Positions 1 through 64,000 of a DNA stretch of 64,000 bases are shown here, one piece after another (the first letter of the stretch is position 1; every line of letters begins with the position of its first letter). Source of the DNA: Verrucomicrobiia bacterium (GTDB lineage Bacteria > Verrucomicrobiota > Verrucomicrobiia > Opitutales > Cerasicoccaceae); NCBI GenBank assembly GCA_030425485.1, contig JAUIAM010000002.1, positions 186,001-250,000 on the forward strand, written 5' to 3'. Made by a program: the position numbers and the translations under genes. Below the pieces are notes generated by a model. The model saw only the letters and a list, made by a program, of their open reading frames with translations, was not told where the DNA came from and did no database searches.

Positions 1-334
1 AAGCCACATCAGCAAACTGCGCGAACTACCGGGCGAGATTCAGCGTTTCTTCCGCAACCTCGAAGACGGCGACCTCGCGATCAAGCTCAAGCACGAGGGG
101 TTGGAATCGCTGGTCAACGCCCTCAACTCGGGCGTCAACCGCCTCTCCTTTTCCCTCATTATCGCCGCGCTGCTGGTAGGCTCATCCTACATCATCTCCG
201 GCATTATCCAGGCCGGAACCTACTCCGGCAGGTGGATCATGCACATCGCCACCGCTGGCTTCATCGGCGCGGGCGCGCTCGGCGTCTGGCTCATCATCGA
301 CATCTTCCGCCACGGCAGACACAAGCGGAAGTAG
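1..334 (+). CDS. UbiB/AarF (ABC1) family kinase-like protein, C-terminal part
   Basis: The gene enters from the left edge; the frame is open from base 2, so the 101 start in the ORF track (a TTG) is internal. The visible 110 residues run from HISKLRELPGEIQRF through two hydrophobic segments (SFSLIIAALLVGSSYII and IATAGFIGAGALGVWLII) to a basic tail RHGRHKRK. A soluble segment followed by two closing membrane helices, with the NRLSFSLIIAALLVGSS pattern, is typical of the end of AarF/UbiB atypical kinases involved in quinone synthesis. The catalytic part lies outside the window, so the assignment rests on the C-terminus only. Confidence 0.72.
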   Translation, partial: SHISKLRELPGEIQRFFRNLEDGDLAIKLKHEGLESLVNALNSGVNRLSFSLIIAALLVGSSYIISGIIQAGTYSGRWIMHIATAGFIGAGALGVWLIIDIFRHGRHKRK

Positions 335-392
335 GCCATGACAGGTCTGGTGCTTCTTTCAACATCAACAGAAACTAACCTACGACAAAAAC

Positions 393-947
393 ATGAAAGC
401 CATTTTAAAGTTTATCGCCACCGGGGTTATTATACTGGCCGGCATCGGCCTGTTTCAGTCCATCGACACGGAGATCTCCGACACGGATTCCGCCGACACG
501 GATATCGTTCTTTGGAACGGTCTTAAGGAAGGCATGATCGAAGAAGAAGTTATCTCGGCAACGCCCGGTGCTACGAAAACGCCGTATCCTCTCAACAATC
601 CCGCACTCGGGCTGGATTGTACCGTCATGCTGCACAACTATAAGTGGCTGGATGGCACCTGGGAGGGGAAATTCTACTTCAATGATGAAAGAAAATTTTC
701 CGCACTTATTTTAACCCATGACAATGCCGACCGCAATGCCCTTCAGAGGACACTTGATTACTTGACCAAACTGTACGGCAAGCCGAAGAAAACCATGACG
801 AAATATGACGGCAAGCCACTTACCACCTACACATTCAGAGAGGGCAAGCTCCTCGCGACCCTTATCTATTATACCACTGACCATAGTCTTTCTATCATTT
901 ACGCAGATAACTCACTCATGCGTGAACGGAGAAACCAAAATATCTGA
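393..947 (+). CDS. hypothetical membrane-anchored or exported protein
   Basis: 184 aa, not recognised as a named family. Residues 5-23 (ILKFIATGVIILAGIGLFQ) form a single hydrophobic segment that could be an uncleaved signal anchor. The soluble part has a GMIEEEV...PGAT segment that recalls small BamE-like or regulatory domains, followed by beta-rich sequence (FYFNDERKFSALILTH, LLATLIYYTTDHSLSIIYAD). The ATG at 393 is preceded by AT-rich leader. The gene is noticeably less GC-rich than its neighbours. It stops one base before the convergent gene on the minus strand. Function unknown. Confidence 0.7.
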   Translation: MKAILKFIATGVIILAGIGLFQSIDTEISDTDSADTDIVLWNGLKEGMIEEEVISATPGATKTPYPLNNPALGLDCTVMLHNYKWLDGTWEGKFYFNDERKFSALILTHDNADRNALQRTLDYLTKLYGKPKKTMTKYDGKPLTTYTFREGKLLATLIYYTTDHSLSIIYADNSLMRERRNQNI

Positions 948-2282
948 TCAGTAAGTCCCCAGACTCTGCATGCGCAGGTAGGGGCGGAGAACTTCGGTCA
1001 CCATGCCAGCATGGCAATCGCGACCATGTCCGGCAGCCACAGCACTCACGCTACGGGCCGAGTTGCCCTGCTCGCGCCCGTCGGGAAAGGCCATTCTGGC
1101 CAGGCGAAAGTACCCGTGGGCCAGGTCGAGCGCCCAGGTAGCCAGGCGCTCGTTACCGGTGATTTCTGCCGCCAGCCCCAGTAAAATCGGGCTGTGTTGG
1201 CGGACCATGCCGTTTTCGAACCAGAAGGGTAAATCGGCGCGCTTGCCCACGCCGCCGGGACGGGCCTTGCGGAAACGCTCCGTATCGACCCCAAGCTGGT
1301 CGATCCAATACGGGAAGCTGACTTCGGCCTCGTAGAGCACATGCGCATCGTAACGTGGCGAGCCGGTGTAATCGCGGTAGTGGCGAATGGCCGCGGCCAG
1401 CGCCCCGGCCTCGGGATCGCTCAGCTCGGGCAGCAGGGTTTCGATCAAGCGCTCGGCCGCGTGACGGAAGGCCTCCTCTTCGGTAAACTGCCAAAGCTTG
1501 AGCAGGGCGCGGATGCCGTCTGCGGCCAGAAAGGCTTCGGCCCGGGCCACAGGGCAGTCCTTGGGCAGCATGACGATGCCCAACTGGGCAAAAGCAAGGG
1601 CGAGCTCGGGCGTATGGCTAAAGACTGGCCCATTGGCGGACAGGGCGAGCGGCAAGTCCTTACCGTCCAGAATCGCATCGCACCAGTGGCAACCGTAGAG
1701 CGCAGCCATGTCGAGGTAGGCTTTACCACCCCCCATTTGAAAGGCCAGAAGCGCGGCATTGATGGCGCGGAAGTGATGGGGTAAGTTCAGCCCCGTATCG
1801 CCCTCCATCGGCCCCCCGCTGCCAAAACTCGAAGCGGGAAAAAGGCAGCTTTCGTAGTCGAACCAGGCGGGCACGTCGTCCACCGGACCGAGCAGGTGCT
1901 CGGTCGCATCGAGGTACTGTCGCACCGTTTCTGTATCCTCGGGGTGGAGCTTCCACAACGCGCCCAGAAAAGTCTCGAAGTGCATCAGCCCATGGGAAAC
2001 AGGCAACTGCTTCCAGTAACCGTGATGCCAGTGCCCGTGTTTGTGGGCGTGGCGGGAGATGTCATCGCGCACCCGACAGAGCCAGTTGAGCAGCGGGGAG
2101 GCGGGCTCCAACTCCAGCACCGGCATCCACCCGACCAGATAGAGTGCCTGGTCCCAGTTGTCCGTGGGCTCGGCCTCTCCGTAGCGCTCCAGACAGGCCT
2201 CAGCCCAGCGCTGCACCTCATCGCGGAATTCCGTTACCGCCACCGCGATGGAACCACTTTTGCGAATACGGTAGTGATACAT
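948..2282 (-). CDS. hypothetical protein, probably all-alpha
   Basis: 444 aa, long intact frame with codon usage like its neighbours. No family was recognised. The sequence is rich in predicted helices and aromatic or His residues (HKHGHWHHGYWKQLPVSHGLMHFETFLGALWKLHPEDTE; AWFDYESCLFPASSFGSGGPMEGDTG; LPFWFENGMVRQHSPILLGLAAEITG). Repeated helical pairs with conserved Trp, Tyr and acidic residues resemble an alpha/alpha toroid such as those of six-hairpin glycosidases, but this is only an impression of fold. No signal peptide, so cytoplasmic. It is convergent with the preceding small gene and separated by about 150 bases from the dUTPase-like gene on the same strand. Confidence 0.75.
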   Translation of the reverse strand: MYHYRIRKSGSIAVAVTEFRDEVQRWAEACLERYGEAEPTDNWDQALYLVGWMPVLELEPASPLLNWLCRVRDDISRHAHKHGHWHHGYWKQLPVSHGLMHFETFLGALWKLHPEDTETVRQYLDATEHLLGPVDDVPAWFDYESCLFPASSFGSGGPMEGDTGLNLPHHFRAINAALLAFQMGGGKAYLDMAALYGCHWCDAILDGKDLPLALSANGPVFSHTPELALAFAQLGIVMLPKDCPVARAEAFLAADGIRALLKLWQFTEEEAFRHAAERLIETLLPELSDPEAGALAAAIRHYRDYTGSPRYDAHVLYEAEVSFPYWIDQLGVDTERFRKARPGGVGKRADLPFWFENGMVRQHSPILLGLAAEITGNERLATWALDLAHGYFRLARMAFPDGREQGNSARSVSAVAAGHGRDCHAGMVTEVLRPYLRMQSLGTY

Positions 2283-2430
2283 GGGTGATTGTCCTGGGTG
2301 CAGCAGTTAATTTTTCCTCCGACATAGAGGGTAAATAATAGTAGTAGACCCTAAGGTAGAGCCCCTGCCGCGCGCTGACAACCGCGAGGTGTGTAAAATA
2401 ATTACGAAAACACCCGCAAGCAACGAGCCC

Positions 2431-2802
2431 CTAGATGTGGCGTGAGTCGGACTCGTCCTTGGCCTTGTAGCCGCTGTCCTGCCGCTCGTGGTTGACCTTG
2501 TTCTTCTTCATGTAGGCGTCGTAGACGTCATCCGCACTCATGCCCAGCACCTGCGCCAGCGAGATAAGGAAGTGAAAGAGATCCACGACTTCGACGCGGG
2601 CGTTCTGCTCGTCAAACTCCTGGTACTTGGCCCACCACTTCCAGGGCACAGAGTCGATCAGCTCGGCCGTCTCCTGCTGCAAGGCGCGGGTATAGTTGAG
2701 CACCCACTTGGTTTTTCCTTCCTGGTCGAGCTTGCTCGTATCTACGCCGATACGCTTGTTGAGCTCGTCCTGCATGCGAAAGATTTCCTCGAATTTATCC
2801 AT
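2431..2802 (-). CDS. dimeric (all-alpha) dUTPase-like NTP pyrophosphatase
   Basis: 123 aa. The segment TRALQQETAELIDSVPWKWW followed by ARVEVVDLFHFLISLAQVLGMSADDVYDAYMKKN matches the all-alpha dimeric dUTPase (dUTPase_2) pattern: an E-x-x-E acidic pair with the W-K-W-W motif, then E-x-x-D on the next helix, which together bind Mg2+ and the triphosphate. The expected reaction is dUTP to dUMP plus pyrophosphate, keeping uracil out of DNA and supplying dTMP synthesis. The length is on the short side for the family, and the exact nucleotide cannot be read from sequence. No obvious operon partner. Confidence 0.82.
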   Translation of the reverse strand: MDKFEEIFRMQDELNKRIGVDTSKLDQEGKTKWVLNYTRALQQETAELIDSVPWKWWAKYQEFDEQNARVEVVDLFHFLISLAQVLGMSADDVYDAYMKKNKVNHERQDSGYKAKDESDSRHI

Positions 2803-3054
2803 GCCAGCACGCTGGGTGAACCCGCCCCCCTCGGCAAGCGCATTCCGCCGTCAGCGGCGCACACACGGGCACGGATTGAGAATCGCTTTCACTTTAGGCT
2901 TGAGCCAGACACGCTTTTTCGCAGCTTGTTGCCACGAGGTTAGAAGCGAGACCCACTCTGGTTGACTCGCCGCAGCGGCGCCACGCGCCCTCCCTCTCTC
3001 CGGCACAGTATACCAAACTCCCGCCGCCGGGGATGACCCGAATCCAGATACACC

Positions 3055-4251
3055 ATGCCCTCATACGAACAACCTTCGCGGCGCAACCAGCCCGGAGACG
3101 ACGAACAATACCAACCCAGCCAAAACGCCAAGACCACCGAAGTCGAAGAAGCCGCCGAAGAGATTACCGATACTCAGACGGAAGAGCAGACCGAAGTCGT
3201 CGAACAAGAAGACCGCAAGGCCATCACCTGGAGCGACTTAGCTGAGGAAAAAAGCGAGGACGCACTCGCCCCCCTTCTGGCCACCGGCCCCCGCGCCCCC
3301 TGCCAGATTTCCCCCGACGGCTCCAAGCCCACCAGCTCCGTCAAACGCTACACACCCTCCACCGAGGACCAGCCTGTTAACCTCCGCGGCCGCTCCAAAG
3401 AAGGCACCAAGAAGGCCGCAGGCAAGGGCGATGAGCCCCAGCCCGGTGAAATCGAGCCCGGCTCCTTTACTGAAAACCTCAGTGGCAGTGCCGCCAGCGG
3501 CTACCCTGAGGATAAGCAGCCCAAGCGCGAAAAGCGCGAGCCGCGTGAAGAGGCAAAGCAGAGCGAAGAGCCCATGCCCGAAAAGCAGGCCTTTGCCCCC
3601 AAGCAGGAGGAAACCAGCGAAGCAGATACCTCCGAGGGCGACGAAGAGACTTCCCGCGACGACTCTCCCCGCTCCGATGCCGAGTCCGGTGACCGCCCGC
3701 CGCGCAAGCGTCGTCGCCGCCGCTCTGGCCAGAACCGCCAGGATGGCCAAGACGGTGATTCCAACCGCGAAGATGGCAGCGAAGGCCGTGGAAACCGCGA
3801 GGGGCGTAGCCGCGAGGGCGGCAACAACCGCCAGAATCGCGATAGCGGAAACCGTGACGGACGCAACCGCAACCGCGAAGGCGGCCAGCGCAAATCCAAG
3901 GGCGAAGGCCAGGGCCAGCGTCGCCGACCTGAGCCTGCCAAGGCCAAGGCCGAACCAGAGCCCAAGGGCCTGTTTGGCAAGGTGAAGAAAGTTTTCGGCT
4001 CCCTCTTTGGCAGCGAACCCGCCAAGGAAGAGCCCAAGCCCGAACAGCGCGGCCCGAAAAAGAAGTCTGCCCGTAAGGGTGGCCAGCATCGCCAAAACCG
4101 CGAAGGCGGGAACCGCGACGGGCGCAACCGCAATCGTGAAGGTGGCAATCGCGAGGGCGGGAACCGCGAGGGGGGCCAGAATCGCCGCCGTCGTCGCCCC
4201 CGCAAGCGCGCACGTCGTCAGGGTGACAACAATTCTCCCCAGCAGGACTAA
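3055..4251 (+). CDS. low-complexity Arg/Glu/Gly/Asn-rich protein with RNREGG repeats
   Basis: 398 aa, strongly charged and largely disordered. The N-terminal third is acidic (EVEEAAEEITDTQTEEQTEVVEQE), the middle contains PRKRRRRRSGQNRQDGQDG, and from about residue 235 there are repeats of the NREGGNRDGRNRNREGG type, ending in RRRRRPRKRARRQGDNN. Such Arg-Gly-Asn tracts are common in RNA-binding or nucleic-acid-condensing tails; no catalytic domain is visible. A short more ordered segment (KGLFGKVKKVFGSLFGSEP) sits near residue 305. It ends 9 bases before murA, so the two are probably co-transcribed. Function unknown; RNA binding is an inference from composition. Confidence 0.75.
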   Translation: MPSYEQPSRRNQPGDDEQYQPSQNAKTTEVEEAAEEITDTQTEEQTEVVEQEDRKAITWSDLAEEKSEDALAPLLATGPRAPCQISPDGSKPTSSVKRYTPSTEDQPVNLRGRSKEGTKKAAGKGDEPQPGEIEPGSFTENLSGSAASGYPEDKQPKREKREPREEAKQSEEPMPEKQAFAPKQEETSEADTSEGDEETSRDDSPRSDAESGDRPPRKRRRRRSGQNRQDGQDGDSNREDGSEGRGNREGRSREGGNNRQNRDSGNRDGRNRNREGGQRKSKGEGQGQRRRPEPAKAKAEPEPKGLFGKVKKVFGSLFGSEPAKEEPKPEQRGPKKKSARKGGQHRQNREGGNRDGRNRNREGGNREGGNREGGQNRRRRRPRKRARRQGDNNSPQQD

Positions 4252-4260
4252 GGCTTACCC

Positions 4261-5559
4261 GTGGATGTTGTTCGCATTCGTGGAGGAAACAGCCTGTCCG
4301 GCACCGTCGAGATCGGCGGGGCCAAAAACGCCTGCCTGCCCATTTTCGCAGCGGCCCTGCTGACGGCCGAGCCCGTCACCATCCGCAACGTCCCCGACCT
4401 GAGCGATGTCCGCTTTATGGCAGACATCCTCGAACGGCTGGGGGCCAAGGTCGAGCGCCTCGACCCGCACACCTGGCGGATTGAGGCCCAGACGGTGGCC
4501 ACCCGTGCCCCGTACGATCTCGTGCGCAAGATGCGCGCCTCCGTCTGCCTCATGGGGCCGATGGTCGCCCGCATGCGCAAGGCCGAAGTCTCCCTGCCGG
4601 GCGGCTGCGTCATCGGGCCACGCCCGATCGATCTCCACCTCAAGGGCCTCTCCAAGCTCAACTGCGGCATCACCATCGACTCCGGCTACGTCAAGCTGGA
4701 TGGCTCGCAACTACGGGGCGGCACGGTCTTTCTCGGCGGACGCCACGGCAGCACCGTCACCGGTACGGCTAACATCCTCATGGCTGCCGTGCTCACACCC
4801 GGCGTTACCCGGATCGACAGCGCGGCCTGCGAGCCCGAAGTCATCGACCTGTGCAAGATGCTCATCAGCATGGGGGCCAACATTTCCGGCGTCGGCAGCC
4901 ACGCCCTGACCATCGAGGGCGTTGACCAGCTCCACGGCACCGACCACAAGGTGCTCTCCGACCGCATCGAGGCGGGGACCTACATCATCGCCGGAGCTGT
5001 CACCCAGAGCGACATCACGGTAAAAGGCGCCCAAGCCGAAAACCTGGCCGCCTTTCTGGACAAACTTTCCGAGGCCGGGCTGGCTTTTGACATCCTCGAC
5101 GAGGATACCATCCACGTACGCGGGGCGGACTCTGTCCTGCGCCCGGTGGACGTCATCACGCTCCCCCACCCGGGCTTTCCCACCGACTTGCAGGCCCAGA
5201 CCTGCACCATGCTCGCGCTGACCAGCGGCCTCTCTATCGTGACCGAGCGCGTGTACCCCAACCGCTTCATGCACGTGCCCGAGCTGGGGCGCATGGGGGC
5301 AGATATTTCGATTGAAGGCCCGAGCGCGGTCATCAAGGGCGGACTCCCGCTCTCCGGCGCACCCGTCATGGCCAGCGACCTTCGGGCCAGTGCCGCGCTC
5401 ATCCTGGCCGGCCTTGCCGCCAAGGGCGAAACCTGGGTCCAGCGCATTTACCACCTCGACCGGGGTTACGAAAAGTTCGACGAGAAACTCGCCGCCCTCG
5501 GCGCAGACGTCGCCCGCCTGAGCGATACGGAGATGCCCAAAGACATTTCCGTCGAATGA
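4261..5559 (+). CDS. murA: UDP-N-acetylglucosamine 1-carboxyvinyltransferase
   Basis: 432 aa, full length. Catalyses transfer of enolpyruvate from PEP to UDP-GlcNAc, the first committed step of peptidoglycan synthesis in the cytoplasm. The start region RIRGGNSLSGTVEIGGAKNACLPI is the classical family N-terminus. The loop SLPGGCVIGPRPIDLHL carries the catalytic Cys at about residue 116, so the enzyme is of the fosfomycin-sensitive Cys type rather than the Asp variant. The C-terminal half has DLRASAALILAGLAAKGET and HLDRGYEKFDEKLAALGA. The start is GTG at 4261, with AAGG about eight bases upstream inside the end of the preceding gene region, suggesting translational coupling to the RNREGG protein. 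Confidence 0.97.
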   Translation: MDVVRIRGGNSLSGTVEIGGAKNACLPIFAAALLTAEPVTIRNVPDLSDVRFMADILERLGAKVERLDPHTWRIEAQTVATRAPYDLVRKMRASVCLMGPMVARMRKAEVSLPGGCVIGPRPIDLHLKGLSKLNCGITIDSGYVKLDGSQLRGGTVFLGGRHGSTVTGTANILMAAVLTPGVTRIDSAACEPEVIDLCKMLISMGANISGVGSHALTIEGVDQLHGTDHKVLSDRIEAGTYIIAGAVTQSDITVKGAQAENLAAFLDKLSEAGLAFDILDEDTIHVRGADSVLRPVDVITLPHPGFPTDLQAQTCTMLALTSGLSIVTERVYPNRFMHVPELGRMGADISIEGPSAVIKGGLPLSGAPVMASDLRASAALILAGLAAKGETWVQRIYHLDRGYEKFDEKLAALGADVARLSDTEMPKDISVE

Positions 5560-5574
5560 ACACTCAGTGTTCAA

Positions 5575-5705
5575 TCTGTTTGAGGGGCGTGCCCCTACGC
5601 TCCCGATGGTCGCTACCCCTTGTCAGAATAATGATCGGGCAACCTGATAGGCACTGAGGGGCTACGCCCTCTCGGAAGTTGAGCCCGCTTCACCCTACTC
5701 CAGTT
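5575..5705. repeat. GC-rich intergenic hairpin repeats
   Basis: The murA-transglutaminase gap contains TTGAGGGGCGTGCCCCTACGCTCCCGATGGTCGCTACCCC and a second related unit GAGGGGCTACGCCCTCTCGGAAGTTGAGCCCGCTTCACC. Both are small self-complementary units (GGGGCnnGCCCC). The 22-base core CGCTCCCGATGGTCGCTACCCC recurs twice near 62.4-62.5 kb, so this is a dispersed intergenic repeat and not coding sequence. Confidence 0.8.
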
Positions 5706-5823
5706 GAGGCAGCGGTCTCTCTGTAGATTTCTGTAGCGAGCTTTTCACTACGTCTATAGGCTGCGCATTCAACGTCTACGCCGATCCGACGTCTAACCCC
5801 GCACGCACCTTTTTCCTGCCAGC

Positions 5824-6690
5824 ATGAAATACCTCTCCATCCACCACTCGACCGAGTACACCTTTTCCCAACCCGTAAAGCTCGGGCCGCACACCATGCT
5901 CATCCGTCCGCGGGCCAGCCACGAAGTCCGCATCGACAGCAGCACGCTGGTCATCGACCCGCTGCCCGCGCGCATCCTCTGGCAGCACGACCTCTACGGC
6001 AACTCCCGCGCCTGCGTCGAGTTTGACCAAAGCGACGTCTTCCAGCTCCGCATCACCAGCGAAGTCGGCATCCAGCAGTTTGGCGTCGAGGAGCAAGAGC
6101 TGCAAATCACCGACGAGGCCGAATGCTGGCCGTTTAACTACAGCTCGCTGGAGCGGTTGGACCTCGTCGCCTTCCAGACCCCGTCCTTCCTCCACGACCA
6201 GCCACAGGTCGGTCAGTGGGTTAAGGGCATTATGGCCGAGCAAAGCGACTGGCGCACCTCGGACCTCCTGAACCGTCTGGCCAGCGAAACCGCTACGAAC
6301 TTCAACTACGCTATGCGCGAAGAAGAAGGCGTGCAATCCCCCGCCAATACCCTTAACCGATGCGGCGGCTCCTGCCGCGACTACGCCACGCTCTTCATCG
6401 AGGCCTGCCGCTACCTCGGGCTGGCCGCGCGCTTCGTCAGTGGCTACCTCCACGCGCCCGACCTCGCCTTTGCCGCAGGCTCGACCCACGCCTGGTCAGA
6501 GGTCTACCTGCCCGGCCTCGGCTGGCGCGGCTTTGACAACACCAGCGGTCGCCTGACCGGGCCCGACCATATCGCTACCGCCATCGCCCGCCACCCTGAG
6601 ATGGTTCCCCCCATCTCAGGCAGCTTCTCCGCCCCGGCCGATACCACCTCCGCGCTCCAGGTCACGGTCAACGTCACCCAAGGCGGATAA
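5824..6690 (+). CDS. transglutaminase-like cysteine protease family protein
   Basis: 288 aa. Residues 1-100 form the bacterial transglutaminase-like N-terminal beta domain (YLSIHHSTEYTFSQPVKLGPHTMLIRPR), followed by a transglutaminase core. The catalytic triad is visible as Cys184 in RCGGSCRDYATLF, His222 in STHAWSEVYLPGLGW and Asp238 in GFDNTSGR. No signal peptide, so cytoplasmic. Proteins of this type usually act as cysteine peptidases or amidases and often sit near circularly permuted ATP-grasp and alpha-E partners; those partners are not present here. ATG at 5824 is the only sensible start. Substrate unknown. Confidence 0.88.
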   Translation: MKYLSIHHSTEYTFSQPVKLGPHTMLIRPRASHEVRIDSSTLVIDPLPARILWQHDLYGNSRACVEFDQSDVFQLRITSEVGIQQFGVEEQELQITDEAECWPFNYSSLERLDLVAFQTPSFLHDQPQVGQWVKGIMAEQSDWRTSDLLNRLASETATNFNYAMREEEGVQSPANTLNRCGGSCRDYATLFIEACRYLGLAARFVSGYLHAPDLAFAAGSTHAWSEVYLPGLGWRGFDNTSGRLTGPDHIATAIARHPEMVPPISGSFSAPADTTSALQVTVNVTQGG

Positions 6691-6785
6691 TCCTAAACAG
6701 AGTATTGCCCTGAACCACCTCGCTTAACGCCAGCTTCATCCTCCTCAAAAGAAAGCTTGGCTAGAGCCACCGGAAAGGTGAATGT

Positions 6786-7829
6786 TTGTACATGCCCGAC
6801 GATAAAGGCACGGACTACTTACAGCAGGTGCTTGATGCGCCCGAGACACCGCAGGAGAAAGCCTTGCGGCCGCTGTCTTTTGCCGACTTCACCGGGCAGG
6901 GCAAGACCGTCGAGCGACTGGAGGTCATGGTCGGTGCGGCGCGCTCTCGCGGCGAGGCCCTGAACCACATCCTGCTGCATGGCCCGCCCGGCCTGGGCAA
7001 GACCACCCTGGCCATGATCCTTGGCAGCGAGATGGACCGGCAGGTACGCCAGACCTCCGGCCCCGTCATTGACAAGCCGGGCGACCTCGCGGGCCTGCTC
7101 ACCGGACTGGAAGAGGGCGACATCCTCTTTATCGACGAAATCCACCGCATCCCAAAAACGGTCGAGGAGTATCTCTACTCGGCCATGGAGGACTTTCGCA
7201 TCGACATCATGATCGACCAGGGGCCCAACGCCCGCAGCGTCCGGCTCAACATTCCGCGCTTTACGCTGGTCGGCGCGACAACCCGCACCGGACTCCTCAC
7301 CGCCCCCCTGCGCAGCCGCTTCACCCTGCAGACGCGCCTCGACTACTACAGCCGCAACACCCTGCAGAAGATCGTGCGCCGTAGTTGCGAGTTGCTCCAG
7401 ATCGAGGCCGACGAGGACGGCATCGCCGAGATCGCCGGGCGCGCCCGCGGCACGCCCCGCATTGCCAACAATTTGATCAACTTCGTCCGCGACTACGCCC
7501 AACAGCGCGCCGACGGAAAAGTCACCCGCCCCGTGGCCGAAGCCGCCCTTGAGCTGCTTGAAATCGACACCTACGGGCTGGACGAGATGGACAAGCGCAT
7601 CCTGCGCCTCATGGCCGAGAACTACCGGGGCGGCCCTGTCGGCCTGGGCACGATCGCCGTTGCCGTGGGCGAGGAGGAGCACACCCTGGAGGAAGTGCAC
7701 GAACCCTATCTCATCCAGGAAGGCTACCTGGCACGCACCCCCCAAGGCCGCGTGCTCACGCCCAAAGCGTGGAAAACCATCGGGCTCACCCAGCCCGGTA
7801 GCGACCAGCTCCGCCTGGGAGAGGCCTGA
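6786..7829 (+). CDS. ruvB: Holliday junction branch migration ATPase RuvB
   Basis: Up to 347 aa. RuvB forms hexameric rings that drive branch migration of Holliday junctions with RuvA. The sequence shows RPLSFADFTGQGKTVERLEV at the start, Walker A GPPGLGKTT, Walker B LFIDEIH, sensor GATTRTGLLTAPLRSRF with the arginine finger, and the C-terminal winged-helix domain (LGTIAVAVGEEEHTLEEVHEPYLIQEGYLARTPQGR). Two starts are possible: TTG at 6786, seven bases after AAGG, or ATG at 6792, which gives a more usual N-terminus (MPDDKGTDYL). ruvA and ruvC are not adjacent. Confidence 0.97.
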   Translation: MYMPDDKGTDYLQQVLDAPETPQEKALRPLSFADFTGQGKTVERLEVMVGAARSRGEALNHILLHGPPGLGKTTLAMILGSEMDRQVRQTSGPVIDKPGDLAGLLTGLEEGDILFIDEIHRIPKTVEEYLYSAMEDFRIDIMIDQGPNARSVRLNIPRFTLVGATTRTGLLTAPLRSRFTLQTRLDYYSRNTLQKIVRRSCELLQIEADEDGIAEIAGRARGTPRIANNLINFVRDYAQQRADGKVTRPVAEAALELLEIDTYGLDEMDKRILRLMAENYRGGPVGLGTIAVAVGEEEHTLEEVHEPYLIQEGYLARTPQGRVLTPKAWKTIGLTQPGSDQLRLGEA

Positions 7830-7966
7830 TCTACCGTATAGCACTGCGTTTTCTTCAGTGGTTTAAAAAATAACTATATTGTGCATAGTCAGGCTTGCCA
7901 AGGTCCCTTCATTGGGAATACTAGGGTCTGTTCCTTACGTCCATTGCTGTAACGTATTGCACTACT

Positions 7967-8389
7967 GTGTCAGATTTTAGCTACGAAGTCGAAGTTGCCG
8001 AGGGTGTCACGATTATCACGTGCCACTCCAACCCGACATTGCAGGACCTCAGAACAATCATCACCAATGTGGCTCAGAACTACCCCTACGAACGGCGTAT
8101 GTGGGACCTATCTTCGGTGGACTTTAACATGGCCTACAAAGACCTGAAACAGGCCGCAAAAGACGGTCGCAAGCTGTTTACCAAGGCCAGTCGCACCGCC
8201 ATCCTCGTTTCAAGCGAACTCGCCTACGGACAGGCTAACCAGTTTCGCGTTCACCGCGAAGACGACAACTGCGAGGTCATGCAGTTCTTTGACCGGCATC
8301 AGGCCATTGACTGGCTGAAAACCGGCTCCATGCATACGCCCAGACCGATTCTTCCCGTTAAGACCAAAAAGCCTGAAAGGATCTCGTAG
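7967..8389 (+). CDS. hypothetical protein, STAS/SpoIIAA-like
   Basis: 140 aa. The pattern FSYEVEVAEGVTIITCHSNPTLQDLRTIITNVAQNYPYERRMWDLSSVDFNMAYKDLKQAAKDGRKL resembles SpoIIAA/STAS-like proteins, small alpha/beta domains in which a beta hairpin, a helix and a WDLS-type strand follow each other. The C-terminal region (RTAILVSSELAYGQANQFRVHREDDNCEVMQFFDRHQAIDWLK) also fits that fold. The start is GTG at 7967; the 130 bases upstream are AT-rich and hold no other gene. The next gene starts 19 bases downstream, so they may be co-transcribed. Role unknown, and the family call is by pattern only. Confidence 0.7.
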   Translation: MSDFSYEVEVAEGVTIITCHSNPTLQDLRTIITNVAQNYPYERRMWDLSSVDFNMAYKDLKQAAKDGRKLFTKASRTAILVSSELAYGQANQFRVHREDDNCEVMQFFDRHQAIDWLKTGSMHTPRPILPVKTKKPERIS

Positions 8390-8408
8390 TAGCAACGTTT
8401 AAGCAGGT

Positions 8409-9164
8409 ATGAGGAAAATCTCCTGTTCTCCGTGCTTCTGGACGCGCGTTGCCGCGATCACACTATTGCTCACCCTGCTGGCTGTCGAAGTACTCCGCGC
8501 CGACACGCCCGAAACGGGCTCACTGGAGGAAGTACTGAACCAGCGAAAGGCTAACTTTACCCAGAAGGCTCCGCCCGAAGTCAGCGCACTCTACGAGCAG
8601 GGCATCCTCGACGTGGCCCACTCCGGTGTCCTCGAGTCCGCCAAGAAAGTCGGCGATCCCGCGCCGGACTTCGCCCTGCCCCACGCTACCGGCGAAACCG
8701 TTGTTTTGAGCGAACTGCTCAATAAGGGGCCCGTCGTGCTGACCTGGTACCGCGGTGGCTGGTGCCCGTACTGCAACCTCCAACTGCTCTACTTGCAGGA
8801 AAAGCTGCCCGACTTTGAAGCCGCCGGGGCGACCCTCGTCGCCATCAGCCCGGAAATGCCCGACCAGAGCATCAGCACGCAGGAGAAAAACGAACTCGAG
8901 TTTTACGTTCTCAGCGACATGGGCAACAAGACCGCCAAGGACTACGGCATCAAGTACAAGCTCCCGCCCGAGGTCATCGCATCCTTCAAAGGCCGCCTCG
9001 ACCTGCCCGGCTACAACGGCGACGAGTCCTGGGAGCTCCCCCTCTCGGCCACCTACATCATCAATACCGACGGCACCATCGCCTGGGCCTACCTCAACCC
9101 CGACTACCGCGAGCGCGCCGAGCCCGACGACATCGTCAAGGCGCTAAGGGAGATGCAGGAGTAG
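8409..9164 (+). CDS. exported peroxiredoxin-like (AhpC/TSA family) protein
   Basis: 251 aa. An N-terminal hydrophobic segment (VAAITLLLTLLAVEVLRA) looks like a signal peptide, so the protein is probably periplasmic. From about residue 80 the thioredoxin fold begins (VGDPAPDFALPHATGETVVLSELL), followed by VVLTWYRGGWCPYCNLQLLYL. The WCPYC motif marks the peroxiredoxin-like family that carries a C-x-x-C instead of the classical PxxxTxxC site. LSATYIINTDGTIAWAYLNPDYRERAEPDDIV matches the C-terminal part. Expected role is thiol-dependent peroxide reduction; the reductant is unknown. Confidence 0.88.
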   Translation: MRKISCSPCFWTRVAAITLLLTLLAVEVLRADTPETGSLEEVLNQRKANFTQKAPPEVSALYEQGILDVAHSGVLESAKKVGDPAPDFALPHATGETVVLSELLNKGPVVLTWYRGGWCPYCNLQLLYLQEKLPDFEAAGATLVAISPEMPDQSISTQEKNELEFYVLSDMGNKTAKDYGIKYKLPPEVIASFKGRLDLPGYNGDESWELPLSATYIINTDGTIAWAYLNPDYRERAEPDDIVKALREMQE

Positions 9165-9274
9165 CATTTAAATAGAGAGGTTCAGATTATAGCGTCAATT
9201 CGATATTCTTATAAAAGAACGCCGAGAAAGTTAGCACTTCTAATCACACTCATACGGGCACAGACTGCGCCGGA

Positions 9275-10759
9275 ATGAATGTTCTCTTGGTTTACCCGGA
9301 GTTTCCGGCCACTTTCTGGAGCTTCAAGCACGCGCTGAAGTTCATCGGTAAAAAGTCTTCCTTTCCCCCACTGGGGCTGCTCACTGTCGCGTCCATGCTC
9401 CCGAATTCGTGGGAGCTGCGTCTGTGCGACCTCAATGTCGAGCGCCTCAAGCGCCAGGACGTCGCCTGGGCCGACATGGTCTTCATCAGCGCCATGACGG
9501 TCCAGCAGGACTCCACCGCGGAGGTCATCCAACTGGCCAAGTCCATGCACAAAAAGGTCGTCGCGGGCGGCCCGCTCTTCACCTGCGAGCCGGAGAAGTA
9601 CCCCGATGTTGACCACCTGATTTTAAACGAAGCCGAAATCAACCTCCCGCCCTTTCTGGCAGACCTCGAAAGCGGCTGGCCCAAGGCCCGCTACGCCGAC
9701 CCCACTTACCCGGACCTCTCCACCACGCCGGTGCCGCGCTGGGACCTGATCAATGTGAAGCACTACGCTTCGCTCAGCATCCAGTTTACCCGCGGGTGCC
9801 CGTTTAACTGCGACTTCTGCAACGTCACTGCCATGCTCGGCCACCGCCCGCGCCTGAAGTGTACCAACCAGGTACTGCGGGAGCTGGATGCCATTTACGC
9901 CACCGGCTGGCGCGGCTCGGTCTTCTTCGTGGACGACAACTTCATCGGTAACAAGCGCTTCCTCAAAAACAACCTCCTGCCCGCCCTCATCGAGTGGCAG
10001 AAAGGCAAGACGGGCATCCCCTTCTACACCGAGGCCTCGATCAACCTGGCCGACGATCCCACCCTGATGAACATGATGTCCGAGGCGGGCTTTGACACCG
10101 TCTTCATCGGCCTGGAAACCCCCTCCGAGGAAAGTTTAGCCAGTTGCAGTAAAAAGCAAAATCTCGGGCGCGACCTCGTGGGCAGCGTCCACACCATCCA
10201 GCGCCACGGCCTCCAGGTCCAGGGCGGCTTCATTGTGGGCTTCGACACGGACACGGAGAGCATCTTCCAGCGGCAGATCGACTTTATCCAAAACAGCGGA
10301 ATCGTCACCGCCATGGTCGGCATCCTGCAGGCTCCCGTTGGCACCGCGCTGTACGAACGCATGAAACAGGAAGGCCGCCTGCTGGGCAACTCCCTCGGCA
10401 ACAACACCAAGGCGATCAGCAACTTCGTGACCAAGCTCCACCCGGACAAGCTCCGCGAGGGCTACCACCATGTCTTCAAGGGGCTCTACCTGCCTAAGCC
10501 CTACTACCGCCGGGTCAAAACATTCCTCAAAAACTACAAGCCTCCCGCCATCCAGCAACCGCTCGACTTCATCAAGCTCCGCGCCTTTGTACGCTCTTGC
10601 GTGCGGCTGGGCATCCTTGGTAGCGAGCGCGTCCACTACTGGAAACTCCTGCTCTGGGTGCTTTTCAAAAAGCGCGCCCTCCTCCCGCAGGCCGTCAACC
10701 TCGCCATCATCGGCCATCACTTCAGGAAAGTCTACGAACAAGACGCCGTGGTGGGCTAG
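9275..10759 (+). CDS. B12-binding domain radical SAM protein (DUF4070 type)
   Basis: 494 aa. Residues 1-140 form a cobalamin-binding-like Rossmann domain (MNVLLVYPEFPATFWSFKHALKFIGKKSSFPPLGLLTVASMLP), although no D-x-H-x-x-G cobalamin ligand motif is seen. The radical SAM cluster motif is RGCPFNCDFCNV (Cys175, 179, 182). Further family patterns are VFFVDDNFIGNKRFLKNNLLPALIEWQ and GFDTVFIGLETPSEESL. The C-terminal 150 residues match the DUF4070 type. The family includes hopanoid C-2 methylase HpnP but most members have unknown substrates; no hopanoid genes are seen here. Monocistronic, with repeat-rich spacer downstream. Confidence 0.88.
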   Translation: MNVLLVYPEFPATFWSFKHALKFIGKKSSFPPLGLLTVASMLPNSWELRLCDLNVERLKRQDVAWADMVFISAMTVQQDSTAEVIQLAKSMHKKVVAGGPLFTCEPEKYPDVDHLILNEAEINLPPFLADLESGWPKARYADPTYPDLSTTPVPRWDLINVKHYASLSIQFTRGCPFNCDFCNVTAMLGHRPRLKCTNQVLRELDAIYATGWRGSVFFVDDNFIGNKRFLKNNLLPALIEWQKGKTGIPFYTEASINLADDPTLMNMMSEAGFDTVFIGLETPSEESLASCSKKQNLGRDLVGSVHTIQRHGLQVQGGFIVGFDTDTESIFQRQIDFIQNSGIVTAMVGILQAPVGTALYERMKQEGRLLGNSLGNNTKAISNFVTKLHPDKLREGYHHVFKGLYLPKPYYRRVKTFLKNYKPPAIQQPLDFIKLRAFVRSCVRLGILGSERVHYWKLLLWVLFKKRALLPQAVNLAIIGHHFRKVYEQDAVVG

Positions 10760-10768
10760 CAGGCAGGA

Positions 10769-11005
10769 CGATGTCCTGCACCTGTGATCCTCCAGATCAC
10801 TCCGGCTGGAGCAGCAATCGGATGGAACGCCGCACGGTGCGTAACCTCACAAAGCCGTTATCCTATACACCCATGGGTTAGGCACGCAGTGCCGTAAGGA
10901 CTTGTCTCCCCAAGGCACTCGAACACAGCACACAAGGGATAGGTACGTAGTACCGTAAGGGCAAAGCCCTTCAATCGGATTGAACGCCGTGCGTTCACGA
11001 GCTTG
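10769..11005. repeat. two imperfect tandem copies of an intergenic hairpin unit
   Basis: The 330-base gap before ileS has no gene. It contains paired related segments: ATCGGATGGAACGCCGCACGGTGCG (from 10818) with ATCGGATTGAACGCCGTGCG (from 10974), and GGTTAGGCACGCAGTGCCGTAAGG with GGATAGGTACGTAGTACCGTAAGG, the latter two each being small palindromes. CTGCACCTGTGATCCTCCAGATCAC at 10777 is near-identical in reverse complement to a segment at about 62449. Confidence 0.75.
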
Positions 11006-11088
11006 GGGCTTGACTCAGAGGCGGTTTCGGGCACTATTTCGCGCTTTTCCACAGGGCTATTTTAAAGCCGCCAGACGCCACTAGCGCG

Positions 11089-13866
11089 ATGAATTTAAAG
11101 GACACGCTAAATCTTCCCCGGACCCAATTCCCCATGCGGGGAAACCTCGTTAACCGAGAGCCGGAACGCCTCGCACACTGGAGCTCCCTCGACCTTTACC
11201 AGAAGATTCAGGAGAAGAACGCCAGCGGGCCACTCTACGTTCTGCACGACGGCCCGCCCTTCACCAACGGCGACGTCCACATCGGCACCGCGTTGAACAA
11301 GATCCTCAAGGACAGCATCTTGCGCTATAAGTCTATGCGTGGCTACCGCACCCCCTATCTCCCCGGTTGGGACTGCCACGGGCTCCCGATCGAGCACAAG
11401 GTGAGCAAGGAAATCCGCGCGGCCAAGAAGGACCTCAATGCGGCTGAGCTGCGCGAGGAGTGCGCCAACTTTTCCGAAAAATACATCGGCATCCAGCGCG
11501 AGCAGTTCAAGCGGCTCGGCGTCTTGGCCGACTGGGAGCGCGAGTACAAGACCAAGAACCCCGGCTACGAGGCCGAAATCCTCCGCGCCTTTGCCGGATT
11601 TATCGACAAGGGCCTCGTCTACCGCAGCAAGAAGCCCGTTTACTGGTCCATCCCCTGCGCCACCGCCCTGGCTGAGGCCGAGATCGAGTACCAGGATCAC
11701 GTCAGCCCCTCTATCTGGGTAAAATTCCAGGTCAAGGACGCCGCTGCCCACGGCCTGCCCGAAAACACCTTTTTCGTCATCTGGACCACCACCCCGTGGA
11801 CGCTTCCGGCCAACCTCGCCGTCGCCGTCCACCCCGAACTCCAGTACACCGAAGTCAAGCACGGCGACGAGACCTACATCGTGGCCCTCCCCTTGGCCGA
11901 GTCCTTTATCGCCGACTGCGCGCTCGAGGGCGCGACCACCGGCGCACTGCACAAAGGCAGCGACTTCGAGAAAGCCGTCACGCAGCACCCCTTTATCGAC
12001 CGCCCCTCCCCTGTCGTTCTGGCCGACTACGTGACGACCGACGCCGGCACGGGCTGCGTCCACACCGCCCCCGGCCACGGTCTGGAGGACTACCTTTCCG
12101 GCCTCAAGTACGGCCTGGAAATCTACTGCCCGATCGATGACCGCGGTTGCTACGTGGACGACGGGCAAGTTCCCGCCGAACTCGTGGGCATCACCGTGCT
12201 TGAGCGCAATGGCAAGTGCCCGGCCAACGACGCCGTGCTCGAAATCATCGGCGGTAACGGTGCCCTGCTCCAGCGCAAGAATTACCAGCACCAGTACCCG
12301 CATTGCTGGCGTTCCAAGACCCCGGTCGTTTTCCGCGCGATGGACCAGTGGTTCGTCAGCCTGGACAAGGACAACATGCGCGCCGACTGCCTCGACGGCA
12401 TCGGTAAGGTAGAGTGGGTCCCCGACTGGGGCGAAAACCGCATCCGCGGCGCTGTCGAGACGCGCCCGGACTGGTGCATCTCGCGCCAGCGCTCCTGGGG
12501 CGTGCCCATCCCGGCCTTTTACACCGAAGACGGCGACGCCCTGCTCGACGCCAAGGTCGTGCGCGCCATCGCGGACAAGGTGGCTACCTCCGGGACCAAC
12601 ATTTGGTTTGAGCAAGAGGCCGAAGAACTCCTTAAGGACATCGAGCTTCCCGCAGAGTTTGCCGGAAAGCCACTGAAAAAAGGTACCGACACGCTCGACG
12701 TCTGGATCGACTCCGGCTGCTCGCACCTCGCCGTGCTCAAGCAGACCGAGGACCTCCACTGGCCGGCCGACCTCTACCTTGAGGGTAGCGACCAGCACCG
12801 CGGCTGGTTCCAGTCTTCGCTCTGGACAAGCATGGTCACGCAGGGTCAGCCCCCGTACCAGAAGATCATCACCCACGGCTTTATCGTCGATGAAAAGGGC
12901 GAGAAAATCTCCAAGTCCAAGGGCGCGATGAGCTCCGACGGCTGGGTGGCCAAGTACGGCGCAGATATCATGCGCCTGTGGGTCAGTTCGCAGGACTTTC
13001 GGGGTGACATCCGTCTCTCAGAAAACCACTTCAAGCTGGTCACGAACACCTACCGCTCGATCCGCAACACCTTCTATTTCCAGCTCGGCAACCTCTACGA
13101 CTTCGACCCGGCCAAGCACGCCGTCCCTGCGGGCGAGCTCGACCCGCTCGATCAATGGGCGCTCAAGCAGACCGCCGACCTGATCGACAACTGCACCCGC
13201 GCTTACGAACAGAGCGAATTCCACCGCGTCTACCAACTCGTGGACCGCTTCTTCGGCGTCACCCTGTCGCGCATTTACCACGACATCCTCAAGGACCGCC
13301 TCTACACCTTTGGCCCGGACTGGAAAGAACGCCGCTCCTCCCAGACCGCCATTTACCATATCTTTAAGGCGCTCACCCGCCTGCTCGCCCCCGTGCTCAC
13401 CTTCACCTGCGACGAAGCCTACGCCTACTCCCAGGTCGATGGGGACTTCGCCGAGGGCAGCATCCACCTGCAGGACTGGCCCGAGATCGACCCGGCCTTT
13501 TTCGACAACGCTGTGGTGGCCGACATCGAGGCCCTCCTCGACTACCGCAACACGGTCAACGAGACCCTCGAAGGCCTGCGTAAGGAGAAAACCATCGGCA
13601 AGTCCCTCGACGCCGCCCTCACCATCCGAGGCCGCGAGAGCGACGAGACCTTTGCCCGCCTCCAGCGCCACGCCGCCATGCTGCCGGAACTTTTCATTGT
13701 CTCCGAGGTCAACCTATCGCCATGCGATGATGACTTGACCCTTTCTGCCGAGCACGCCCAGGGCGTCCGCTGCCCCCGCAGTTGGCGCTGGGTGCCGGAG
13801 CTCGTTTCCGCCGGTGAATACGGCGAGGTATCGCCGCGCGACCGCGACGCCCTCCTCTCACGATAA
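11089..13866 (+). CDS. ileS: isoleucyl-tRNA synthetase
   Basis: 925 aa, full length for a bacterial IleRS. Charges tRNA-Ile with isoleucine in the cytoplasm. Visible landmarks are the class I signature in FTNGDVHIGTALNKILKD (HIGT in place of HIGH), GWDCHGLPIEHKVSKEI, the CP1 editing region (VIWTTTPWTLPANLAVAVHP and TDAGTGCVHTAPGHG), LDVWIDSGCSH, and KISKSKGAMSS as the KMSKS loop. The C-terminal zinc knuckle is degenerate: the end reads GVRCPRSWRWVPELVSAGEYGEVSPRDRDALL with one Cys where two C-x-x-C pairs are usual. Followed 21 bases later by the DksA-like gene and then lspA, a likely operon. Confidence 0.98.
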   Translation: MNLKDTLNLPRTQFPMRGNLVNREPERLAHWSSLDLYQKIQEKNASGPLYVLHDGPPFTNGDVHIGTALNKILKDSILRYKSMRGYRTPYLPGWDCHGLPIEHKVSKEIRAAKKDLNAAELREECANFSEKYIGIQREQFKRLGVLADWEREYKTKNPGYEAEILRAFAGFIDKGLVYRSKKPVYWSIPCATALAEAEIEYQDHVSPSIWVKFQVKDAAAHGLPENTFFVIWTTTPWTLPANLAVAVHPELQYTEVKHGDETYIVALPLAESFIADCALEGATTGALHKGSDFEKAVTQHPFIDRPSPVVLADYVTTDAGTGCVHTAPGHGLEDYLSGLKYGLEIYCPIDDRGCYVDDGQVPAELVGITVLERNGKCPANDAVLEIIGGNGALLQRKNYQHQYPHCWRSKTPVVFRAMDQWFVSLDKDNMRADCLDGIGKVEWVPDWGENRIRGAVETRPDWCISRQRSWGVPIPAFYTEDGDALLDAKVVRAIADKVATSGTNIWFEQEAEELLKDIELPAEFAGKPLKKGTDTLDVWIDSGCSHLAVLKQTEDLHWPADLYLEGSDQHRGWFQSSLWTSMVTQGQPPYQKIITHGFIVDEKGEKISKSKGAMSSDGWVAKYGADIMRLWVSSQDFRGDIRLSENHFKLVTNTYRSIRNTFYFQLGNLYDFDPAKHAVPAGELDPLDQWALKQTADLIDNCTRAYEQSEFHRVYQLVDRFFGVTLSRIYHDILKDRLYTFGPDWKERRSSQTAIYHIFKALTRLLAPVLTFTCDEAYAYSQVDGDFAEGSIHLQDWPEIDPAFFDNAVVADIEALLDYRNTVNETLEGLRKEKTIGKSLDAALTIRGRESDETFARLQRHAAMLPELFIVSEVNLSPCDDDLTLSAEHAQGVRCPRSWRWVPELVSAGEYGEVSPRDRDALLSR

Positions 13867-13887
13867 CCCCTCTTAACGTTTACCTAC

Positions 13888-14856
13888 ATGTCCGCCAAAA
13901 AGAAAACTACCAAGAAAACCGCTGCAAAAAAAGTCGCCAACAAGACGACGACCAAGAAGCCTGTAGCCCAAAAGACCCCGGCAAAGAAGGCCGCTGTGAA
14001 AAAAACAGCGCCTCAGAAAGCTGGCACGAAAAAAGCAGCTCAGGCAGACGTGAAGAAAGCGAAGACCGCCAGCAAGCCCAAGGAAGAAACACCCATCGAC
14101 AGCAAGGCCAAGGAGATCGTGCTCAACGCCCGCAAGCGTACGTCCACACCTTCCGTTTTCAAGCAGCGCAAGTCAAAGAATACACCCGTTGTCTTCACCA
14201 TGGAAGACGTCGAGGAGATGCTCAAGTCGCGCAAGCCCGGGGACGACGAGAAGAAGACCACCACCAAGGCAGCTCCCAAGAAGAAGACCACCACCATCGA
14301 GGACGACGCCCCCGTGGAGCACCGCAACCACGCGGCCGCTTCGCTGGCCGACATCCTCGGCTTCAACCCTGCCGAAAAGGCTGCCAATCAGACCGAAGAC
14401 AAGGTTCCGGCCAAATTTTCCAAGTACTACAAGGCACTGCTTGAGCTGCGCGACCACGTCAACGACGGGCTGCAACTGCACACCGCGGACACGCTCAAGC
14501 GCTCCAACAAGGAAGACTCCGGCGACCTCTCCGGCTACGGTCAGCACATGGCCGACGCTGGCACCGATACCTTTGACCGCGACTTCGCCCTCAGCCTCGT
14601 TTCCAGTGAGCAGGAGGCCCTCTACGAGATCGAAGAGGCCATCCAGCGTATCTTTGACGGCAGCTACGGCGTGTGCGAAATCACCGGCGAGCCCATTGCC
14701 AAGGACCGCCTCATGGCCGTCCCCTTCACCCGCTACTCGCTCGAAGGGCAGCGCGAACTGGAGAAGCAGCGCCGCAACAAGGTCCAGCGCGTCGGCGTTC
14801 TCAGCGAAGACATGGACGAGTCGCTCAGCTTCACCGACGACGACAGCGACAACTAG
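13888..14856 (+). CDS. DksA/TraR-family protein with Lys/Ala-rich N-terminal tail
   Basis: 322 aa. Residues 1-75 are a histone-H1-like basic tail (KKKTTKKTAAKKVANKTTTKKP...), residues 75-165 are charged linker, and the C-terminal 150 residues are DksA-like: a coiled-coil region (YYKALLELRDHVNDGLQLHTADTLKR) and DRDFALSLVSSEQEALYEIEEAIQRIFDGSYGVCEITGEPIAKDRLMAVPFTRYSLEGQRELEKQ. In DksA this region is a C4 zinc finger; here only one Cys remains, so no zinc site is expected. DksA proteins act in the RNA polymerase secondary channel; the basic tail could add DNA or RNA binding (inference). Lies between ileS and lspA. Confidence 0.88.
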   Translation: MSAKKKTTKKTAAKKVANKTTTKKPVAQKTPAKKAAVKKTAPQKAGTKKAAQADVKKAKTASKPKEETPIDSKAKEIVLNARKRTSTPSVFKQRKSKNTPVVFTMEDVEEMLKSRKPGDDEKKTTTKAAPKKKTTTIEDDAPVEHRNHAAASLADILGFNPAEKAANQTEDKVPAKFSKYYKALLELRDHVNDGLQLHTADTLKRSNKEDSGDLSGYGQHMADAGTDTFDRDFALSLVSSEQEALYEIEEAIQRIFDGSYGVCEITGEPIAKDRLMAVPFTRYSLEGQRELEKQRRNKVQRVGVLSEDMDESLSFTDDDSDN

Positions 14857-14889
14857 AAGCCGCTCCATGTGTTCCCTCCCCTCGCAGCC

Positions 14890-15420
14890 ATGAAGTCCCC
14901 ACTTCTGGCCTACCGCAGGCTTTGGTCTATCGCCATCGTCATCCTCGTGCTCGATCAGGCGACCAAGCTCGCCATCGACGGCTGGCTACCGCTAAACACC
15001 TATCACGCCTATAGTGGACCGCAGGAACCCGTCGAGGTCATCCCCGGCTTTTTCTACATCGTCCACATCGTGAACAAGGGCGCGGCCTGGGGCATCTTCG
15101 CCGGGTACACGCAGATACTTGCCCTCCTCGGACTCGTCGCCATTGGCGCGATATTCTTCTTCCGCGAAGCACTCGGCCTGAAGCGCCCTTTCATGCAGGT
15201 CGCATTCGGGCTGCTCATCGGGGGAATCATTGGTAACATGATCGACCGCCTCGCCTACGGGCACGTGGTCGACTTTCTCGACTTTCACTTCGGCAGCTAT
15301 CGCTACCCGGCCTTCAACATCGCCGATTGCGGGATCACTATCGGAGTCGGCCTCTACCTCATCGCGACCCTGCTGGAGGGGAAACAAGCGGATACGCCAC
15401 CGCCAGCATCACCAAAGTAA
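14890..15420 (+). CDS. lspA: lipoprotein signal peptidase (signal peptidase II)
   Basis: 176 aa from ATG at 14890; the ORF-track GTG at 14869 would add seven residues and is less likely. Cleaves the signal peptide of diacylglyceryl-modified prolipoproteins at the inner membrane. Four hydrophobic segments are present. The family motifs are clear: LVLDQATKLAID, IVNKGAAWGIFAG, GNMIDRLAYGHVVDFLDFHF and FNIADCGITIG, with the two catalytic aspartates in VVDF and NIAD. Its substrates in this window would include the lipobox proteins at 45116 and 54901. The last 62 bases overlap the convergent carotenoid gene. Close behind the DksA-like gene. Confidence 0.97.
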   Translation: MKSPLLAYRRLWSIAIVILVLDQATKLAIDGWLPLNTYHAYSGPQEPVEVIPGFFYIVHIVNKGAAWGIFAGYTQILALLGLVAIGAIFFFREALGLKRPFMQVAFGLLIGGIIGNMIDRLAYGHVVDFLDFHFGSYRYPAFNIADCGITIGVGLYLIATLLEGKQADTPPPASPK

Positions 15421-16138
15421 GCGCCAGCAAGCCCAACCACATGGCATGAGCCAGCGCTGCTGCCCAGAAGCTCAGCAGTACCGAGAACAGAACCAGAAAG
15501 GCCACCCGCTGAGCCAGCCACGTGGAGGCCACGCCAGGCCGGGGCTTGCCGATAAGCGGAATCAGCCCGGCGCTGATAATTGTCCCGCATAGCCACCAGC
15601 CGAGAAAGTTCTGCCAGGGCACCCCATACCAGGGGCCACGGTCTTCCCAAACCCAATAGCCTCGCAAAGTCGTTGCCACCGGCTCCAGAGCGACGTCGAT
15701 CAGCATCGCCGCGGCGCCGACCAACACCGGCAGCAGCCAGGGCAAACGCCCCCCCAGGCGGAGTTGCGCGTAGATTTGCAGCGGCATGAGCACCACCCAC
15801 CAGGCAAAGGGGATGGCCAGCGGCAGCACTCCGCCCAGTCGCGGCCCCATCAGCTCCGTGTAGCCATAGTGGCCAAAGGGCATGCCCGTCGTCGCGCCCA
15901 CCGTCTCAATAACGCCCGAGACGAGTGCCACCCAGGCAAAGGCCAGCCACGTGCGCCCCGCTCCCAGCCAGGGCATCACTGCCAGGAGCACGACGATGCC
16001 TGCCAGGGCGAGAAAGAGAAAGTCTTCCCAGTGGTTAAACAGTGGCTGCCAGCCAAAGCTGAGGAACAGAAGGCCCACCCCAAACCAGATGGCGTACCAC
16101 CCCGAGAAAAAATAGAAACAGCGGCGCTGGAGACTCAC
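15359..16138 (-). CDS. carotenoid biosynthesis (CruF/DUF422 type) membrane protein
   Basis: About 259 aa from GTG at 16138. The longer ORF to 16225 would begin inside the terminator of the pilus operon, so the shorter start is preferred. The protein has around seven hydrophobic segments. Family patterns are VIETVGATTGMPFGHYGYTELMGPRLGGVLPLAIPFAWWVVLMP and DVALEPVATTLRGYWVWEDRGPWYGVPWQNFLGWWLCGT. CruF-like enzymes hydrate the psi end of C40/C50 carotenoids in the membrane; no other carotenoid gene is in the window, so the exact substrate is unknown. Its 3' end overlaps lspA tail-to-tail by 62 bases. Confidence 0.85.
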   Translation of the reverse strand: MSLQRRCFYFFSGWYAIWFGVGLLFLSFGWQPLFNHWEDFLFLALAGIVVLLAVMPWLGAGRTWLAFAWVALVSGVIETVGATTGMPFGHYGYTELMGPRLGGVLPLAIPFAWWVVLMPLQIYAQLRLGGRLPWLLPVLVGAAAMLIDVALEPVATTLRGYWVWEDRGPWYGVPWQNFLGWWLCGTIISAGLIPLIGKPRPGVASTWLAQRVAFLVLFSVLLSFWAAALAHAMWLGLLALTLVMLAVAYPLVSPPAGSR

Positions 16139-16184
16139 GCATGCACTCAAGCGTTTTCGCCCCAGGCATGCAAGCTGTAGCCAC

Positions 16185-16215
16185 AAAAAAGGCCACCCCG
16201 AAGGGTGACCATTTT
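16185..16215 (-). terminator. rho-independent terminator of the pilus operon
   Basis: On the minus strand GGTCACCCTTCGGGGTGGCC forms an eight-pair stem with a TTCG tetraloop followed directly by six T. It lies about 30 bases after the pilC stop and within the 5' side of the CruF-like ORF, which argues against the longest start for that gene. Confidence 0.9.
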
Positions 16216-16240
16216 TGATTGGCACAATAGAAAGGTAAAT

Positions 16241-17545
16241 TTACTGGGTAAGACCTTGGATAATGCTAACAATCGGCAGGAACAGCGCAATAACAATTGT
16301 ACCCACGATGAGCGCGAGCATAACGATCATGATCGGCTCAATGATCGAGGTGATACTGTTCACGGCGTTATCCACGTCTTCGTCGTAGTTGTCCGCGATG
16401 CGGTTCAACATCTCCGCAAGCTCACCGGTTTCTTCACCCACGTCGATCATACTGGTCACCATGGTCGGGAATACACGCTGCTGCTCGAGCGGCGTAGCCA
16501 GCGGCTCACCGTCTCGCACACGGTCGTGCACACGGTCGAGCGCGTCGCTCAGTACCCTGTTGCCGATGATGTCACGGGTGATCTGGAGCGCCTGCAGGAT
16601 AGGCACACCGGAGGAAAGCAGCGTACCGAAAGTACGGGTAAAGCGTGAAACGGCAGCTTTTTGCGCCAAGTCACCAATCTTGGGCAACTTCAGCACGAGC
16701 TTGTCCTTGAGCGCACTACCGGGGCCCGATTTGACCGCGAAACGGAAGCCGAAAATCAGCGCGATAATCACTCCCACCAGAATGATACCCTGCATAAAGC
16801 TGTCCGGCGTCAGGGCATTACTAAAGGCGATAACCATCTTGGTCAGGCCGGGCATTTCGCTCTCACCACCAGGCAGCATGTCAGAGAAAATCTTCTGGAA
16901 ACGCGGTACGATGAAGATAAGCAGCAGGGCCACGATGGCAACCGCCACACAGACGACCACGACCGGATAGACCATAGCCGACTTGACCTTCTTCTTGGTC
17001 TTGAGGTTCTTTTCCATGAACAGGGCCAGACGCAGCAGGACGACGTCCAGCACACCACCGGCCTCACCGGCGCGGATCATGTTCACGTAGATGGGTTCGA
17101 AAATCTTCGGGTGCTGAGCCAGACCCTCGGAGAGGTTATTACCGGAGCGCACGTTATCGGCAATGTGCGTGAGCACTTCCTTAAAGCGCAGGTTTTTCTC
17201 CTGACGGATCATGACCTCGAGGCTGCGGAGCAGTGGCAGACCGGCCTGGAGCAGCGTAGCGAGCTGGCGCGTGAAGACGGTCAGACCTTCTTCATTAATC
17301 ACCTTACCAAAGCTAAAACCGCTGCTTTTCTTCTTGGAGCTGGCGCGGCCTCCTCCACTCTTGCGGCTTGGTCCCTTTGCCTTGGTGGCCTTGGCAGGCT
17401 TCCCGCCGCCGATCTCCTCGATCTTGCTTACCATCAGACCGCCAGAGGAAAGCTTGCTGCTGGCTTCGTCTTCGCTGTTGGCTGCGATTTTACCGGTCTT
17501 CTGCTTACCGGAGGAGTCAATGGCAGTGTATGAATATTTAGGCAT
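16241..17545 (-). CDS. pilC: type IV pilus inner-membrane platform protein (GspF family)
   Basis: 434 aa. The platform protein couples the cytoplasmic ATPases to pilin insertion and removal in the inner membrane. The N-terminus [25 protein letters not shown] is typical of PilC/GspF, followed by a Lys/Ser/Gly-rich linker (residues 50-80) and two GspF domains: [22 protein letters not shown]...[25 protein letters not shown] and [23 protein letters not shown]...[28 protein letters not shown], each with membrane helices. Last gene of the operon pilB-pilT-pilB-pilC and followed by a strong terminator. The choice of PilC over GspF rests on the adjacent pilT. Confidence 0.95.
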
Positions 17546-17608
17546 GGAGCAAAGCGGATAGGTGTTCGAGGGTTACAAGCTTTAGGTAAAATTAAAGGGA
17601 AAGTGTGT

Positions 17609-17641
17609 GGAACCACAAGCCCGCGTTTTGGGCGCGGTTCC
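17609..17641 (-). other. intercistronic hairpin between pilB and pilC
   Basis: In the 106-base gap of the pilus operon, GGAACC and GGTTCC enclose a GC-rich inner segment on the minus strand. There is no immediate run of T, so it looks more like an RNA structure for stability or attenuation than a full terminator. The call is based on complementarity only. Confidence 0.35.
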
Positions 17642-17651
17642 AGCACCGTTA

Positions 17652-19346
17652 CTAGGTATATTTTAACACCTCTTCGATTGTGGTTGCACCATCAAAGATG
17701 TTGCGCAGGCCGTCATCGCGTAGCGTGCGCATCCCTTGCTCAAGTGCTTTCTGGCGTAAAACCAGCGTGGGAGCGCGCTCGGTGATGAGCTGGCGTATCT
17801 GGTCCGAGACCATCAGCATCTCAAACAGGCCCTGTCGTCCACGGTAACCCGTCTGGCTGCAATCGTTGCACCCCTTACCGAAGAAGAACTGCTTGTCAGC
17901 GATGTCCAACGGGTCCGCCCCGAGCACTTCGATCAGTTGCTGGTCGGGCTCGTAGGCCGTGAGGCAAGTCGGGCAGATGCGGCGCACAAGGCGCTGGGCC
18001 AGAATGCCTTCCACCGAAGCAGAGATCAGGAACGGCTCCAGTCCCATATCAATCATACGGGTGATGGCCCCGGCGGCGTCATTGGTGTGCAGGGTACTGA
18101 GCACCACGTGACCGGTGAGCGAGGCCTGCACCGCGATCTGGGCCGTTTCCAAGTCTCGAATTTCCCCCACCATAATCTTGTCGGGGTCTTGACGGAGGAA
18201 GGAGCGCAGGGTGGCGGCAAAGTTCAGGCCCACGGCGTGGTTAATCGCCACCTGCATGATGCCGTCGATTTCGTATTCGACCGGATCTTCGGCGGTCAAA
18301 ATCTTGATCTCGGTCTTGTTTACCTCGCGTAGCGCGGAGTAAAGCGTGGTCGTCTTACCAGAACCCGTCGGCCCCGTGACGATGAAAATGCCGTTCGGGC
18401 GGGCAACCAGCCCACGGATGGACTCCAGCACGTCCTCGGGCATCGATAGCTGCTCAAGGTCGAGTGAGGTGGCCGACTTATCCAGAACACGAAGCACCAC
18501 ACTCTCCCCAAACTGGGTCGGGAGCGTAGATACACGCAAGTCAACCGGACGCCCGGCAATGGTCATCTTGATACGACCGTCCTGCGGGATGCGGCGCTCG
18601 GCAATGTTGAGGTTCGAGAGCACCTTGACACGCGAAATAACCGGCGTGGCCAGGCTCTTGGGCGGAGGGGCCATTTCGTAGAGCGCACCGTCAATACGGT
18701 AACGGATGCGGAACTGGTCCTCGAAGGGTTCAAAGTGAACGTCAGAAGCCTTGTCGCGAATGGCCTGCTGGAGCACCAGATTCACGAAGCGAATAATCGG
18801 CGTTTCATTGGCCATGGTGGCCAGGGCGGCCTCGCTCAGCTCATCATCATCGTCGACCTCGGGCTCGCTGCTGGCGATCTCGTCCAGCAGGTCGTCGATC
18901 GAGGAGTCCTCATCGCCGTAGTTACTGGCCAGCAGGTTGTCGAGATAGTCCGGATCGGTGACGACCAGATTGATGTCCTTACTCAGGGAGAAGGTCAGGT
19001 CGTCGATGATGTTGTTGTTAAAGGGGTCCTTGGCCAGCAGGTCGATGGACTGGTCGTCCACCCGAAGCGGCACAACCGCGTACATGCGGGCGACAGCGGG
19101 CTTAACGGCGCGGGCGACTTCCTCCGAAATGGCCTGCGGGGGCACGGGCAGGTACTCGTACTGGAGGTACTCGGCGACCATTTCCAGGAGCTCACCACGC
19201 TCAATCAGCCCGGAGTCGATAACGGCTTCGGCCAAGGCCTTGCCCGTCGTGATGTGGGACTGGTTCAGCTCCTCCAGTTGCGCCAGCTCAAGCTGCTCGC
19301 TCTCGCGCAGGATTTCGTAAACGGTGTCGTTGTGGTCTTCAAACAT
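17652..19346 (-). CDS. pilB: type IV pilus extension ATPase PilB/GspE, second copy
   Basis: 564 aa. An N-terminal MshEN-like domain ([37 protein letters not shown]...[18 protein letters not shown]) precedes the secretion ATPase core: Walker [20 protein letters not shown], the Asp box [18 protein letters not shown], Walker [14 protein letters not shown], the His box [18 protein letters not shown], and a C-terminal tetracysteine (CPTC...CNDC). It would hydrolyse ATP to power pilus assembly or type II-like secretion. It lies 18 bases downstream of pilT and upstream of pilC. An insertion [23 protein letters not shown] near residue 160 is absent from the other copy. Confidence 0.95.
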
Positions 19347-19364
19347 GGTGGGGGCGGCAACGGT

Positions 19365-20426
19365 TTAATTGCTCTGGAGTTTCTTGCGCATATCAGAGGG
19401 CGCTTGGGATTTTTCCAGGCAGGTTTCTGCCGAAATAAGGCTGCGGTTGTACAAACTGATTAAATTCGCATCGAGGGTAATCATACCCAGATGCGCGCCC
19501 GTCTGGATCTCAGACTGGACTCGGTAAGTCTTGTTATCACGGATCTGGGCGGCGATGGACTCGGTCATGACCATGATCTCGTAGCCGGCGATGCGGCCTC
19601 CTCCGACCTTGCGGCAGAGGACTTGGGAGATAACGGCGACAATGGACGAGGCCAACTGCGTACGGATCTGGTCCTTGGTGTCGGCGGGGAAGGCGTCCAC
19701 GATGCGGTCGATGGTGCGAGCCGCGCCGGTGGTGTGCAAGGTGCCAAAAACAAGGTGGCCGGTTTCTGCTGCGGTGACGGCAGCCGAGATGGTTTCCAGA
19801 TCGCGCATTTCCCCAATGAGAATGACGTCCGGGTCCTGACGTAGTGCGCCGCGAATGGCGTCGGCAAAATTGGGCACATCCACGCCGACTTCACGCTGGG
19901 TGACGATGCTGTTCTTGTGCTCGTGGTAGTACTCGATCGGCTCTTCAATCGTGATGATGTGGCCGTCGCTGTTCTCGTTGATCCAGTTAATCATCGAGGC
20001 CAGCGTGGTCGACTTACCCGAACCGGTCGGCCCCGTAACGAGGATGAGTCCGCGCGGGCGCTGGAGCAGGTCCTTGATGCCATCGGGCAGACCGAGCTGG
20101 CGCAGGGAAAAAAGTTTTTTGGGAATCTGGCGCAGAACGACGCCGTAGTCCCCCTTGGCCTTGAGCACGGAAACGCGAAAGCGGGTGTCATCCTGAAAGC
20201 TGAAACCGAAGTCCGCCCCACCGCTTACCTTAACCTTCTGCTGGTTGTCCTCCGAGGTAATAGCGCGCATGAGCTCCTCGGTGTTGTCCGGCGTCAAGTC
20301 CGGGCCGTCCACCGACACCATGGAGCCGCCCAGACGCAAGGTGGGAGGCCTCCCCACCTGCAAATGCAAGTCCGAAGCCTCCTGCTCGATCATCAGCTCG
20401 AGTAAGACATTCATATCGTAACTCAT
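19365..20426 (-). CDS. pilT: type IV pilus retraction ATPase
   Basis: 353 aa, standard PilT length. Powers pilus retraction for twitching and DNA uptake. Landmarks are [25 protein letters not shown] at the start, Walker [47 protein letters not shown], Walker [15 protein letters not shown] and the His box [29 protein letters not shown]. It lacks the long N-terminal domain and tetracysteine of PilB, which separates it from the two neighbours. It sits 40 bases after the first pilB and 18 before the second, so all four genes are probably one transcript. Confidence 0.97.
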
Positions 20427-20466
20427 GGCGTGGATGTTGGAGGGTTAGTCGGGTGAAAGACGAAAA

Positions 20467-22200
20467 TCAGGGAGCGTCACCAACGGTGACGTGCAGCACT
20501 TCATCCAGCGTCGTCATGCCGGAGGTCACCTTACGGAAACCGTCCTCACGCATGGTGCGCATGCCCGATTCACGGGCTTTGGCGCGCAACTCGACCAGGT
20601 TGCGGCCTTCGTAAATCATTTGCTGCATTTCTTCACCGACCTGGAACAGCTCGAAGATACCAAAGCGGCCCTTGTGGCCTGTGCCGTGGCACTTCGGGCA
20701 CCCCTCACCCTTATAGAAGGTGGCATCAGCAATCTGGGAAGGAGTCAGCCCCATCGCGGCGGTTTCCTTGGGCTCCAAAATTGTCGGTTGCTTACAGGCA
20801 GCACAGATGCGGCGGACAAGGCGCTGGGCCAGGACACCACGGAGCGAAGCAGATACGAGGAAGGGCTTCACACCGATGTCGACCAGACGGGTCACCGCGC
20901 TGGGGGCGTCATTGGTGTGCAGCGTACTAAATACCATGTGACCGGTGAGCGAGGCGTTGACCGCGATTTCCGCCGTCTCCAAGTCTCGAATTTCCCCCAC
21001 CATGATGATGTTCGGCGCCTGACGCAGCATCGAGCGAAGCGCGGCGGCAAACGTCATGCCCACGTCTTTGCGGACCTGCACCTGGTTAATCCCCGTCATC
21101 TGGTATTCGACCGGGTCTTCAACCGTGATGATCTTGCGGTCCGGGTGGTTAACGTAGTTGAGCGCGGAGTAAAGCGTGGTGGACTTACCCGAACCGGTCG
21201 GCCCCGTAACGAGGAAGATGCCGTCCGGCATGGCCACGAGCCGCTCAAAGCGCTCCTGGTCGTCACTGAAGAAGCCCAACTGCGGCAGGCCGAGGTTCAG
21301 CCCCTCCTTGTCCAGAATACGCATGACGATGGACTCGCCGTAAACGGTGGGCAGGGATGACACACGAAGGTCAATCTCCTTCGCGCTGGCCTTCATCTGA
21401 ATACGGCCGTCCTGCGGGATGCGCTTTTCGGCGATGGAGATGTTCGCCATCAGCTTTAGGCGCGATAAAATAGAGGGTTGCAGGCGCTTGGGCGGGTTTT
21501 CTACCTCCTGCAGCACACCGTCAATACGGTAGCGCACGCGGAAACGCTTTTCCAGGGGCTCAAGGTGGATGTCAGACGCGCGGCGCTTGATGGCCTCCGT
21601 AATGAGCATGTGCACGTAACGGATGATGGGGGCTTCCTCTTCCTTAACGTCCTGCTCGTCACCCGTGGGTAAATCGATTTTGATGTCACCCTCTTCGGCC
21701 AGTTCGCCAAAGATACCGGCCATCTCGCCCATGTCCTCGGCCTGCGGGCTTTCGTAGTACTGGTGGATGGCGTGCTCGATGTCCTCCAACGGAGCCAGGC
21801 GGGCATTGACCGTCATCTTGATGACGTGGCTGATGCTGTCGACAGAGTCCACGTCCAGCGGATCGCAAACGGCCAGCTCCAACTGGTTACCGTCCACCTC
21901 GATGGGAAAGACCTTGTAGCGCACAGCCATCTCGCGGTTGACCAGCTCCAGGGCCTCGTGGGAGACCCGGATGTCGTTCAGGTCGACGACCTCCATGCTG
22001 AACTCGTCAGCAAGGGCCTCCACGACCTGATCCTTGGTCACCACCCCTTTTTGGACCAGCAGCTCCAGAACGGCAGCGTCTTCGTTATCAGGCGTTTCGT
22101 CATCGGCTTGTACCGATTGACGCGCAGTTTCCACGTCCTCGGGGTTGAGGAGTGATCTGTCTTGTAAGAGTTGGAGTACAAAATCGTCGGCGGACGTCAC
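20467..22200 (-). CDS. pilB: type IV pilus extension ATPase PilB/GspE, first copy
   Basis: 577 aa and the first gene of the pilus motor operon. It has two MshEN-like segments at the N-terminus ([15 protein letters not shown]...[37 protein letters not shown]), then the ATPase core: Walker [40 protein letters not shown], Walker [14 protein letters not shown], His box [24 protein letters not shown], and the tetracysteine CAAC...CPKC. The Walker B lead-in reads QAPN where the second copy has QDPD. Two PilB-like ATPases beside one PilT and one PilC suggest either two pilus or secretion machines sharing a platform or specialised motors. Confidence 0.95.
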
Positions 22201-22372
22201 GGTGAGATAAAGCTATTATTTCGCACAAAGAAGCGTGCTTTGCACCCTTGGTCAATGGGTTTGATGCGAGTTATATATAAGGTTAGGAGAGATTTTGCTC
22301 TGTTGAGAGCTAAAATCAGTATTGGTTAGCCAATAATCTTTCAATCATTCATTTTAAGGTACCCCGAAAAAG

Positions 22373-22400
22373 AAAGGCCGGTCTTGCGACCGGCCTTTTG
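22373..22400 (-). terminator. terminator of the PEP-CTERM gene
   Basis: AAAGGCCGGTCTTGCGACCGGCCTTT is an 11-pair stem with a four-base loop. On the minus strand it is followed by TTTCTTTTT, placing it just after the PEP-CTERM stop codon; the plus-strand side has a shorter T run. Confidence 0.85.
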
Positions 22401-22427
22401 ATTTCATGAGGATCTATGACTGTGTGT

Positions 22428-23126
22428 TTACTGGGAAACGCGTTTGCGGCGGTAGAGCACGAAGCCCATCATGGCAAGGCCACCGAGGGCCGCATAGGTG
22501 GAAGGCTCGGGTACAGCCTGGACGAATTGATCGCCGCTGTCCGTGCGCATCTCAAAAATAGCCGTGTGCAGGCCGGTGTCCCAATTGAGCTCGTAGGACG
22601 TCACGCCGAGGCTGCTCAGGTCCCACTGGTAGACGTAGACTTCGGACGGGTCTTCGCCAAAGGAGAAATTACCCGCCCAGGACGCCGTAAAGTCAGCAGC
22701 AAGGGTCTGTGAACCACCGTTGTAGGAGAGCGTAATCTCCGGGGCAGTTGCAAACTCGTCCAGCATGTCGATCTGGAAAATCAGCGTCTCAATACCCGCA
22801 AGCGGACTATTGTTAGTCATGCTCCACTGGCCAGGGCTCATGAACGTGTAGATGGAACTGGAGCCGGGGTAACCACCGAAACCAGGCGTCTTGTCAAAGG
22901 CGTCAGCGCTGGCACCTGTTACTGCCGTGATCGGCTGGGGCCAGCCTGCCGTATTGGTACCGAAAGAATTGTAGCCAGCAGCCGTCGTGTAGTTGGTGCT
23001 GGTCAGGTCGGACCAAGTGCCGAACTCTGTCGTTCCGGGAAGATTGTAAGCAACGATTCCCGCTTGGGAGAATGGTGCTGCGAGCATTGCGACGGCCAAT
23101 AGCGTAAGTGTTGTCTGTAGTTTCAT
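22428..23126 (-). CDS. exported PEP-CTERM domain protein
   Basis: 232 aa. N-terminal signal peptide (LQTTLTLLAVAMLAAPFSQA) and a C-terminal PEP-CTERM sorting signal, VPEPSTYAALGGLAMMGFVLYRRKRVSQ: PEP motif, one membrane helix and basic tail. Such proteins are exported and processed at the inner membrane by an exosortase, usually for envelope or exopolysaccharide-linked display. The body is beta-rich and Ser/Thr/Asn-rich, with LSYNGGSQTLAADFTASWAGNFSFGEDPSEVYVYQWDLSSLGVTSYELNWDT; no enzymatic motif is seen. It shares weak phrase similarity (SxGxxYNSFGTNTAGWP; YQWDLS versus WEWDLR) with the divergently transcribed neighbour, which lacks the sorting signal. Confidence 0.9.
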   Translation of the reverse strand: MKLQTTLTLLAVAMLAAPFSQAGIVAYNLPGTTEFGTWSDLTSTNYTTAAGYNSFGTNTAGWPQPITAVTGASADAFDKTPGFGGYPGSSSIYTFMSPGQWSMTNNSPLAGIETLIFQIDMLDEFATAPEITLSYNGGSQTLAADFTASWAGNFSFGEDPSEVYVYQWDLSSLGVTSYELNWDTGLHTAIFEMRTDSGDQFVQAVPEPSTYAALGGLAMMGFVLYRRKRVSQ

Positions 23127-23192
23127 AAATAAGGTTGACTAAGAGAGAACGTGTCTCAGTATCGACCCTGTTCAATTGAGAATGAGTTTCAA

Positions 23193-24578
23193 ATGCAAGA
23201 CAAAATCTTCAACTTTCTTCACTTTTCTTCTAAAACCCTGTGCGTCGGTGCGCTACTGGGCCTCTCCTGTGCTGGCCTGAACGCCCAAAACTTCTATGAG
23301 GATAATTTTCAGTTCCCCAAGTTCATCGACCCTGAGCATGAGAGCTTCGACCCGAACGCTGAGTTCGTCTACTTTGATCGCGTAACCTCGGATTACAACG
23401 CCTGGGACTACCCCTTTTCCTCAACGCCAAGCCCCGTCAACACCCCCACGCCAGACAACGGCAGTAATAACACAGACGCCTTCTGGATCCAGAACGGCAC
23501 GGACACGGCATTCATCCTTGGCGGCGAGAGCCTGTACTCTTTCGATGGCACACAGAGCTTTGTCGTCTACGACCAAACCGCAACCGGCGATGTCGATCAG
23601 GTGCTTTTCCAGGTAGGCTCCCTCGGCTCGCACCCCGATCCGGAAAGCGCCCTCCTCTACTACCGCGAAACCGTGGGCGGCCCCATCCAAGGCCCGCTGC
23701 CGGCCACTAACATCGGCTACCTCTCGGATAACTCCGGGGGTAACTTCATCCAGGCTATCTCCGGCTGGGAATGGGACCTCCGCGGCATCACCGTTGCAGA
23801 GTACTACATCACTTATTCCGCTCTGGGCAGCAGCATGAGCTACAAGGGCTCGCTCCTGACCAGCCAGACCGGGTACGACCCGGAGCTGGGCCAGGCCGTC
23901 TTCCTCGGCGTCAACGGCGTGTTTAGCAGCCCGGGAGTCGTCACCTATGTTCTGGACGGTGGTAGTGCCCAGCTCGGTTATCAGCCTGGAGACTCGGTTG
24001 TCCTCACCGCCACCCCCAACGATGGTTATGTTTTCCTCCGCTGGGAAGGTGATATCGACTCCTCCGACAGCAGCGTGACCATCACCATGCCCGCCGATGA
24101 CTTTAACGCCACGGCCATCTTTACCCCCACCGGATACGACTACTGGAGAAACGACCACATCATCCCCAGCATGTTTGAGGGCAATCCGGCCGTGAACGGC
24201 CTCCCCACCGCCGACCCGAACAACAACGGCCTCAACAACATCCTCGAATACGCCCTCGGGGGTGAACCTGAAATCTATGGCGATGTCTCCGCCCGCCCCG
24301 TCGTCGCCTTGAGCGATGACGGCCAGCACCTTACCCTGATCTACGACCAGCTTCCCTTTGCCACAGACCTCACCTACCGTGTCCTCGTCTCCAGCGATGG
24401 CCAGACCTGGCACTATAACGGCGACGGCCTCGGCGGACCGTACACCGACGCAGAGGTTTCCACCATTTACAACGACAACGGCACCCAAACGGTCGTCGTC
24501 ACCGACCTCACAGCTCTCAGCTCGTTACCCACCGGCACCGTACGCCAAATGCGTCTGGAAGTCATTTACACCCCATAA
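23193..24578 (+). CDS. exported protein with divergent InlB B-repeat-like domain
   Basis: 461 aa from ATG at 23193; the ORF-track start at 23151 would place 14 residues before the signal peptide. The N-terminus (FLHFSSKTLCVGALLGLSCAGLNAQ) is a signal peptide. Residues about 250-315 (YVLDGGSAQLGYQPGDSVVLTATPNDGYVFLRWEGDIDSSDSSVTITMPADDFNATAIFTP) match the bacterial InlB B-type repeat found in surface proteins. TADPNNNGLNNILEYALGGEP is a calcium-loop-like segment common at the end of verrucomicrobial exported proteins. No catalytic site recognised. The stop lies 13 bases before the pseudopilin gene, so the two are probably one operon. Confidence 0.85.
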   Translation: MQDKIFNFLHFSSKTLCVGALLGLSCAGLNAQNFYEDNFQFPKFIDPEHESFDPNAEFVYFDRVTSDYNAWDYPFSSTPSPVNTPTPDNGSNNTDAFWIQNGTDTAFILGGESLYSFDGTQSFVVYDQTATGDVDQVLFQVGSLGSHPDPESALLYYRETVGGPIQGPLPATNIGYLSDNSGGNFIQAISGWEWDLRGITVAEYYITYSALGSSMSYKGSLLTSQTGYDPELGQAVFLGVNGVFSSPGVVTYVLDGGSAQLGYQPGDSVVLTATPNDGYVFLRWEGDIDSSDSSVTITMPADDFNATAIFTPTGYDYWRNDHIIPSMFEGNPAVNGLPTADPNNNGLNNILEYALGGEPEIYGDVSARPVVALSDDGQHLTLIYDQLPFATDLTYRVLVSSDGQTWHYNGDGLGGPYTDAEVSTIYNDNGTQTVVVTDLTALSSLPTGTVRQMRLEVIYTP

Positions 24579-24591
24579 GGCTAGAGCAACA

Positions 24592-25470
24592 ATGAAAACC
24601 ACACCACTTCGCTACTCGAAAGCGCAGCGCAACGGCTTCACCTTGATGGAACTTCTGACGGTTATTGCCGTCTTGGCCCTCCTGGGAAGCATCGTCGCCG
24701 CCACGGCATCGACCATTTTCGAAACAGCAGCTAAAACGAAGGAGGTTTCGGTCGCCCGAAACCTGATTACCACTTACCTGCTCTTCCCGGCAGAGCACAG
24801 TGGACGCCTCATGCAGAGCAATGGCAGGGAGGACAATCTCTCCGTTCGCGGCTTTGACAATACCGTCTTCCCCCAGGGTGACTTTGCCGCGCTGCGATGG
24901 CCGTGGAAGCTGGCTAACCTCTCCCCGGACGGCACACACATGCTCTTTATCGAGGAGCATGACGAGTGGCACCAGGAACTCCTGCGAGGACGCAACAGCT
25001 ACACCATTAGCGGCTCTCCCTCCTTCGGCATCAACAAGTACTTTGTCGGTGGTGACTACGAGAGCACATCCCTCTCCCCCTCCGCCACCAAGAGCATTTT
25101 TAACAAAACCGCTCGCTACCCGAGGGAGTACTGCGTTACGCGCCTGCATTCTGCCTTCAAGGCATCCGACCTCATTGTCTTTTGCTCAAGCTCGACCAAA
25201 AGCTACGGCTGGTCCGAGGGCACCACGGGCAACTACTACGTCAGCCCCCCCATCATGCCAAACGGACTGCGCTGGGGCTCTTACTCCGAGGAGAAGCCCG
25301 GCACGATGGGCAACGTGGACCTCCGCCGCGAAGGTGGCACCGAGGCCGTCGTGGCCAACCTCGACGGCAGCGTGGAGCTCCTGAACGAAGAGGAACTGCG
25401 GGACATGCGTCGCTGGTCAAATCAGGCCGCCATCGCCGATAACCCCAATTTCTCCGATTTCAGCAACTAG
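24592..25470 (+). CDS. type II secretion/type IV pilin-like protein (pseudopilin)
   Basis: 292 aa from ATG at 24592; the ORF-track start at 24358 lies inside the previous gene. A basic leader ends in the prepilin peptidase site G-FTLMELLTVIAVLALLGSIVAAT, with the conserved Glu at +5 and the hydrophobic helix. The globular part (LSPDGTHMLFIEEHDEWHQELLRGRNSYTISGSPSFGINKYFVGG; TEAVVANLDGSVELLNEEEL) resembles the large verrucomicrobial pseudopilin group whose members accompany exported proteins. It would be processed by PilD/GspO, not found here. Immediately downstream of the InlB-repeat protein and followed by a terminator. Confidence 0.9.
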   Translation: MKTTPLRYSKAQRNGFTLMELLTVIAVLALLGSIVAATASTIFETAAKTKEVSVARNLITTYLLFPAEHSGRLMQSNGREDNLSVRGFDNTVFPQGDFAALRWPWKLANLSPDGTHMLFIEEHDEWHQELLRGRNSYTISGSPSFGINKYFVGGDYESTSLSPSATKSIFNKTARYPREYCVTRLHSAFKASDLIVFCSSSTKSYGWSEGTTGNYYVSPPIMPNGLRWGSYSEEKPGTMGNVDLRREGGTEAVVANLDGSVELLNEEELRDMRRWSNQAAIADNPNFSDFSN

Positions 25471-25519
25471 CGCATCGTCGTGTTAAGGATTCGCACGAGC
25501 TGAGTTGATTTTTAACCAA

Positions 25520-25548
25520 ACGCCGTCCAGCACCGGACGGCGTTTTTT
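25520..25548 (+). terminator. terminator after the pseudopilin gene
   Basis: ACGCCGTCCAGCACCGGACGGCGT forms a nine-pair stem with a six-base loop followed by TTTTTT, about 50 bases after the pseudopilin stop. Confidence 0.92.
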
Positions 25549-25591
25549 ATGCCTGCCCATCAGGAGTCTCACCAAATACGGGGGGCTGGGT

Positions 25592-25619
25592 TTGACATTT
25601 ACCTCGGTCCAGGCATAGC
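25592..25619 (+). promoter_or_regulatory. possible sigma70 promoter of the exported SOD gene
   Basis: A perfect TTGACA at 25592 is followed after 16 bases by CATAGC. The -10 match is only three of six. If used, transcription would begin almost at the ATG at 25628, giving a leaderless or nearly leaderless mRNA. Weak call. Confidence 0.3.
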
Positions 25620-25627
25620 CTGTGCGC

Positions 25628-26395
25628 ATGGAAAGCTCGACATCTCACTCCTCCCCACTCTCACGCCGTCAATTCGTCGGGGCCGCAGGTCTCGCCGGGA
25701 TGGGCATGTTCGCCGCAAACTCCATGCAGGCCGCCGAAGGCAGCCCCGCGCCGACATCGACGGGGCTTTTTGACGTCCCCCGCAACAGCAAGGGCGAGTA
25801 CGGACTGCCCCCCCTCCCCTATGCCTACGATGCGCTCGAGCCCCACATCGACGCCGAGACCATGCGCCTCCACCACGACATCCACTTCGAGGGCTATCGC
25901 ACGGGCTTGAACAAGGCCATCGCCAAGATGACGGAATTTCGCCAAAAGGGCGAGTTCCCCGAAATTTCCTACTGGGAGAACCAACTCGCCTTCAACGGCG
26001 CGGGCTACAACCTCCACACCGTCTTTTTCGAAAACATGGCCCCGGCAGGCACCACCGAACCGAGTGCTGCGGTGGATAAGATTCTCGCCGATGCCTTCGG
26101 CAGCCGCAAAGCCTTCCAGGAGCAATTCTCCGCCGCCTCCAAGGCCGTGCAGGGCAGCGGCTGGGGCATCCTCGGCTACCAGCCCTTTGGTAAGCGTCTC
26201 GTAATCCTACAGGCAGAAAAACACCAGAACCTGACCCAGTGGGCCGTCATCCCGATCCTCGCCCTCGACGTCTGGGAGCACGCCTACTACCTCAAGTACC
26301 AGAACAAACGCGGCGATTACATCACCAACTGGTGGAAGGTCGTCAACTGGGATAACGTCGAGCAACGCCTTGAGGCCGCCATGAAGGTGACCTAG
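25628..26395 (+). CDS. Tat-exported Fe/Mn superoxide dismutase
   Basis: 255 aa from ATG at 25628 (GTG at 25622 also possible). The N-terminus SRRQFVGAAGLAGMGMFAANSMQAA is a twin-arginine signal, so the enzyme is exported folded with its metal. The SOD body begins at [40 protein letters not shown]; ligands are expected at His in LHHDIHF, His in AGYNLHTVFF, and Asp/His in [21 protein letters not shown]. The second ligand region differs from the GGHxNH of the cytoplasmic copy at 47.6 kb. Converts superoxide to oxygen and peroxide in the periplasm. The stop overlaps the convergent glycosylase gene by four bases. Confidence 0.93.
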   Translation: MESSTSHSSPLSRRQFVGAAGLAGMGMFAANSMQAAEGSPAPTSTGLFDVPRNSKGEYGLPPLPYAYDALEPHIDAETMRLHHDIHFEGYRTGLNKAIAKMTEFRQKGEFPEISYWENQLAFNGAGYNLHTVFFENMAPAGTTEPSAAVDKILADAFGSRKAFQEQFSAASKAVQGSGWGILGYQPFGKRLVILQAEKHQNLTQWAVIPILALDVWEHAYYLKYQNKRGDYITNWWKVVNWDNVEQRLEAAMKVT

Positions 26396-26934
26396 GCTGT
26401 GTCTTTGATCAAAAGGCGAAAAGGCTGCTTTGCCCAATACTCCCCCGCGTAGTCGATCCCGATGCGCGGCGTCCGCTCGATCTGTGCTTCGCTGAGTTCG
26501 ACTCCACTGTCCTCCAGCCACAGGCCGCTGGTACGCACGGCAGGCAGAGCGTTCATGCTCTTGTCAACGGCCAGGGCCTTCGTCACGCGTCCCGGACCGA
26601 AGGTCTGCCCGACACCGCGTACCAGCACCGCCGCGGGATGGCCGGGGCCATCGGTCACGATGTTGAGCAGCCAGTGTACGCCATAACAGAGGTACACGTA
26701 AAAGACGCCGCCGGGCTCGTACATCACCGCTGTGCGCGACGTCTTGCCCTTGCTCGCATGGCAGGCCTTATCTTCCGGCCCGATGTAGGCCTCCACTTCA
26801 GTCAACGGCGCACGAACGATGCTGCCATCGGGCATCCGCCGGCAAAGATTTTTACCCAGCAAATCCTGGGCAACCACCAGCGCCTCGCGCCGAAAAAACG
26901 TCTTGGGCAAAACCTTCCCTGCACGCACCGCCAT
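26392..26934 (-). CDS. 3-methyladenine DNA glycosylase (AAG/MPG family)
   Basis: 180 aa. Removes alkylated purines from DNA in base-excision repair. Family patterns are LPKTFFRREALVVAQDLLGKNLCRR, the catalytic Glu in LTEVEAYIGPEDKACHASKGKTSRTAVMYEPGGVFYVYLCYGVHWLLNIVTDG and PAAVLVRGV...GPGRVTKAL. Third gene of a compact operon after the epimerase and dtd, starting two bases after the dtd stop. The last codons (GACACAGCCTAGG) coincide with the outer end of a small repeat found elsewhere in the window. Confidence 0.95.
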   Translation of the reverse strand: MAVRAGKVLPKTFFRREALVVAQDLLGKNLCRRMPDGSIVRAPLTEVEAYIGPEDKACHASKGKTSRTAVMYEPGGVFYVYLCYGVHWLLNIVTDGPGHPAAVLVRGVGQTFGPGRVTKALAVDKSMNALPAVRTSGLWLEDSGVELSEAQIERTPRIGIDYAGEYWAKQPFRLLIKDTA

Positions 26935-26936
26935 TG

Positions 26937-27392
26937 CTAAAAATCCCGTTGGCGGCTATCCATAACCAGCGTCACCGGGCCGTCGTTGGCCGCATCTATC
27001 TTCATGTCCGCGCCAAAGATGCCCGAGGGCACAGGCTGTCCCAACTCTGCCGAGACCGCCTCAATGAAAGCCTCGTAGAGCGGCACGGCCATATCCGGCG
27101 GCGCCGAGCGATTAAACGACGGGCGCGTGCCCTTCTTCAAATGCCCGTAGAGCGTGAACTGGCTGATAACGAGCACGCCGCCACCGATTTCGCTCACGGG
27201 CAGATTCATCTTGCCCGCCTCGTCCTCAAACACCCGCACCTTGCAGACCTTCTGCACGAGCCAGGCAAGGTCGTCCGCTGTATCCGTTTTTTCGATACCG
27301 AGAAAGACCAGCAGCCCACGCCCGATCTCACCCGTCACCACTCCGTCCACACGACAGGCGGCAGAACTCACTCGTTGCACGACGACACGCAT
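26937..27392 (-). CDS. dtd: D-aminoacyl-tRNA deacylase
   Basis: 151 aa, standard length. Hydrolyses D-amino acids and glycine mischarged on tRNA. MRVVVQRVSSAACRVDGVVTGEIGRGLLVFLGI is the typical N-terminus; the active-site motifs are SQFTLYGHLKKGTRPSFNRSAPP and the C-terminal Gly-cisPro-containing NDGPVTLVMDS. Middle gene of the epimerase-dtd-MPG operon, with three bases to the upstream gene and two to the downstream one. Confidence 0.97.
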   Translation of the reverse strand: MRVVVQRVSSAACRVDGVVTGEIGRGLLVFLGIEKTDTADDLAWLVQKVCKVRVFEDEAGKMNLPVSEIGGGVLVISQFTLYGHLKKGTRPSFNRSAPPDMAVPLYEAFIEAVSAELGQPVPSGIFGADMKIDAANDGPVTLVMDSRQRDF

Positions 27393-27395
27393 GCC

Positions 27396-28280
27396 TTAAG
27401 TTAAGAGGTGTTCGAGGGCGGGCTTCAAGTCTGGATAGGCAAAGGTGTAGCCCGAGCTTTGAGCCTTGGCCGGCAAGACGCACGCGCTGGAAAGAATCGT
27501 CTCCTCAGCCATTTCCCCAAAGGCGAGCTTGAGGGCAAAGGCAGGCGTCGGCACCGCGCTGGGCTTGCCCAGTACACCACCCAGGGCTTTGGCAAACTCT
27601 GCATTTGCTACCGGGTTGGGAGCGGTCGCATTGAGCGCGCCGGAGAGGCCCTCCGTCTTGATGGCGTGATAAATGAGCCCGGCGACGTCGTCGAGCGCGA
27701 TCCAGCTCATGACCATTTTTCCGTCGCCAATAGGGCCACCGATCCCGGCCTTGAACGGTGGCAAGAGCTTGGCCAGCGCACCGCCATCGGGCGATAGCAC
27801 CACCCCCGTACGCAGGTGGACCGTACGGATGCCTGCTTCCTCGGCTGGAGCCGTGGCGGCTTCCCACTCCTGGCAGACCTCGGCCAGGAAACCCTCACCC
27901 GAGGCGGCGTCCTCGGTCAACTCGCCCTCGCGCTGCGACCCGTAGTAGCCAATAGCAGAGCCGCTGACCAGCACCGCGGGCTTTGTCTCCAGTGACGCAA
28001 GCGTGCGGGCCAGAAGCGTTGTTCCCTCCACCCGGCTCTCGCGGATCTCGCGCTTGGTGGCGTCGCTCCAACGCTGGCCGATGTTCTTCCCCGCCAAGTT
28101 GACCACGGCATCGACGCCAATCAACGCGTCGCGGTCGACCTCGCCCTTGGCCGGGTCCCAAACAATGCGCCCCGCCCCGGCCGTGCGCGAGATAATCAGG
28201 CACGCGTGCCCTGCCTTTTCCAGCCGCTGGCAAAGCGCGCTCCCAATCAGGCCCGTTCCTCCGGTGATGGCAATTTTCAT
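27396..28280 (-). CDS. TIGR01777-family SDR epimerase-like protein
   Basis: 294 aa. N-terminal Rossmann NAD(P) motif in MKIAITGGTGLIGSALCQRLEKAGHACLIISR, then RIVWDPAKGEVD, AVVNLAGKNIGQRW, SRVEGTTLLARTLA, and LVSGSAIGYYGSQREGELTEDAASGEGFLAEVCQEWEAATAPAEEAGIRTVHLRTGVVLS with the Y-x-x-x-like region replaced as is usual in this family. The C-terminus has the extra helical DUF1731-like segment. The substrate is unknown; many bacteria carry it as a cell-division-linked SulA-like or cyanobacterial-type epimerase. First gene of the operon with dtd and MPG. Confidence 0.92.
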   Translation of the reverse strand: MKIAITGGTGLIGSALCQRLEKAGHACLIISRTAGAGRIVWDPAKGEVDRDALIGVDAVVNLAGKNIGQRWSDATKREIRESRVEGTTLLARTLASLETKPAVLVSGSAIGYYGSQREGELTEDAASGEGFLAEVCQEWEAATAPAEEAGIRTVHLRTGVVLSPDGGALAKLLPPFKAGIGGPIGDGKMVMSWIALDDVAGLIYHAIKTEGLSGALNATAPNPVANAEFAKALGGVLGKPSAVPTPAFALKLAFGEMAEETILSSACVLPAKAQSSGYTFAYPDLKPALEHLLT

Positions 28281-28364
28281 AGGATGACTTTACTCAGAAA
28301 AGGAATAGCACGGCCATGGAAAATGATACCGTCTTCCCATAAAAATGGTAAAGCCAGTGGCCCG

Positions 28365-28420
28365 GGTAGGGATGCCTGTCCTCAGGCAGCCGCGGACGGC
28401 TGGGGGCAGCCGTCCCTACC
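28365..28420. repeat. palindromic GGTAGGGA intergenic repeat
   Basis: GGTAGGGATGCCTGTCCTCAGGCAGCCGCGGACGGCTGGGGGCAGCCGTCCCTACC folds as one outer stem (GGTAGGGA/TCCCTACC) with two inner hairpins (GCCTGtcctCAGGC; GGCTGggggCAGCC). It lies in the 175-base gap between the epimerase and photolyase genes. Confidence 0.85.
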
Positions 28421-28455
28421 AACATCTTATTACTCATAGATGGAAACGTTACTAC

Positions 28456-29901
28456 TCAGCTTTTGCCCGACTGTTTTTTGAGCTCCTCAAAAGCGGCCAG
28501 CGCGCGGCTGCGCCCCTCGAAGTGCCCCACGATAGGCTCCGGGTAGCTATCCCCCAGCTCGACCCCGCAAGCCGCAAGGAGATTCTCGGGAGCCTCCCAG
28601 GGCTTGTGAAGATACTTATCCGGCAACCGCTTGAGCTCCGGCACCCACTGGCGCACGTACTCGCCCTCGGGGTCGAACTTCTCGCCCTGCGTGATGGGGT
28701 TAAAGACACGGAAATAAGGCGCAGCATCCGCCCCGCAGCCCGCCGTCCACTGCCAACCCTGCGTATTACTGGCCAGGTCGGCGTCGACCAGCGTGTCCCA
28801 AAACCACTCCGCCCCCGCCTGCCAGGGCTGGAGCAGGTGCTTAACCAAGAGCGAAGCCGCGATCATGCGCACGCGGTTGTGCATCCAGCCCGTTGCCCAG
28901 AGCTGCCGCATGCCCGCGTCGACGATCGGGTAGCCCGTCTGCCCACGCTGCCAGGCTTGGAGGTGCCGGCGGTTTTTCCGCCAGGGAAAGTCGGCGAACT
29001 GTTCCCGCAGTGCCCGCTCCGGCGTCTCAGGAAAGTGGTAAAGCAGGTGGTAGGAAAATTCGCGCCAACCGATCTCAGCCAGATACTTGCGCCCGCCCAC
29101 GCTGTCATCGCTACCCTTCTCCCTAAAGGCGGCAAATACCTCACGCGGGCCGATCTGCCCAAAGTGCAGGTAGGGCGAGAGGCGCGAGGTGCCGTCGACG
29201 TCCGGTCGGTCGCGCTGGCTGCCATAGGCGCTGACCGCCTCCTTGGCGAAGGCCGTCAGACGCTGGAGCCCCGCCCGGCGCGTAGGCGTCCACGCCTCAT
29301 AGAACCCCGCGTCCCACTTAATCTCGGGCAACAAGCCCAGCTCCTCCAACGCCTCCGAGTCTGGCCACGTAGCCGGGACCGCAAGCTTTCCCAGCGGCAC
29401 CTTGGCCACCGCCGGGGTGGGAAACTCCCGGCAGCGTTTCCAGTAGGGGGTAAAGACCTGAAAGGGCTTGCCCGACTTGTTCTGGATTTCCCACGGTTCA
29501 AAGAGCAGCGAGGCGTTAAAGCTCTCCGCCTCTAGTCCGGCGTCCTTCAGGGCTTGCTTGATCGCCTTATCACGGGCAATGGCCGCTGGCTCGTAGCAGC
29601 GGTTCCAATAGACGGCCCCGGCTCCCGTCTCCGCGATCAGCCTTTTCAGCTCTTCTGCGGAATCCCCCGTACGCAGCGCCAGCCTGAGCCCGTGTCCCGC
29701 CAGTGATTTAGCCAAATCCTCCAGCGCATGGTGCAACCACCAGCGAGAGGCCCCGCCCGGTGACCAGTCCCCCGCCTCGTCCCAGATGTAAACTGGCACC
29801 ACCGGACGCTCCGAGGCGATGGCAGCAGCCAGCGCGGGGTTGTCCTCAAGGCGTAAGTCCTGGCGAAACCAGAGCAAACAAGGGGCGTCAGTGTCAGGCA
29901 T
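28456..29901 (-). CDS. deoxyribodipyrimidine photolyase (cryptochrome/photolyase family)
   Basis: 481 aa from ATG at 29901; the ORF-track start at 29970 adds 23 unrelated residues. Repairs cyclobutane pyrimidine dimers with blue light. N-terminal photolyase domain LLWFRQDLRLEDNPALAAAI...VPVYIWDE; the FAD-binding domain carries LSPYLHFGQIGPREVF, WREFSYHLLYHFPE, GQTGYPIVDAGMRQLWATGWMHNRVRMIAASLLVKHLL and DLASNTQGWQWTAGCGADAAPYFRVFNPITQGEKFDPEGEYVRQWVPEL. These are class I photolyase motifs. The antenna chromophore cannot be told from sequence. Single gene. Confidence 0.95.
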   Translation of the reverse strand: MPDTDAPCLLWFRQDLRLEDNPALAAAIASERPVVPVYIWDEAGDWSPGGASRWWLHHALEDLAKSLAGHGLRLALRTGDSAEELKRLIAETGAGAVYWNRCYEPAAIARDKAIKQALKDAGLEAESFNASLLFEPWEIQNKSGKPFQVFTPYWKRCREFPTPAVAKVPLGKLAVPATWPDSEALEELGLLPEIKWDAGFYEAWTPTRRAGLQRLTAFAKEAVSAYGSQRDRPDVDGTSRLSPYLHFGQIGPREVFAAFREKGSDDSVGGRKYLAEIGWREFSYHLLYHFPETPERALREQFADFPWRKNRRHLQAWQRGQTGYPIVDAGMRQLWATGWMHNRVRMIAASLLVKHLLQPWQAGAEWFWDTLVDADLASNTQGWQWTAGCGADAAPYFRVFNPITQGEKFDPEGEYVRQWVPELKRLPDKYLHKPWEAPENLLAACGVELGDSYPEPIVGHFEGRSRALAAFEELKKQSGKS

Positions 29902-30007
29902 AGCAATAGCAAAGCCGGGCCTGCTTTTTTCGCAAGATGATGCCGGGTTTTTGTAACCCAATCGTAACAATACCCCAAAACCTAACGGTCGGCTCAGGCA
30001 AAAAGAA

Positions 30008-30033
30008 ACCGCCGCCCCTTGCGGGGCGACGGT
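30008..30033 (-). terminator. second terminator-like hairpin downstream of cysK
   Basis: On the minus strand ACCGTCGCCCCGCAAGGGGCGGCGGT has a GC-rich stem with one mismatch and is followed by TTTCTTTTT. It lies about 240 bases after cysK, beyond that gene's own terminator. Confidence 0.6.
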
Positions 30034-30191
30034 CCTTAAGCTACCACTACTGCTACTACTACATCTACCTGTAGGTTGCGCCTACAGCATCTTGAGTCCC
30101 ATCACCCAAGACAAGGAAATAATAGCAGATATTTGTGAAAATTGTATCGGGAGTGTTACCGATTTTGCTAAGTAGTTTTCCTGATATACCA

Positions 30192-30222
30192 AAAAGACTC
30201 CCGGTAATGACCGGAAGTCTTT
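30192..30222 (-). terminator. cysK terminator
   Basis: On the minus strand AAAGACTTCCGGTCATTACCGGGAGTCTTT makes a stem with one bulge followed by TT, about 25 bases after the cysK stop codon. Confidence 0.8.
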
Positions 30223-30247
30223 GTCTGAAAAGAGCTTCGTTGAAACC

Positions 30248-31207
30248 TTAGATGGTAAAACCAGCCGCAACCTCCTGCCGGGCCTTCTCGGCCAGCGGGG
30301 TGCTCAGGTAGCGCTCAACCGAGCTGCAGGCTACGGTGACGATGGTTTTGCCCGCCATTTCCGGGCGTGCGGCCACCTGCAAGGCAGCGCGGATGTTGGC
30401 CCCGCTGGAGATACCAACCGGAAGACCTTCGGTAGCCGTAACTTCCTGCGCAGTGGAGAAGGCCAGCTCGTTGCTCATCTGGATCACCTCGTCCACGATG
30501 TCCGTGTTGAGGTTCTTGGGGATGAAGCCTGCGCCAATGCCCTGAATCTTGTGCGGACCGGGCTTGCCACCGGAGATGACCGGGCTCGCATCGGGCTCAA
30601 CCGCCACCGTGTGCAGTTCCTTGCGGGACTTGATGACCTCGGAGACACCTGTGATCGTGCCCCCGGTACCAACACCGGAAACAAAGACGTCGATCTTGCC
30701 CTCGGTTGCCTTCCAGAGCTCTTCCGCCGTGGTCTGGCGGTGGATCTCCGGATTGGCCGGATTTTCAAACTGCTGGGGCATAAAGGCACCGCCCTTGTGC
30801 TCCTGGACCAGCTCGCTGGCGCGGGCAATAGCGCCACCCATGCCCTTCGGGCCGGGGGTCAGCACAATCTCGGCTCCGAGCATGCGGAGGAGGATGCGTC
30901 GCTCCATCGACATCGTCTCGGGCATGGTCAGCAGGCAGCGGTAGCCGCGAGCTGCGCAAACGAAGGCCAACGCGATACCGGTGTTACCGGAAGTCGGTTC
31001 GATGACCATACCACCCGGCTTGAGCTTACCAGCCTTTTCAGCCGCTTCGATCATGGCCAGACCGATACGGTCCTTAACGCTGGAGAGCGGGTTGAAGAAC
31101 TCGCACTTAACGTAGACGTCGGCGGCGAGGCCTTCGGCCAGCTTGTTGAGCTTGATCAGCGGCGTGTTGCCGATCGTATCGGTGATGGAGGTATAGGCTG
31201 CGGACAT
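30248..31207 (-). CDS. cysK: cysteine synthase A (O-acetylserine sulfhydrylase)
   Basis: 319 aa. PLP enzyme making cysteine from O-acetylserine and sulfide in the cytoplasm. [42 protein letters not shown] includes the PLP Lys45; [22 protein letters not shown] is the substrate loop; [18 protein letters not shown] binds the PLP phosphate; [11 protein letters not shown] closes the site. The length and the SSVKDR motif fit CysK better than cystathionine beta-synthase. It lies 31 bases downstream of infA on the same strand, with its own terminator after it. Confidence 0.97.
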
Positions 31208-31238
31208 AAGTTCGATGGGCTTGAGTTAAAGAAAGGGA

Positions 31239-31517
31239 CTAACGACGGCCACCACGGCGCGGGCCAAAGCTGCGACGCGGTGCGTTGCGATTCTGGTTGG
31301 CGTTGCGCAGGCGGTAGGTGATGCGCGCGCGGTTCAAATCCTGCGGCGTCATTTCCATTTTCACCATATCACCCGCGGTGATCTTGATGAAGTTCTTGCG
31401 GAGTTTTCCTGAAATAGTTGCCAGGACCACGTGTTTGTTGGGCAGCTCAACCCGGAACATAGTGCCGGGGAGTACGGAGACGATTTTGCCTTCGACTTCA
31501 ATGACTTCGTTGGACAT
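31239..31517 (-). CDS. infA: translation initiation factor IF-1 with basic C-terminal tail
   Basis: 92 aa. Residues 1-71 are a standard S1-like OB fold ([67 protein letters not shown]). IF-1 binds the ribosomal A site during initiation. The usual protein ends here; this one continues with [22 protein letters not shown], an extra 20-residue Arg-rich tail. Single gene upstream of cysK, with an AT-richer leader. The start ATG is well placed. Confidence 0.95.
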
Positions 31518-31680
31518 GCAGTGACGTTACGCTTTCTTTGGGATGAAATAGGGTTGTGTAAACAAGCAATCCTGAGGCCTTCAGGCCCCATACGTCAAGA
31601 ATTATGCGGGATAGCGGCGAATGCAACCCCCGCGGCGCAATTACCTTGTCGCCGGAGCCCGCCACGGTTTGGCTCTTTTC

Positions 31681-32478
31681 GTGAGCGATAACGACCCTTC
31701 CCTCCCCTCAGAGCTGACCCTTATCTCGTGGAACGTCAACGGCCTGCGAGCCGTCATGAAGAAAGGTTTCCTCGACTTTGTAGCCGGGTACAACCCCGAC
31801 ATCCTCTGCCTGCAGGAGATCAAGTGCGACGAGGAAAACGCCCCCAAGCTGGAGATCCCCTACCCCGTGCAGTACTACCACAGCGCGGAGAAAAAGGGCT
31901 ACTCCGGCACCGCGATTTTTTCCCACCACAAGGCCGCCTCCGTCTGCACCGCCTGGCCCGACCTCGAAGAGCACCCCCAGGAGGGCCGCGTCCAGGTGGC
32001 CGACTTTGGCAAATTCTACCTGGTCAACGTCTACGTGCCCAATTCCCAGAACGAGCTGCGCCGCCTGGACTACCGCACGCGGGTCTTTGACACACAGTTC
32101 CGCCAACGCCTGAGCGAACTGGCCCGGGACAAGCCCGTCGTCGTCTGCGGGGACTTCAACGTTGCCCACGAGGAGATCGACCTCGCCCGCCCCAAGGCCA
32201 ACCGCAAAAACGCGGGCTTTTCCGACGAGGAACGCGCGGAGTTCACCCAGCACCTCGGCAGCGGCCTCATCGATACCTTTCGCCTGAAATATCCCGACCT
32301 GCCCGAGCAATACACTTGGTGGAGCTACCGGGCCGGCGCACGCGGCAAGAACATCGGATGGAGAATCGACTACTTCCTCATCACCCGCGACCTCGAACCC
32401 CACCTCACCGAAGCCTTCATCCTCCCCGAGGTCATGGGCAGCGACCACTGCCCCATCGGCATCAAGCTTCGCTGGTAA
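31681..32478 (+). CDS. xth: exodeoxyribonuclease III (AP endonuclease)
   Basis: 265 aa from GTG at 31681; the ORF-track ATG at 31621 would add 20 residues (QPPRRNYLVAGARHGLALF) absent from the family. Mg2+-dependent 3'-5' exonuclease and AP endonuclease in base excision repair. Motifs: LISWNVNGLRAVMKKGF, ILCLQEIKCDEEN, GYSGTAIFS, VYVPNSQ, VVCGDFNVAHEEIDLARPKANRKNAGFSDEER, YTWWSYRAGARGKNIGWRIDYFLI and GSDHCPIGIKL. These include all catalytic Asn, Glu, Asp and His residues. Followed 43 bases later by the DUF2059 gene. Confidence 0.95.
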   Translation: MSDNDPSLPSELTLISWNVNGLRAVMKKGFLDFVAGYNPDILCLQEIKCDEENAPKLEIPYPVQYYHSAEKKGYSGTAIFSHHKAASVCTAWPDLEEHPQEGRVQVADFGKFYLVNVYVPNSQNELRRLDYRTRVFDTQFRQRLSELARDKPVVVCGDFNVAHEEIDLARPKANRKNAGFSDEERAEFTQHLGSGLIDTFRLKYPDLPEQYTWWSYRAGARGKNIGWRIDYFLITRDLEPHLTEAFILPEVMGSDHCPIGIKLRW

Positions 32479-32521
32479 GTCACGGTTTGACGGGCAGGCG
32501 ATAGGGCATAATAATCTGCCC

Positions 32522-33274
32522 ATGAAACGCATCCTATTGTTTATCGCCCTCCTGCCAGCCATTGCGCTGACTAACCTTCACGCCGAGGAAACCATCGTCT
32601 TCCGCGCCATCCTTGAGATGGGCAACGCAACCAGCTTTTCGCTCAGTGACGCCTCCGGCAAAAACAGCCGCTGGGTCAAGCCCGGCGATGTCTTCATGGA
32701 CTGGGAGCTGACCCAGTACGACCCCAAGACCAAGGCCCTCACCCTGACCAAGGGCGACCAGAAGCAGGTACTTTCGCTCTCCGGCGACACCGCAGGCACG
32801 GCCACCACCGGGCCCGCCTATGCCGAGGCTGAGGCGGTCTTCGAGGCCATGCAGTTTGACGAGATGCTCGACGCCATCATCGACCAGCAAAAGCAGGCCA
32901 CGCTCGACATGATGCGCCAGATGATGGAGCGGGAGGCCGGCGGCCAGCCCATCGACGAGGAACTCCTGGGCATCCAGCAGCAGACCATTGTCGACGTCTA
33001 TGACGCCGTGGACTGGGATGCGACCAAGCGGGACATCATCAACATCTACGCCGAAACCTTCTCCAGAGATGAGCTCAACGGTATGGCCACCTTTTACAGC
33101 ACCCCGGCCGGGCAAGCCATGATCGAGAAGCAACCCGAAATCCAAAAGCGCACCATGGAAACCATGATGCCCCGCATCATGGAGATCATGCCCCAGGTCC
33201 AGGAGAAAACCCAGCAAAGGATGCAGGAATATTACCAGAAGAAGCAGGCCGCCGAAACTGAGACGACCGAATAG
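32522..33274 (+). CDS. exported DUF2059 domain protein
   Basis: 250 aa with a signal peptide (RILLFIALLPAIALTNLHA). The first half (IVFRAILEMGNATSFSLSDASGKNSRWVKPGDVFMDWELTQYDPKTKALTLTKGDQKQVLSL) looks like a small beta domain. The second half is a DUF2059 helical region: VYDAVDWDATKRDIINIYAETFSRDELNGMATFYSTPAGQAMIEKQPEIQKRTMETMMPRIMEIMPQ. DUF2059 proteins are exported and of unknown role. Convergent with the zinc-ribbon gene, with a six-base gap and no obvious terminator. Confidence 0.85.
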   Translation: MKRILLFIALLPAIALTNLHAEETIVFRAILEMGNATSFSLSDASGKNSRWVKPGDVFMDWELTQYDPKTKALTLTKGDQKQVLSLSGDTAGTATTGPAYAEAEAVFEAMQFDEMLDAIIDQQKQATLDMMRQMMEREAGGQPIDEELLGIQQQTIVDVYDAVDWDATKRDIINIYAETFSRDELNGMATFYSTPAGQAMIEKQPEIQKRTMETMMPRIMEIMPQVQEKTQQRMQEYYQKKQAAETETTE

Positions 33275-33280
33275 GCTTCC

Positions 33281-33997
33281 CTACGGCTTATACAGCAGAC
33301 GGCCGCAGCTGTCGCAGTGGGTGGGCTTTTCGTCGGTCAGAACCTGCCCCTCGACTTCACCGGAAACTTTTAAGTGGCACCCGCCACAGTGCTGGTCTTC
33401 CATCGGCACAACCCACTGGGGCTTGGGGCGGCGCTGGTGTACGCGCTGGTAGGCCTTGAGCCAGTCAGCGGGCACTTCGGCCTGGGCGGCTTCGACCGCG
33501 GCAATCGCCGAGTCGATCTGGGCCTTCACCCCGGCCTCCTGCTCGCCCATACGGGCAATTTCCTTTTCAAAAAGCCGGATCGTTTCCTGGTGCTCGGTCT
33601 CGGTCGTCTGGTTACTCTCGGCCAGTTCATCCTGCTCCATGAGCAGCACAATTTCCTTTTCCTCCAGCTCACCGATCTGGCCCTCTGTCCGCTCGATTTC
33701 GTGGGTCAGCGCCTGGTACTCGTCGTTCTTTTTGACCTCCATCTGCTGGGTCTTGTACTTCACGACTTGAGCTTCGAGCGACTTCATCTCCTTGTCCACG
33801 TCGAGCCGATGGACCTCGTTCTGTTTCAGGCGCTGGCGATCGGCCTCGATGGCGGCCTTCTCCTCGTCGATCCGGCTCTGGGCCTTGGCCACTTCCTGCG
33901 GAATCAGCCGCAGCTGCGACTCGAGGGAAAGTTTACGGGCTTCCTGCTCCTGCAGGGCGAGGACTTTTTCCACGGCGGGGTTCACGTCCTTGACCAT
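33281..33997 (-). CDS. coiled-coil C4 zinc-ribbon protein (DUF164 type)
   Basis: 238 aa from ATG at 33997; the longer ORF-track start has no family support. Residues 5-175 form a long charged coiled coil (LSLESQLRLIPQEVAKAQSRIDEEKAAIEADRQRLKQNE...), then a C-terminal zinc ribbon with CGGC and CDSC in DQHCGGCHLKVSGEVEGQVLTDEKPTHCDSCGRLLYKP. The two-part design is typical of the zf-RING_7/DUF164 family, thought to bind nucleic acids. The exact role is unknown. Lies next to glgB in divergent orientation. Confidence 0.9.
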   Translation of the reverse strand: MVKDVNPAVEKVLALQEQEARKLSLESQLRLIPQEVAKAQSRIDEEKAAIEADRQRLKQNEVHRLDVDKEMKSLEAQVVKYKTQQMEVKKNDEYQALTHEIERTEGQIGELEEKEIVLLMEQDELAESNQTTETEHQETIRLFEKEIARMGEQEAGVKAQIDSAIAAVEAAQAEVPADWLKAYQRVHQRRPKPQWVVPMEDQHCGGCHLKVSGEVEGQVLTDEKPTHCDSCGRLLYKP

Positions 33998-34127
33998 GAC
34001 GCCGCCGACGCGAACTGGAAAGCGGAAAATGCCTCCCTCAGGGCTTTTTCCCATTTGGCAGGCTATGTGCTCAGGCTGAGGCTTCACGCTTGTCATAGAA
34101 CAACGTACTTTCTAATCTAGCCATTAC

Positions 34128-36335
34128 ATGATACTCCCCGAAGCTGACCTCGAGCTGCTGCTCAAAGCCCGCCACCCTCATCCCCACGACGTGCTTGGGA
34201 TGCACGAGACCAAGCATAAGGGTAAAAAAGTCATGTTGGTGCGAGCGCTGCTCCCCGATGCCAAGTCCTGCGAAGTGGTTAACATCGCCACGGACGAGCG
34301 CTACCCGCTGGAAATGCTCGACAAGGCAGGACTCTTCGAAGGCGTACTCCCCGACGTAAAAAAAACCTTCGCCTACCGCCTGCGCACCGAGCGCTACAAC
34401 GGCGAGATCCGCCAGTTCTGGGACCCCTACTGCTTCCTGCCCTCGCTCTCCGAGGACGACCTGTACCTCTTTAATCAGGGCAACCACCACCAGATTTACG
34501 ACAAGCTCGGTGCCCACGTGCGCCACTACGAAAACGTCAAGGGCGTGAGCTTCGCCGTCTGGGCCCCGGGGGCCAAACGCATTTCCGTTGTGGGCGACTT
34601 CAACAGTTGGGATGGTCGCTACCATCCCATGCGGACGCTGGGTTCATCCGGTGTGTGGGAGCTCTTCATCCCCGGTCTCGAACCCGGCGCCAAGTACAAG
34701 TACGAGATCGTCGGGGGCGACGGCTACCTGCGCCTCAAGACCGACCCCTACGCCCACTACTTTGAAGCCCCCCCGCACAACGCCTCCATCGTCTGGGAAA
34801 CCAAGGACTACGAGTGGGGCGACAGCGAGTGGATGAAGCAGCGCAAGCAGGCCGACCACCAGCAGGAGCCCATTTCGGTCTACGAGGTCCACCTTGGCTC
34901 GTGGAAGCGCGTGGTCGAGGACGGCGACCGCCCCCTGACTTACCGCGAGATGGCCACCGAGCTCACCGCCTACGTCAAGGACATGGGTTTTACCCACGTG
35001 GAGTTCCTTCCGCTGTCAGAGCACCCCTTCTCCGGCTCATGGGGCTATCAGGTGACGGGCTTTTTCGCCCCCACCCACCGCTTTGGCAACCCGCAGGACT
35101 TCATGTTCATGGTGGACATGCTCCACCGCAACGGCATCGGGGTCATCATCGACTGGGTACCGGCCCACTTCCCCCGCGACGCCTTTGCCCTGGCCGAGTT
35201 CGACGGCACCTGCCTCTACGAGCACGCCGACCCGCGCCAGGGGCAGCACATGGACTGGGGCACCCTCATCTTTAACTACGGCCGCCACGAGGTGAGAAAC
35301 TTCCTCATTGCCAGTGCCCTGTACTGGCTGGAGCGGTTTCACATCGACGGACTCCGCGTCGACGCCGTCGCCTCCATGCTCTACCTGGACTACTCCCGCG
35401 AAGAAGGCGAATGGATTCCCAACGCCTACGGCGGACGCGAGAACATCGAAGCCATCGAATTCCTCCGCCAGACCAACGACCTTGTCCACGAGTACCACCC
35501 AGGCGCCATGATGATCGCCGAGGAGTCCACCTCCTTCGGTGGCGTGACCAAGCCCACCAAGGAGTACGGGCTGGGCTTTGACTACAAGTGGAACATGGGC
35601 TGGATGCACGACACCCTCCAGTTCTTCGAAAAGGAGCCCATCTACCGCCGCTGGCACCACAATGACATGACCTTTGGCATGCTCTACCAGTATTCCGAAG
35701 ACTTCATGCAGGTCTTTTCCCACGATGAAGTCGTCCACGGCAAGGGCTCCATGATCCTCAAGATGGGGGCCGGCTTTGAGATGTCGAAGAAAGCCCAGGA
35801 CCTGCGCTCGCTCTACGCGTGGATGTGGGGCTGGCCCGGCAAAAACATCCTCTTCATGGGCTGCGAATTTGGCCAGAGCGCCGAGTGGAAGTACGACGGC
35901 AGCCTCGACTGGCACCTGCTCCAGTACATGGACCACGAGGGAATCCACCGCCTGGTGCGCGACCTGAACAACTTCTATCGCAGCCACCCCTCCCTCGCCC
36001 GCTACGACAACCACCCGCAGGGCTTTCAGTGGATCAACGGCGGCGACTCCGAAAACTCCGTCCTCTCCTTCCTCCGCCTCGGGGACTCCCCGCAGGAAAC
36101 CTTTGCCGTGGTGAGCAACTTCACCCCCGTGCGCCGCGCGGGCTACCGCATCGGCGTCCCCCATGCCGGCTACTGGAAGGAGCTCATCAATACCAACGCC
36201 GACGTTTACGGCGGCAGCGGTGAAGGTCTCGGCGGCGGCCTCATGAGCGATGCCGAGCCCTGGGACGGACGCGAGCACTCCCTCAAGCTCGACCTCCCCG
36301 GCCACAGTACCTTTATCCTCCGCTTCGAAGGTTAA
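34128..36335 (+). CDS. glgB: 1,4-alpha-glucan branching enzyme
   Basis: 735 aa, full length. Introduces alpha-1,6 branches into glycogen. N-terminal carbohydrate-binding modules (RHPHPHDVLGMHETKHKGK... and VKGVSFAVWAPGAKRISVVGDFNSWDGRYHPM), then the GH13 barrel: THVEFLPLSEHPFSGSWGYQVTGFFAPTHRFG, the nucleophile Asp in FHIDGLRVDAVASMLYLDY, the acid Glu in AMMIAEESTSF, and the Asp in FSHDEVVHGKGSM. C-terminal all-beta domain ends the protein. A GlgP gene lies 3.4 kb away on the other strand, so glycogen turnover is local to this region. Single gene. Confidence 0.97.
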   Translation: MILPEADLELLLKARHPHPHDVLGMHETKHKGKKVMLVRALLPDAKSCEVVNIATDERYPLEMLDKAGLFEGVLPDVKKTFAYRLRTERYNGEIRQFWDPYCFLPSLSEDDLYLFNQGNHHQIYDKLGAHVRHYENVKGVSFAVWAPGAKRISVVGDFNSWDGRYHPMRTLGSSGVWELFIPGLEPGAKYKYEIVGGDGYLRLKTDPYAHYFEAPPHNASIVWETKDYEWGDSEWMKQRKQADHQQEPISVYEVHLGSWKRVVEDGDRPLTYREMATELTAYVKDMGFTHVEFLPLSEHPFSGSWGYQVTGFFAPTHRFGNPQDFMFMVDMLHRNGIGVIIDWVPAHFPRDAFALAEFDGTCLYEHADPRQGQHMDWGTLIFNYGRHEVRNFLIASALYWLERFHIDGLRVDAVASMLYLDYSREEGEWIPNAYGGRENIEAIEFLRQTNDLVHEYHPGAMMIAEESTSFGGVTKPTKEYGLGFDYKWNMGWMHDTLQFFEKEPIYRRWHHNDMTFGMLYQYSEDFMQVFSHDEVVHGKGSMILKMGAGFEMSKKAQDLRSLYAWMWGWPGKNILFMGCEFGQSAEWKYDGSLDWHLLQYMDHEGIHRLVRDLNNFYRSHPSLARYDNHPQGFQWINGGDSENSVLSFLRLGDSPQETFAVVSNFTPVRRAGYRIGVPHAGYWKELINTNADVYGGSGEGLGGGLMSDAEPWDGREHSLKLDLPGHSTFILRFEG

Positions 36336-36427
36336 GCGACCGCACCTTCCCCTTTCGTGCGTAAGGAAAATGCGAAAAAACTTCCCGGGCTGGACAGCGC
36401 CCACGGGCTGTGTCCATTGTATCCGCA

Positions 36428-37021
36428 ATGAGTACGGAAGCGAACGTATGGGAGGAACGCTGGCTGGCGGGAGACACACCCTGGGACCACGGTAAGGCCG
36501 CCCCACCCCTAACCGAATACCTCGAACGCGAACCGATGGAGGGACGCATCCTCGTGCCCGGTTGCGGTGCTGGCCATGAGGTCCGCGCTCTCGCTGAGCA
36601 GGGAGCAAAAGTCCTCGGCATGGACATCTCCCCCACCGCGCTGGACAAAGCCCGCGCCCACAGTGCCGCCAATGGCGAAGCCTACGAACTGGAAAATTTC
36701 CTCAATCTCCCCACACTCCACCACGGGAGATTCGACTGCCTGGTCGAGCACACCTGCTTTTGTGCCATCGACCCCGCCGACCGCGAGCGCTACGTCAAGG
36801 CCGCCCACCAGGCCCTCAAGCCCCATGGCAAATTCCTCGGCATCTTCTTTATCTCCAAGCCGGACGAAGACGAAGACGGCCCTCCCTACATGAGTAACCT
36901 GTGCGAACTTTCCCGCCTCTTCGACCCCTACTTTCACACCGTGGAAGCCTGGCGCCCCAACAAAGTTTTTGCAGAGCGCGAAGACTGCCTGGAGCAAGTC
37001 CGCCTCATGGTCCGCCGCTAA
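36428..37021 (+). CDS. TPMT-family SAM-dependent methyltransferase
   Basis: 197 aa from ATG at 36428 (the ORF-track start adds six residues). ANVWEERWLAGDTPWDHGKAAPPLTEYL is the thiopurine methyltransferase-like N-terminus; RILVPGCGAGHEVRALAEQGAKVLGMDISPTALDKAR is the SAM-binding Rossmann motif; DCLVEHTCFCAIDPADRERYVKAAHQALKPHGKFLGIFF completes the core. In bacteria such proteins methylate small thiol, tellurium or halide-type substrates; the physiological substrate is unknown. The gene sits 93 bases after glgB and ends at a repeat-rich gap. Confidence 0.9.
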   Translation: MSTEANVWEERWLAGDTPWDHGKAAPPLTEYLEREPMEGRILVPGCGAGHEVRALAEQGAKVLGMDISPTALDKARAHSAANGEAYELENFLNLPTLHHGRFDCLVEHTCFCAIDPADRERYVKAAHQALKPHGKFLGIFFISKPDEDEDGPPYMSNLCELSRLFDPYFHTVEAWRPNKVFAEREDCLEQVRLMVRR

Positions 37022-37522
37022 TGCGTGTCTTCAAACTATCTCATCTTTTTAAGCCGCAGAGACGCAGAGCGCAACGGGTCTCCGTAAGCTCAATGTTTTT
37101 GCGACAGCAAAAGGTGCTCTTCAATGATTTCAAAGTAAAATCGGACTTAGCGTTTCAAAGGCTGTGTGCTTTGATTTGAAATGTGGTTTTTCTCTCACGC
37201 AAAGACCGCAAAGCAGTTGAAGAAGGCAGCATCTGGTTTAGGGCAGTTTAAATAAAACCGTAGCCGGAGATACCTATATATTTATAACCACAGATTACGC
37301 CGATAAACACAGATAGACTCGGAATAATCTGTGTGCATCTCTGTAACCTGAGGACACAATATTTCTTTAAATGCTCTAGTCGAAAGGAAACGCTGCTCGT
37401 TTGATAGAAATCGACACGTTGCGCTCTGCGTCTCTGCGGTTAAAGCCTCAGCTTAGTGCGTGAGCGCACCAGACGATGAGAGCCTACGCCCCCGCGGGTC
37501 CGCTTACATTTATCCTGAACGC
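37022..37522. repeat. repeat-filled intergenic region with nested elements
   Basis: No gene here. A roughly 400-base block is bounded by near-perfect inverted arms: TTTTTAAGCCGCAGAGACGCAGAGCGCAACG at 37046-37076 and CGTTGCGCTCTGCGTCTCTGCGGTTAAA at 37417-37444. Inside is a separate 139-base unit (37241-37379) that recurs in opposite orientation at 55835-55972, and a CACGCAAAGACCGCAAAGC motif. The ORF-track entry over this area is a shadow. Confidence 0.85.
37241..37379 (+). repeat. dispersed repeat, copy 1
   Basis: Starts GGGCAGTTTAAATAAAA, then GTAGCCGGAGAT, ATAACCACAGATTAC, GGAATAATCTGTGTG, and ends GACACAATATTTCTTTAAATGCTCTAG. The same order of segments appears in reverse complement at 55835-55972. 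Confidence 0.88.
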
Positions 37523-38524
37523 CTAGCTAATCTCAGCCACGCTCCAGGGGATTTCCTGTCCGGCCCACATGGGAACGACATCGCCGTACTTGGCCGGGAT
37601 GCTAAAAGGCTTGTTCTCCAGCTTAACTGTCTTCTTGGGCGGGGTAACGCCATAGATGCGGCAAGCATTGTCCGAAACAAAAGCCTGGAGCTTATCCAGC
37701 GCGTTGTTCTGGTCAAAGAACCCGGCCAGAATCTGCAAGGCGATCGGTGCGGTGAAAACGCCCGCCGCACAGCCGCAACACTCCTTCTTGTGCACCGGGT
37801 GCGGGGCCGAGTCGCTGCCAAAGGAGAGCTTCGGGTGAGCGCGCAGGGCGGCATTGGCCAGCGCGGTGCGGTCCTCCGGTCGCTTGGCGATCGGCTTGCA
37901 GAAAAGGTGCGGGTTAAGCATCCCCCCGGCCACATCATCCAGCGTAATAAGCAGGTGCTGCACCGTGACGGTCGCGTGGAGATTCTCGTACTCATCGAGC
38001 AGTTCGACCGCCGCTGCCGTCGTGATGTGCTCCATGATGATCTTGAGCTTGGGAAACGTTTTGGCCAGATGCCGGTACACCCAGAGAAATTCCGCTTCGC
38101 GGTCCATGACAAAGCCGTTCGTCTCACCATGCACATGCAGCGGAATACCCAGCTCCTCCATCAGACGCATAGTCGGCTCGGCCTCCTCGATCTGGGAGAC
38201 ACCGCCCTCGCTGTTCGTCGTGATACCCGCCGGATAGAGCTTGATACCGATGATGTGTTCACGGGCGGCCTCCAGCTCCTCACGCGTATAGTTGCGGAAA
38301 AAAAGCGCCATGTACGGGTCAAAATCATCGCGACCACAGGCTTGGAGAATCTCCTCACGGTAGGAATGCACACGCTCCAGTGAGTCCACCGGCGGCACGA
38401 GGTTGGGCATAATGACCGCCCCGGCAAAGGTCTCTGCGCTTAGCGGCGCAACGGCTTGCAACATAGCCTCCTGCCGCAGGTGCAGGTGCATATCGAGGGG
38501 AGAAGTCAGCGTCAGAAAATTCAT
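37523..38524 (-). CDS. pyrC: dihydroorotase (class II, homodimeric type)
   Basis: 333 aa from ATG at 38524; the ORF-track start adds 13 unrelated residues. Cyclises carbamoyl-aspartate to dihydroorotate in pyrimidine synthesis. Metal motif [12 protein letters not shown], the carboxylated Lys in [74 protein letters not shown] and [26 protein letters not shown]. These order as in E. coli PyrC. No other pyr genes nearby. Confidence 0.96.
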
Positions 38525-38654
38525 ACGGTGATGAATTCTCGTTACTCCCCGATCAAGGGTCAATAGCCATCAGCCCGTGAAGTGCCTGACCATCTGCCGA
38601 CGATCGGAATAACCTTTTCAACGCCCGCACTTCCTTATTATTTATCCACAGCCC

Positions 38655-38930
38655 ATGATTGATATCATCTCTTTACTTCTGCCCAAAGATTTATCCGGCA
38701 CAGCCATTACCATCATTGTTGTGGTGCAGTTGCTCTGGTTGTGGTCGGTCGTGGCCATCGCCCGCGAGCGCACGGATGAACCAACGGACCGCGTCGTCTG
38801 GCTCATGATCGTGCTCTTTCTCAATATTCTCGGCACGGTGCTGTACTTATGCTTCTCCCCGGTGAAGCAGTCCGAGATAAAGTCGCCGCGGTCATTTAAC
38901 CATACCAACCGCGATACGGAAACACGCTAG
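38655..38930 (+). CDS. small membrane protein with PLDc_N-like domain
   Basis: 91 aa. Two hydrophobic helices (AITIIVVVQLLWLWSVVAIAR and VVWLMIVLFLNILGTVLYLCF) separated by the conserved polar turn ERTDEPTDRVVW. This pattern is the phospholipase D nuclease N-terminal (PLDc_N) membrane domain, which often exists alone. No enzymatic domain follows. Probably an inner-membrane protein of unknown role. Stands alone between pyrC (divergent) and the unknown gene after glgP (convergent). Confidence 0.85.
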   Translation: MIDIISLLLPKDLSGTAITIIVVVQLLWLWSVVAIARERTDEPTDRVVWLMIVLFLNILGTVLYLCFSPVKQSEIKSPRSFNHTNRDTETR

Positions 38931-38940
38931 CCGACCTTGG

Positions 38941-39735
38941 TTAAACGATCGCCAGCACTCCGGCTTTGACAAGCTCCCACGTATCCGGGCTGCCGTCCCA
39001 GGCGATGCTCTGGTTGCCCAGGACAACTTGAGCCGCCGCCTCTTTGATAAAGGCCTCTCGCGACGCGGGTAAGCTACCACCATCGAGCGCGTACTTGCCC
39101 AGCGGCTCACGGTCCATGCGCGCGTTCATAAAGCAACGATCCGTCACCGCGCGGTCAAAGGCCTCCCCAGCGCTCAAGGTGATGCCCGCATAGCCCCAGT
39201 CCAATGTACGGGAAAGGAACTTCGCCTCGGTGCCGTCGCCGCCGAGGGCGAAAGCCGGGCGGCGTGGCCACTCGGCAAAGAGCGCCAGTACCTTGTTGCT
39301 AAAGCGCATCTCCTCAGCAAAGGGATGCAGCACATAGGCGAGGTTATTTGCCAGTTCCGCGCACTCCGGGTTGCTCTGAAGCATCTCGATAAAGCGCTGG
39401 CAATCCGGTGGCTCGGCAAAGCAACCCTCCGCATCAATCACGTGGTAAGCACACTTGAGTCCGAGTTGAGCCAACTCCTCCAAGCGCTCGCTCAGGCAGG
39501 GCAGCCAGACTTCGGGCGCGGCGTTGAGCCGCCACTGGAAGGCACGCACCCCGCAGGTCGTGAGCAGCTCCATGTCGAGCGGCTTGAGCGGATCGACAAT
39601 CAGCCGCGCCAGCACCTGTCCGGTTTCCTGAAGCAAGTCCGGAGCACGCCGCCCCTCAAGCCCGGGGTAAAGTGCGCCGGGTTTGACCATCCCGGCACAC
39701 TGACGGAAGTATTTTAGATAATCGCTCGCTTTCAC
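38941..39735 (-). CDS. hypothetical protein downstream of glgP
   Basis: 264 aa, unrecognised. The alternating hydrophobic strands and helices (ELLTTCGVRAFQWRLNAAPEVWLPCLSERLEELAQLGLKCAYHVIDAE; RRPAFALGGDGTEAKFLSRTLDWGYAGITLSAGEAFDRAV) give an alpha/beta-barrel impression. No signal peptide. It begins ten bases after the glgP stop, so the two are probably co-transcribed and it may act in the same glycogen context, but no motif allows a function to be named. Confidence 0.75.
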   Translation of the reverse strand: MKASDYLKYFRQCAGMVKPGALYPGLEGRRAPDLLQETGQVLARLIVDPLKPLDMELLTTCGVRAFQWRLNAAPEVWLPCLSERLEELAQLGLKCAYHVIDAEGCFAEPPDCQRFIEMLQSNPECAELANNLAYVLHPFAEEMRFSNKVLALFAEWPRRPAFALGGDGTEAKFLSRTLDWGYAGITLSAGEAFDRAVTDRCFMNARMDREPLGKYALDGGSLPASREAFIKEAAAQVVLGNQSIAWDGSPDTWELVKAGVLAIV

Positions 39736-39745
39736 GGAGGCAGAC

Positions 39746-42280
39746 CTACTCGCCGATGGGCAGGGACTTCAGGTTCCAGATCTCGTCAGCGTACTGGCGG
39801 ATGGTCCGGTCACTGGAGAACTTACCCATGCGGGCGGTGTTGTAGATCGCCATTTTGGCCCACTTCTTCGTGTCGAGGTAGGCCTCGCTGACTTTCTCCT
39901 GGCACTTCAGGTAAGCGGCAAAGTCAGCGCAGACGAGGAAGGGATCGCCGCCGTCGAGCAGGCTGTGGCGCACGGAGTCGAGCGCGTGCGGCTGGCCGGG
40001 CGTAAAGGTGTCCGAGCCGATCCAGTCCAGGACGGACTTCAGTTCCGGGTCGGCATTGTAGTACTCCCAAGGGTTGTAGCCCTTGGCCCGCAGCGCGAGG
40101 ACTTCTTCCACCGTAAGACCGAAGATGAAGATATTGTCCTCGCCCACTTCTTCCATGATCTCGACGTTGGCCCCGTCGAGCGTGCCAATGGTCAACGCAC
40201 CGTTGAGAGCGAGCTTCATGTTACCCGTGCCGGAGGCTTCCTTGCCCGCGGTGGAAATCTGCTCGGAAAGGTCGGCCGCCGGGACGATGCGCTCGGCCAG
40301 CGAGACGCGGTAGTTGGGCAGGAAGACAACCTTGAGCTTATCGCCCACGCGGGGGTCGTTGTTGATGACCTCGCCGACCTTGTTAATGGCAAAGATGATG
40401 TCCTTAGCCAGGGCGTAACCGGGTGCGGCCTTGGCCCCAAAGATCACCACACGCGGGGCGAAGGTCTTGCCCGGGTTGTGCAGGATGTTGCGGTACAGGG
40501 CCAGGATGTGCAGCAGGTTGAGGTGCTGGCGCTTGTACTCGTGCAGACGTTTGATCTGCACGTCGAACATGGCGTCCGGGTCAACCGTCACGCCGCAGTC
40601 CATCTCGATGATGTCTGCCAGCACGACCTTGTTGGCCCGCTTGACGGACATGTAGCTTTCCTGAAAGGAGCTGTCCTCGGCGTACTTCTCCAGCCCGCGG
40701 AGCTTGTTCAGATCGTAGGGCCAGTCCGTGCCGACGGTCTCGTCGATCAGCTTTGAGAGGCCCGGGTTGCAGGCCTTGAGGAAGCGGCGGGGTGTAATGC
40801 CGTTGGTCTTGTTCTGAATCTTGGTCGGCCAGAGCTCGTTAAAGTCGTGGAACAGGTGCCGCTTGAGCAGCTCGGTATGCAGCGCGGCCACGCCGTTGAC
40901 CGTATGGCTGGCCACGGTGGAGAGGTAGGCCATGCGAATCTTTTTCGGATAACCCTCCTCGATGAGGGAGAGGGCGGCCTTCTTTTCACTGTCGCCCGGC
41001 CACTTGGCCTCAACGACTTCCTCAAGAAAGCGGCGGTTGATCTCGAAGATAATTTGCAGGTGGCGCGGGAGGACTTTCTGGAAGAGCGGAACAGACCACT
41101 TTTCGAGCGCCTCGGGCAGCAGGGTGTGGTTGGTATAGGCAAAGACCTTGCTGCAAATGCCCCAGGCGCGATCCCACTCCATGTGCTCCTCATCCAGGAA
41201 GATGCGCATAAGCTCGGCCACAGCGACTGCCGGGTGGGTGTCGTTGAGCTGGAGCGCGACCTTCTCGGGAAAGGCGTCCCAGTTGTCGTGGTTGTTCTTG
41301 CGAAAGCGGCGAATGATATCGTGCAGCGAGCACGCCACGAAGAAGTACTGCTGCACGAGGCGCAGTTCCTTGCCGCTCTCGGTGTTATCGTTCGGGTAGA
41401 GCACCTTGGAGATGGTTTCCCCGATAGCCTTTTCGCGCACGGCCTCGACGTAGCCGCCCTCATTAAAGACACTGAAGTCAAACTCCTGCGAGGCACGGGA
41501 CTCCCACAGGCGCAGGAAGTTGACCGTACCGGCACCGTAGCCGACGATCGGAATATCCCAAGGCAGGCCGATCAGTTCCTTCGTCCCGACCCATACCGGG
41601 TAGGAGTCGCCCTTGCTGTCAAAGTGGTACTCGACGTGGCCGTACAGCGGCACGCTGACCTGATACTCCGGGCGGTTCACCTGCCAGGGGTTACCAAACT
41701 GCACCCAGTTGTCGGGGCGTTCCACCTGGCGGCCATCAATAAACTCCTGACGAAAGAGCCCGAACTCGTAGTGGATGCCGTAGCCGATGGCGGGCAGGTC
41801 GAGACTGGCCAGCGAATCGAGAAAACAGGCGGCGAGGCGACCAAGGCCACCGTTACCAAGGCCCATATCGGGTTCTTCTTCCAGCACGTCGTCGAGATCC
41901 TGTCCGAGGGCTTCGAGGGCCTCGCGGGCGGTGTCAAAAAGCCCGGTGTTCACGAGGTTGTTGGAGAGCAGGCGCCCCATCAGGTACTCGAGCGAAAGGT
42001 AGTAGGCGCGGCGGGTGTCCTTCTCGTTGTGGACAGCCTGCGTCTTGATGTAGCGGTTCAGGATGCGGTCCTGCACGGAGTTACACAGGGCGATCCACCA
42101 ATCGCGAGTCGTGGCCGTGCTCTTGTCGCGGGCCAGCGTGTACGTCAGGTGATTTTCGATCGAGGTCTTGAGCCCTTCGACATCACCGGAGACGTTAAAG
42201 TTAAAGGCGGCCTTGCTGCCGGTGTCGGCCTTGGCGGCAGTTTTCTTTTTAGCAGACTTCTTCTTCGGTGTAGCTGGCAT
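39746..42280 (-). CDS. glgP: glycogen/starch/alpha-glucan phosphorylase
   Basis: 844 aa. Releases glucose-1-phosphate from glycogen. The first 24 residues are a Lys/Ala-rich extension ([21 protein letters not shown]) before the family start. Family motifs are [101 protein letters not shown], and the PLP-binding Lys in [31 protein letters not shown]. Co-transcribed with the unknown gene at 38941. glgB is nearby on the plus strand. Confidence 0.97.
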
Positions 42281-42414
42281 AGTGAAATTCGGTGAAGTGG
42301 TTAAAAATCAGTGTACGAAATCGCGCATCGGCAGCAAGAGGTCAATCCTTCTCCATAACGGGAGAGGAACTGTCACAGGCTTGCAACCTGTGTGCCTCCA
42401 TACTGCCCAAAGGC

Positions 42415-44409
42415 TCAGCGGCCAAAGCGGCGGGAAAGTTCTTGGTTAGAAAGTTCAAAATAGGTCGGTCGCCCCCGGGGGCAGTTCAGCGGTTGTCGGC
42501 ACTGTAGCAAGGCGCGGGCCAGCTCAGTCATTTCCTCGACGCCGACATCATCGCGCGGCTTCACTGCCCGGCTCACGGCCAGACGGGCCAGTGACTCGTC
42601 CGCCAGCTCCGGCCGGGTAAGATCCAGCGAGCCCTCGCGCAGACGATCAATCAAATCGCGGACGAAGGTCTCCGCCTCGGCCTCGGGGAGCCAGTCCGGG
42701 TGCGACTCCAGCCGAAAGGCATGCCGCCCGAATGGCTCCAGCCCAAAGCCATGCGCCTGCAGGGAGGCAAGCTGCGGCTCCAGCGCGGCGCTGGCCCGCG
42801 GGTCGAGCTCCAGCATGATGGGAAAGAGCAGCCGCTGGCTCGGCTGGTCGGCCTCGGCGAAGCGGTCCTGCAAGCGCTCGAACCAAACCCGTTCGTGGGC
42901 GGCGCGACGTTCCATTACCACCAGCCCGGCATCGGTTTCAAAGAGGGCGTACCCGCCCCGCATTAACCCAAGGCAACGCCAGTTATAGCGAAAGCCTGGC
43001 GCGGGGGCTTCCTCCGAAGCCACCGACTCCGGCCCGCGTGGCACGGGGACTGAGCTTGATTTTGAAGCGGTTTCTTCGTCGACCTCAGGGTCACGCTTTT
43101 CGACAGCGGGCGACTTGGCCGATTTCTCCGACAGGTACTGCTTGATGAAATCTGAGGAAATAGCCCCAGGGTGCGTCCTCGGGCGAAAGGGGCGCGGCGC
43201 CGCGGGTGAAGCCGTCGAAGCAGGCTTCTCCGCTTGGGGTGCCGCCGGGCGCACCGCGGGCTCCGGCACGGAGGGGTTAGCGGAAGGCTTTTGCTCCGCT
43301 GGCGGTGGGGTGAACGGCGCGGGCGGCAGTGGCATGTGCCGGGCCAAAGCCTGCAATTTTTTCACCACCGCCTGGAGCACGAACTGCCGCACCAGTCCCT
43401 CATTGCGGAACTTAATCTCCCGCTTGGCCGGGTGGATGTTGATGTCGATCGAGGCCGGGTCGATCTCCAGAAAGAGAAAGGCCAGCGGGTAACGCCCCTT
43501 GGGGATAAAAGTGTGAAAGCCCTCTGTCAGCGCGTAGCTCAGTGTGCGGCTGTCCACCGGACGCCCGTTGACCAGCGTGACCATCTCGCGCCGGGTCGAA
43601 CGCCCCGTGCCGGGCTTGCCGATAAGCCCTTGCAGGCGCATGCCCCCCTCGCCTTCCTGCGGCTCCAGCTCGATGAGGTCGTCCGCCATCTGGCTCCCCC
43701 AAATCTCGGCCACCCGATCCACCATAGCGGGACACTTGGGCGAGGAGAAGACCTTGCGCCCGTTTTCCAGCAGCGTAAAGGCCACGTCGGGTCGGGCCAC
43801 CGCATGCAACCGCACCAGATAGGTGATGTGCGCCGCCTCGGTGTTGTCGGTTTTGAGAAATTTCCGTCGAGCCGGGACGCTGTTAAAGAGGTGGGCCACC
43901 TCGATGCGCGTGCCCGTGGGCATGCCGCACTCGCGCTGGTGCACCATCTTGCCGCCGTTGATAAATATCTCGCTCCCGTGCTCCGCGCCCTGGGCTCGTG
44001 TCCGCAGCGTGAAGCGGCTCACACTGGCGATACTCGGCAACGCCTCCCCGCGGAAGCCCATCGTGAGCACCTTGCCCAAGTCCTCCGCGGCGCGAATCTT
44101 GCTCGTGGCGTGGCGTTCGAGCGCGATCAATGCCTCGTCGGCGTGCATACCGATGCCGTTGTCCTCCACCCGGATGTAGCTCTTGCCCCCGTGGGTGAAC
44201 TCGATCTCGATCCGGTCCGCGCGGGCATCAAGCGCGTTTTCGAGCAATTCCTTGACCACCGCCGCCGGGCGCTCCACCACCTCGCCCGCCGCGATCTGGT
44301 TGGCCACATGGTCAGGCAGGATGCGGATTCTGGGCCGCTCCACCCCGCTGGACTGGGAAATCTCTTCGCTCAAGACAGGCCACGCTAAGACCACGCCCGA
44401 GAATCGCAA
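42415..44409 (-). CDS. mutL: DNA mismatch repair protein MutL
   Basis: Up to 664 aa. GHKL ATPase linking MutS to downstream repair. RIRILPDHVANQIAAGEVVERPAAVVKELLENALDARAD, VEDNGIGMHADEALIALERHATSKI and GFRGEALPSIASVSRFTLRTR are the ATPase motifs. A Pro/Ala-rich linker follows, then a dimerisation domain. The endonuclease motif DQHAxxExxxxE is replaced by ERRAAHERVWFE, and the end is CPRGRPTYFEL. The start is uncertain: ATG at 44409 or TTG at 44373, the latter matching the usual N-terminus better (LSEEISQSSGVERPRIRIL). Confidence 0.96.
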   Translation of the reverse strand: MRFSGVVLAWPVLSEEISQSSGVERPRIRILPDHVANQIAAGEVVERPAAVVKELLENALDARADRIEIEFTHGGKSYIRVEDNGIGMHADEALIALERHATSKIRAAEDLGKVLTMGFRGEALPSIASVSRFTLRTRAQGAEHGSEIFINGGKMVHQRECGMPTGTRIEVAHLFNSVPARRKFLKTDNTEAAHITYLVRLHAVARPDVAFTLLENGRKVFSSPKCPAMVDRVAEIWGSQMADDLIELEPQEGEGGMRLQGLIGKPGTGRSTRREMVTLVNGRPVDSRTLSYALTEGFHTFIPKGRYPLAFLFLEIDPASIDINIHPAKREIKFRNEGLVRQFVLQAVVKKLQALARHMPLPPAPFTPPPAEQKPSANPSVPEPAVRPAAPQAEKPASTASPAAPRPFRPRTHPGAISSDFIKQYLSEKSAKSPAVEKRDPEVDEETASKSSSVPVPRGPESVASEEAPAPGFRYNWRCLGLMRGGYALFETDAGLVVMERRAAHERVWFERLQDRFAEADQPSQRLLFPIMLELDPRASAALEPQLASLQAHGFGLEPFGRHAFRLESHPDWLPEAEAETFVRDLIDRLREGSLDLTRPELADESLARLAVSRAVKPRDDVGVEEMTELARALLQCRQPLNCPRGRPTYFELSNQELSRRFGR

Positions 44410-44457
44410 TGCGGGAATTTGCGTGCCTTGTCTTCGGCGACGCTTTACGGTTTGCTC

Positions 44458-45072
44458 ATGGAAAAACTTCGCGCGGGCATGGTGCTCTTTGATCGCTTCG
44501 AACTGCTCGATGCCTGCGGGCCGCTGGAGCTACTCGGACAACTCCCGGACAGGGTCGAGCTCGTGCATCTGGCCGAGCAACCCGGCCCCCTCTCCAGCGT
44601 GCAGGGCACCCAGCTCGTGGCGGACTGTGCACTGGCTGATTGCGCTGCGTTGGACATCCTCCTCGTGCCCGGCGGTATCGGTCGCGTCGAGGCCATCCAG
44701 AATGCTCCCTTTCTGGCCGAGATTAAGCGCCTGGCCACTGACGCCCCCCACGTGGGAACGATCTGCACCGGCTCCGTCCTGCTGGCCCAAAGCGGGCTGC
44801 TCGCGGGCCGACGCGCGACTACAAACAAGCTTGCCTTCCGCTGGGTGCAGGAGCACGCCCCGGGCGTAAACTGGGTGCCGCAGGCGCGTTGGGTCGAAGA
44901 CGGCAAGTTTTTCACCTCCTCGGGCATCTCTGCCGGCATGGATATGACGCTCGCGCTCATCAGCAAACTCTGGAGCCGTGACTGCGCGCTCGAGCTCGCC
45001 CGGCGCACGGAATACTCTTGGCACGAGGACCCGGACTGGGACCCCTTCGCCGAACTTGCCGGACTCGTGTAG
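44458..45072 (+). CDS. DJ-1/PfpI family protein
   Basis: 204 aa from ATG at 44458 (track start 44419 is longer). LRAGMVLFDRFELLDACGPLELLGQLPDRVELVHLAEQPGPL is the family start; the nucleophile elbow is in TICTGSVLLAQSGLLAGRRATTNKLAFRWVQEHAPGVNWV with the Cys between Ile and Thr; the acidic residue near residue 18 is in the FELLDACGP segment. These are the isonitrile-hydratase-like PfpI-2 members often seen in AraC-type regulators, but here there is no DNA-binding domain. Substrate unknown. Confidence 0.92.
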   Translation: MEKLRAGMVLFDRFELLDACGPLELLGQLPDRVELVHLAEQPGPLSSVQGTQLVADCALADCAALDILLVPGGIGRVEAIQNAPFLAEIKRLATDAPHVGTICTGSVLLAQSGLLAGRRATTNKLAFRWVQEHAPGVNWVPQARWVEDGKFFTSSGISAGMDMTLALISKLWSRDCALELARRTEYSWHEDPDWDPFAELAGLV

Positions 45073-45115
45073 GTAACGCTTGCCAAGTACCGCCGCAGCG
45101 ACTACGCAAGGGCAT

Positions 45116-45556
45116 ATGAAATTTACCGCCGCCATTTTGGCCATCCTCTCCCTTCTCGCTCTGAGCGCCTGCTCCCGTACTCCTGTGGCCGCAGCCGGCC
45201 AATACGTGGTCGCGGAGGTCAACGGCCAGCCGGTGGAAACACCCAAGCCCATCGTCGTAACCTACACAGGCGAACGCCTTAGCGGCAACGGCCCGGTCAA
45301 CAACTGGAATTTCCCTATCTCGAAGAACCACACCCTCGGGCTTGGTATCTCGACCAAGATGGCGGGGCCGGATGAGCACATGACGCTCGAAGACGAGCTG
45401 CTCAAGGCCCTCAATGGCGGCGAACTCGTGGCAGAGTCCGACGGCGTCATCCTCGTGCAAAAGAGCGGCACCACTACGGTTGTCCTGACTCCGATCGACC
45501 CCTCGATGAGCCCCAGCGACCCCTCACCGACTGCCATCCCGGCCAACGAACAGTAG
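45116..45556 (+). CDS. lipoprotein with META/HslJ-like domain
   Basis: 146 aa from ATG at 45116. Type II signal peptide with lipobox LSAC (AILAILSLLALSACSRT), so the protein is probably an inner- or outer-membrane lipoprotein processed by LspA. The body (YVVAEVNGQPVETPKPIVVTYTGERLSGNGPVNNWNFPISKNHTLGLGISTKMAGPDEHMTLEDELLKALNGGELVAESDGVILVQKSGTTTVVLTP) resembles META/HslJ domains in order of strands and in the G-N-x-x-x-N-W region. Role unknown. Forty-three bases downstream of the PfpI gene. Confidence 0.8.
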   Translation: MKFTAAILAILSLLALSACSRTPVAAAGQYVVAEVNGQPVETPKPIVVTYTGERLSGNGPVNNWNFPISKNHTLGLGISTKMAGPDEHMTLEDELLKALNGGELVAESDGVILVQKSGTTTVVLTPIDPSMSPSDPSPTAIPANEQ

Positions 45557-45574
45557 CCCGGACTCGACTCGCTG

Positions 45575-45915
45575 CTACCCGGATTGACTGCCGAATTTTT
45601 CGGCAAAGAGGCGTGCCTCCCGGTGCGCCTGCCAGTCGCAAATCGCCTCCAGGTCTGCCGTCGGCGCCTGCGTATAGGGCAACTGCTGCTGATAGTAAGG
45701 CGGACCGTACTCGGAGCAGAGCATTGTCGTCGCCTCACCACGACCTGCCTGAGCCTCCCATATCATCTGCCACCAGCGCTCGTGAGCTTCGACATGGGAA
45801 AGATATTCCGGTGCCCGTGGGTCTGAACCTGGGCCCCGCCCTCATACCCGACACGGGCATGCAGGTGGACACAACGCTCAGCACATAATTGCAAAATATC
45901 GACTTGGTCTTCACC
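45575..45915 (-). pseudogene. remnant of a sugar phosphate isomerase/epimerase (xylose isomerase-like TIM barrel), frameshifted
   Basis: Two frames on the minus strand together give the C-terminal 105 residues of a sugar isomerase-type protein. Frame one reads DILQLCAERCVHLHARVGYEGGAQV; then, around 45826, the frame moves and continues as SDPRAPEYLSHVEAHERWWQMIWEAQAGRGEATTMLCSEYGPPYYQQQLPYTQAPTADLEAICDW. The HARVGYxxGxQVxDPRAPE and CSEYGPxxYxxxLPYT runs match the C-terminal end of that family. One lost base would explain the shift. The N-terminal part is gone, and the remaining frame begins just after the stop of the sigma54 activator. The ORF-track 63 aa entry is the last part only. Confidence 0.85.
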
Positions 45916-45921
45916 CGTCGC

Positions 45922-47376
45922 TCACACCTTGCCCGCCTTGCGCCAGCGGTAGAGCGTGGTCGGGTGGATGCCGAGCTGAGCGGCGGTCCAGCCGAGATCG
46001 CCACCGGAGTCTTCCAAGAGCTTACGCGCCATCGTGTAGCGCTCACGCTTGTTGGGCAAAGGGTGCGCCCCGTATGACGGCATACTATAGGCAGGCGGTT
46101 GAGGCGGCCCAACCGCATAAGCCGGATGCGCGGGAACGGGCGGCGGGCCAGCTTGCGGGGATTCGGCGTTTTTCACCGGAAAGGGAGAACGCGTGTTTCG
46201 CTCGCGCTTAAACCCGCCCGGCATGACCGTCATGCTGCGGTCGGGCTGCTCGGGCAGTTCCCACCAGGCCTCACGCATGACGGGCCCTGTGTAGTGGATG
46301 GCCATGCGGTCGATGACCTGCTTGAGCTCGCGCACGTTGCCCGGCCAGTCGTATTGCTGAAAGCGGTGGATGAGCTCCGGCTCGATGACCTCGAAATTCT
46401 TCCCCAGGCGGATGGCGGCTGCGTCGAGGAAAACACGGGCCAACTCGGGTATGTCGTCCTTGCGGTGGCGCAGCGGTGGCGTGCTCAGGATGACCTCGGA
46501 GAGGCGGTAGTAAAGGTCGAGCCGGAACTTCCCCGCCTCGGAGTCCGCCCGTAGGTCACGGTTAGTAGCCGAGATCACGGTGACATCGCAATTGTACTCC
46601 TTGGTGCTGCCCACGCGACGGGCAATACGCGTCTCCAGAAAGCGCAGGAGCTTGGGCTGGAGGCTGATGTCCATCTCACCGATTTCGTCCAAAAAGAGCG
46701 TGCCGCCATTGGCCTCCTCGACGAGCCCGGGCTTGTCCGCTCCCGCCCCGGTAAAGGCTCCTTTCTTCACCCCGAAAAGCTCGGACTCCATCAAGTCCGA
46801 GGGAATGGCCGCGCAGTTGACCGCAACAAATTTCCCCCGCCCGGCGGCGTCGTGCAAACACTCGGCCACGAGCTCCTTGCCCGTGCCAGACTCCCCCATG
46901 ACCAGCACGCTGGCATGCGTCGGGCCAATGCGCTGGATCGACTCGCGCAGCGCTTTCATGATGGTGGAGTGGCCGATTAGTTTCTCGTGCTGGCTCTCGC
47001 CCAGCCCCCCATAAAGCTGCCACCAGAGATTTTGCGAATTGGCCGCGTTTTCAATGGCTTCGTTCCAGCGCTCGTCCGTGTCGACTTCGTCCAGCACGTC
47101 GTAGGCACCGTCACGGGCCGCATTCATGATCGTCTGCGTATCGAGCCCCTGCCCGTACACCAGATAATAGCGGCTGGCCCGCGCGAGCAGCACGCGCTGC
47201 TCGTGCCAGGCGATGTCGAGCGAAGCCTCGCAGGGCAGCAGGTAGACCAGGTCGGTGGAGTTCGGCTCCAGGGTCTGGATGCGTTCCGGGCTCTCCGCGC
47301 GGACATTGTGCCCCAGCCCCTGCAGGCGCTTGAGTATCTCCGGGCTCTTGTCATGCGTGAGCAGGCAAACTTTCAT
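45922..47376 (-). CDS. sigma54-dependent transcriptional activator with atypical N-terminal domain
   Basis: 484 aa from ATG at 47376 (47400 possible). N-terminal 120 residues (KVCLLTHDKSPEILKRLQGLGHNVRAESPERIQTLEPNSTDLVYLLPC...) resemble a receiver-like fold but lack a recognisable phosphoacceptor Asp pattern. The AAA+ core has Walker A GESGTGKELVAECLHDAA, the sigma54 contact loop GAFTGAGADKPG, Walker B GGTLFLDEIGEM and the arginine finger region FRLDLYYRLSEVIL. A Pro-rich linker leads to a Fis-type helix-turn-helix (LGWTAAQLGIHPTTLYRWRKAGKV). It activates sigma54 promoters; target genes are unknown. Next to the broken isomerase gene. Confidence 0.95.
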   Translation of the reverse strand: MKVCLLTHDKSPEILKRLQGLGHNVRAESPERIQTLEPNSTDLVYLLPCEASLDIAWHEQRVLLARASRYYLVYGQGLDTQTIMNAARDGAYDVLDEVDTDERWNEAIENAANSQNLWWQLYGGLGESQHEKLIGHSTIMKALRESIQRIGPTHASVLVMGESGTGKELVAECLHDAAGRGKFVAVNCAAIPSDLMESELFGVKKGAFTGAGADKPGLVEEANGGTLFLDEIGEMDISLQPKLLRFLETRIARRVGSTKEYNCDVTVISATNRDLRADSEAGKFRLDLYYRLSEVILSTPPLRHRKDDIPELARVFLDAAAIRLGKNFEVIEPELIHRFQQYDWPGNVRELKQVIDRMAIHYTGPVMREAWWELPEQPDRSMTVMPGGFKRERNTRSPFPVKNAESPQAGPPPVPAHPAYAVGPPQPPAYSMPSYGAHPLPNKRERYTMARKLLEDSGGDLGWTAAQLGIHPTTLYRWRKAGKV

Positions 47377-47573
47377 TGGTAGCGCAAACCATGCAGTCAT
47401 TGCACGTGCTTTGCAAATGCAAACCCACCACCCAAAGGCACACGTTTAGCGTATCCGGCGCGGCGATTTGCCCCTGCCGCCATGAAAATCGGGCAAGGGA
47501 TTGACGAGCGCCCCCTTTCGTCTTCATTGTAACCCTTCAGTACATAAACGTTAACCTCTATTCAACCTATCAG

Positions 47574-48194
47574 ATGGCTTACGAACTTCCCAAACTGGAT
47601 TACGCCTACGACGCGCTCGAACCGCATATCGACGCGCAGACGATGGAAATCCACTACAGCAAGCACCACAACACCTACGTGACCAAGCTCAACGACGCCC
47701 TCTCCGGCGCCGGTATCGAAGGCCCCGCGTGCCCCTCAGAGCTCTGCGCCAAGCTGGCTGACATTCCTGAAAACATCCGCACGGCCGTTCGCAACAACGG
47801 TGGCGGCCACGCCAACCACACCTTTTTCTGGACCATCCTCAGCCCCAACGGCGGTGGCAACCCCACCGGCGCTGTTGCTGAAGCGATCGACGCCGCCTTT
47901 GGCTCCTTCGACGCCATGAAGGAAAAGTTCGCCAACGCCGCTGCTACCCGCTTCGGCTCCGGCTGGGCCTGGCTCTGCGTTGTCGACGGCAAGCTCGAAA
48001 TCTGCTCCACCGCCAACCAGGACAACCCCTGGATGGGTGAAGGCTGCACGGGCCAGCCGATCCTCGGCCTCGACGTATGGGAGCACGCCTACTACCTCAA
48101 GTACCAGAACAAGCGCCCCGACTACATCAGCGCCTTCTGGAACGTCATCAACTGGGAGCAGGTCAACGCCTACTTCTCCAAGGCAAGCGCCTAA
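47574..48194 (+). CDS. sodB: cytoplasmic Fe/Mn superoxide dismutase
   Basis: 206 aa without a signal peptide. [40 protein letters not shown] supplies His27; [16 protein letters not shown] supplies His82; [21 protein letters not shown] supplies Asp167 and His171, all metal ligands. GSGWAWLCV matches the family middle. Fe or Mn preference cannot be told from these residues alone. It defends the cytoplasm against superoxide, complementing the Tat-exported SOD at 25.6 kb. Followed by a strong terminator. Confidence 0.97.
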
Positions 48195-48238
48195 GCAGGA
48201 CAAGCATCCCGCTGTATTGGTTTTTTCGATACAAAACA

Positions 48239-48266
48239 AAAGCCGCCCACATCGGGCGGCTTTTTT
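48239..48266 (+). terminator. sodB terminator
   Basis: AGCCGCCCACATCGGGCGGCT forms an eight-pair stem with a loop of about five bases followed by TTTTT, 45 bases after the sodB stop. Confidence 0.93.
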
Positions 48267-48629
48267 AGTGGATCTGCAACGTTTCAATACGCCTAGGCTG
48301 TGTCTTCAAATTAAGAAACGAGGGAAAAAGAGGTAATTTTGAGGATTTTTTCGGCTTTCGAAGTGGTGTGAATCCAGATTCATGAACTGAGAAAACGGAA
48401 AAAGACGCGAAAAGACCCTTTTCTACCGACCTTGATGAATTTGAAGACACGGCCTAGCATTAATATTTAAGCGATACTTCATTAACTCTCGCAGAGCGCG
48501 CAAAGCGTTTAAGGCAGAGCATATCGGCCTGCGGGATTAACTTTGCGCTCTTTGCGCTCTTTGTGTGCTTTGCGTGAAATAATTTACACAGGAACTAAGC
48601 GAACACAACACTAGCCTGAGGCTTCAAAG
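48267..48629. repeat. repeat-rich intergenic region after sodB
   Basis: No gene. It contains a 167-base element with inverted ends, CCTAGGCTGTGTCTTCAAATTAAG (48292) and AATTTGAAGACACGGCCTAGC (48438-48458), and a second block with GCAGAGCGCGCAAAGCG (48491) and CTTTGCGCTCTTTGCGCTCTTTGTG (48541), followed by GCTTTGCGTGAAATAATTTACAC. Confidence 0.82.
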
Positions 48630-51440
48630 CTACTCGGAGGCAGGCTTCACGATGATGGAAAGGCCAGCCTTATTGCCCAGGTACTCCTTGGCTACGGCAT
48701 TGATTTCCTCCACGGTGATCGAGGCGTAATCGCTCTGGATGGTACGCGCCCAATCCAACGACTGCGGATACTGCTGCGACTGCCCCAGCACGCGGCTCAG
48801 CCAGTAGCTGTTATTACGCACGTAATCCTTGAGCATGTTGAGCACAGGCTTGAGCGCGCGATCGAGCTCGTCCTGGGTCACGTTTCCCGTGCCGAGATCA
48901 GCGCCCAGCTCCGTTATCAGCTTGGCAACATCTTCGGTACTCTCGGGCTTACAGAGATTGAGCGCGTAGAGATAGCCGTAGTCCTTAAAGACTTCGCTGC
49001 TGTCATTGCGGGCGTAGGGGCTGTAGCCTTCACCCAGCTTCTCACGCACTTCGAGCCGCATGCGGTCGGCCAGGACTTGTGAAAGAATGCTCAAGCGACG
49101 GGTGCGCTGAATGTCCCAGTAATCCGTAGTCGGCCAGCTGACATAGGCCGCGGCGCGGGGCAGGTTCGTCTCGTAGGTGAAGACCTTGGCCGGGGCACCG
49201 GCCTCAACTTTGGGATAGCGCACACTGGCCCGCTCGGCAGCGAAAGGCTCGGGTTGAGCTGCTCGCTCGGGCAAGGTACCCAGCGTCTCGGCAACGAGGG
49301 CCTTTGCCATCTCGTAAGGAACGTCCCCCACGATGGCGATCTCCAGATAGGACTCGCTCAGCGGCGCATTTAGCCAAGCTTCAACCTCGTGCATGGTGAA
49401 GGCACTAAAGGTCTCCATATCAGGATAACCGAAGAAGCGGCTGTCGCTGGCCAGGTAGCGCGAGACGCGATTGCCCATGACGCCCTCCAGGGTCTGCGTC
49501 ATCCGCAGGTCAAGCTCGGCATAGTACTTGCGTGCAAGTCGAGCGGCTTCCTCACGGTAGCCCGGTTCGCTCAGGTAGGCCGTCATGAGTTCGAGCGTAA
49601 TTTTTAAATCTTCCGGTGTTGTAGCTCCGGCCATGACGAATACGTCCTCCTCGACAGAGAAGTCCGCCCCGGCGACCTTACCCGCGAGCACCTGCTTTAA
49701 CTCGTCCTCAGAGAGCTGGTCCGTGCCACCGCTGGAAAAAACCATACTGGCAAAGAGCCCCAGCCCGGGCTTGTCCGCGGGCTCACTGAGCTGGCCGCCA
49801 CCGAAGCTGATGAGCACCTGCACGCTACCGGCCTCGAAGTCGGTTTGCTTAAAGTTGAAGCGGACATTGTTTTCAAAACGCGCCTGCCAGACATCCAGGT
49901 CCTCGACGTGTTGCTCGGTGGCGAGCTTGCCCGGCATCCCCCAGTCTGCGTAGGGCCACTCGATAGCGTCTGCAGCCTCCGGGGCAAAGACCTCTACCGC
50001 CGCACTGTCAGCATAGGCCTGCTCGATACTCGGATCGTCTTGGCCGAGGGTCAGGTTACCCGTGACAAAGACGGCCCGCCCTTCATCGCTCCACATCTGT
50101 TGCAGGGTCGAATGGGCCAGTTCAGCATCGAAGTCTTCCATGGCTTCACGGGCCAGCTTAAGATCGAGCTCGGGTGAGGTAAAGACATCGTCACCGGCAA
50201 AGGCATCAGACAGGGCACCGGAAAGCGCGCGGTGCTTGCGCGTCGGGGCCTGCTCAAGCGCGAGCTCGTAGCCCGCGATGAGATTTGCCTTGGCCTCCTC
50301 GACTTCGGCTTCGCTAAAGCCAAACTCCAGTGCGCGACGCAGTTCCTGCTCACCCACGGCAAGCGCCTGCACCCACTGCTCAGGGCGGCAGGTGATTTCG
50401 ATGCCGCTGAGCTCGAAAAAGTCGAGGTAGTCAAAGTTGTAGGCCGAGCCTTCGGAGAAGGGCGCATCGGGCAGCTTGGCCAGTTTTTCCAAGCGACGGG
50501 AGAGGATGCGGTTCGCGGTGGCCATGCGGATGGCCTCGATGCGGACCTCGCGGCTATCGGGCAGGTTATCAAACGCGGTGACCGAAAGGATGCCAATCTC
50601 TGTCGCCGTGGCCTCCGGCTCGCTGTGCAGGTGGGTCCGCAGCGGAGCGCTTGTCACGACGCCCAGGTCGGGCTCAGTGATCGCGCCAGAGGGAGCTTTG
50701 AGCTGGCCAAAGTACTCCTCAACCAAGGGTACGACCGCGGCGGGGTCGAGGTCACCCACGATGACGAGGGCCATGTTATCCGGACGATACCAGGTGCCGT
50801 AAAAGTTCACGAAGACATCGCGGTCGGCGAACTTGATGACCTCGGTCTTGCCGATGGGAAGACGCTGCGGGATGAGCGAATCCGGAAAGAGAAACTCCCA
50901 ATAGGCGACAAAGGTACGGTAGTCCACCGTGTCGCGGTCACGCAACTCGCTCAAGATGACGCCGCGCTCACTCTCGATCTCCTCCTCTCGCAGGAGCAGG
51001 CCGCCCGCGTAGTCCGCCATGACCTGCATGCCCTCGCGCAGCATGGCCTCATCTGTGGCCGGGAGCTCGAGCTTGTAAACGGTCTCGTCAAAGCTGGTGT
51101 GGGCATTGGTGTCTGCCCCAAAACTCATGCCGATGCGCTGGAGATACTCGATGAGCTCCCCGGGCGGATAGTGCTCGCTGCCGTTAAAGGCCATGTGCTC
51201 CAGAAAATGGGCCACGCCCTGCTGCTCATCGCTTTCCTGCAGGGAGCCCGCCTTGACCAGCAGGCGCACGCTGGCCTTGCCCGGAGGCTCGGCGTTGGGC
51301 ATGACGGCGTATTCAAGGCCGTTGGCCAGTTGACCAAAGACCACCGTCTCATCAGCGGTCAAGTCCGTGGCAGGGGCGGGTTGATCTGCAGCCAGCACGG
51401 GAAGCCACATCAGGCAGGTAAAAGAGACGATACTTGTCAT
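48630..51440 (-). CDS. exported M16 family zinc metalloprotease (insulinase-like)
   Basis: 936 aa from ATG at 51440; the longer ORF-track start at 51557 crosses a repeat and is unlikely. Signal peptide FTCLMWLPVLAA. The inverted zinc motif HFLEH is in QQGVAHFLEHMAFNGSEHYPPGEL (His78, Glu81, His82) with the downstream Glu in ESERGVILSELRDR. Four M16 lobes are visible, including the inactive C-terminal pair (EVREKLGEGYSPYARNDSSEVFKDYGYLYAL). Such proteins degrade small peptides in the periplasm or envelope. Divergent from waaA. Confidence 0.95.
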   Translation of the reverse strand: MTSIVSFTCLMWLPVLAADQPAPATDLTADETVVFGQLANGLEYAVMPNAEPPGKASVRLLVKAGSLQESDEQQGVAHFLEHMAFNGSEHYPPGELIEYLQRIGMSFGADTNAHTSFDETVYKLELPATDEAMLREGMQVMADYAGGLLLREEEIESERGVILSELRDRDTVDYRTFVAYWEFLFPDSLIPQRLPIGKTEVIKFADRDVFVNFYGTWYRPDNMALVIVGDLDPAAVVPLVEEYFGQLKAPSGAITEPDLGVVTSAPLRTHLHSEPEATATEIGILSVTAFDNLPDSREVRIEAIRMATANRILSRRLEKLAKLPDAPFSEGSAYNFDYLDFFELSGIEITCRPEQWVQALAVGEQELRRALEFGFSEAEVEEAKANLIAGYELALEQAPTRKHRALSGALSDAFAGDDVFTSPELDLKLAREAMEDFDAELAHSTLQQMWSDEGRAVFVTGNLTLGQDDPSIEQAYADSAAVEVFAPEAADAIEWPYADWGMPGKLATEQHVEDLDVWQARFENNVRFNFKQTDFEAGSVQVLISFGGGQLSEPADKPGLGLFASMVFSSGGTDQLSEDELKQVLAGKVAGADFSVEEDVFVMAGATTPEDLKITLELMTAYLSEPGYREEAARLARKYYAELDLRMTQTLEGVMGNRVSRYLASDSRFFGYPDMETFSAFTMHEVEAWLNAPLSESYLEIAIVGDVPYEMAKALVAETLGTLPERAAQPEPFAAERASVRYPKVEAGAPAKVFTYETNLPRAAAYVSWPTTDYWDIQRTRRLSILSQVLADRMRLEVREKLGEGYSPYARNDSSEVFKDYGYLYALNLCKPESTEDVAKLITELGADLGTGNVTQDELDRALKPVLNMLKDYVRNNSYWLSRVLGQSQQYPQSLDWARTIQSDYASITVEEINAVAKEYLGNKAGLSIIVKPASE

Positions 51441-51450
51441 AAAAAGGGTC

Positions 51451-51525
51451 AGGCTAGGTTGTGTCTTTAAATTACGGGACGAGTAGGAAAAGACGACGTG
51501 AGATAATTTGAAGGCACAACTTAAG
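51451..51525. repeat. miniature inverted-repeat element, second copy
   Basis: GGCTAGGTTGTGTCTTTAAATTACGGGACGAG and, at the other end, ATAATTTGAAGGCACAACTTAAG are inverted to one another. They share the TAG-GxTGTGTCTTxAAATTA pattern with the element after sodB. Confidence 0.75.
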
Positions 51526-51608
51526 GGCTCGACCTGCCGACGGCAAGCGCGAGTCACGCCAGTTTATTGTTCCCTTCGTCCTCCCAGCGTGTAGAAAGTT
51601 CCTTTTCC

Positions 51609-52910
51609 ATGATTTGGTTTTACCGGCTATTGTTCGTTCCCGCACTGCTGATCGCGCTGCCCTACTACTGGTGGCGCATGTACAAGCGCGGCGGCTATCG
51701 GCACGATTTCCACCACCGCTTTGGGCTGATCGACCGCCCGCCCACCAAACCAAAGAAGGCCCAACGCATCTGGATACAGGCCGTCAGCGTGGGGGAGATA
51801 CGCGCCCTGAGCCCACTGGTAGAAGCCCTGCACGCCACCCCGGGCATCGAGCTCATCATCACCACGACCACCAGTACAGGCTACAAAATCCTCCGGGATG
51901 AGTTTAGCGCAAAAGTCCTCAAAGTCGGCATTTTTCCGCTGGATTTCCTGCCCTTTAGCCGCAGCGCATGGCGCCGCCTGGAGCCCGATCTGGCCATCCT
52001 CATGGAGAGCGAACTGTGGCCCGAACACCTGCACCAAGCCAGGCAGCGCGGCGTCCCCGTGATGCTCATCAACGCCCGCATGTCGGACCGCTCATTCCGC
52101 CGCTACCGGAAATTCCCGGGAGCCAGCCGTCATCTCATGGGCCAGCTCAGCCGCCTGCTCGCCGCCACCCCCAACGACTACGAGCGCTTTATCGCCCTCG
52201 GGGCAGACCCCGCCACCACCACCGTGACGGGCAGCATGAAGCTCGACGCCGAAGTCGGCCCCCGCCTGTCCCCGGACGAGCGCAGCGCCCTCCAGGCCGA
52301 GATGGGCTTTACCGAGCCGGGCAAGCCTGCACCCCTTATCCTGCTTGGCTCCAGTACCTGGCCGGGCGAAGAAGCCCTCCTCGTCGAAGTACTCAACGAA
52401 GCGCTCGACGCAGACATCGACGCCCGGCTACTCATCATCCCCCGCCACGCCGAGCGCCGGGGCGAGATCATCGAGCTTTTAGATAAACAACCCCTGCCCT
52501 GGCACTTGCGCACTCGCGCCGAGCAAGCCCCGGAGTCCGTTAAAATCTACGTGGCCGACACCACGGGCGAGATGGTCCGCCTGTCCCAGGCCGCCGACCT
52601 CGCCTTTATCGGCAAGAGCCTGCCCCGGCACGAGGGCGGACAGACCCCCGTCGAGGCCGCCGCGCTCGGCCTGCCCGTCGTCTACGGACCAAACATGACC
52701 AATTTCCGCCACATCTGCCGCCAACTCCAGGAGTGTGGTGCCGCCCATCGGGGCAAGAGCAACGACGAAGTCAAAGCCGCCCTCCTCTCCCTGTTGCGCG
52801 ACCCAATCCGCCGCGAAAAGATGTCCGCCGCCGGGCAATCCTGGCACGCTAACAATCAGGGCGCGACCCAGCGCATCGTCGAGGCGGTAAACCAAACGCT
52901 CGGTATTTGA
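51609..52910 (+). CDS. waaA: 3-deoxy-D-manno-octulosonic acid (Kdo) transferase
   Basis: 433 aa from ATG at 51609. GT30 enzyme adding Kdo to lipid A precursor at the inner face of the inner membrane, which implies an LPS-bearing outer membrane. A membrane anchor (FYRLLFVPALLIALPYYWW) leads to RGGYRHDFHHRFGLI, the catalytic Glu region WIQAVSVGEIRALSPLVEAL, FPLDFLPFSRSAWRRLEPDLAILMESELWPEHL, and the C-terminal lobe (LIILLGSSTWPGEEALL... LAFIGKSLPRHEGGQTPVEAAALGLPVVYGPNMTNF). Single gene. Confidence 0.96.
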   Translation: MIWFYRLLFVPALLIALPYYWWRMYKRGGYRHDFHHRFGLIDRPPTKPKKAQRIWIQAVSVGEIRALSPLVEALHATPGIELIITTTTSTGYKILRDEFSAKVLKVGIFPLDFLPFSRSAWRRLEPDLAILMESELWPEHLHQARQRGVPVMLINARMSDRSFRRYRKFPGASRHLMGQLSRLLAATPNDYERFIALGADPATTTVTGSMKLDAEVGPRLSPDERSALQAEMGFTEPGKPAPLILLGSSTWPGEEALLVEVLNEALDADIDARLLIIPRHAERRGEIIELLDKQPLPWHLRTRAEQAPESVKIYVADTTGEMVRLSQAADLAFIGKSLPRHEGGQTPVEAAALGLPVVYGPNMTNFRHICRQLQECGAAHRGKSNDEVKAALLSLLRDPIRREKMSAAGQSWHANNQGATQRIVEAVNQTLGI

Positions 52911-52961
52911 GCCAGCTACACGAGTTCGCGGGCCCCGAGCTTACGGATTCTCCAAAAAAAC

Positions 52962-53008
52962 AAAAAACGAGTGATGCGTGAGCATCACGGGTGAAGGGCT
53001 GTGCCCTT
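52962..53008. repeat. intergenic hairpin repeat unit
   Basis: GTGATGCGTGAGCATCACGGGTGAAGGGCTGTGCCCTTCC has two hairpins (GTGATGcgtgaGCATCAC and GAAGGGctgtgCCCTTC). The same layout, with changed bases, is seen at 62449-62488 (GTGATCCGCAGGATCGCAGGTGCAGAGCGTGCCCTGCC). Confidence 0.65.
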
Positions 53009-53009
53009 C

Positions 53010-53807
53010 CTAGCAGCCGGCGACGAGTTCGCGGGAAGTGGCATCGAGAGCCTTAATCGCAGCTTCGGGGTTGTCGGCATTTTCCGCCAGGCAGTTGACC
53101 AGGGCGCTGCCCACGACGGCACCGTCGGCTACCTTGCCCACCTCGGCCACATGCTCGGGCCTGGAGATACCAAAACCCACGACCACAGGTAAGTCCGTGT
53201 GCTGGCGAATCTCGCTCACTTTGTCCGCCATGTCGCCCGCCAGCGAATCCCTTACCCCGGTAACGCCAAGCTGGGAGACGTAGTAAATAAAACCCGTGGT
53301 GGCCGCGGAAATGATCGCGAGCCGCTCCGGGGGCGTGGTCGGGGCAGCGATAAAGACGGTCTTCATCTCGGCCTCGGCACAGGCGGCTAGCCATGTCTGA
53401 GCCTCCTCCGGCGGCAGATCGAGCACGAGCATGCCATCCACCCCGGCTTCCTTGGCCAGCTTGAGGTACTCCTTTTCGCCGTAGGCGTAGACGAGGTTAT
53501 AGTAGGTGTAAAAGACGATGGGTAGCTCACTGATTTCGCGCACACGGCGCACCAGCTCGAAGACCTTCTGCTGGTTCATGCCGGAGGCCAGGGCACGCTC
53601 GGCTGCGTGCTGGTTGGTCTTGCCGTCAGCCAGCGGATCGGAAAAAGGCACGCCGAGCTCAAGCAGGCCGATACCGTTGTCAATCAGCGTGCGGCAGGCG
53701 GCAAAGGAGGTCTCGGCGTCCGGGTCGCCCGCACAGAGGTAGGCGACGAAGAGCGTGCGCTCCTCGGACTTGGCACGGGCAAAAGCGTCTGCGATGCGAT
53801 CGGTCAT
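53010..53807 (-). CDS. trpA: tryptophan synthase alpha subunit
   Basis: 265 aa. Releases indole and glyceraldehyde-3-phosphate from indole-glycerol phosphate, feeding the beta subunit. Catalytic residues Glu50 (GLLELGVPFSDPLADG) and Asp61 are present, with GMLVLDLPPEEAQTWL, FIAAPTTPPERLAIISAATTGFIYYVSQLGVTG and VVVGFGISRPEHVAEVG. After Asp61 the usual GPTIQ loop is GKTNQHA here. The ATG overlaps the stop of panE by four bases, so the two are co-translated; trpB is not in the window. Confidence 0.96.
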   Translation of the reverse strand: MTDRIADAFARAKSEERTLFVAYLCAGDPDAETSFAACRTLIDNGIGLLELGVPFSDPLADGKTNQHAAERALASGMNQQKVFELVRRVREISELPIVFYTYYNLVYAYGEKEYLKLAKEAGVDGMLVLDLPPEEAQTWLAACAEAEMKTVFIAAPTTPPERLAIISAATTGFIYYVSQLGVTGVRDSLAGDMADKVSEIRQHTDLPVVVGFGISRPEHVAEVGKVADGAVVGSALVNCLAENADNPEAAIKALDATSRELVAGC

Positions 53808-54766
53808 TTATGCTTGCGGGTTTTGTGTTGGGTCGGTTGCTGGTGGGGGCCTTTGCACAGGCCCTTTAAAAGTAGAGTCAATGTCTCCAGGTGGGGCATG
53901 GCAATCCCCTTTGCCTGACCGCGGCGCAGGGGCTCGCCAAAGATCGCCTCCACCTCAACGGGGCGCTCGGCCAGGAAGTCCAGCAGGCTGGAGGGCTTAT
54001 AGGGGCCCATGGTGCGGGTCTCGTCAATCTGCGACTGGAGAAAACTGGGCGGGATGTCGTGCCCGTGAGCGCGGGCGGCCTCCTGCACCTCCTCCATGAG
54101 CTGCCGCACGAGGAGCGTGAGGTGCGGGCTTTGCAGGAGCTGCTGCGTGTCGATCCCCCCGGCGGCGATAGCCAGTCCGTTAAAGGGGATGTTCCAAACC
54201 AGCTTGCGCCAGAGCGACTCGTCGAGCGAGCGGGAGAAATAACACTCCAGGCCGGCGTTCTCAAAGAGCTCCACGATGTCCATCGTGCGCTCACGGTAGC
54301 TGCCGAAGAATTCCCCGATAAAAATCCGTCCGGGCAGGGTGTTTTCGATCACGCCGGGAGCCGTGCGGTTCAGGCAGACAAAGCACAGCCCGCCAAGAAC
54401 TTGTGGGGCCGGAAGGAACTCCGACAAACGCTCGACGTTACCCATGCCGTTCTGGAGGGTCAGCACCAGTGTACCCGGACCCACCAGCGGCGCGACCAGC
54501 TTTTCGAGGTCGGCATTGGCTGTGCTTTTCAACGCAATAATGACCAGATCGCAGGGCCCGATGTCCTCGCTCTTACGGTAGGCCTGAACGGGGTGGATTT
54601 GAAAGGTCTCGTCGCGCTTCTTGATCGTGAAGCCCGCCTCCCGCACCGCCTCGAAGTCACTGCGCAGGAGGAAGTGCACATCGTGTCCGCTCCGGGCGAG
54701 GTGGCAACCGTAGTATCCACCGAGCGCGCCGGAGCCAACTATGGCAACTCTGGGCTTATCCATCAT
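53804..54766 (-). CDS. panE: 2-dehydropantoate 2-reductase (ketopantoate reductase)
   Basis: 320 aa. NADPH-dependent reduction of ketopantoate to pantoate. AIVGSGALGGYYGCHLARSGHDVHFLLRSD is the Rossmann motif; LVIIALKSTANADLEKLVAPLVGPGTLVLTLQNGMGNVERL carries the active-site Lys and Asn; LWRKLVWNIPFNGLAIAAGG and TMGPYKPSSLLDFLAERPVEVEAIFGEPLRRGQ are the C-terminal helical domain with the catalytic Glu. It supplies pantoate to PanC, encoded 6 kb away. Overlaps trpA by four bases. Confidence 0.95.
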   Translation of the reverse strand: MMDKPRVAIVGSGALGGYYGCHLARSGHDVHFLLRSDFEAVREAGFTIKKRDETFQIHPVQAYRKSEDIGPCDLVIIALKSTANADLEKLVAPLVGPGTLVLTLQNGMGNVERLSEFLPAPQVLGGLCFVCLNRTAPGVIENTLPGRIFIGEFFGSYRERTMDIVELFENAGLECYFSRSLDESLWRKLVWNIPFNGLAIAAGGIDTQQLLQSPHLTLLVRQLMEEVQEAARAHGHDIPPSFLQSQIDETRTMGPYKPSSLLDFLAERPVEVEAIFGEPLRRGQAKGIAMPHLETLTLLLKGLCKGPHQQPTQHKTRKHK

Positions 54767-54900
54767 GATTAAGACATCTTTTTCCGCCGCAGTTCCCTCC
54801 GGGGCAACGGTAAATTCACCTCAAGGAGCTTTACGACCCCTTTACGTAATCACTCGAAAATAGCTTTGTCATATCCGAAATGCTCCGTCATGCCTCTTGT

Positions 54901-55701
54901 ATGACTAAAAACACAGTTCTCTGCCTTGTCATTGCGATCGCCGCCACCCTGCTGTCGGGTTGCTTTGAAAACACCGTGCTTGTGGACGTCAAAAAAGACG
55001 GCTCAGGCACGATCAAAAACACGATGTACATGAGCCCGCAGATGTACCAGCAAATCGCTGTTGGCGAAGACGGACAACCCGTTGAAGGTGACCCCCTCAT
55101 CAACGACGAGTCCAAGGCTAACGCCGAAGCCATGGCCACCAAGTTCGGCCCCAACGTCAAGTTTGTCTCCCTCGAAGCCACGGACAAGGGCGACTGGAAG
55201 GGCGCTGTCGCCACTTACACCTTTGACGACGTGACCAAGCTCACGCTCGACCTGACCAGCGCGATGGACGACCCGGCAGACACCACCTCTGAGCCGAAGG
55301 CACCGATCAAGATCGCTTTTACTCCCGGTGACACCGCCAAGCTCAGCCTGACCATGCCAGACGTGGCCCCGAGCACCGAAGAAACCCCGGCCGCTCCCGA
55401 GCTGACCCCTGAGGAAATGCAGCAAATGCAGATGATGGCCATGATGCTCCAGGGCATGCAGCTCTCCATGAAGCTCACGGTCGACGGCAGCATCACCGAG
55501 ACCAACGCCTCCACGGTTGACGGCAACACCATCACGCTCTTCCAGATCGACATGGGCACGGTGCTCTCGAACCCGGCTGGATTCCAGAAGCTGCAATCCT
55601 CGGCTGAATCCGAAGACCCGCAGGCCATGCTCAAGGCCCTCAACGGTGTCGACGGCCTCATCATTGAGAGCGCGCCGAACCTCGTGGTAGACTTCAAGTA
55701 A
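54901..55701 (+). CDS. lipoprotein of unknown function
   Basis: 266 aa from ATG at 54901. Lipobox LSGC in VIAIAATLLSGCFENT. The following VLVDVKKDGSGTIKNTMYMSPQMYQQIA is typical of lipoproteins with a beta-sandwich N-terminal region, and the middle has a Met-rich helix ELTPEEMQQMQMMAMMLQGMQLSMKLTVDGSI. No enzymatic motif is seen. Probably anchored in the outer membrane. Terminator follows at once. Confidence 0.85.
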   Translation: MTKNTVLCLVIAIAATLLSGCFENTVLVDVKKDGSGTIKNTMYMSPQMYQQIAVGEDGQPVEGDPLINDESKANAEAMATKFGPNVKFVSLEATDKGDWKGAVATYTFDDVTKLTLDLTSAMDDPADTTSEPKAPIKIAFTPGDTAKLSLTMPDVAPSTEETPAAPELTPEEMQQMQMMAMMLQGMQLSMKLTVDGSITETNASTVDGNTITLFQIDMGTVLSNPAGFQKLQSSAESEDPQAMLKALNGVDGLIIESAPNLVVDFK

Positions 55702-55727
55702 GCCCGCGCGCTTCCCCTTTTAGCCCA

Positions 55728-55757
55728 AAGCCCGTCGCATCATGCGACGGGCTTTTT
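55728..55757 (+). terminator. terminator after the lipoprotein gene
   Basis: AGCCCGTCGCATCATGCGACGGGCT is a 12-pair stem with a one-base loop region followed by TTTTTT. Confidence 0.93.
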
Positions 55758-55834
55758 TGTGCGGCATTTCCGCAGATTTCACAGATTACTCCAAGCCGAT
55801 CTGCCCGCACCAGCCTAATCCGAGGAGTAATAAC

Positions 55835-55972
55835 CTAGAGCATTTTAAGAAATATTGTGTCCGCAGATTTCGCAGATTCACACAGATGATTCCGGGGTTA
55901 TCCGTGAACATCTGTGTGATCCGTGGTTAAAATATAGAGACATCTCCGGCTACATTTTTATTTAAACTGCCC
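55835..55972 (-). repeat. dispersed repeat, copy 2
   Basis: In reverse complement it reads GGGCAGTTTAAATAAAAATGTAGCCGGAGAT...ACCACGGATCACACAGATG...GGAATCATCTGTGTG...GACACAATATTTCTTAAAATGCTCTAG, the same order as 37241-37379. The centre holds the widespread accessory motif of the CACAGAT type. Confidence 0.88.
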
Positions 55973-55986
55973 TAACTGCCGTCTCC

Positions 55987-57123
55987 CTACTCCCCTGACT
56001 GCTCCTCTTTCGGGGCAAACGGGTTGTGCCCTTCGCGAAAACCGAAGTCGAGCGGGCGTTTTTCGTCACCGGCCAAATAGACCGTCTGGGTCGGGAAGGC
56101 GAAGTCGATGCCCTCTTCGGCATAGCGCTCAAAAAGTTGCTGGAGGAACTTTTGGTTGAAGGCGAGAAAGTCCCAGTACTCCGCCGGGTGGTACCAGTAG
56201 ATGACGAGGATATTCAGGCTGTCCGCATTGAGGCTGTTAAAGTAAGCCCGCGGCGGGAAGTCCTCATGCATGCCCTCGTGGTTATCCAGCAACTCCTCGA
56301 TGATCTGCACCGCGCGTTTGATTTTATCCGGCGGCGTGTCGTAGGTGATGGTGATGTCGTGAATCTGGCGGATGTTGGGCCGCTTGCTGATGTTGCGGAT
56401 CACGTCCCCCGAAAGCTTGCCATTGGGGATCGTAACCAGGTGCCCCTCCAGCGTGCGCTGCTTGGTACACATGATGCCGACCTCCTCCACCGGACCGTCG
56501 TTACCGGAGTAAACGATGCGGTCGCCGAGGTCGAAGGGGCGGTTGATAAACAGCACGATGGAGCCGAAGAAATTTGCAATGCTCTGCTGCGAAGCCAGCG
56601 CCAGTGCCGCCGCCCCCACGCCCAACCCGGCCAGAATGGTCGTAAAGTCCTGGTTGCTGATGATCTGAATGCACTGCAAAAGCCCGAGCAGCAGGACAAC
56701 TGTGCGCAGGCTATTGCGCACCATGACGCCCACCATGCCGTTGAGCGAGACGTCGTCCTTAGCCGAAAGGCGCATAAGCCAGGCCTCGGGCACCGCGATG
56801 AAGAACCACGCCATGCGGCAAATGGCCAACACGAGAATCAGGTCACTGGCCACCTCCTGAATTTTCTCAATGCCATCGGGAAAGGGTGTCAGGTCAAAGG
56901 CCAGGTTTTGTCCCAAGGCGAAGGTGACGAAGATGACCCCCTTGGCCACGGCCAGGAGTGCCTCTGCCGCCACGGCGTTCTCCCGTTTGCGCTGGCGCTC
57001 GGAGGCTTTACGGAAAAGGTACTTGAGGAAGCAGCCAATGATGACCGCCACGGCGACCACCCCCAGGACCATCAGGTAGAGCCAGATTTCGTTGCCGAGA
57101 AAGGTGGTATCGAGTATTTCCAT
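55987..57123 (-). CDS. mechanosensitive ion channel (MscS family)
   Basis: 378 aa. Three or four hydrophobic helices precede the pore helix, whose signature is ILAGLGVGAAALALASQQSIANFFGSIVLFINRPFDLGDRIVYSG. The cytoplasmic beta domain contains GPVEEVGIMCTKQRTLEGHLVTIPNGKLSGDVIRNIS and the end FAFPTQTVYLAG. MscS opens under membrane tension to release solutes on hypo-osmotic shock. A weakly conserved C-terminal tail follows. Single gene upstream of a repeat. Confidence 0.95.
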   Translation of the reverse strand: MEILDTTFLGNEIWLYLMVLGVVAVAVIIGCFLKYLFRKASERQRKRENAVAAEALLAVAKGVIFVTFALGQNLAFDLTPFPDGIEKIQEVASDLILVLAICRMAWFFIAVPEAWLMRLSAKDDVSLNGMVGVMVRNSLRTVVLLLGLLQCIQIISNQDFTTILAGLGVGAAALALASQQSIANFFGSIVLFINRPFDLGDRIVYSGNDGPVEEVGIMCTKQRTLEGHLVTIPNGKLSGDVIRNISKRPNIRQIHDITITYDTPPDKIKRAVQIIEELLDNHEGMHEDFPPRAYFNSLNADSLNILVIYWYHPAEYWDFLAFNQKFLQQLFERYAEEGIDFAFPTQTVYLAGDEKRPLDFGFREGHNPFAPKEEQSGE

Positions 57124-57197
57124 AGCTGGCTACGAGCTAATACAATGCCAGCTTGCTTGCAAGCACCGGGCCGGGATTATCCCGGTAAGCCTATCTC

Positions 57198-57737
57198 CTA
57201 CTCGTAGGACACGCCATCGATGACGAGTCCGTCGAGCAGCGCCTTGACCTCAGGTAATTGCTGTGGGTCAGGCTTGGTGGAGACAAGACCGAGCAGGGTT
57301 AGGGTATCCCCCACTGCCAGCACGTAGGCCACACCGTACTCCTTTCCGCCTGTAGATTCCAACATGGGCTCATCGCCCTCATCCAGATTCGCGAATATGG
57401 CAAAGGCCTTTCGCTTGAACATGGTTACGTACTCGGTCTTCAGGTCAGCCACACCATCGTCACCCGCGAAGCCGCTCTTCATCGACTGCTGAAACTGCTC
57501 ACCCTCGATAAACTGCTGAAGGGCTTCCTCCGGCTGCCCCGTTCCGGCCAAGCTCAGGCGGAAAACCACGCTCTTGTCCTCATTGATAAAACCATACTCG
57601 CCGGGATTTACGATATCATCCAACTCCGTCCAGCCACTGGTATTTTTCAGGACAAGCAAGCCGTCCGGGCTGGTGTACTCGGCGCGGGCCGTAGCGCATA
57701 GCAAGAAGGCGAGCAGGAGTGAGGTAATGCTTTTCAT
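57198..57737 (-). CDS. hypothetical exported protein
   Basis: 179 aa from ATG at 57737 (the ORF-track start adds 16 residues). A signal peptide (SITSLLLAFLLCATARA) is present. The rest (EYTSPDGLLVLKNTSGWTELDDIVNPGEYGFINEDKSVVFRLSLAGTGQPEEALQQFIEGEQFQQSMKSGFAGDDGVADLKTEYVTMFKRKAFAIFANLDEGDEPMLESTGGKEYGVAYVLAVGDTLTLLGLVSTKPDPQQLPEVKALLDGLVI) fits a small PsbP/Mog1-like fold. Function unknown. Confidence 0.78.
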   Translation of the reverse strand: MKSITSLLLAFLLCATARAEYTSPDGLLVLKNTSGWTELDDIVNPGEYGFINEDKSVVFRLSLAGTGQPEEALQQFIEGEQFQQSMKSGFAGDDGVADLKTEYVTMFKRKAFAIFANLDEGDEPMLESTGGKEYGVAYVLAVGDTLTLLGLVSTKPDPQQLPEVKALLDGLVIDGVSYE

Positions 57738-57810
57738 ATGGCGGTTCTTTGTGAGAGTTCGAATTGAATGCGATGCCGAATGCATAGCGAATCACAACTA
57801 CCGTGACAAC

Positions 57811-57856
57811 CCCTAAGGCTGTGCTTGAAAAAAACGGAACGAGCTAGCCTAAGACC
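57811..57856. repeat. short hairpin related to the CTAGGCTGTGT element
   Basis: CCCTAAGGCTGTGCTTGAAAAAAACGGAACGAGCTAGCCTAAG has inverted ends (CTAAGGCT and AGCCTAAG) and the GGCTGTGCTTxAAA...CGGxACGAG phrase found at 51451. It overlaps the nadB stop. Confidence 0.55.
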
Positions 57857-59441
57857 CGCGAGGGCGCTTCATGATCGAGTCGCGGGCCTCGGAGAGCTTG
57901 TCCGGAAAGTCGAGCGTCGTGTGCAGGCCGCGGCTCTCTTTGCGCTGGAGCGCGCACTCGATCACCAACTCGGAGACCTGTATCAAGTTACGCAGTTCGA
58001 GCAAGTGAGGCTCGACCTTAAAGTTCCAGTAGTACTCGTCAATCTCGCGCTGGAGATTCTGGATGCGGGTGCGGGCGCGCTGCAGGCGTTTGCTCGTGCG
58101 CACGATGGCCACGTAGTCCCACATGGTGCGCTTGAGCTCGTCCCAGTTGTGGTAGAGCACCACGCGCTCGTCCGGGTCGCGCACATCGCCGTCGCGCCAG
58201 GGCGGCAGCGTCGTGCTGTCGGGCACGGTATTATCCAGATAAGTCACGGCAGAGTCGGCCCCGTTGTGGGCCAGCACGCAGGCTTCGAGGAGGGAGTTGC
58301 TGGCCAGACGGTTGGCTCCGTGCAGGCCCGTGCAGGCTACTTCACCGCAGGCCAGCAGACCGTCGAGGCTGGTCTTGGCCGAGAGGGAAGTCGTCACCCC
58401 ACCGCAAAGGTAATGACAAGCGGGCACGACCGGAATCCACTCCGTAGCCATGTCGATGCCCTGCTTCTTGCACCCCTCATAGATGTGTGGAAAACGCGCG
58501 CGGATGTGGTCGGCGTCCTGGTGGGTGATGTCGAGCCAGAGGTGTTCCGCGCCGGAAGCCTTCATCTCCGAGTCAATCGCGCGGGCGACGACATCGCGCG
58601 GGGCCAGATCGGCCCGCTCGTCGTAACGCGGCATAAAAGCCTCGCCTGCGGTGTTGCGGAGAATGGCCCCCTCGCCCCGCACGGCCTCGGAAATGAGGAA
58701 TCGCTCCTTGGACTTCGTGTAGAGCGCGGTCGGGTGAAACTGGATGAACTCCATGTTGCGCACCTCAACGCCTGCTCGGTAGGCGATGGCAATACCATCG
58801 CCGGTGGCGATGTCCGGGTTGGTCGAAAACTGATAAATCTGCCCTGCCCCACCCGTGCCGAGCAGGATGACCGGCGCGCGAAAGGTCTTCACCTCGCCGG
58901 AGTGGACGTCGAGCACGTAGAGCCCGAGCACGGCATTGCGCCCGCTCAGGCGGAGCTTGCGCCGGGTGATGAGGTCGATGGCAAAGTGGTGCTCGAAAAC
59001 ATCGATCAACTTGCTCTCGGCCACCGCGTGGAGCAAGGCCGCCTCGATGGCCGCCCCGGTCAGATCCTTGACGTGGAGAATGCGCCGCTTGGAGTGGCCG
59101 CCCTCGCGGTGCAGGGAGATGCGCCCGTCCTCAAGCTGGGTAAAGTCCACCCCCATCTGCTTAAGCTCGGCGATGCGCTCCGGAGCTGTGCTGACGATCT
59201 CGCGCACCACGTCCTCCCGGCAGAGCCCGTCGCCCGCAGTCAAGGTGTCGGCCACGTGCAGTTCGAAGTCGTCCGTCTGCGAGGTGACCGCCGCGATCCC
59301 GCCCTGAGCGTAATTGGTGTTACTCTCGGCCCGGTCCTTCTTGGTGATGATGGCCACACGCTTGCCGCGCGCCGCCACTTTCAGGGCGAAACTCAAACCG
59401 GCAATCCCGCTGCCGACCACTATGACGTCGTAGGTTTTCAA
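57849..59441 (-). CDS. nadB: L-aspartate oxidase
   Basis: 530 aa. Flavoenzyme converting aspartate to iminoaspartate, the first step of de novo NAD synthesis. FAD motif DVIVVGSGIAGLSFALKVAARGKRVAIITK; family patterns NTNYAQGGIAAVTSQTDDFELHVADTLTAGDGLC, VILLGTGGAGQIYQFSTNPDIATGDGIAIAYRAGVEVRNMEFIQFHPTAL, PRDVVARAIDSEMKASG and HYLCGGVTTSLSAKTSLDGLLACGEVACTGLHGANRLASNSLLEACVLAHNGA. The C-terminal helical domain is complete. nadA and nadC are not in the window. Confidence 0.96.
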   Translation of the reverse strand: MKTYDVIVVGSGIAGLSFALKVAARGKRVAIITKKDRAESNTNYAQGGIAAVTSQTDDFELHVADTLTAGDGLCREDVVREIVSTAPERIAELKQMGVDFTQLEDGRISLHREGGHSKRRILHVKDLTGAAIEAALLHAVAESKLIDVFEHHFAIDLITRRKLRLSGRNAVLGLYVLDVHSGEVKTFRAPVILLGTGGAGQIYQFSTNPDIATGDGIAIAYRAGVEVRNMEFIQFHPTALYTKSKERFLISEAVRGEGAILRNTAGEAFMPRYDERADLAPRDVVARAIDSEMKASGAEHLWLDITHQDADHIRARFPHIYEGCKKQGIDMATEWIPVVPACHYLCGGVTTSLSAKTSLDGLLACGEVACTGLHGANRLASNSLLEACVLAHNGADSAVTYLDNTVPDSTTLPPWRDGDVRDPDERVVLYHNWDELKRTMWDYVAIVRTSKRLQRARTRIQNLQREIDEYYWNFKVEPHLLELRNLIQVSELVIECALQRKESRGLHTTLDFPDKLSEARDSIMKRPRGS

Positions 59442-59455
59442 GGAGTTGGATAATT

Positions 59456-59487
59456 ATTTAACCACAGAGTACACAGAGAGAACAGAG
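59456..59487. repeat. left inverted arm of an AT-rich gene cassette
   Basis: ATTTAACCACAGAGTACACAGAGAGAACAGAG. It is the inverse complement of the arm at 59815-59846 except for two or three positions and abuts the stop codon of the enclosed gene. Confidence 0.9.
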
Positions 59488-59793
59488 CTAAGCTTCCTCT
59501 ACCTTCTTCAGCTTTTCGTACCGCTCTTGTAGATTGTAGTAAATATGACCATGCGCATCAAAGTCTGCATCTGTTGCAATTTTATGGTACTCGGCATCCA
59601 ACTCACCTTTTACTTGCGTAAACTTTCCGTTTACATTGCCGGGTTTTATTGCCCATAGCGCTTGGATTACCCTGCTCGACTTACCAAAATGCTTTTGGCA
59701 TACTTCAAAAGCTTTATCAATATGATATGCCGCAATAGCGATATCATTAGCAACAGCTAAGTGTGTTTCTAAATCCATAGGTGGCTTCTTCAT
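59488..59793 (-). CDS. hypothetical alpha-helical protein in repeat-bounded cassette
   Basis: 101 aa. Sequence DLETHLAVANDIAIAAYHIDKAFEVCQKHFGKSSRVIQALWAIKPGNVNGKFTQVKGELDAEYHKIATDADFDAHGHIYYNLQERYEKLKKVEEA is predicted helical and soluble; no family recognised. The gene is much AT-richer than the neighbours and has a clear ribosome-binding site (AGGATTTACTATG). It sits between nadB and panC and is enclosed by inverted CACAGAG repeats, the left one touching its stop codon. This looks like a transferred module. Function unknown. Confidence 0.8.
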   Translation of the reverse strand: MKKPPMDLETHLAVANDIAIAAYHIDKAFEVCQKHFGKSSRVIQALWAIKPGNVNGKFTQVKGELDAEYHKIATDADFDAHGHIYYNLQERYEKLKKVEEA

Positions 59794-59814
59794 AGTAAAT
59801 CCTATCTATTAAAA

Positions 59815-59846
59815 CTCTGTGCTCTCTGTGTCCTCTGTGGTTAAAA
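59815..59846. repeat. right inverted arm of an AT-rich gene cassette
   Basis: CTCTGTGCTCTCTGTGTCCTCTGTGGTTAAAAT. Matches the left arm in inverted orientation; it lies upstream of the enclosed gene and downstream of the panC stop. Confidence 0.9.
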
Positions 59847-59862
59847 TCAAAATCTAAATTCC

Positions 59863-60705
59863 CTACAGCTGTACATTGTCAATGAGGCGGGTTTCTTCCA
59901 TCCAGATGGCGGCGGCGAGGGTGGATTTGCCGGGGCGGACTTCGCGCTCGGGCTGCATGGTTTCGCTGTTCACGATCTCGATGTAGATGAGGCGGATCAT
60001 GCGGCTGCCGGTCAGCATGTGTGAGACCTCGGCCTTGATGCGGTCCACGCTGGTCGTGCCGCGCTCGACCAGTTCCTTGCCCTTGCGCAGGGCCTGCTGG
60101 AGCTTGGCTGCCTCGGCCAAACGGGAGGGCTCCAGGTAGCGGTTGCGCGAGCTCATGGCCAGGCCGCTTTCCTCGCGCACGGTCGGCCCGGTGATGATCT
60201 CGATCGGCATGTGCAGGTCTTTGACCATTTTTTTGATGATGGCGGTCTGCTGGGCGTCCTTTCCGCCAAAGACGGCCACGTCAGGGCGACAGACGTTGAA
60301 GAGGATCGTCACTACGGTGGTGACCCCGCGAAAGTGCCCCGGGCGGGTATGCCCGCAGAGGTGCTTGCTGACGTGTTCCTCGTTGACGTAGGTCGAGTAG
60401 TCCGGCGGGTAAATGACGTCCTTGGTCGGAGCAAAGACCACGTCCGCGCCGCGGGCTTCGCAAGCCTTGAGGTCGTCCTCAAAGGTGCGCGGGTATTTAG
60501 AAAAATCCTCGCTGGGCCCGAACTGCGTGGGATTGACGAAAAGCGAGACCACGGTGAGGTCGGCCCGCTGCCGCGCGATGTCGATCAGCGAGAGGTGCCC
60601 CTCGTGGAGCGCGCCCATGGTCGGCACCAGCGCGAGGAGCTTACCCTTGCCGCGCATGCGGATGGCCCACGACTGCATTTCCTCCGGAGACTCAATGACC
60701 TGCAT
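59863..60705 (-). CDS. panC: pantothenate synthetase
   Basis: 280 aa. ATP-dependent ligation of pantoate and beta-alanine. The nucleotidyl-transferase motif is LVPTMGALHEGHLSLIDIARQ (His34 and His37); other patterns are VSLFVNPTQFGPSEDFSKYPRTFEDDLKACE, HLCGHTRPGHFRGVTTVVTILFNVCRPDVAVFGGKDAQQTAIIKKMVKDL and TVREESGLAMSSRNRYL. Together with PanE it gives two of the steps to pantothenate. panB and panD are not seen. Confidence 0.96.
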   Translation of the reverse strand: MQVIESPEEMQSWAIRMRGKGKLLALVPTMGALHEGHLSLIDIARQRADLTVVSLFVNPTQFGPSEDFSKYPRTFEDDLKACEARGADVVFAPTKDVIYPPDYSTYVNEEHVSKHLCGHTRPGHFRGVTTVVTILFNVCRPDVAVFGGKDAQQTAIIKKMVKDLHMPIEIITGPTVREESGLAMSSRNRYLEPSRLAEAAKLQQALRKGKELVERGTTSVDRIKAEVSHMLTGSRMIRLIYIEIVNSETMQPEREVRPGKSTLAAAIWMEETRLIDNVQL

Positions 60706-61066
60706 GGGAATGGTTTAAACAGGTGAAGGCGCAGAGAACAGAGAAAAGTGGTGTAGAGTTGGAAGATGAAAATGGGAACATGAATGCCGAAGTGAGCGTG
60801 CACCACGGTTCATTGTACATACGGTTGTCATCCTGAGTAAGCGCAGCGCGTCGAAGGATCTCCTCACACGAACGCCGAAGCCACTTTCAGCAGCATTGCA
60901 ACAATCCAGCGCGGAGATCCTTCGACGCGTCCGCAAGACGGACTTGCTCAGGATGACAACGGGAATAAAGCTAAACAAAACGGGCATGAGGTGGACGAGC
61001 CCTAACTTCACCCCCACTCCATCATTGACCCGCCCGCCGACTTGGCTTTCATATCTGCCTTTTCCC
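60706..61066. other. intergenic region with a large palindromic repeat
   Basis: No gene is supported between panC and dapL. The region is occupied mainly by the 137-base palindrome described at 60824. A minus-strand ORF over this stretch (60715-61068) is a translation of the repeat and was not called. Confidence 0.7.
60824..60960. repeat. palindromic GTCATCCTGAG...GGATCTCC repeat
   Basis: Left arm GTTGTCATCCTGAGTAAGCGCAGCGCGTCGAAGGATCTCC (60824-60863); right arm GGAGATCCTTCGACGCGTCCGCAAGACGGACTTGCTCAGGATGACAAC (60913-60960). Each arm also holds a local GCGCAGCGCG or GTCCGCAAGACGGAC hairpin. Similar elements (CATCCTGAGxxxGCGxAGGATCT) occur between genes in many bacterial genomes. Confidence 0.92.
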
Positions 61067-62308
61067 ATGAGTGACCCTTATATCCAGCAACTGTTCGCCG
61101 AACGCATCGGTGGAGCCGACTACGGCAAGTCCACCGCCATTTACAAGTTTGAGAAAATCAAGCGCGCCAAGACCGCTGCCCGCAAGGCCCAGCCGGGCGT
61201 CGAGCTGATCGACATGGGCGTGGGCGAGCCAGACGAAATGGCCTACCCGCAGGTCATCGAAGCCCTCTGCACCGAGGCGGCCAAGCCCGAGAACCGCGGC
61301 TATGCCGACAACGGCGGCCCCGAGTTCCGTCAGGCGGTTTCCCGCTACATGAAGCGCGTGCTCGACGTGGATGTCGACGCCGACACGGAGGTCATCCACG
61401 CCATCGGTTCCAAGGCCTCCCTGCGCATCCTCCCGCTGTGCTTCATCAACCCCGGCGACGTGGCCATCATGACCGTGCCCGGCTACCCGATTTTTGGCAC
61501 CCACACCAAGTACCTCGGTGGCGAAGTTCACAACATTCAGTTGACCAAGGAGAACGACTTTCTGCCCGACCTGGACGCCATCCCGGCGGACATCGTCAAG
61601 CGGGCCAAGGTCATGGTGCTCAACTACCCGAACAACCCGACCGGCGCCAGTGCCACGGTCGCGTTCTTCGAAAAGGCCATCGCCTGGGCCAAGGCCAACG
61701 ACATCGTGCTCGTGCAGGACGCCGCCTACGCCTCCCTCATTTTCGAAGGCAAGCCCGTCTCCCTCCTCCAGCTCCCGGGCGGCAAGGACGTAGCGGTCGA
61801 GCTGCACTCCCTTTCCAAGAGCTACAACATGACCGGCTGGCGCATCAGCTGGGTCTGTGGCAACCCACTCATCGTCAAGGCTTTCTCCGACGTGAAGGAC
61901 AACTGCGACTCGGGCCAGTTCCTGGCCATCCAGAAGGCTGCCGCCGTGGCTCTGAACAACCCGCAGATCACAGAGGAAATCTCCGCCAAGTACTCCCGCC
62001 GCATGGACTTGCTGGTCAAGGTCTTGCAGGAGGCCGGCTTTGACGCAGCCAAGCCCAAGGGCTCGTTCTTCCTCTACACGGCAGCGCCGAAGTCCGCCAC
62101 CAAGGACGGCCAGACGGTTTCCTTTGAGAGCGGTGAGGACTTCTCGCAGTTCCTCATCAAGGAACTGCTCATCAGCACTGTGCCGTGGGACGACGCCGGC
62201 AACTTCGTGCGTTTCTCCGTCACCTTCGAGTCGAAGGGCGAATCGGACGAGGCCCGCGTGATCGGAGAAATCCAGTCCCGCCTCAGCCAGTACCAGTTCT
62301 CCTTCTAG
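61067..62308 (+). CDS. dapL: LL-diaminopimelate aminotransferase
   Basis: 413 aa from ATG at 61067; the longer ORF-track start runs through the repeat and is false. PLP enzyme converting tetrahydrodipicolinate directly to LL-diaminopimelate for lysine and peptidoglycan. ELIDMGVGEPDEMAYPQVIEAL, GYADNGGPEFRQAVSRYMKR, VLNYPNNPTGASATVAFF, and the PLP Lys251 in ELHSLSKSYNMTGWRISWVCGN are present, plus SVPWDDAGN-like VPWDDAGNFVRFSVTF. Length and GVGEPDEMA point to DapL rather than a general class I aminotransferase. A terminator lies about 230 bases downstream. Confidence 0.9.
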   Translation: MSDPYIQQLFAERIGGADYGKSTAIYKFEKIKRAKTAARKAQPGVELIDMGVGEPDEMAYPQVIEALCTEAAKPENRGYADNGGPEFRQAVSRYMKRVLDVDVDADTEVIHAIGSKASLRILPLCFINPGDVAIMTVPGYPIFGTHTKYLGGEVHNIQLTKENDFLPDLDAIPADIVKRAKVMVLNYPNNPTGASATVAFFEKAIAWAKANDIVLVQDAAYASLIFEGKPVSLLQLPGGKDVAVELHSLSKSYNMTGWRISWVCGNPLIVKAFSDVKDNCDSGQFLAIQKAAAVALNNPQITEEISAKYSRRMDLLVKVLQEAGFDAAKPKGSFFLYTAAPKSATKDGQTVSFESGEDFSQFLIKELLISTVPWDDAGNFVRFSVTFESKGESDEARVIGEIQSRLSQYQFSF

Positions 62309-62324
62309 CAAACGCGCAACGTTT

Positions 62325-62515
62325 GATCTGATTGAGGGCCTCGCCCCTACGGAAGCTGAGCCAGCTTCACCGCTTTGAGGGGCTCCGCCCCTACGCTCCC
62401 GATGGTCGCTACCCCGGGGAGAATTAGCACTTAACCGCTCAAAAGAGTGATCCGCAGGATCGCAGGTGCAGAGCGTGCCCTGCCGCTCCCGATGGTCGCT
62501 ACCCCGAGTGTAAGG
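62325..62515. repeat. cluster of GC-rich intergenic hairpin repeats
   Basis: Contains GGGCCTCGCCCCTACGGAAGCTGAGCCAGCTTCACC, GAGGGGCTCCGCCCCTACGCTCCCGATGGTCGCTACCCCG, GTGATCCGCAGGATCGCAGGTGCAGAGCGTGCCCTGCC and a second CGCTCCCGATGGTCGCTACCCCGAG. The 22-base core CGCTCCCGATGGTCGCTACCCC is identical to the one at 5603. Confidence 0.85.
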
Positions 62516-62533
62516 CGAGCAACCAAGGACTTC

Positions 62534-62572
62534 TCAAACCGCGTCTCAGCGCGAGGCGCGGTTTGATTTTTT
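62534..62572 (+). terminator. terminator downstream of dapL
   Basis: TCAAACCGCG and CGCGGTTTGA pair perfectly over ten bases around a 13-base loop that itself holds a short CTC/GAG stem, followed by TTTTTT. Confidence 0.85.
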
Positions 62573-62595
62573 CGGGGTGCGCAGCTCCACGATTC

Positions 62596-63357
62596 TCACC
62601 CCCTCACAAGGAGCGGGGCCAGGGTCATGGCGGCGATAAAGAGGCAGAGCATGCCGCCAAGGCGGTTGAGTTTGTTAATGGACTTCAGGGCAATGGGCTC
62701 GGGAACGCGTTCGCCGTAGATCGTGGCCAGTCCTACGATATAGCACCACCACGACAACGTGCCAACCAGCGCACCTGCGACCACATACGGTGCGGTGAAA
62801 AACGACAAGCGGTGGTAGCTCAGCCCGGCTGCGACGCAGAGCGCCACGTAGCCGAGAAAACTCATTGGCAAGGCCAGGGCCACGGCAAAGGTGTTTAGCA
62901 AAATACGCTTGGAAGAGGCTTCCTCCAATGAGCACTCGAGGGTGCGGGCTGGACGCGCACGGAAGAGTTTAAAGCTCAGGTACAGCAGCGTAATGGCGGC
63001 GACTCCCCGCGTGGCCGGGATGACCAGCGGGTCACTGAGAAACCATGACGTAGCCGCGACAAAGGCCACCGCTAAAAGAATCCACACACCGAGGCCGGCA
63101 GAGATACCCAAAGCCGCCCCGTAGCCACAGCGTGCGCCGTGTCGACGTGTCACCTGCACGCACCAGACCGTTCCCGCCACCATGATGACGGAGAAAATCA
63201 AGCCCATGACGAAGCCTTTAAAAAACAGTACCACCGCCACGAGCTTCAACGGCCCGTGAGCTGCCTGCAACTCCCAATCGCGGCCAGAGCTGCACATCAT
63301 TTGCCGGGCAGGGTTTATCCATAAGCCGCGGGAATAAGCCCCATGCAGAGCACTCAT
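62596..63357 (-). CDS. LysE-family amino-acid exporter-like membrane protein
   Basis: 253 aa in the longest frame; translation probably begins at the internal ATG at 63207 (FVMGLIFSVIMVAGTVWCVQ), giving about 203 aa, which is a normal LysE length. Six hydrophobic segments are present: GLIFSVIMVAGTVWCV, AALGISAGLGVWILLAVAFVAATSWFL, ATRGVAAITLLYLSFKLFRA, LLNTFAVALALPMSFLGYVALCVAAG, TAPYVVAGALVGTLSWWCYIVGLATIY and LGGMLCLFIAAMTLAPLL. The layout matches LysE/RhtB exporters of small amino acids. Convergent with dapL. Confidence 0.8.
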   Translation of the reverse strand: MSALHGAYSRGLWINPARQMMCSSGRDWELQAAHGPLKLVAVVLFFKGFVMGLIFSVIMVAGTVWCVQVTRRHGARCGYGAALGISAGLGVWILLAVAFVAATSWFLSDPLVIPATRGVAAITLLYLSFKLFRARPARTLECSLEEASSKRILLNTFAVALALPMSFLGYVALCVAAGLSYHRLSFFTAPYVVAGALVGTLSWWCYIVGLATIYGERVPEPIALKSINKLNRLGGMLCLFIAAMTLAPLLVRG

Positions 63358-63438
63358 ACCTCCACACGCGCGTACTACATGTAACCTAACCGCAAACGCT
63401 CGCTCCCCAGGCGGGCATCACACCCCTATTAAAAACAC

Positions 63439-64000
63439 ATGAATAATATGCTCAAGGCATCCGCTGCACGACTCACAGCGGGGCTAACGCTCCTCACCGC
63501 GCCGGGCCTGCTCTTTGGCCACGGCTCCGTCGGCGACCCGATCAGCCGCGCATACCGTATCTTCCTGGAAAACCCGGAAACACCGGACCGTCAGGTCTCC
63601 GCAGACGCGATCGCTGTCGCGGGCACCCAGGCCTTTTACGACTGGCACGAGATCAGCCGGACCTTTTCCCAGTACGACGACCCGAACTTTTTCTACGATC
63701 AAGCCATCCCGGACGGGCAGCTTGCCAGCGCGGGCCGCGAAAAATACTACGGTCTCGACCTCCTGCGTGCGGACTGGCCCGCGACATCCGTCAACGCCGG
63801 CCCTTACAACGTGGTCTACGACGCCCACGTGCCCCACGACCCGAGCTACTTCCTGGCCTACATCACCCGCGAGGGCTGGGACCCGACTCAACCCCTCCGC
63901 TGGTCCGACCTCGAAGAGCTTGATGGCCCCGGCAACTACACCCGCGAGGGAAACCTCTACCTGTTCACGGTCGATCTGCCTGAGCGCACCGGACACCACG
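63439..64000 (+). CDS. lytic polysaccharide monooxygenase, AA10 type (N-terminal part)
   Basis: The frame runs off the right edge, so 187 residues are visible; the ORF track does not list it. A signal peptide ends LLTAPGLLFG, and the mature protein starts HGSVGDPISRAYRIFLENPETPD, giving the N-terminal His28 of the copper histidine brace. The second brace His is expected in AHVPHDPSYFLAYITREGWDPTQPLRWSDLEEL. The pattern is that of chitin- or cellulose-active AA10 enzymes, which cleave polysaccharides oxidatively outside the cell. Any additional carbohydrate-binding module lies beyond the window. Confidence 0.9.
   Translation, partial: MNNMLKASAARLTAGLTLLTAPGLLFGHGSVGDPISRAYRIFLENPETPDRQVSADAIAVAGTQAFYDWHEISRTFSQYDDPNFFYDQAIPDGQLASAGREKYYGLDLLRADWPATSVNAGPYNVVYDAHVPHDPSYFLAYITREGWDPTQPLRWSDLEELDGPGNYTREGNLYLFTVDLPERTGHH

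Follow-up and report, generated by a model that had tools for sequence, protein, structure and literature searches.

What kind of unit is a small, AT-rich gene that stands between two host genes and is closed on both sides by inverted arms, and what could have placed it there? The question is raised by a locus between nadB and panC in the window, i.e., the whole 64,000-nucleotide stretch of a Verrucomicrobiota genome analyzed in this study. A sequence-only reading had described at this locus a 101-codon gene within arms of about 30 bases. Our analysis confirmed the arms, which are 31 nt long, and the AT-richness of the gene, with the arms lying one base inside the limits of 59456-59846 that had been given. 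The features of the locus are as follows.

57849..59441, minus strand: nadB, flanking host gene
59457..59487, plus strand: left inverted arm, TTTAAC followed by CACAGAG/CACAGAG/AACAGAG units spaced 9 nt; abuts the stop codon of the open reading frame (ORF)
59488..59793, minus strand: 101-aa orphan ORF with ATG start, stop TAG at 59488-59490, coding part 59491-59793, and GC 0.41
59800..59803, minus strand: possible ribosome-binding site AGGA, 6 nt ahead of the ATG of the ORF, by sequence inspection
59815..59845, minus strand: right inverted arm, identical to the consensus of the family, TTTAACCACAGAGGACACAGAGAGCACAGAG (minus-strand reading)
59863..60705, minus strand: panC, flanking host gene

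The two arms of the window element, 31 nt each, are 94% complementary and leave 327 nt between them. The left arm ends at 59487 and directly abuts the stop codon at 59488-59490, as had been noticed before. A 19-nt core of the arm, searched with up to three mismatches, matched three times in the window, compared with 0.01 matches expected. The GC content of the ORF was 0.408, compared with 0.60 for the window and approximately 0.63 for nadB and panC, and only 0.35% of 306-bp segments equaled the ORF in AT-richness. The ORF runs in the same direction as panC and nadB. No transposase was found between the arms in Pfam and NCBIfam searches. The element is short and bounded by terminal inverted repeats, and its arm type is present in multiple copies in the same genome.

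The 101-aa protein, which the sequence-only reading could not assign to a family, had no match above the cut-off in Pfam, NCBIfam, PHROGs, or PADLOC and no sequence match in the PDB. No relative was found by tblastn in a further 387 genomes of the phylum, two of them congeners, or by a pattern scan of genome contigs and a phage search, and the sole match in a plasmid search covered 38 residues with E=1. Assignment to the GldD lipoproteins was rejected (16.9 bits against a cut-off of 120, and 15.9 against 27). An AlphaFold single-sequence model was mostly helical at low confidence (pLDDT 53), and structure comparison of the model gave no significant fold match; therefore, no fold is claimed. 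The ORF is likely a real coding gene, albeit unproven, because 102 codons in a row without a stop occur in 2% of random interiors with the composition of the ORF; the possible AGGA site was also noted.

Arms of this family were identified repeatedly in the genome that holds the window (3.81 Mb). The arm pattern, with up to two mismatches, gave 14 matches, compared with 0 for a reversed-pattern control, and a sequence-profile search recovered 14 arms at E<1e-5, in addition to weaker sister types. The arms form inverted pairs located at intergenic junctions, and each arm consists of three CACAGAG-like units set 9 nt apart, with CGCAAAG and CACGGAT units in the sister types. Arm types vary among the elements within one genome. 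The contents also differ (flanking genes named by inspection): at gatA-gatB, CACAGAG arms of the same type as those of the window element enclose a gene of the GxxExxY family, at nadE-hemL the arms enclose a gene for a 77-aa membrane protein, and at gyrB-gyrA a 93-aa ORF lies between them. A 123-aa ORF was found inside nested arms, and two elements, of 84 and 104 bp, are hairpins without a gene. The contents of arm elements other than GxxExxY had no family above the cut-off in Pfam or NCBIfam and are AT-rich, except for one gene of the congener G388 (see below). Thus, the arms are repeated around unrelated contents and around nothing, and the idea of an isolated module did not hold: the observation itself was confirmed, but the element belongs to an extensive arm family linked to GxxExxY.

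The two arms of an element resemble each other beyond the family pattern. Among 17 CACAGAG-type pairs from three species, the spacer dinucleotides agreed in 23 of 34 comparisons, compared with 9.5 expected (0 of 100000 permutations), and all variable columns agreed in 244 of 272, compared with 221.8 expected. This match within elements shows that the two arms are moved or corrected together; it does not indicate the mechanism, and shared subfamily descent of whole elements could contribute.

Additional repeats were observed within the window. A gene-less nested element at 37051-37443 has the outer arms AAGCCGCAGAGACGCAGAGCGCAAC / GTTGCGCTCTGCGTCTCTGCGGTT and contains remnants of CGCAAAG- and CACAGAT-type arms, and a short bare element at 48490-48580 has CGCAGAG/CGCAAAG-type arms and no ORF. 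Closely spaced arms of the CGCAGATTTCACAGAT / CACGGATCACACAGAT type at 55771-55928 are probably a third degenerate element. A separate inverted repeat upstream of panC at 60829-60960, consisting of CATCCTGAGTAAGCGCAGCGCGTCGAAGGATCTCC and its near complement, is unlike the CACAGAG arms.

We compared orthologous junctions between this genome and three other members of the genus (G128, G226, and G388). The order panC-element-nadB is retained in all three congeners, with different contents. At this junction, G388 carries an unrelated 243-aa gene in CACAGAG arms, G226 has both arms with no gene in 181 bp, and G128 has only the right arm, together with a gene for a 133-aa lipoprotein. At leuB-alaS, bare hairpins occur in our genome and G226, and G128 has a 132-aa gene within arms that are almost identical to the G226 arms. 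At murC-purD, our genome and G388 have GxxExxY in CACGGAT arms, and G226 and G128 have bare hairpins of another arm type. The arms around the gyrB-gyrA ORF of our genome are CACAGAG-like, and the three congeners have bare hairpins of other arm types at this junction. The nadE-hemL junction, which holds an element in our genome, is clean in all three congeners. At gatA-gatB, GxxExxY with the same arms is shared by our genome and G388, a different hairpin is found in G226, and an AT-rich 176-aa orphan gene without arms is found in G128, so the arrival of a gene may not need arms.

These site comparisons indicate that both arm type and content turn over at fixed junctions, and such junctions are best read as slots, marked by the arms, in which one content takes the place of another. 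Outside this genus, no unrelated orphan cargo was seen in a small sample of other genera. No target-site duplication or excision product was observed; duplications were sought at the orthologous sites, where the intergenic flanks are too diverged among congeners to resolve them. Since none of the tested relatives carries the 101-aa gene, even without arms, and since the arms are repeated and the sites are polymorphic, the earlier proposal of a small mobile or captured module that lacks a transposase of its own is supported.

The recurrent gene between arms is GxxExxY (TIGR04256; PF13366 PDDEXK_3), a single-domain homologue of PD-(D/E)XK nucleases. In an alignment of the family, D62, E72, and K74 (alignment numbering) are conserved. 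Seven GxxExxY genes were identified in our genome (G000), one in the arm type of the window element and the others in sister types. Nearly all of 23 GxxExxY matches from five genomes were closely flanked by two inverted arms that match each other. The arm-pair score was at least 16 in 20 of the 23, compared with a median of approximately 9 for mispaired arms and a maximum of 11 for shuffled ones, and 8 of the 20 well-matched pairs in this genus and family set had no CRCNRAG unit. The association extends to many phyla: among 80 GxxExxY loci, 43 had an arm pair scoring at least 16, compared with 6 of 320 mispaired and 0 of 63 far-flank controls, and 33 of 37 scored pairs had at least two CRCNRAG units. 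The units of GxxExxY arms are CRCNRAG-like and mostly of period 8 or 9. At two loci (L160 and L325), remnants of GxxExxY still lie between the arms, as expected of derivatives formed by internal deletion.

The number of arms was related to GxxExxY in a census of 195 genomes of the phylum, using a three-unit arm pattern whose controls were near zero. At least one three-unit arm was found in 75 genomes and GxxExxY in 103. GxxExxY was present in 71 of the 75 arm-positive genomes, compared with 32 of the 120 arm-negative genomes (p=9e-23), and in all 46 genomes with at least four arms; only 4 of the 92 genomes without GxxExxY had arms. When GxxExxY presence was shuffled within taxonomic families, the observed count was reached in 0 of 20000 trials. 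As arms flank GxxExxY itself, we also counted the arms beyond two per GxxExxY gene, which corrects for such flanking, and all 26 genomes with at least four of these additional arms have GxxExxY. This link at the genome level is a correlation. Some of the GxxExxY genomes without detected arms may have arm types outside the search pattern. An extreme expansion was observed in one genome (G004), with 260 matches to the three-unit arm pattern in 5 Mb and five GxxExxY genes.

A parallel layout was found for TIGR02436, a family of four-helix bundles, which we take to include the S23p proteins of 23S rRNA intervening sequences. Across the phylum, TIGR02436 genes had arm pairs scoring at least 16 in 14 of 30 cases, compared with 7 of 180 mispaired. 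These arms have period 7 (26 of 28; e.g., TCAGCGGTCAGCGATCAG), and CRCNRAG units were found in none of the 14 pairs. The differing period and unit indicate that arm type follows protein family. TIGR02436 is more widespread than GxxExxY and less associated with the three-unit arms of the census, which occur in only 4 of the 50 genomes that have TIGR02436 and no GxxExxY; G128 has 25 arm matches and no TIGR02436. The 101-aa ORF of the window element had no TIGR02436 match in NCBIfam.

The window element does not encode GxxExxY, according to the Pfam and NCBIfam searches, and can therefore be at most a non-autonomous, cargo-bearing form of the inverted-arm family of GxxExxY. In our judgment, the element probably carries cargo as a non-autonomous member of a mobile-element family dependent on GxxExxY. 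The main rival is that GxxExxY is itself a passenger, merely the commonest gene between arms, and that the mover is another enzyme or a host process. The small size of the GxxExxY protein and its lack of a recognizable transposase domain fit this idea, as does the occurrence of the unrelated TIGR02436 between multi-unit inverted arms, which indicates that a layout of arms and one small gene is not specific to nucleases. However, the motif and period of the arms vary with the protein family (CRCNRAG at period 8-9 versus period 7 with CRCNRAG in 0/14). Arms are also scarce in genomes without GxxExxY (4/92), even in those with TIGR02436 (4/50). We consider a passenger role for GxxExxY unlikely. 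It is rather improbable that the arms serve as mere homology for ordinary recombination, with the interval swapped by no dedicated enzyme. In its favor, arm type is kept at the same sites while contents differ, and chimeric left and right arms were seen, e.g., at E10 of G226 and G388. Nevertheless, imperfect arms of 31 nt offer little length for RecA-type exchange, and both the spread to new sites, such as nadE-hemL, and the dependence on GxxExxY are left unexplained.

Two further explanations start from the hairpins themselves. The arms could be host regulatory hairpins for transcript processing or termination in operon junctions, with genes caught between them by chance. The arms of the window element base-pair in its predicted RNA fold, and by inspection 9 of 9 content genes at the operon junctions examined are co-directional with the operon. 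This explanation seems very unlikely, because positions and arm types vary among congeners, some sites are clean, the link to GxxExxY across genomes would have no cause, and the element matched no Rfam family. REP/REPIN-type elements moved by RAYT, a Y1 transposase, would likewise be intergenic, palindromic, and multi-copy, and REPs have been reported from O. terrae of the same phylum (PMC3733652). This identity was rejected and is almost certainly wrong, as no RAYT (Y1_Tnp, PF01797) was found in our genome, G128, or G226 and inspection of the arms revealed no GTAG/CGTC tags.

Taking the window element as a cargo form dependent on GxxExxY, we propose the following course. The complete form would comprise two arms, each of three CRCNRAG-like units with a period of 8 or 9, around one GxxExxY gene. 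The host GxxExxY protein, supplied by other copies in the genome, would most likely recognize or cut the arms as a duplex or as a hairpin or cruciform, and a PD-(D/E)XK fold would most simply serve to cut the duplex or the extruded hairpin directly. Such enzymatic action on the arms, which we infer from the associations described above, would allow elements, and copies of them, to enter intergenic junctions. After loss of the GxxExxY gene, a copy would persist as a short hairpin, and such bare hairpins and the cargo forms would be moved in trans. Cargo would presumably come in when other DNA replaces the stretch enclosed by the arms, an event that here may have brought an AT-rich orphan gene into line with the panC-nadB operon.

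The family appears to be undescribed. In the open-licence literature, with many subscription journals outside the scope of the search, no description of GxxExxY-arm elements or of the arm sequences was found, and the GxxExxY family was named in passing only, with no assigned role. In kind, the elements resemble miniature inverted-repeat elements (MITEs) and 23S rRNA intervening sequences; the linked protein, the arm architecture, and the swap of orphan contents are new. Like MITEs, they are short and multi-copy, with terminal inverted repeats, and include gene-less hairpins with related gene-bearing copies in the same genome. Unlike MITEs, the window element carries a 101-aa ORF that fills the interval, and no DDE or HUH parent was found here; the GxxExxY element shares the arms of the window element as a parent would, but GxxExxY is not a demonstrated transposase. 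A PD-(D/E)XK parent has been proposed for one MITE of Thiomargarita (PMC4853749), from a nuclease family other than GxxExxY. The copies of the GxxExxY family in our genome have the same CACAGAG arms or sister arms, and the window element differs from them in lacking the GxxExxY gene. The intervening sequences of Coxiella and Leptospira, of approximately 0.4 kb with terminal inverted repeats of approximately 28 bp and one small ORF, are similarly built, and their mobility was proposed long ago and not shown (PMC4990558). They differ in lying inside 23S rRNA helices, from which RNase III excises them, and in encoding S23p, whereas the window element lies between the protein genes panC and nadB and has other arms and another protein.

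More broadly, we tentatively suggest, with somewhat more doubt than confidence, that GxxExxY proteins are the mobilizing enzymes of undescribed, bacteria-wide minimal elements that consist of a small PD-(D/E)XK protein and three-unit arms, are mainly intrachromosomal, and leave behind hairpins and slots for unrelated orphan genes. The S23p/IVP family would then form a parallel class with period-7 arms, which would explain the 23S rRNA intervening sequences. More than half of the 195 genomes in the census encode GxxExxY, as do genomes from many other phyla, and the tie of this family to arms and hairpins provides it with a testable function. The link may also offer an origin for many intergenic repeats and some lineage-specific orphan genes, and the parallel layout of the four-helix bundle proteins provides a way to approach the old question of the movement of 23S rRNA intervening sequences.

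GxxExxY was not found in a pattern scan of IMG/VR contigs or in phages, and only eight plasmid records contained it, all typed as non-mobilizable. A nucleotide search of plasmid records with the window element matched, in Bacteroides finegoldii, an arm a few nucleotides from an annotated GxxExxY gene, as well as a separate bare hairpin. Additionally, tandem hairpins of CACAGAG-type arms were observed upstream of an EAL-domain gene on megaplasmids of two strains of Pseudoalteromonas shioyasakiensis, and their arrangement differs between the strains.
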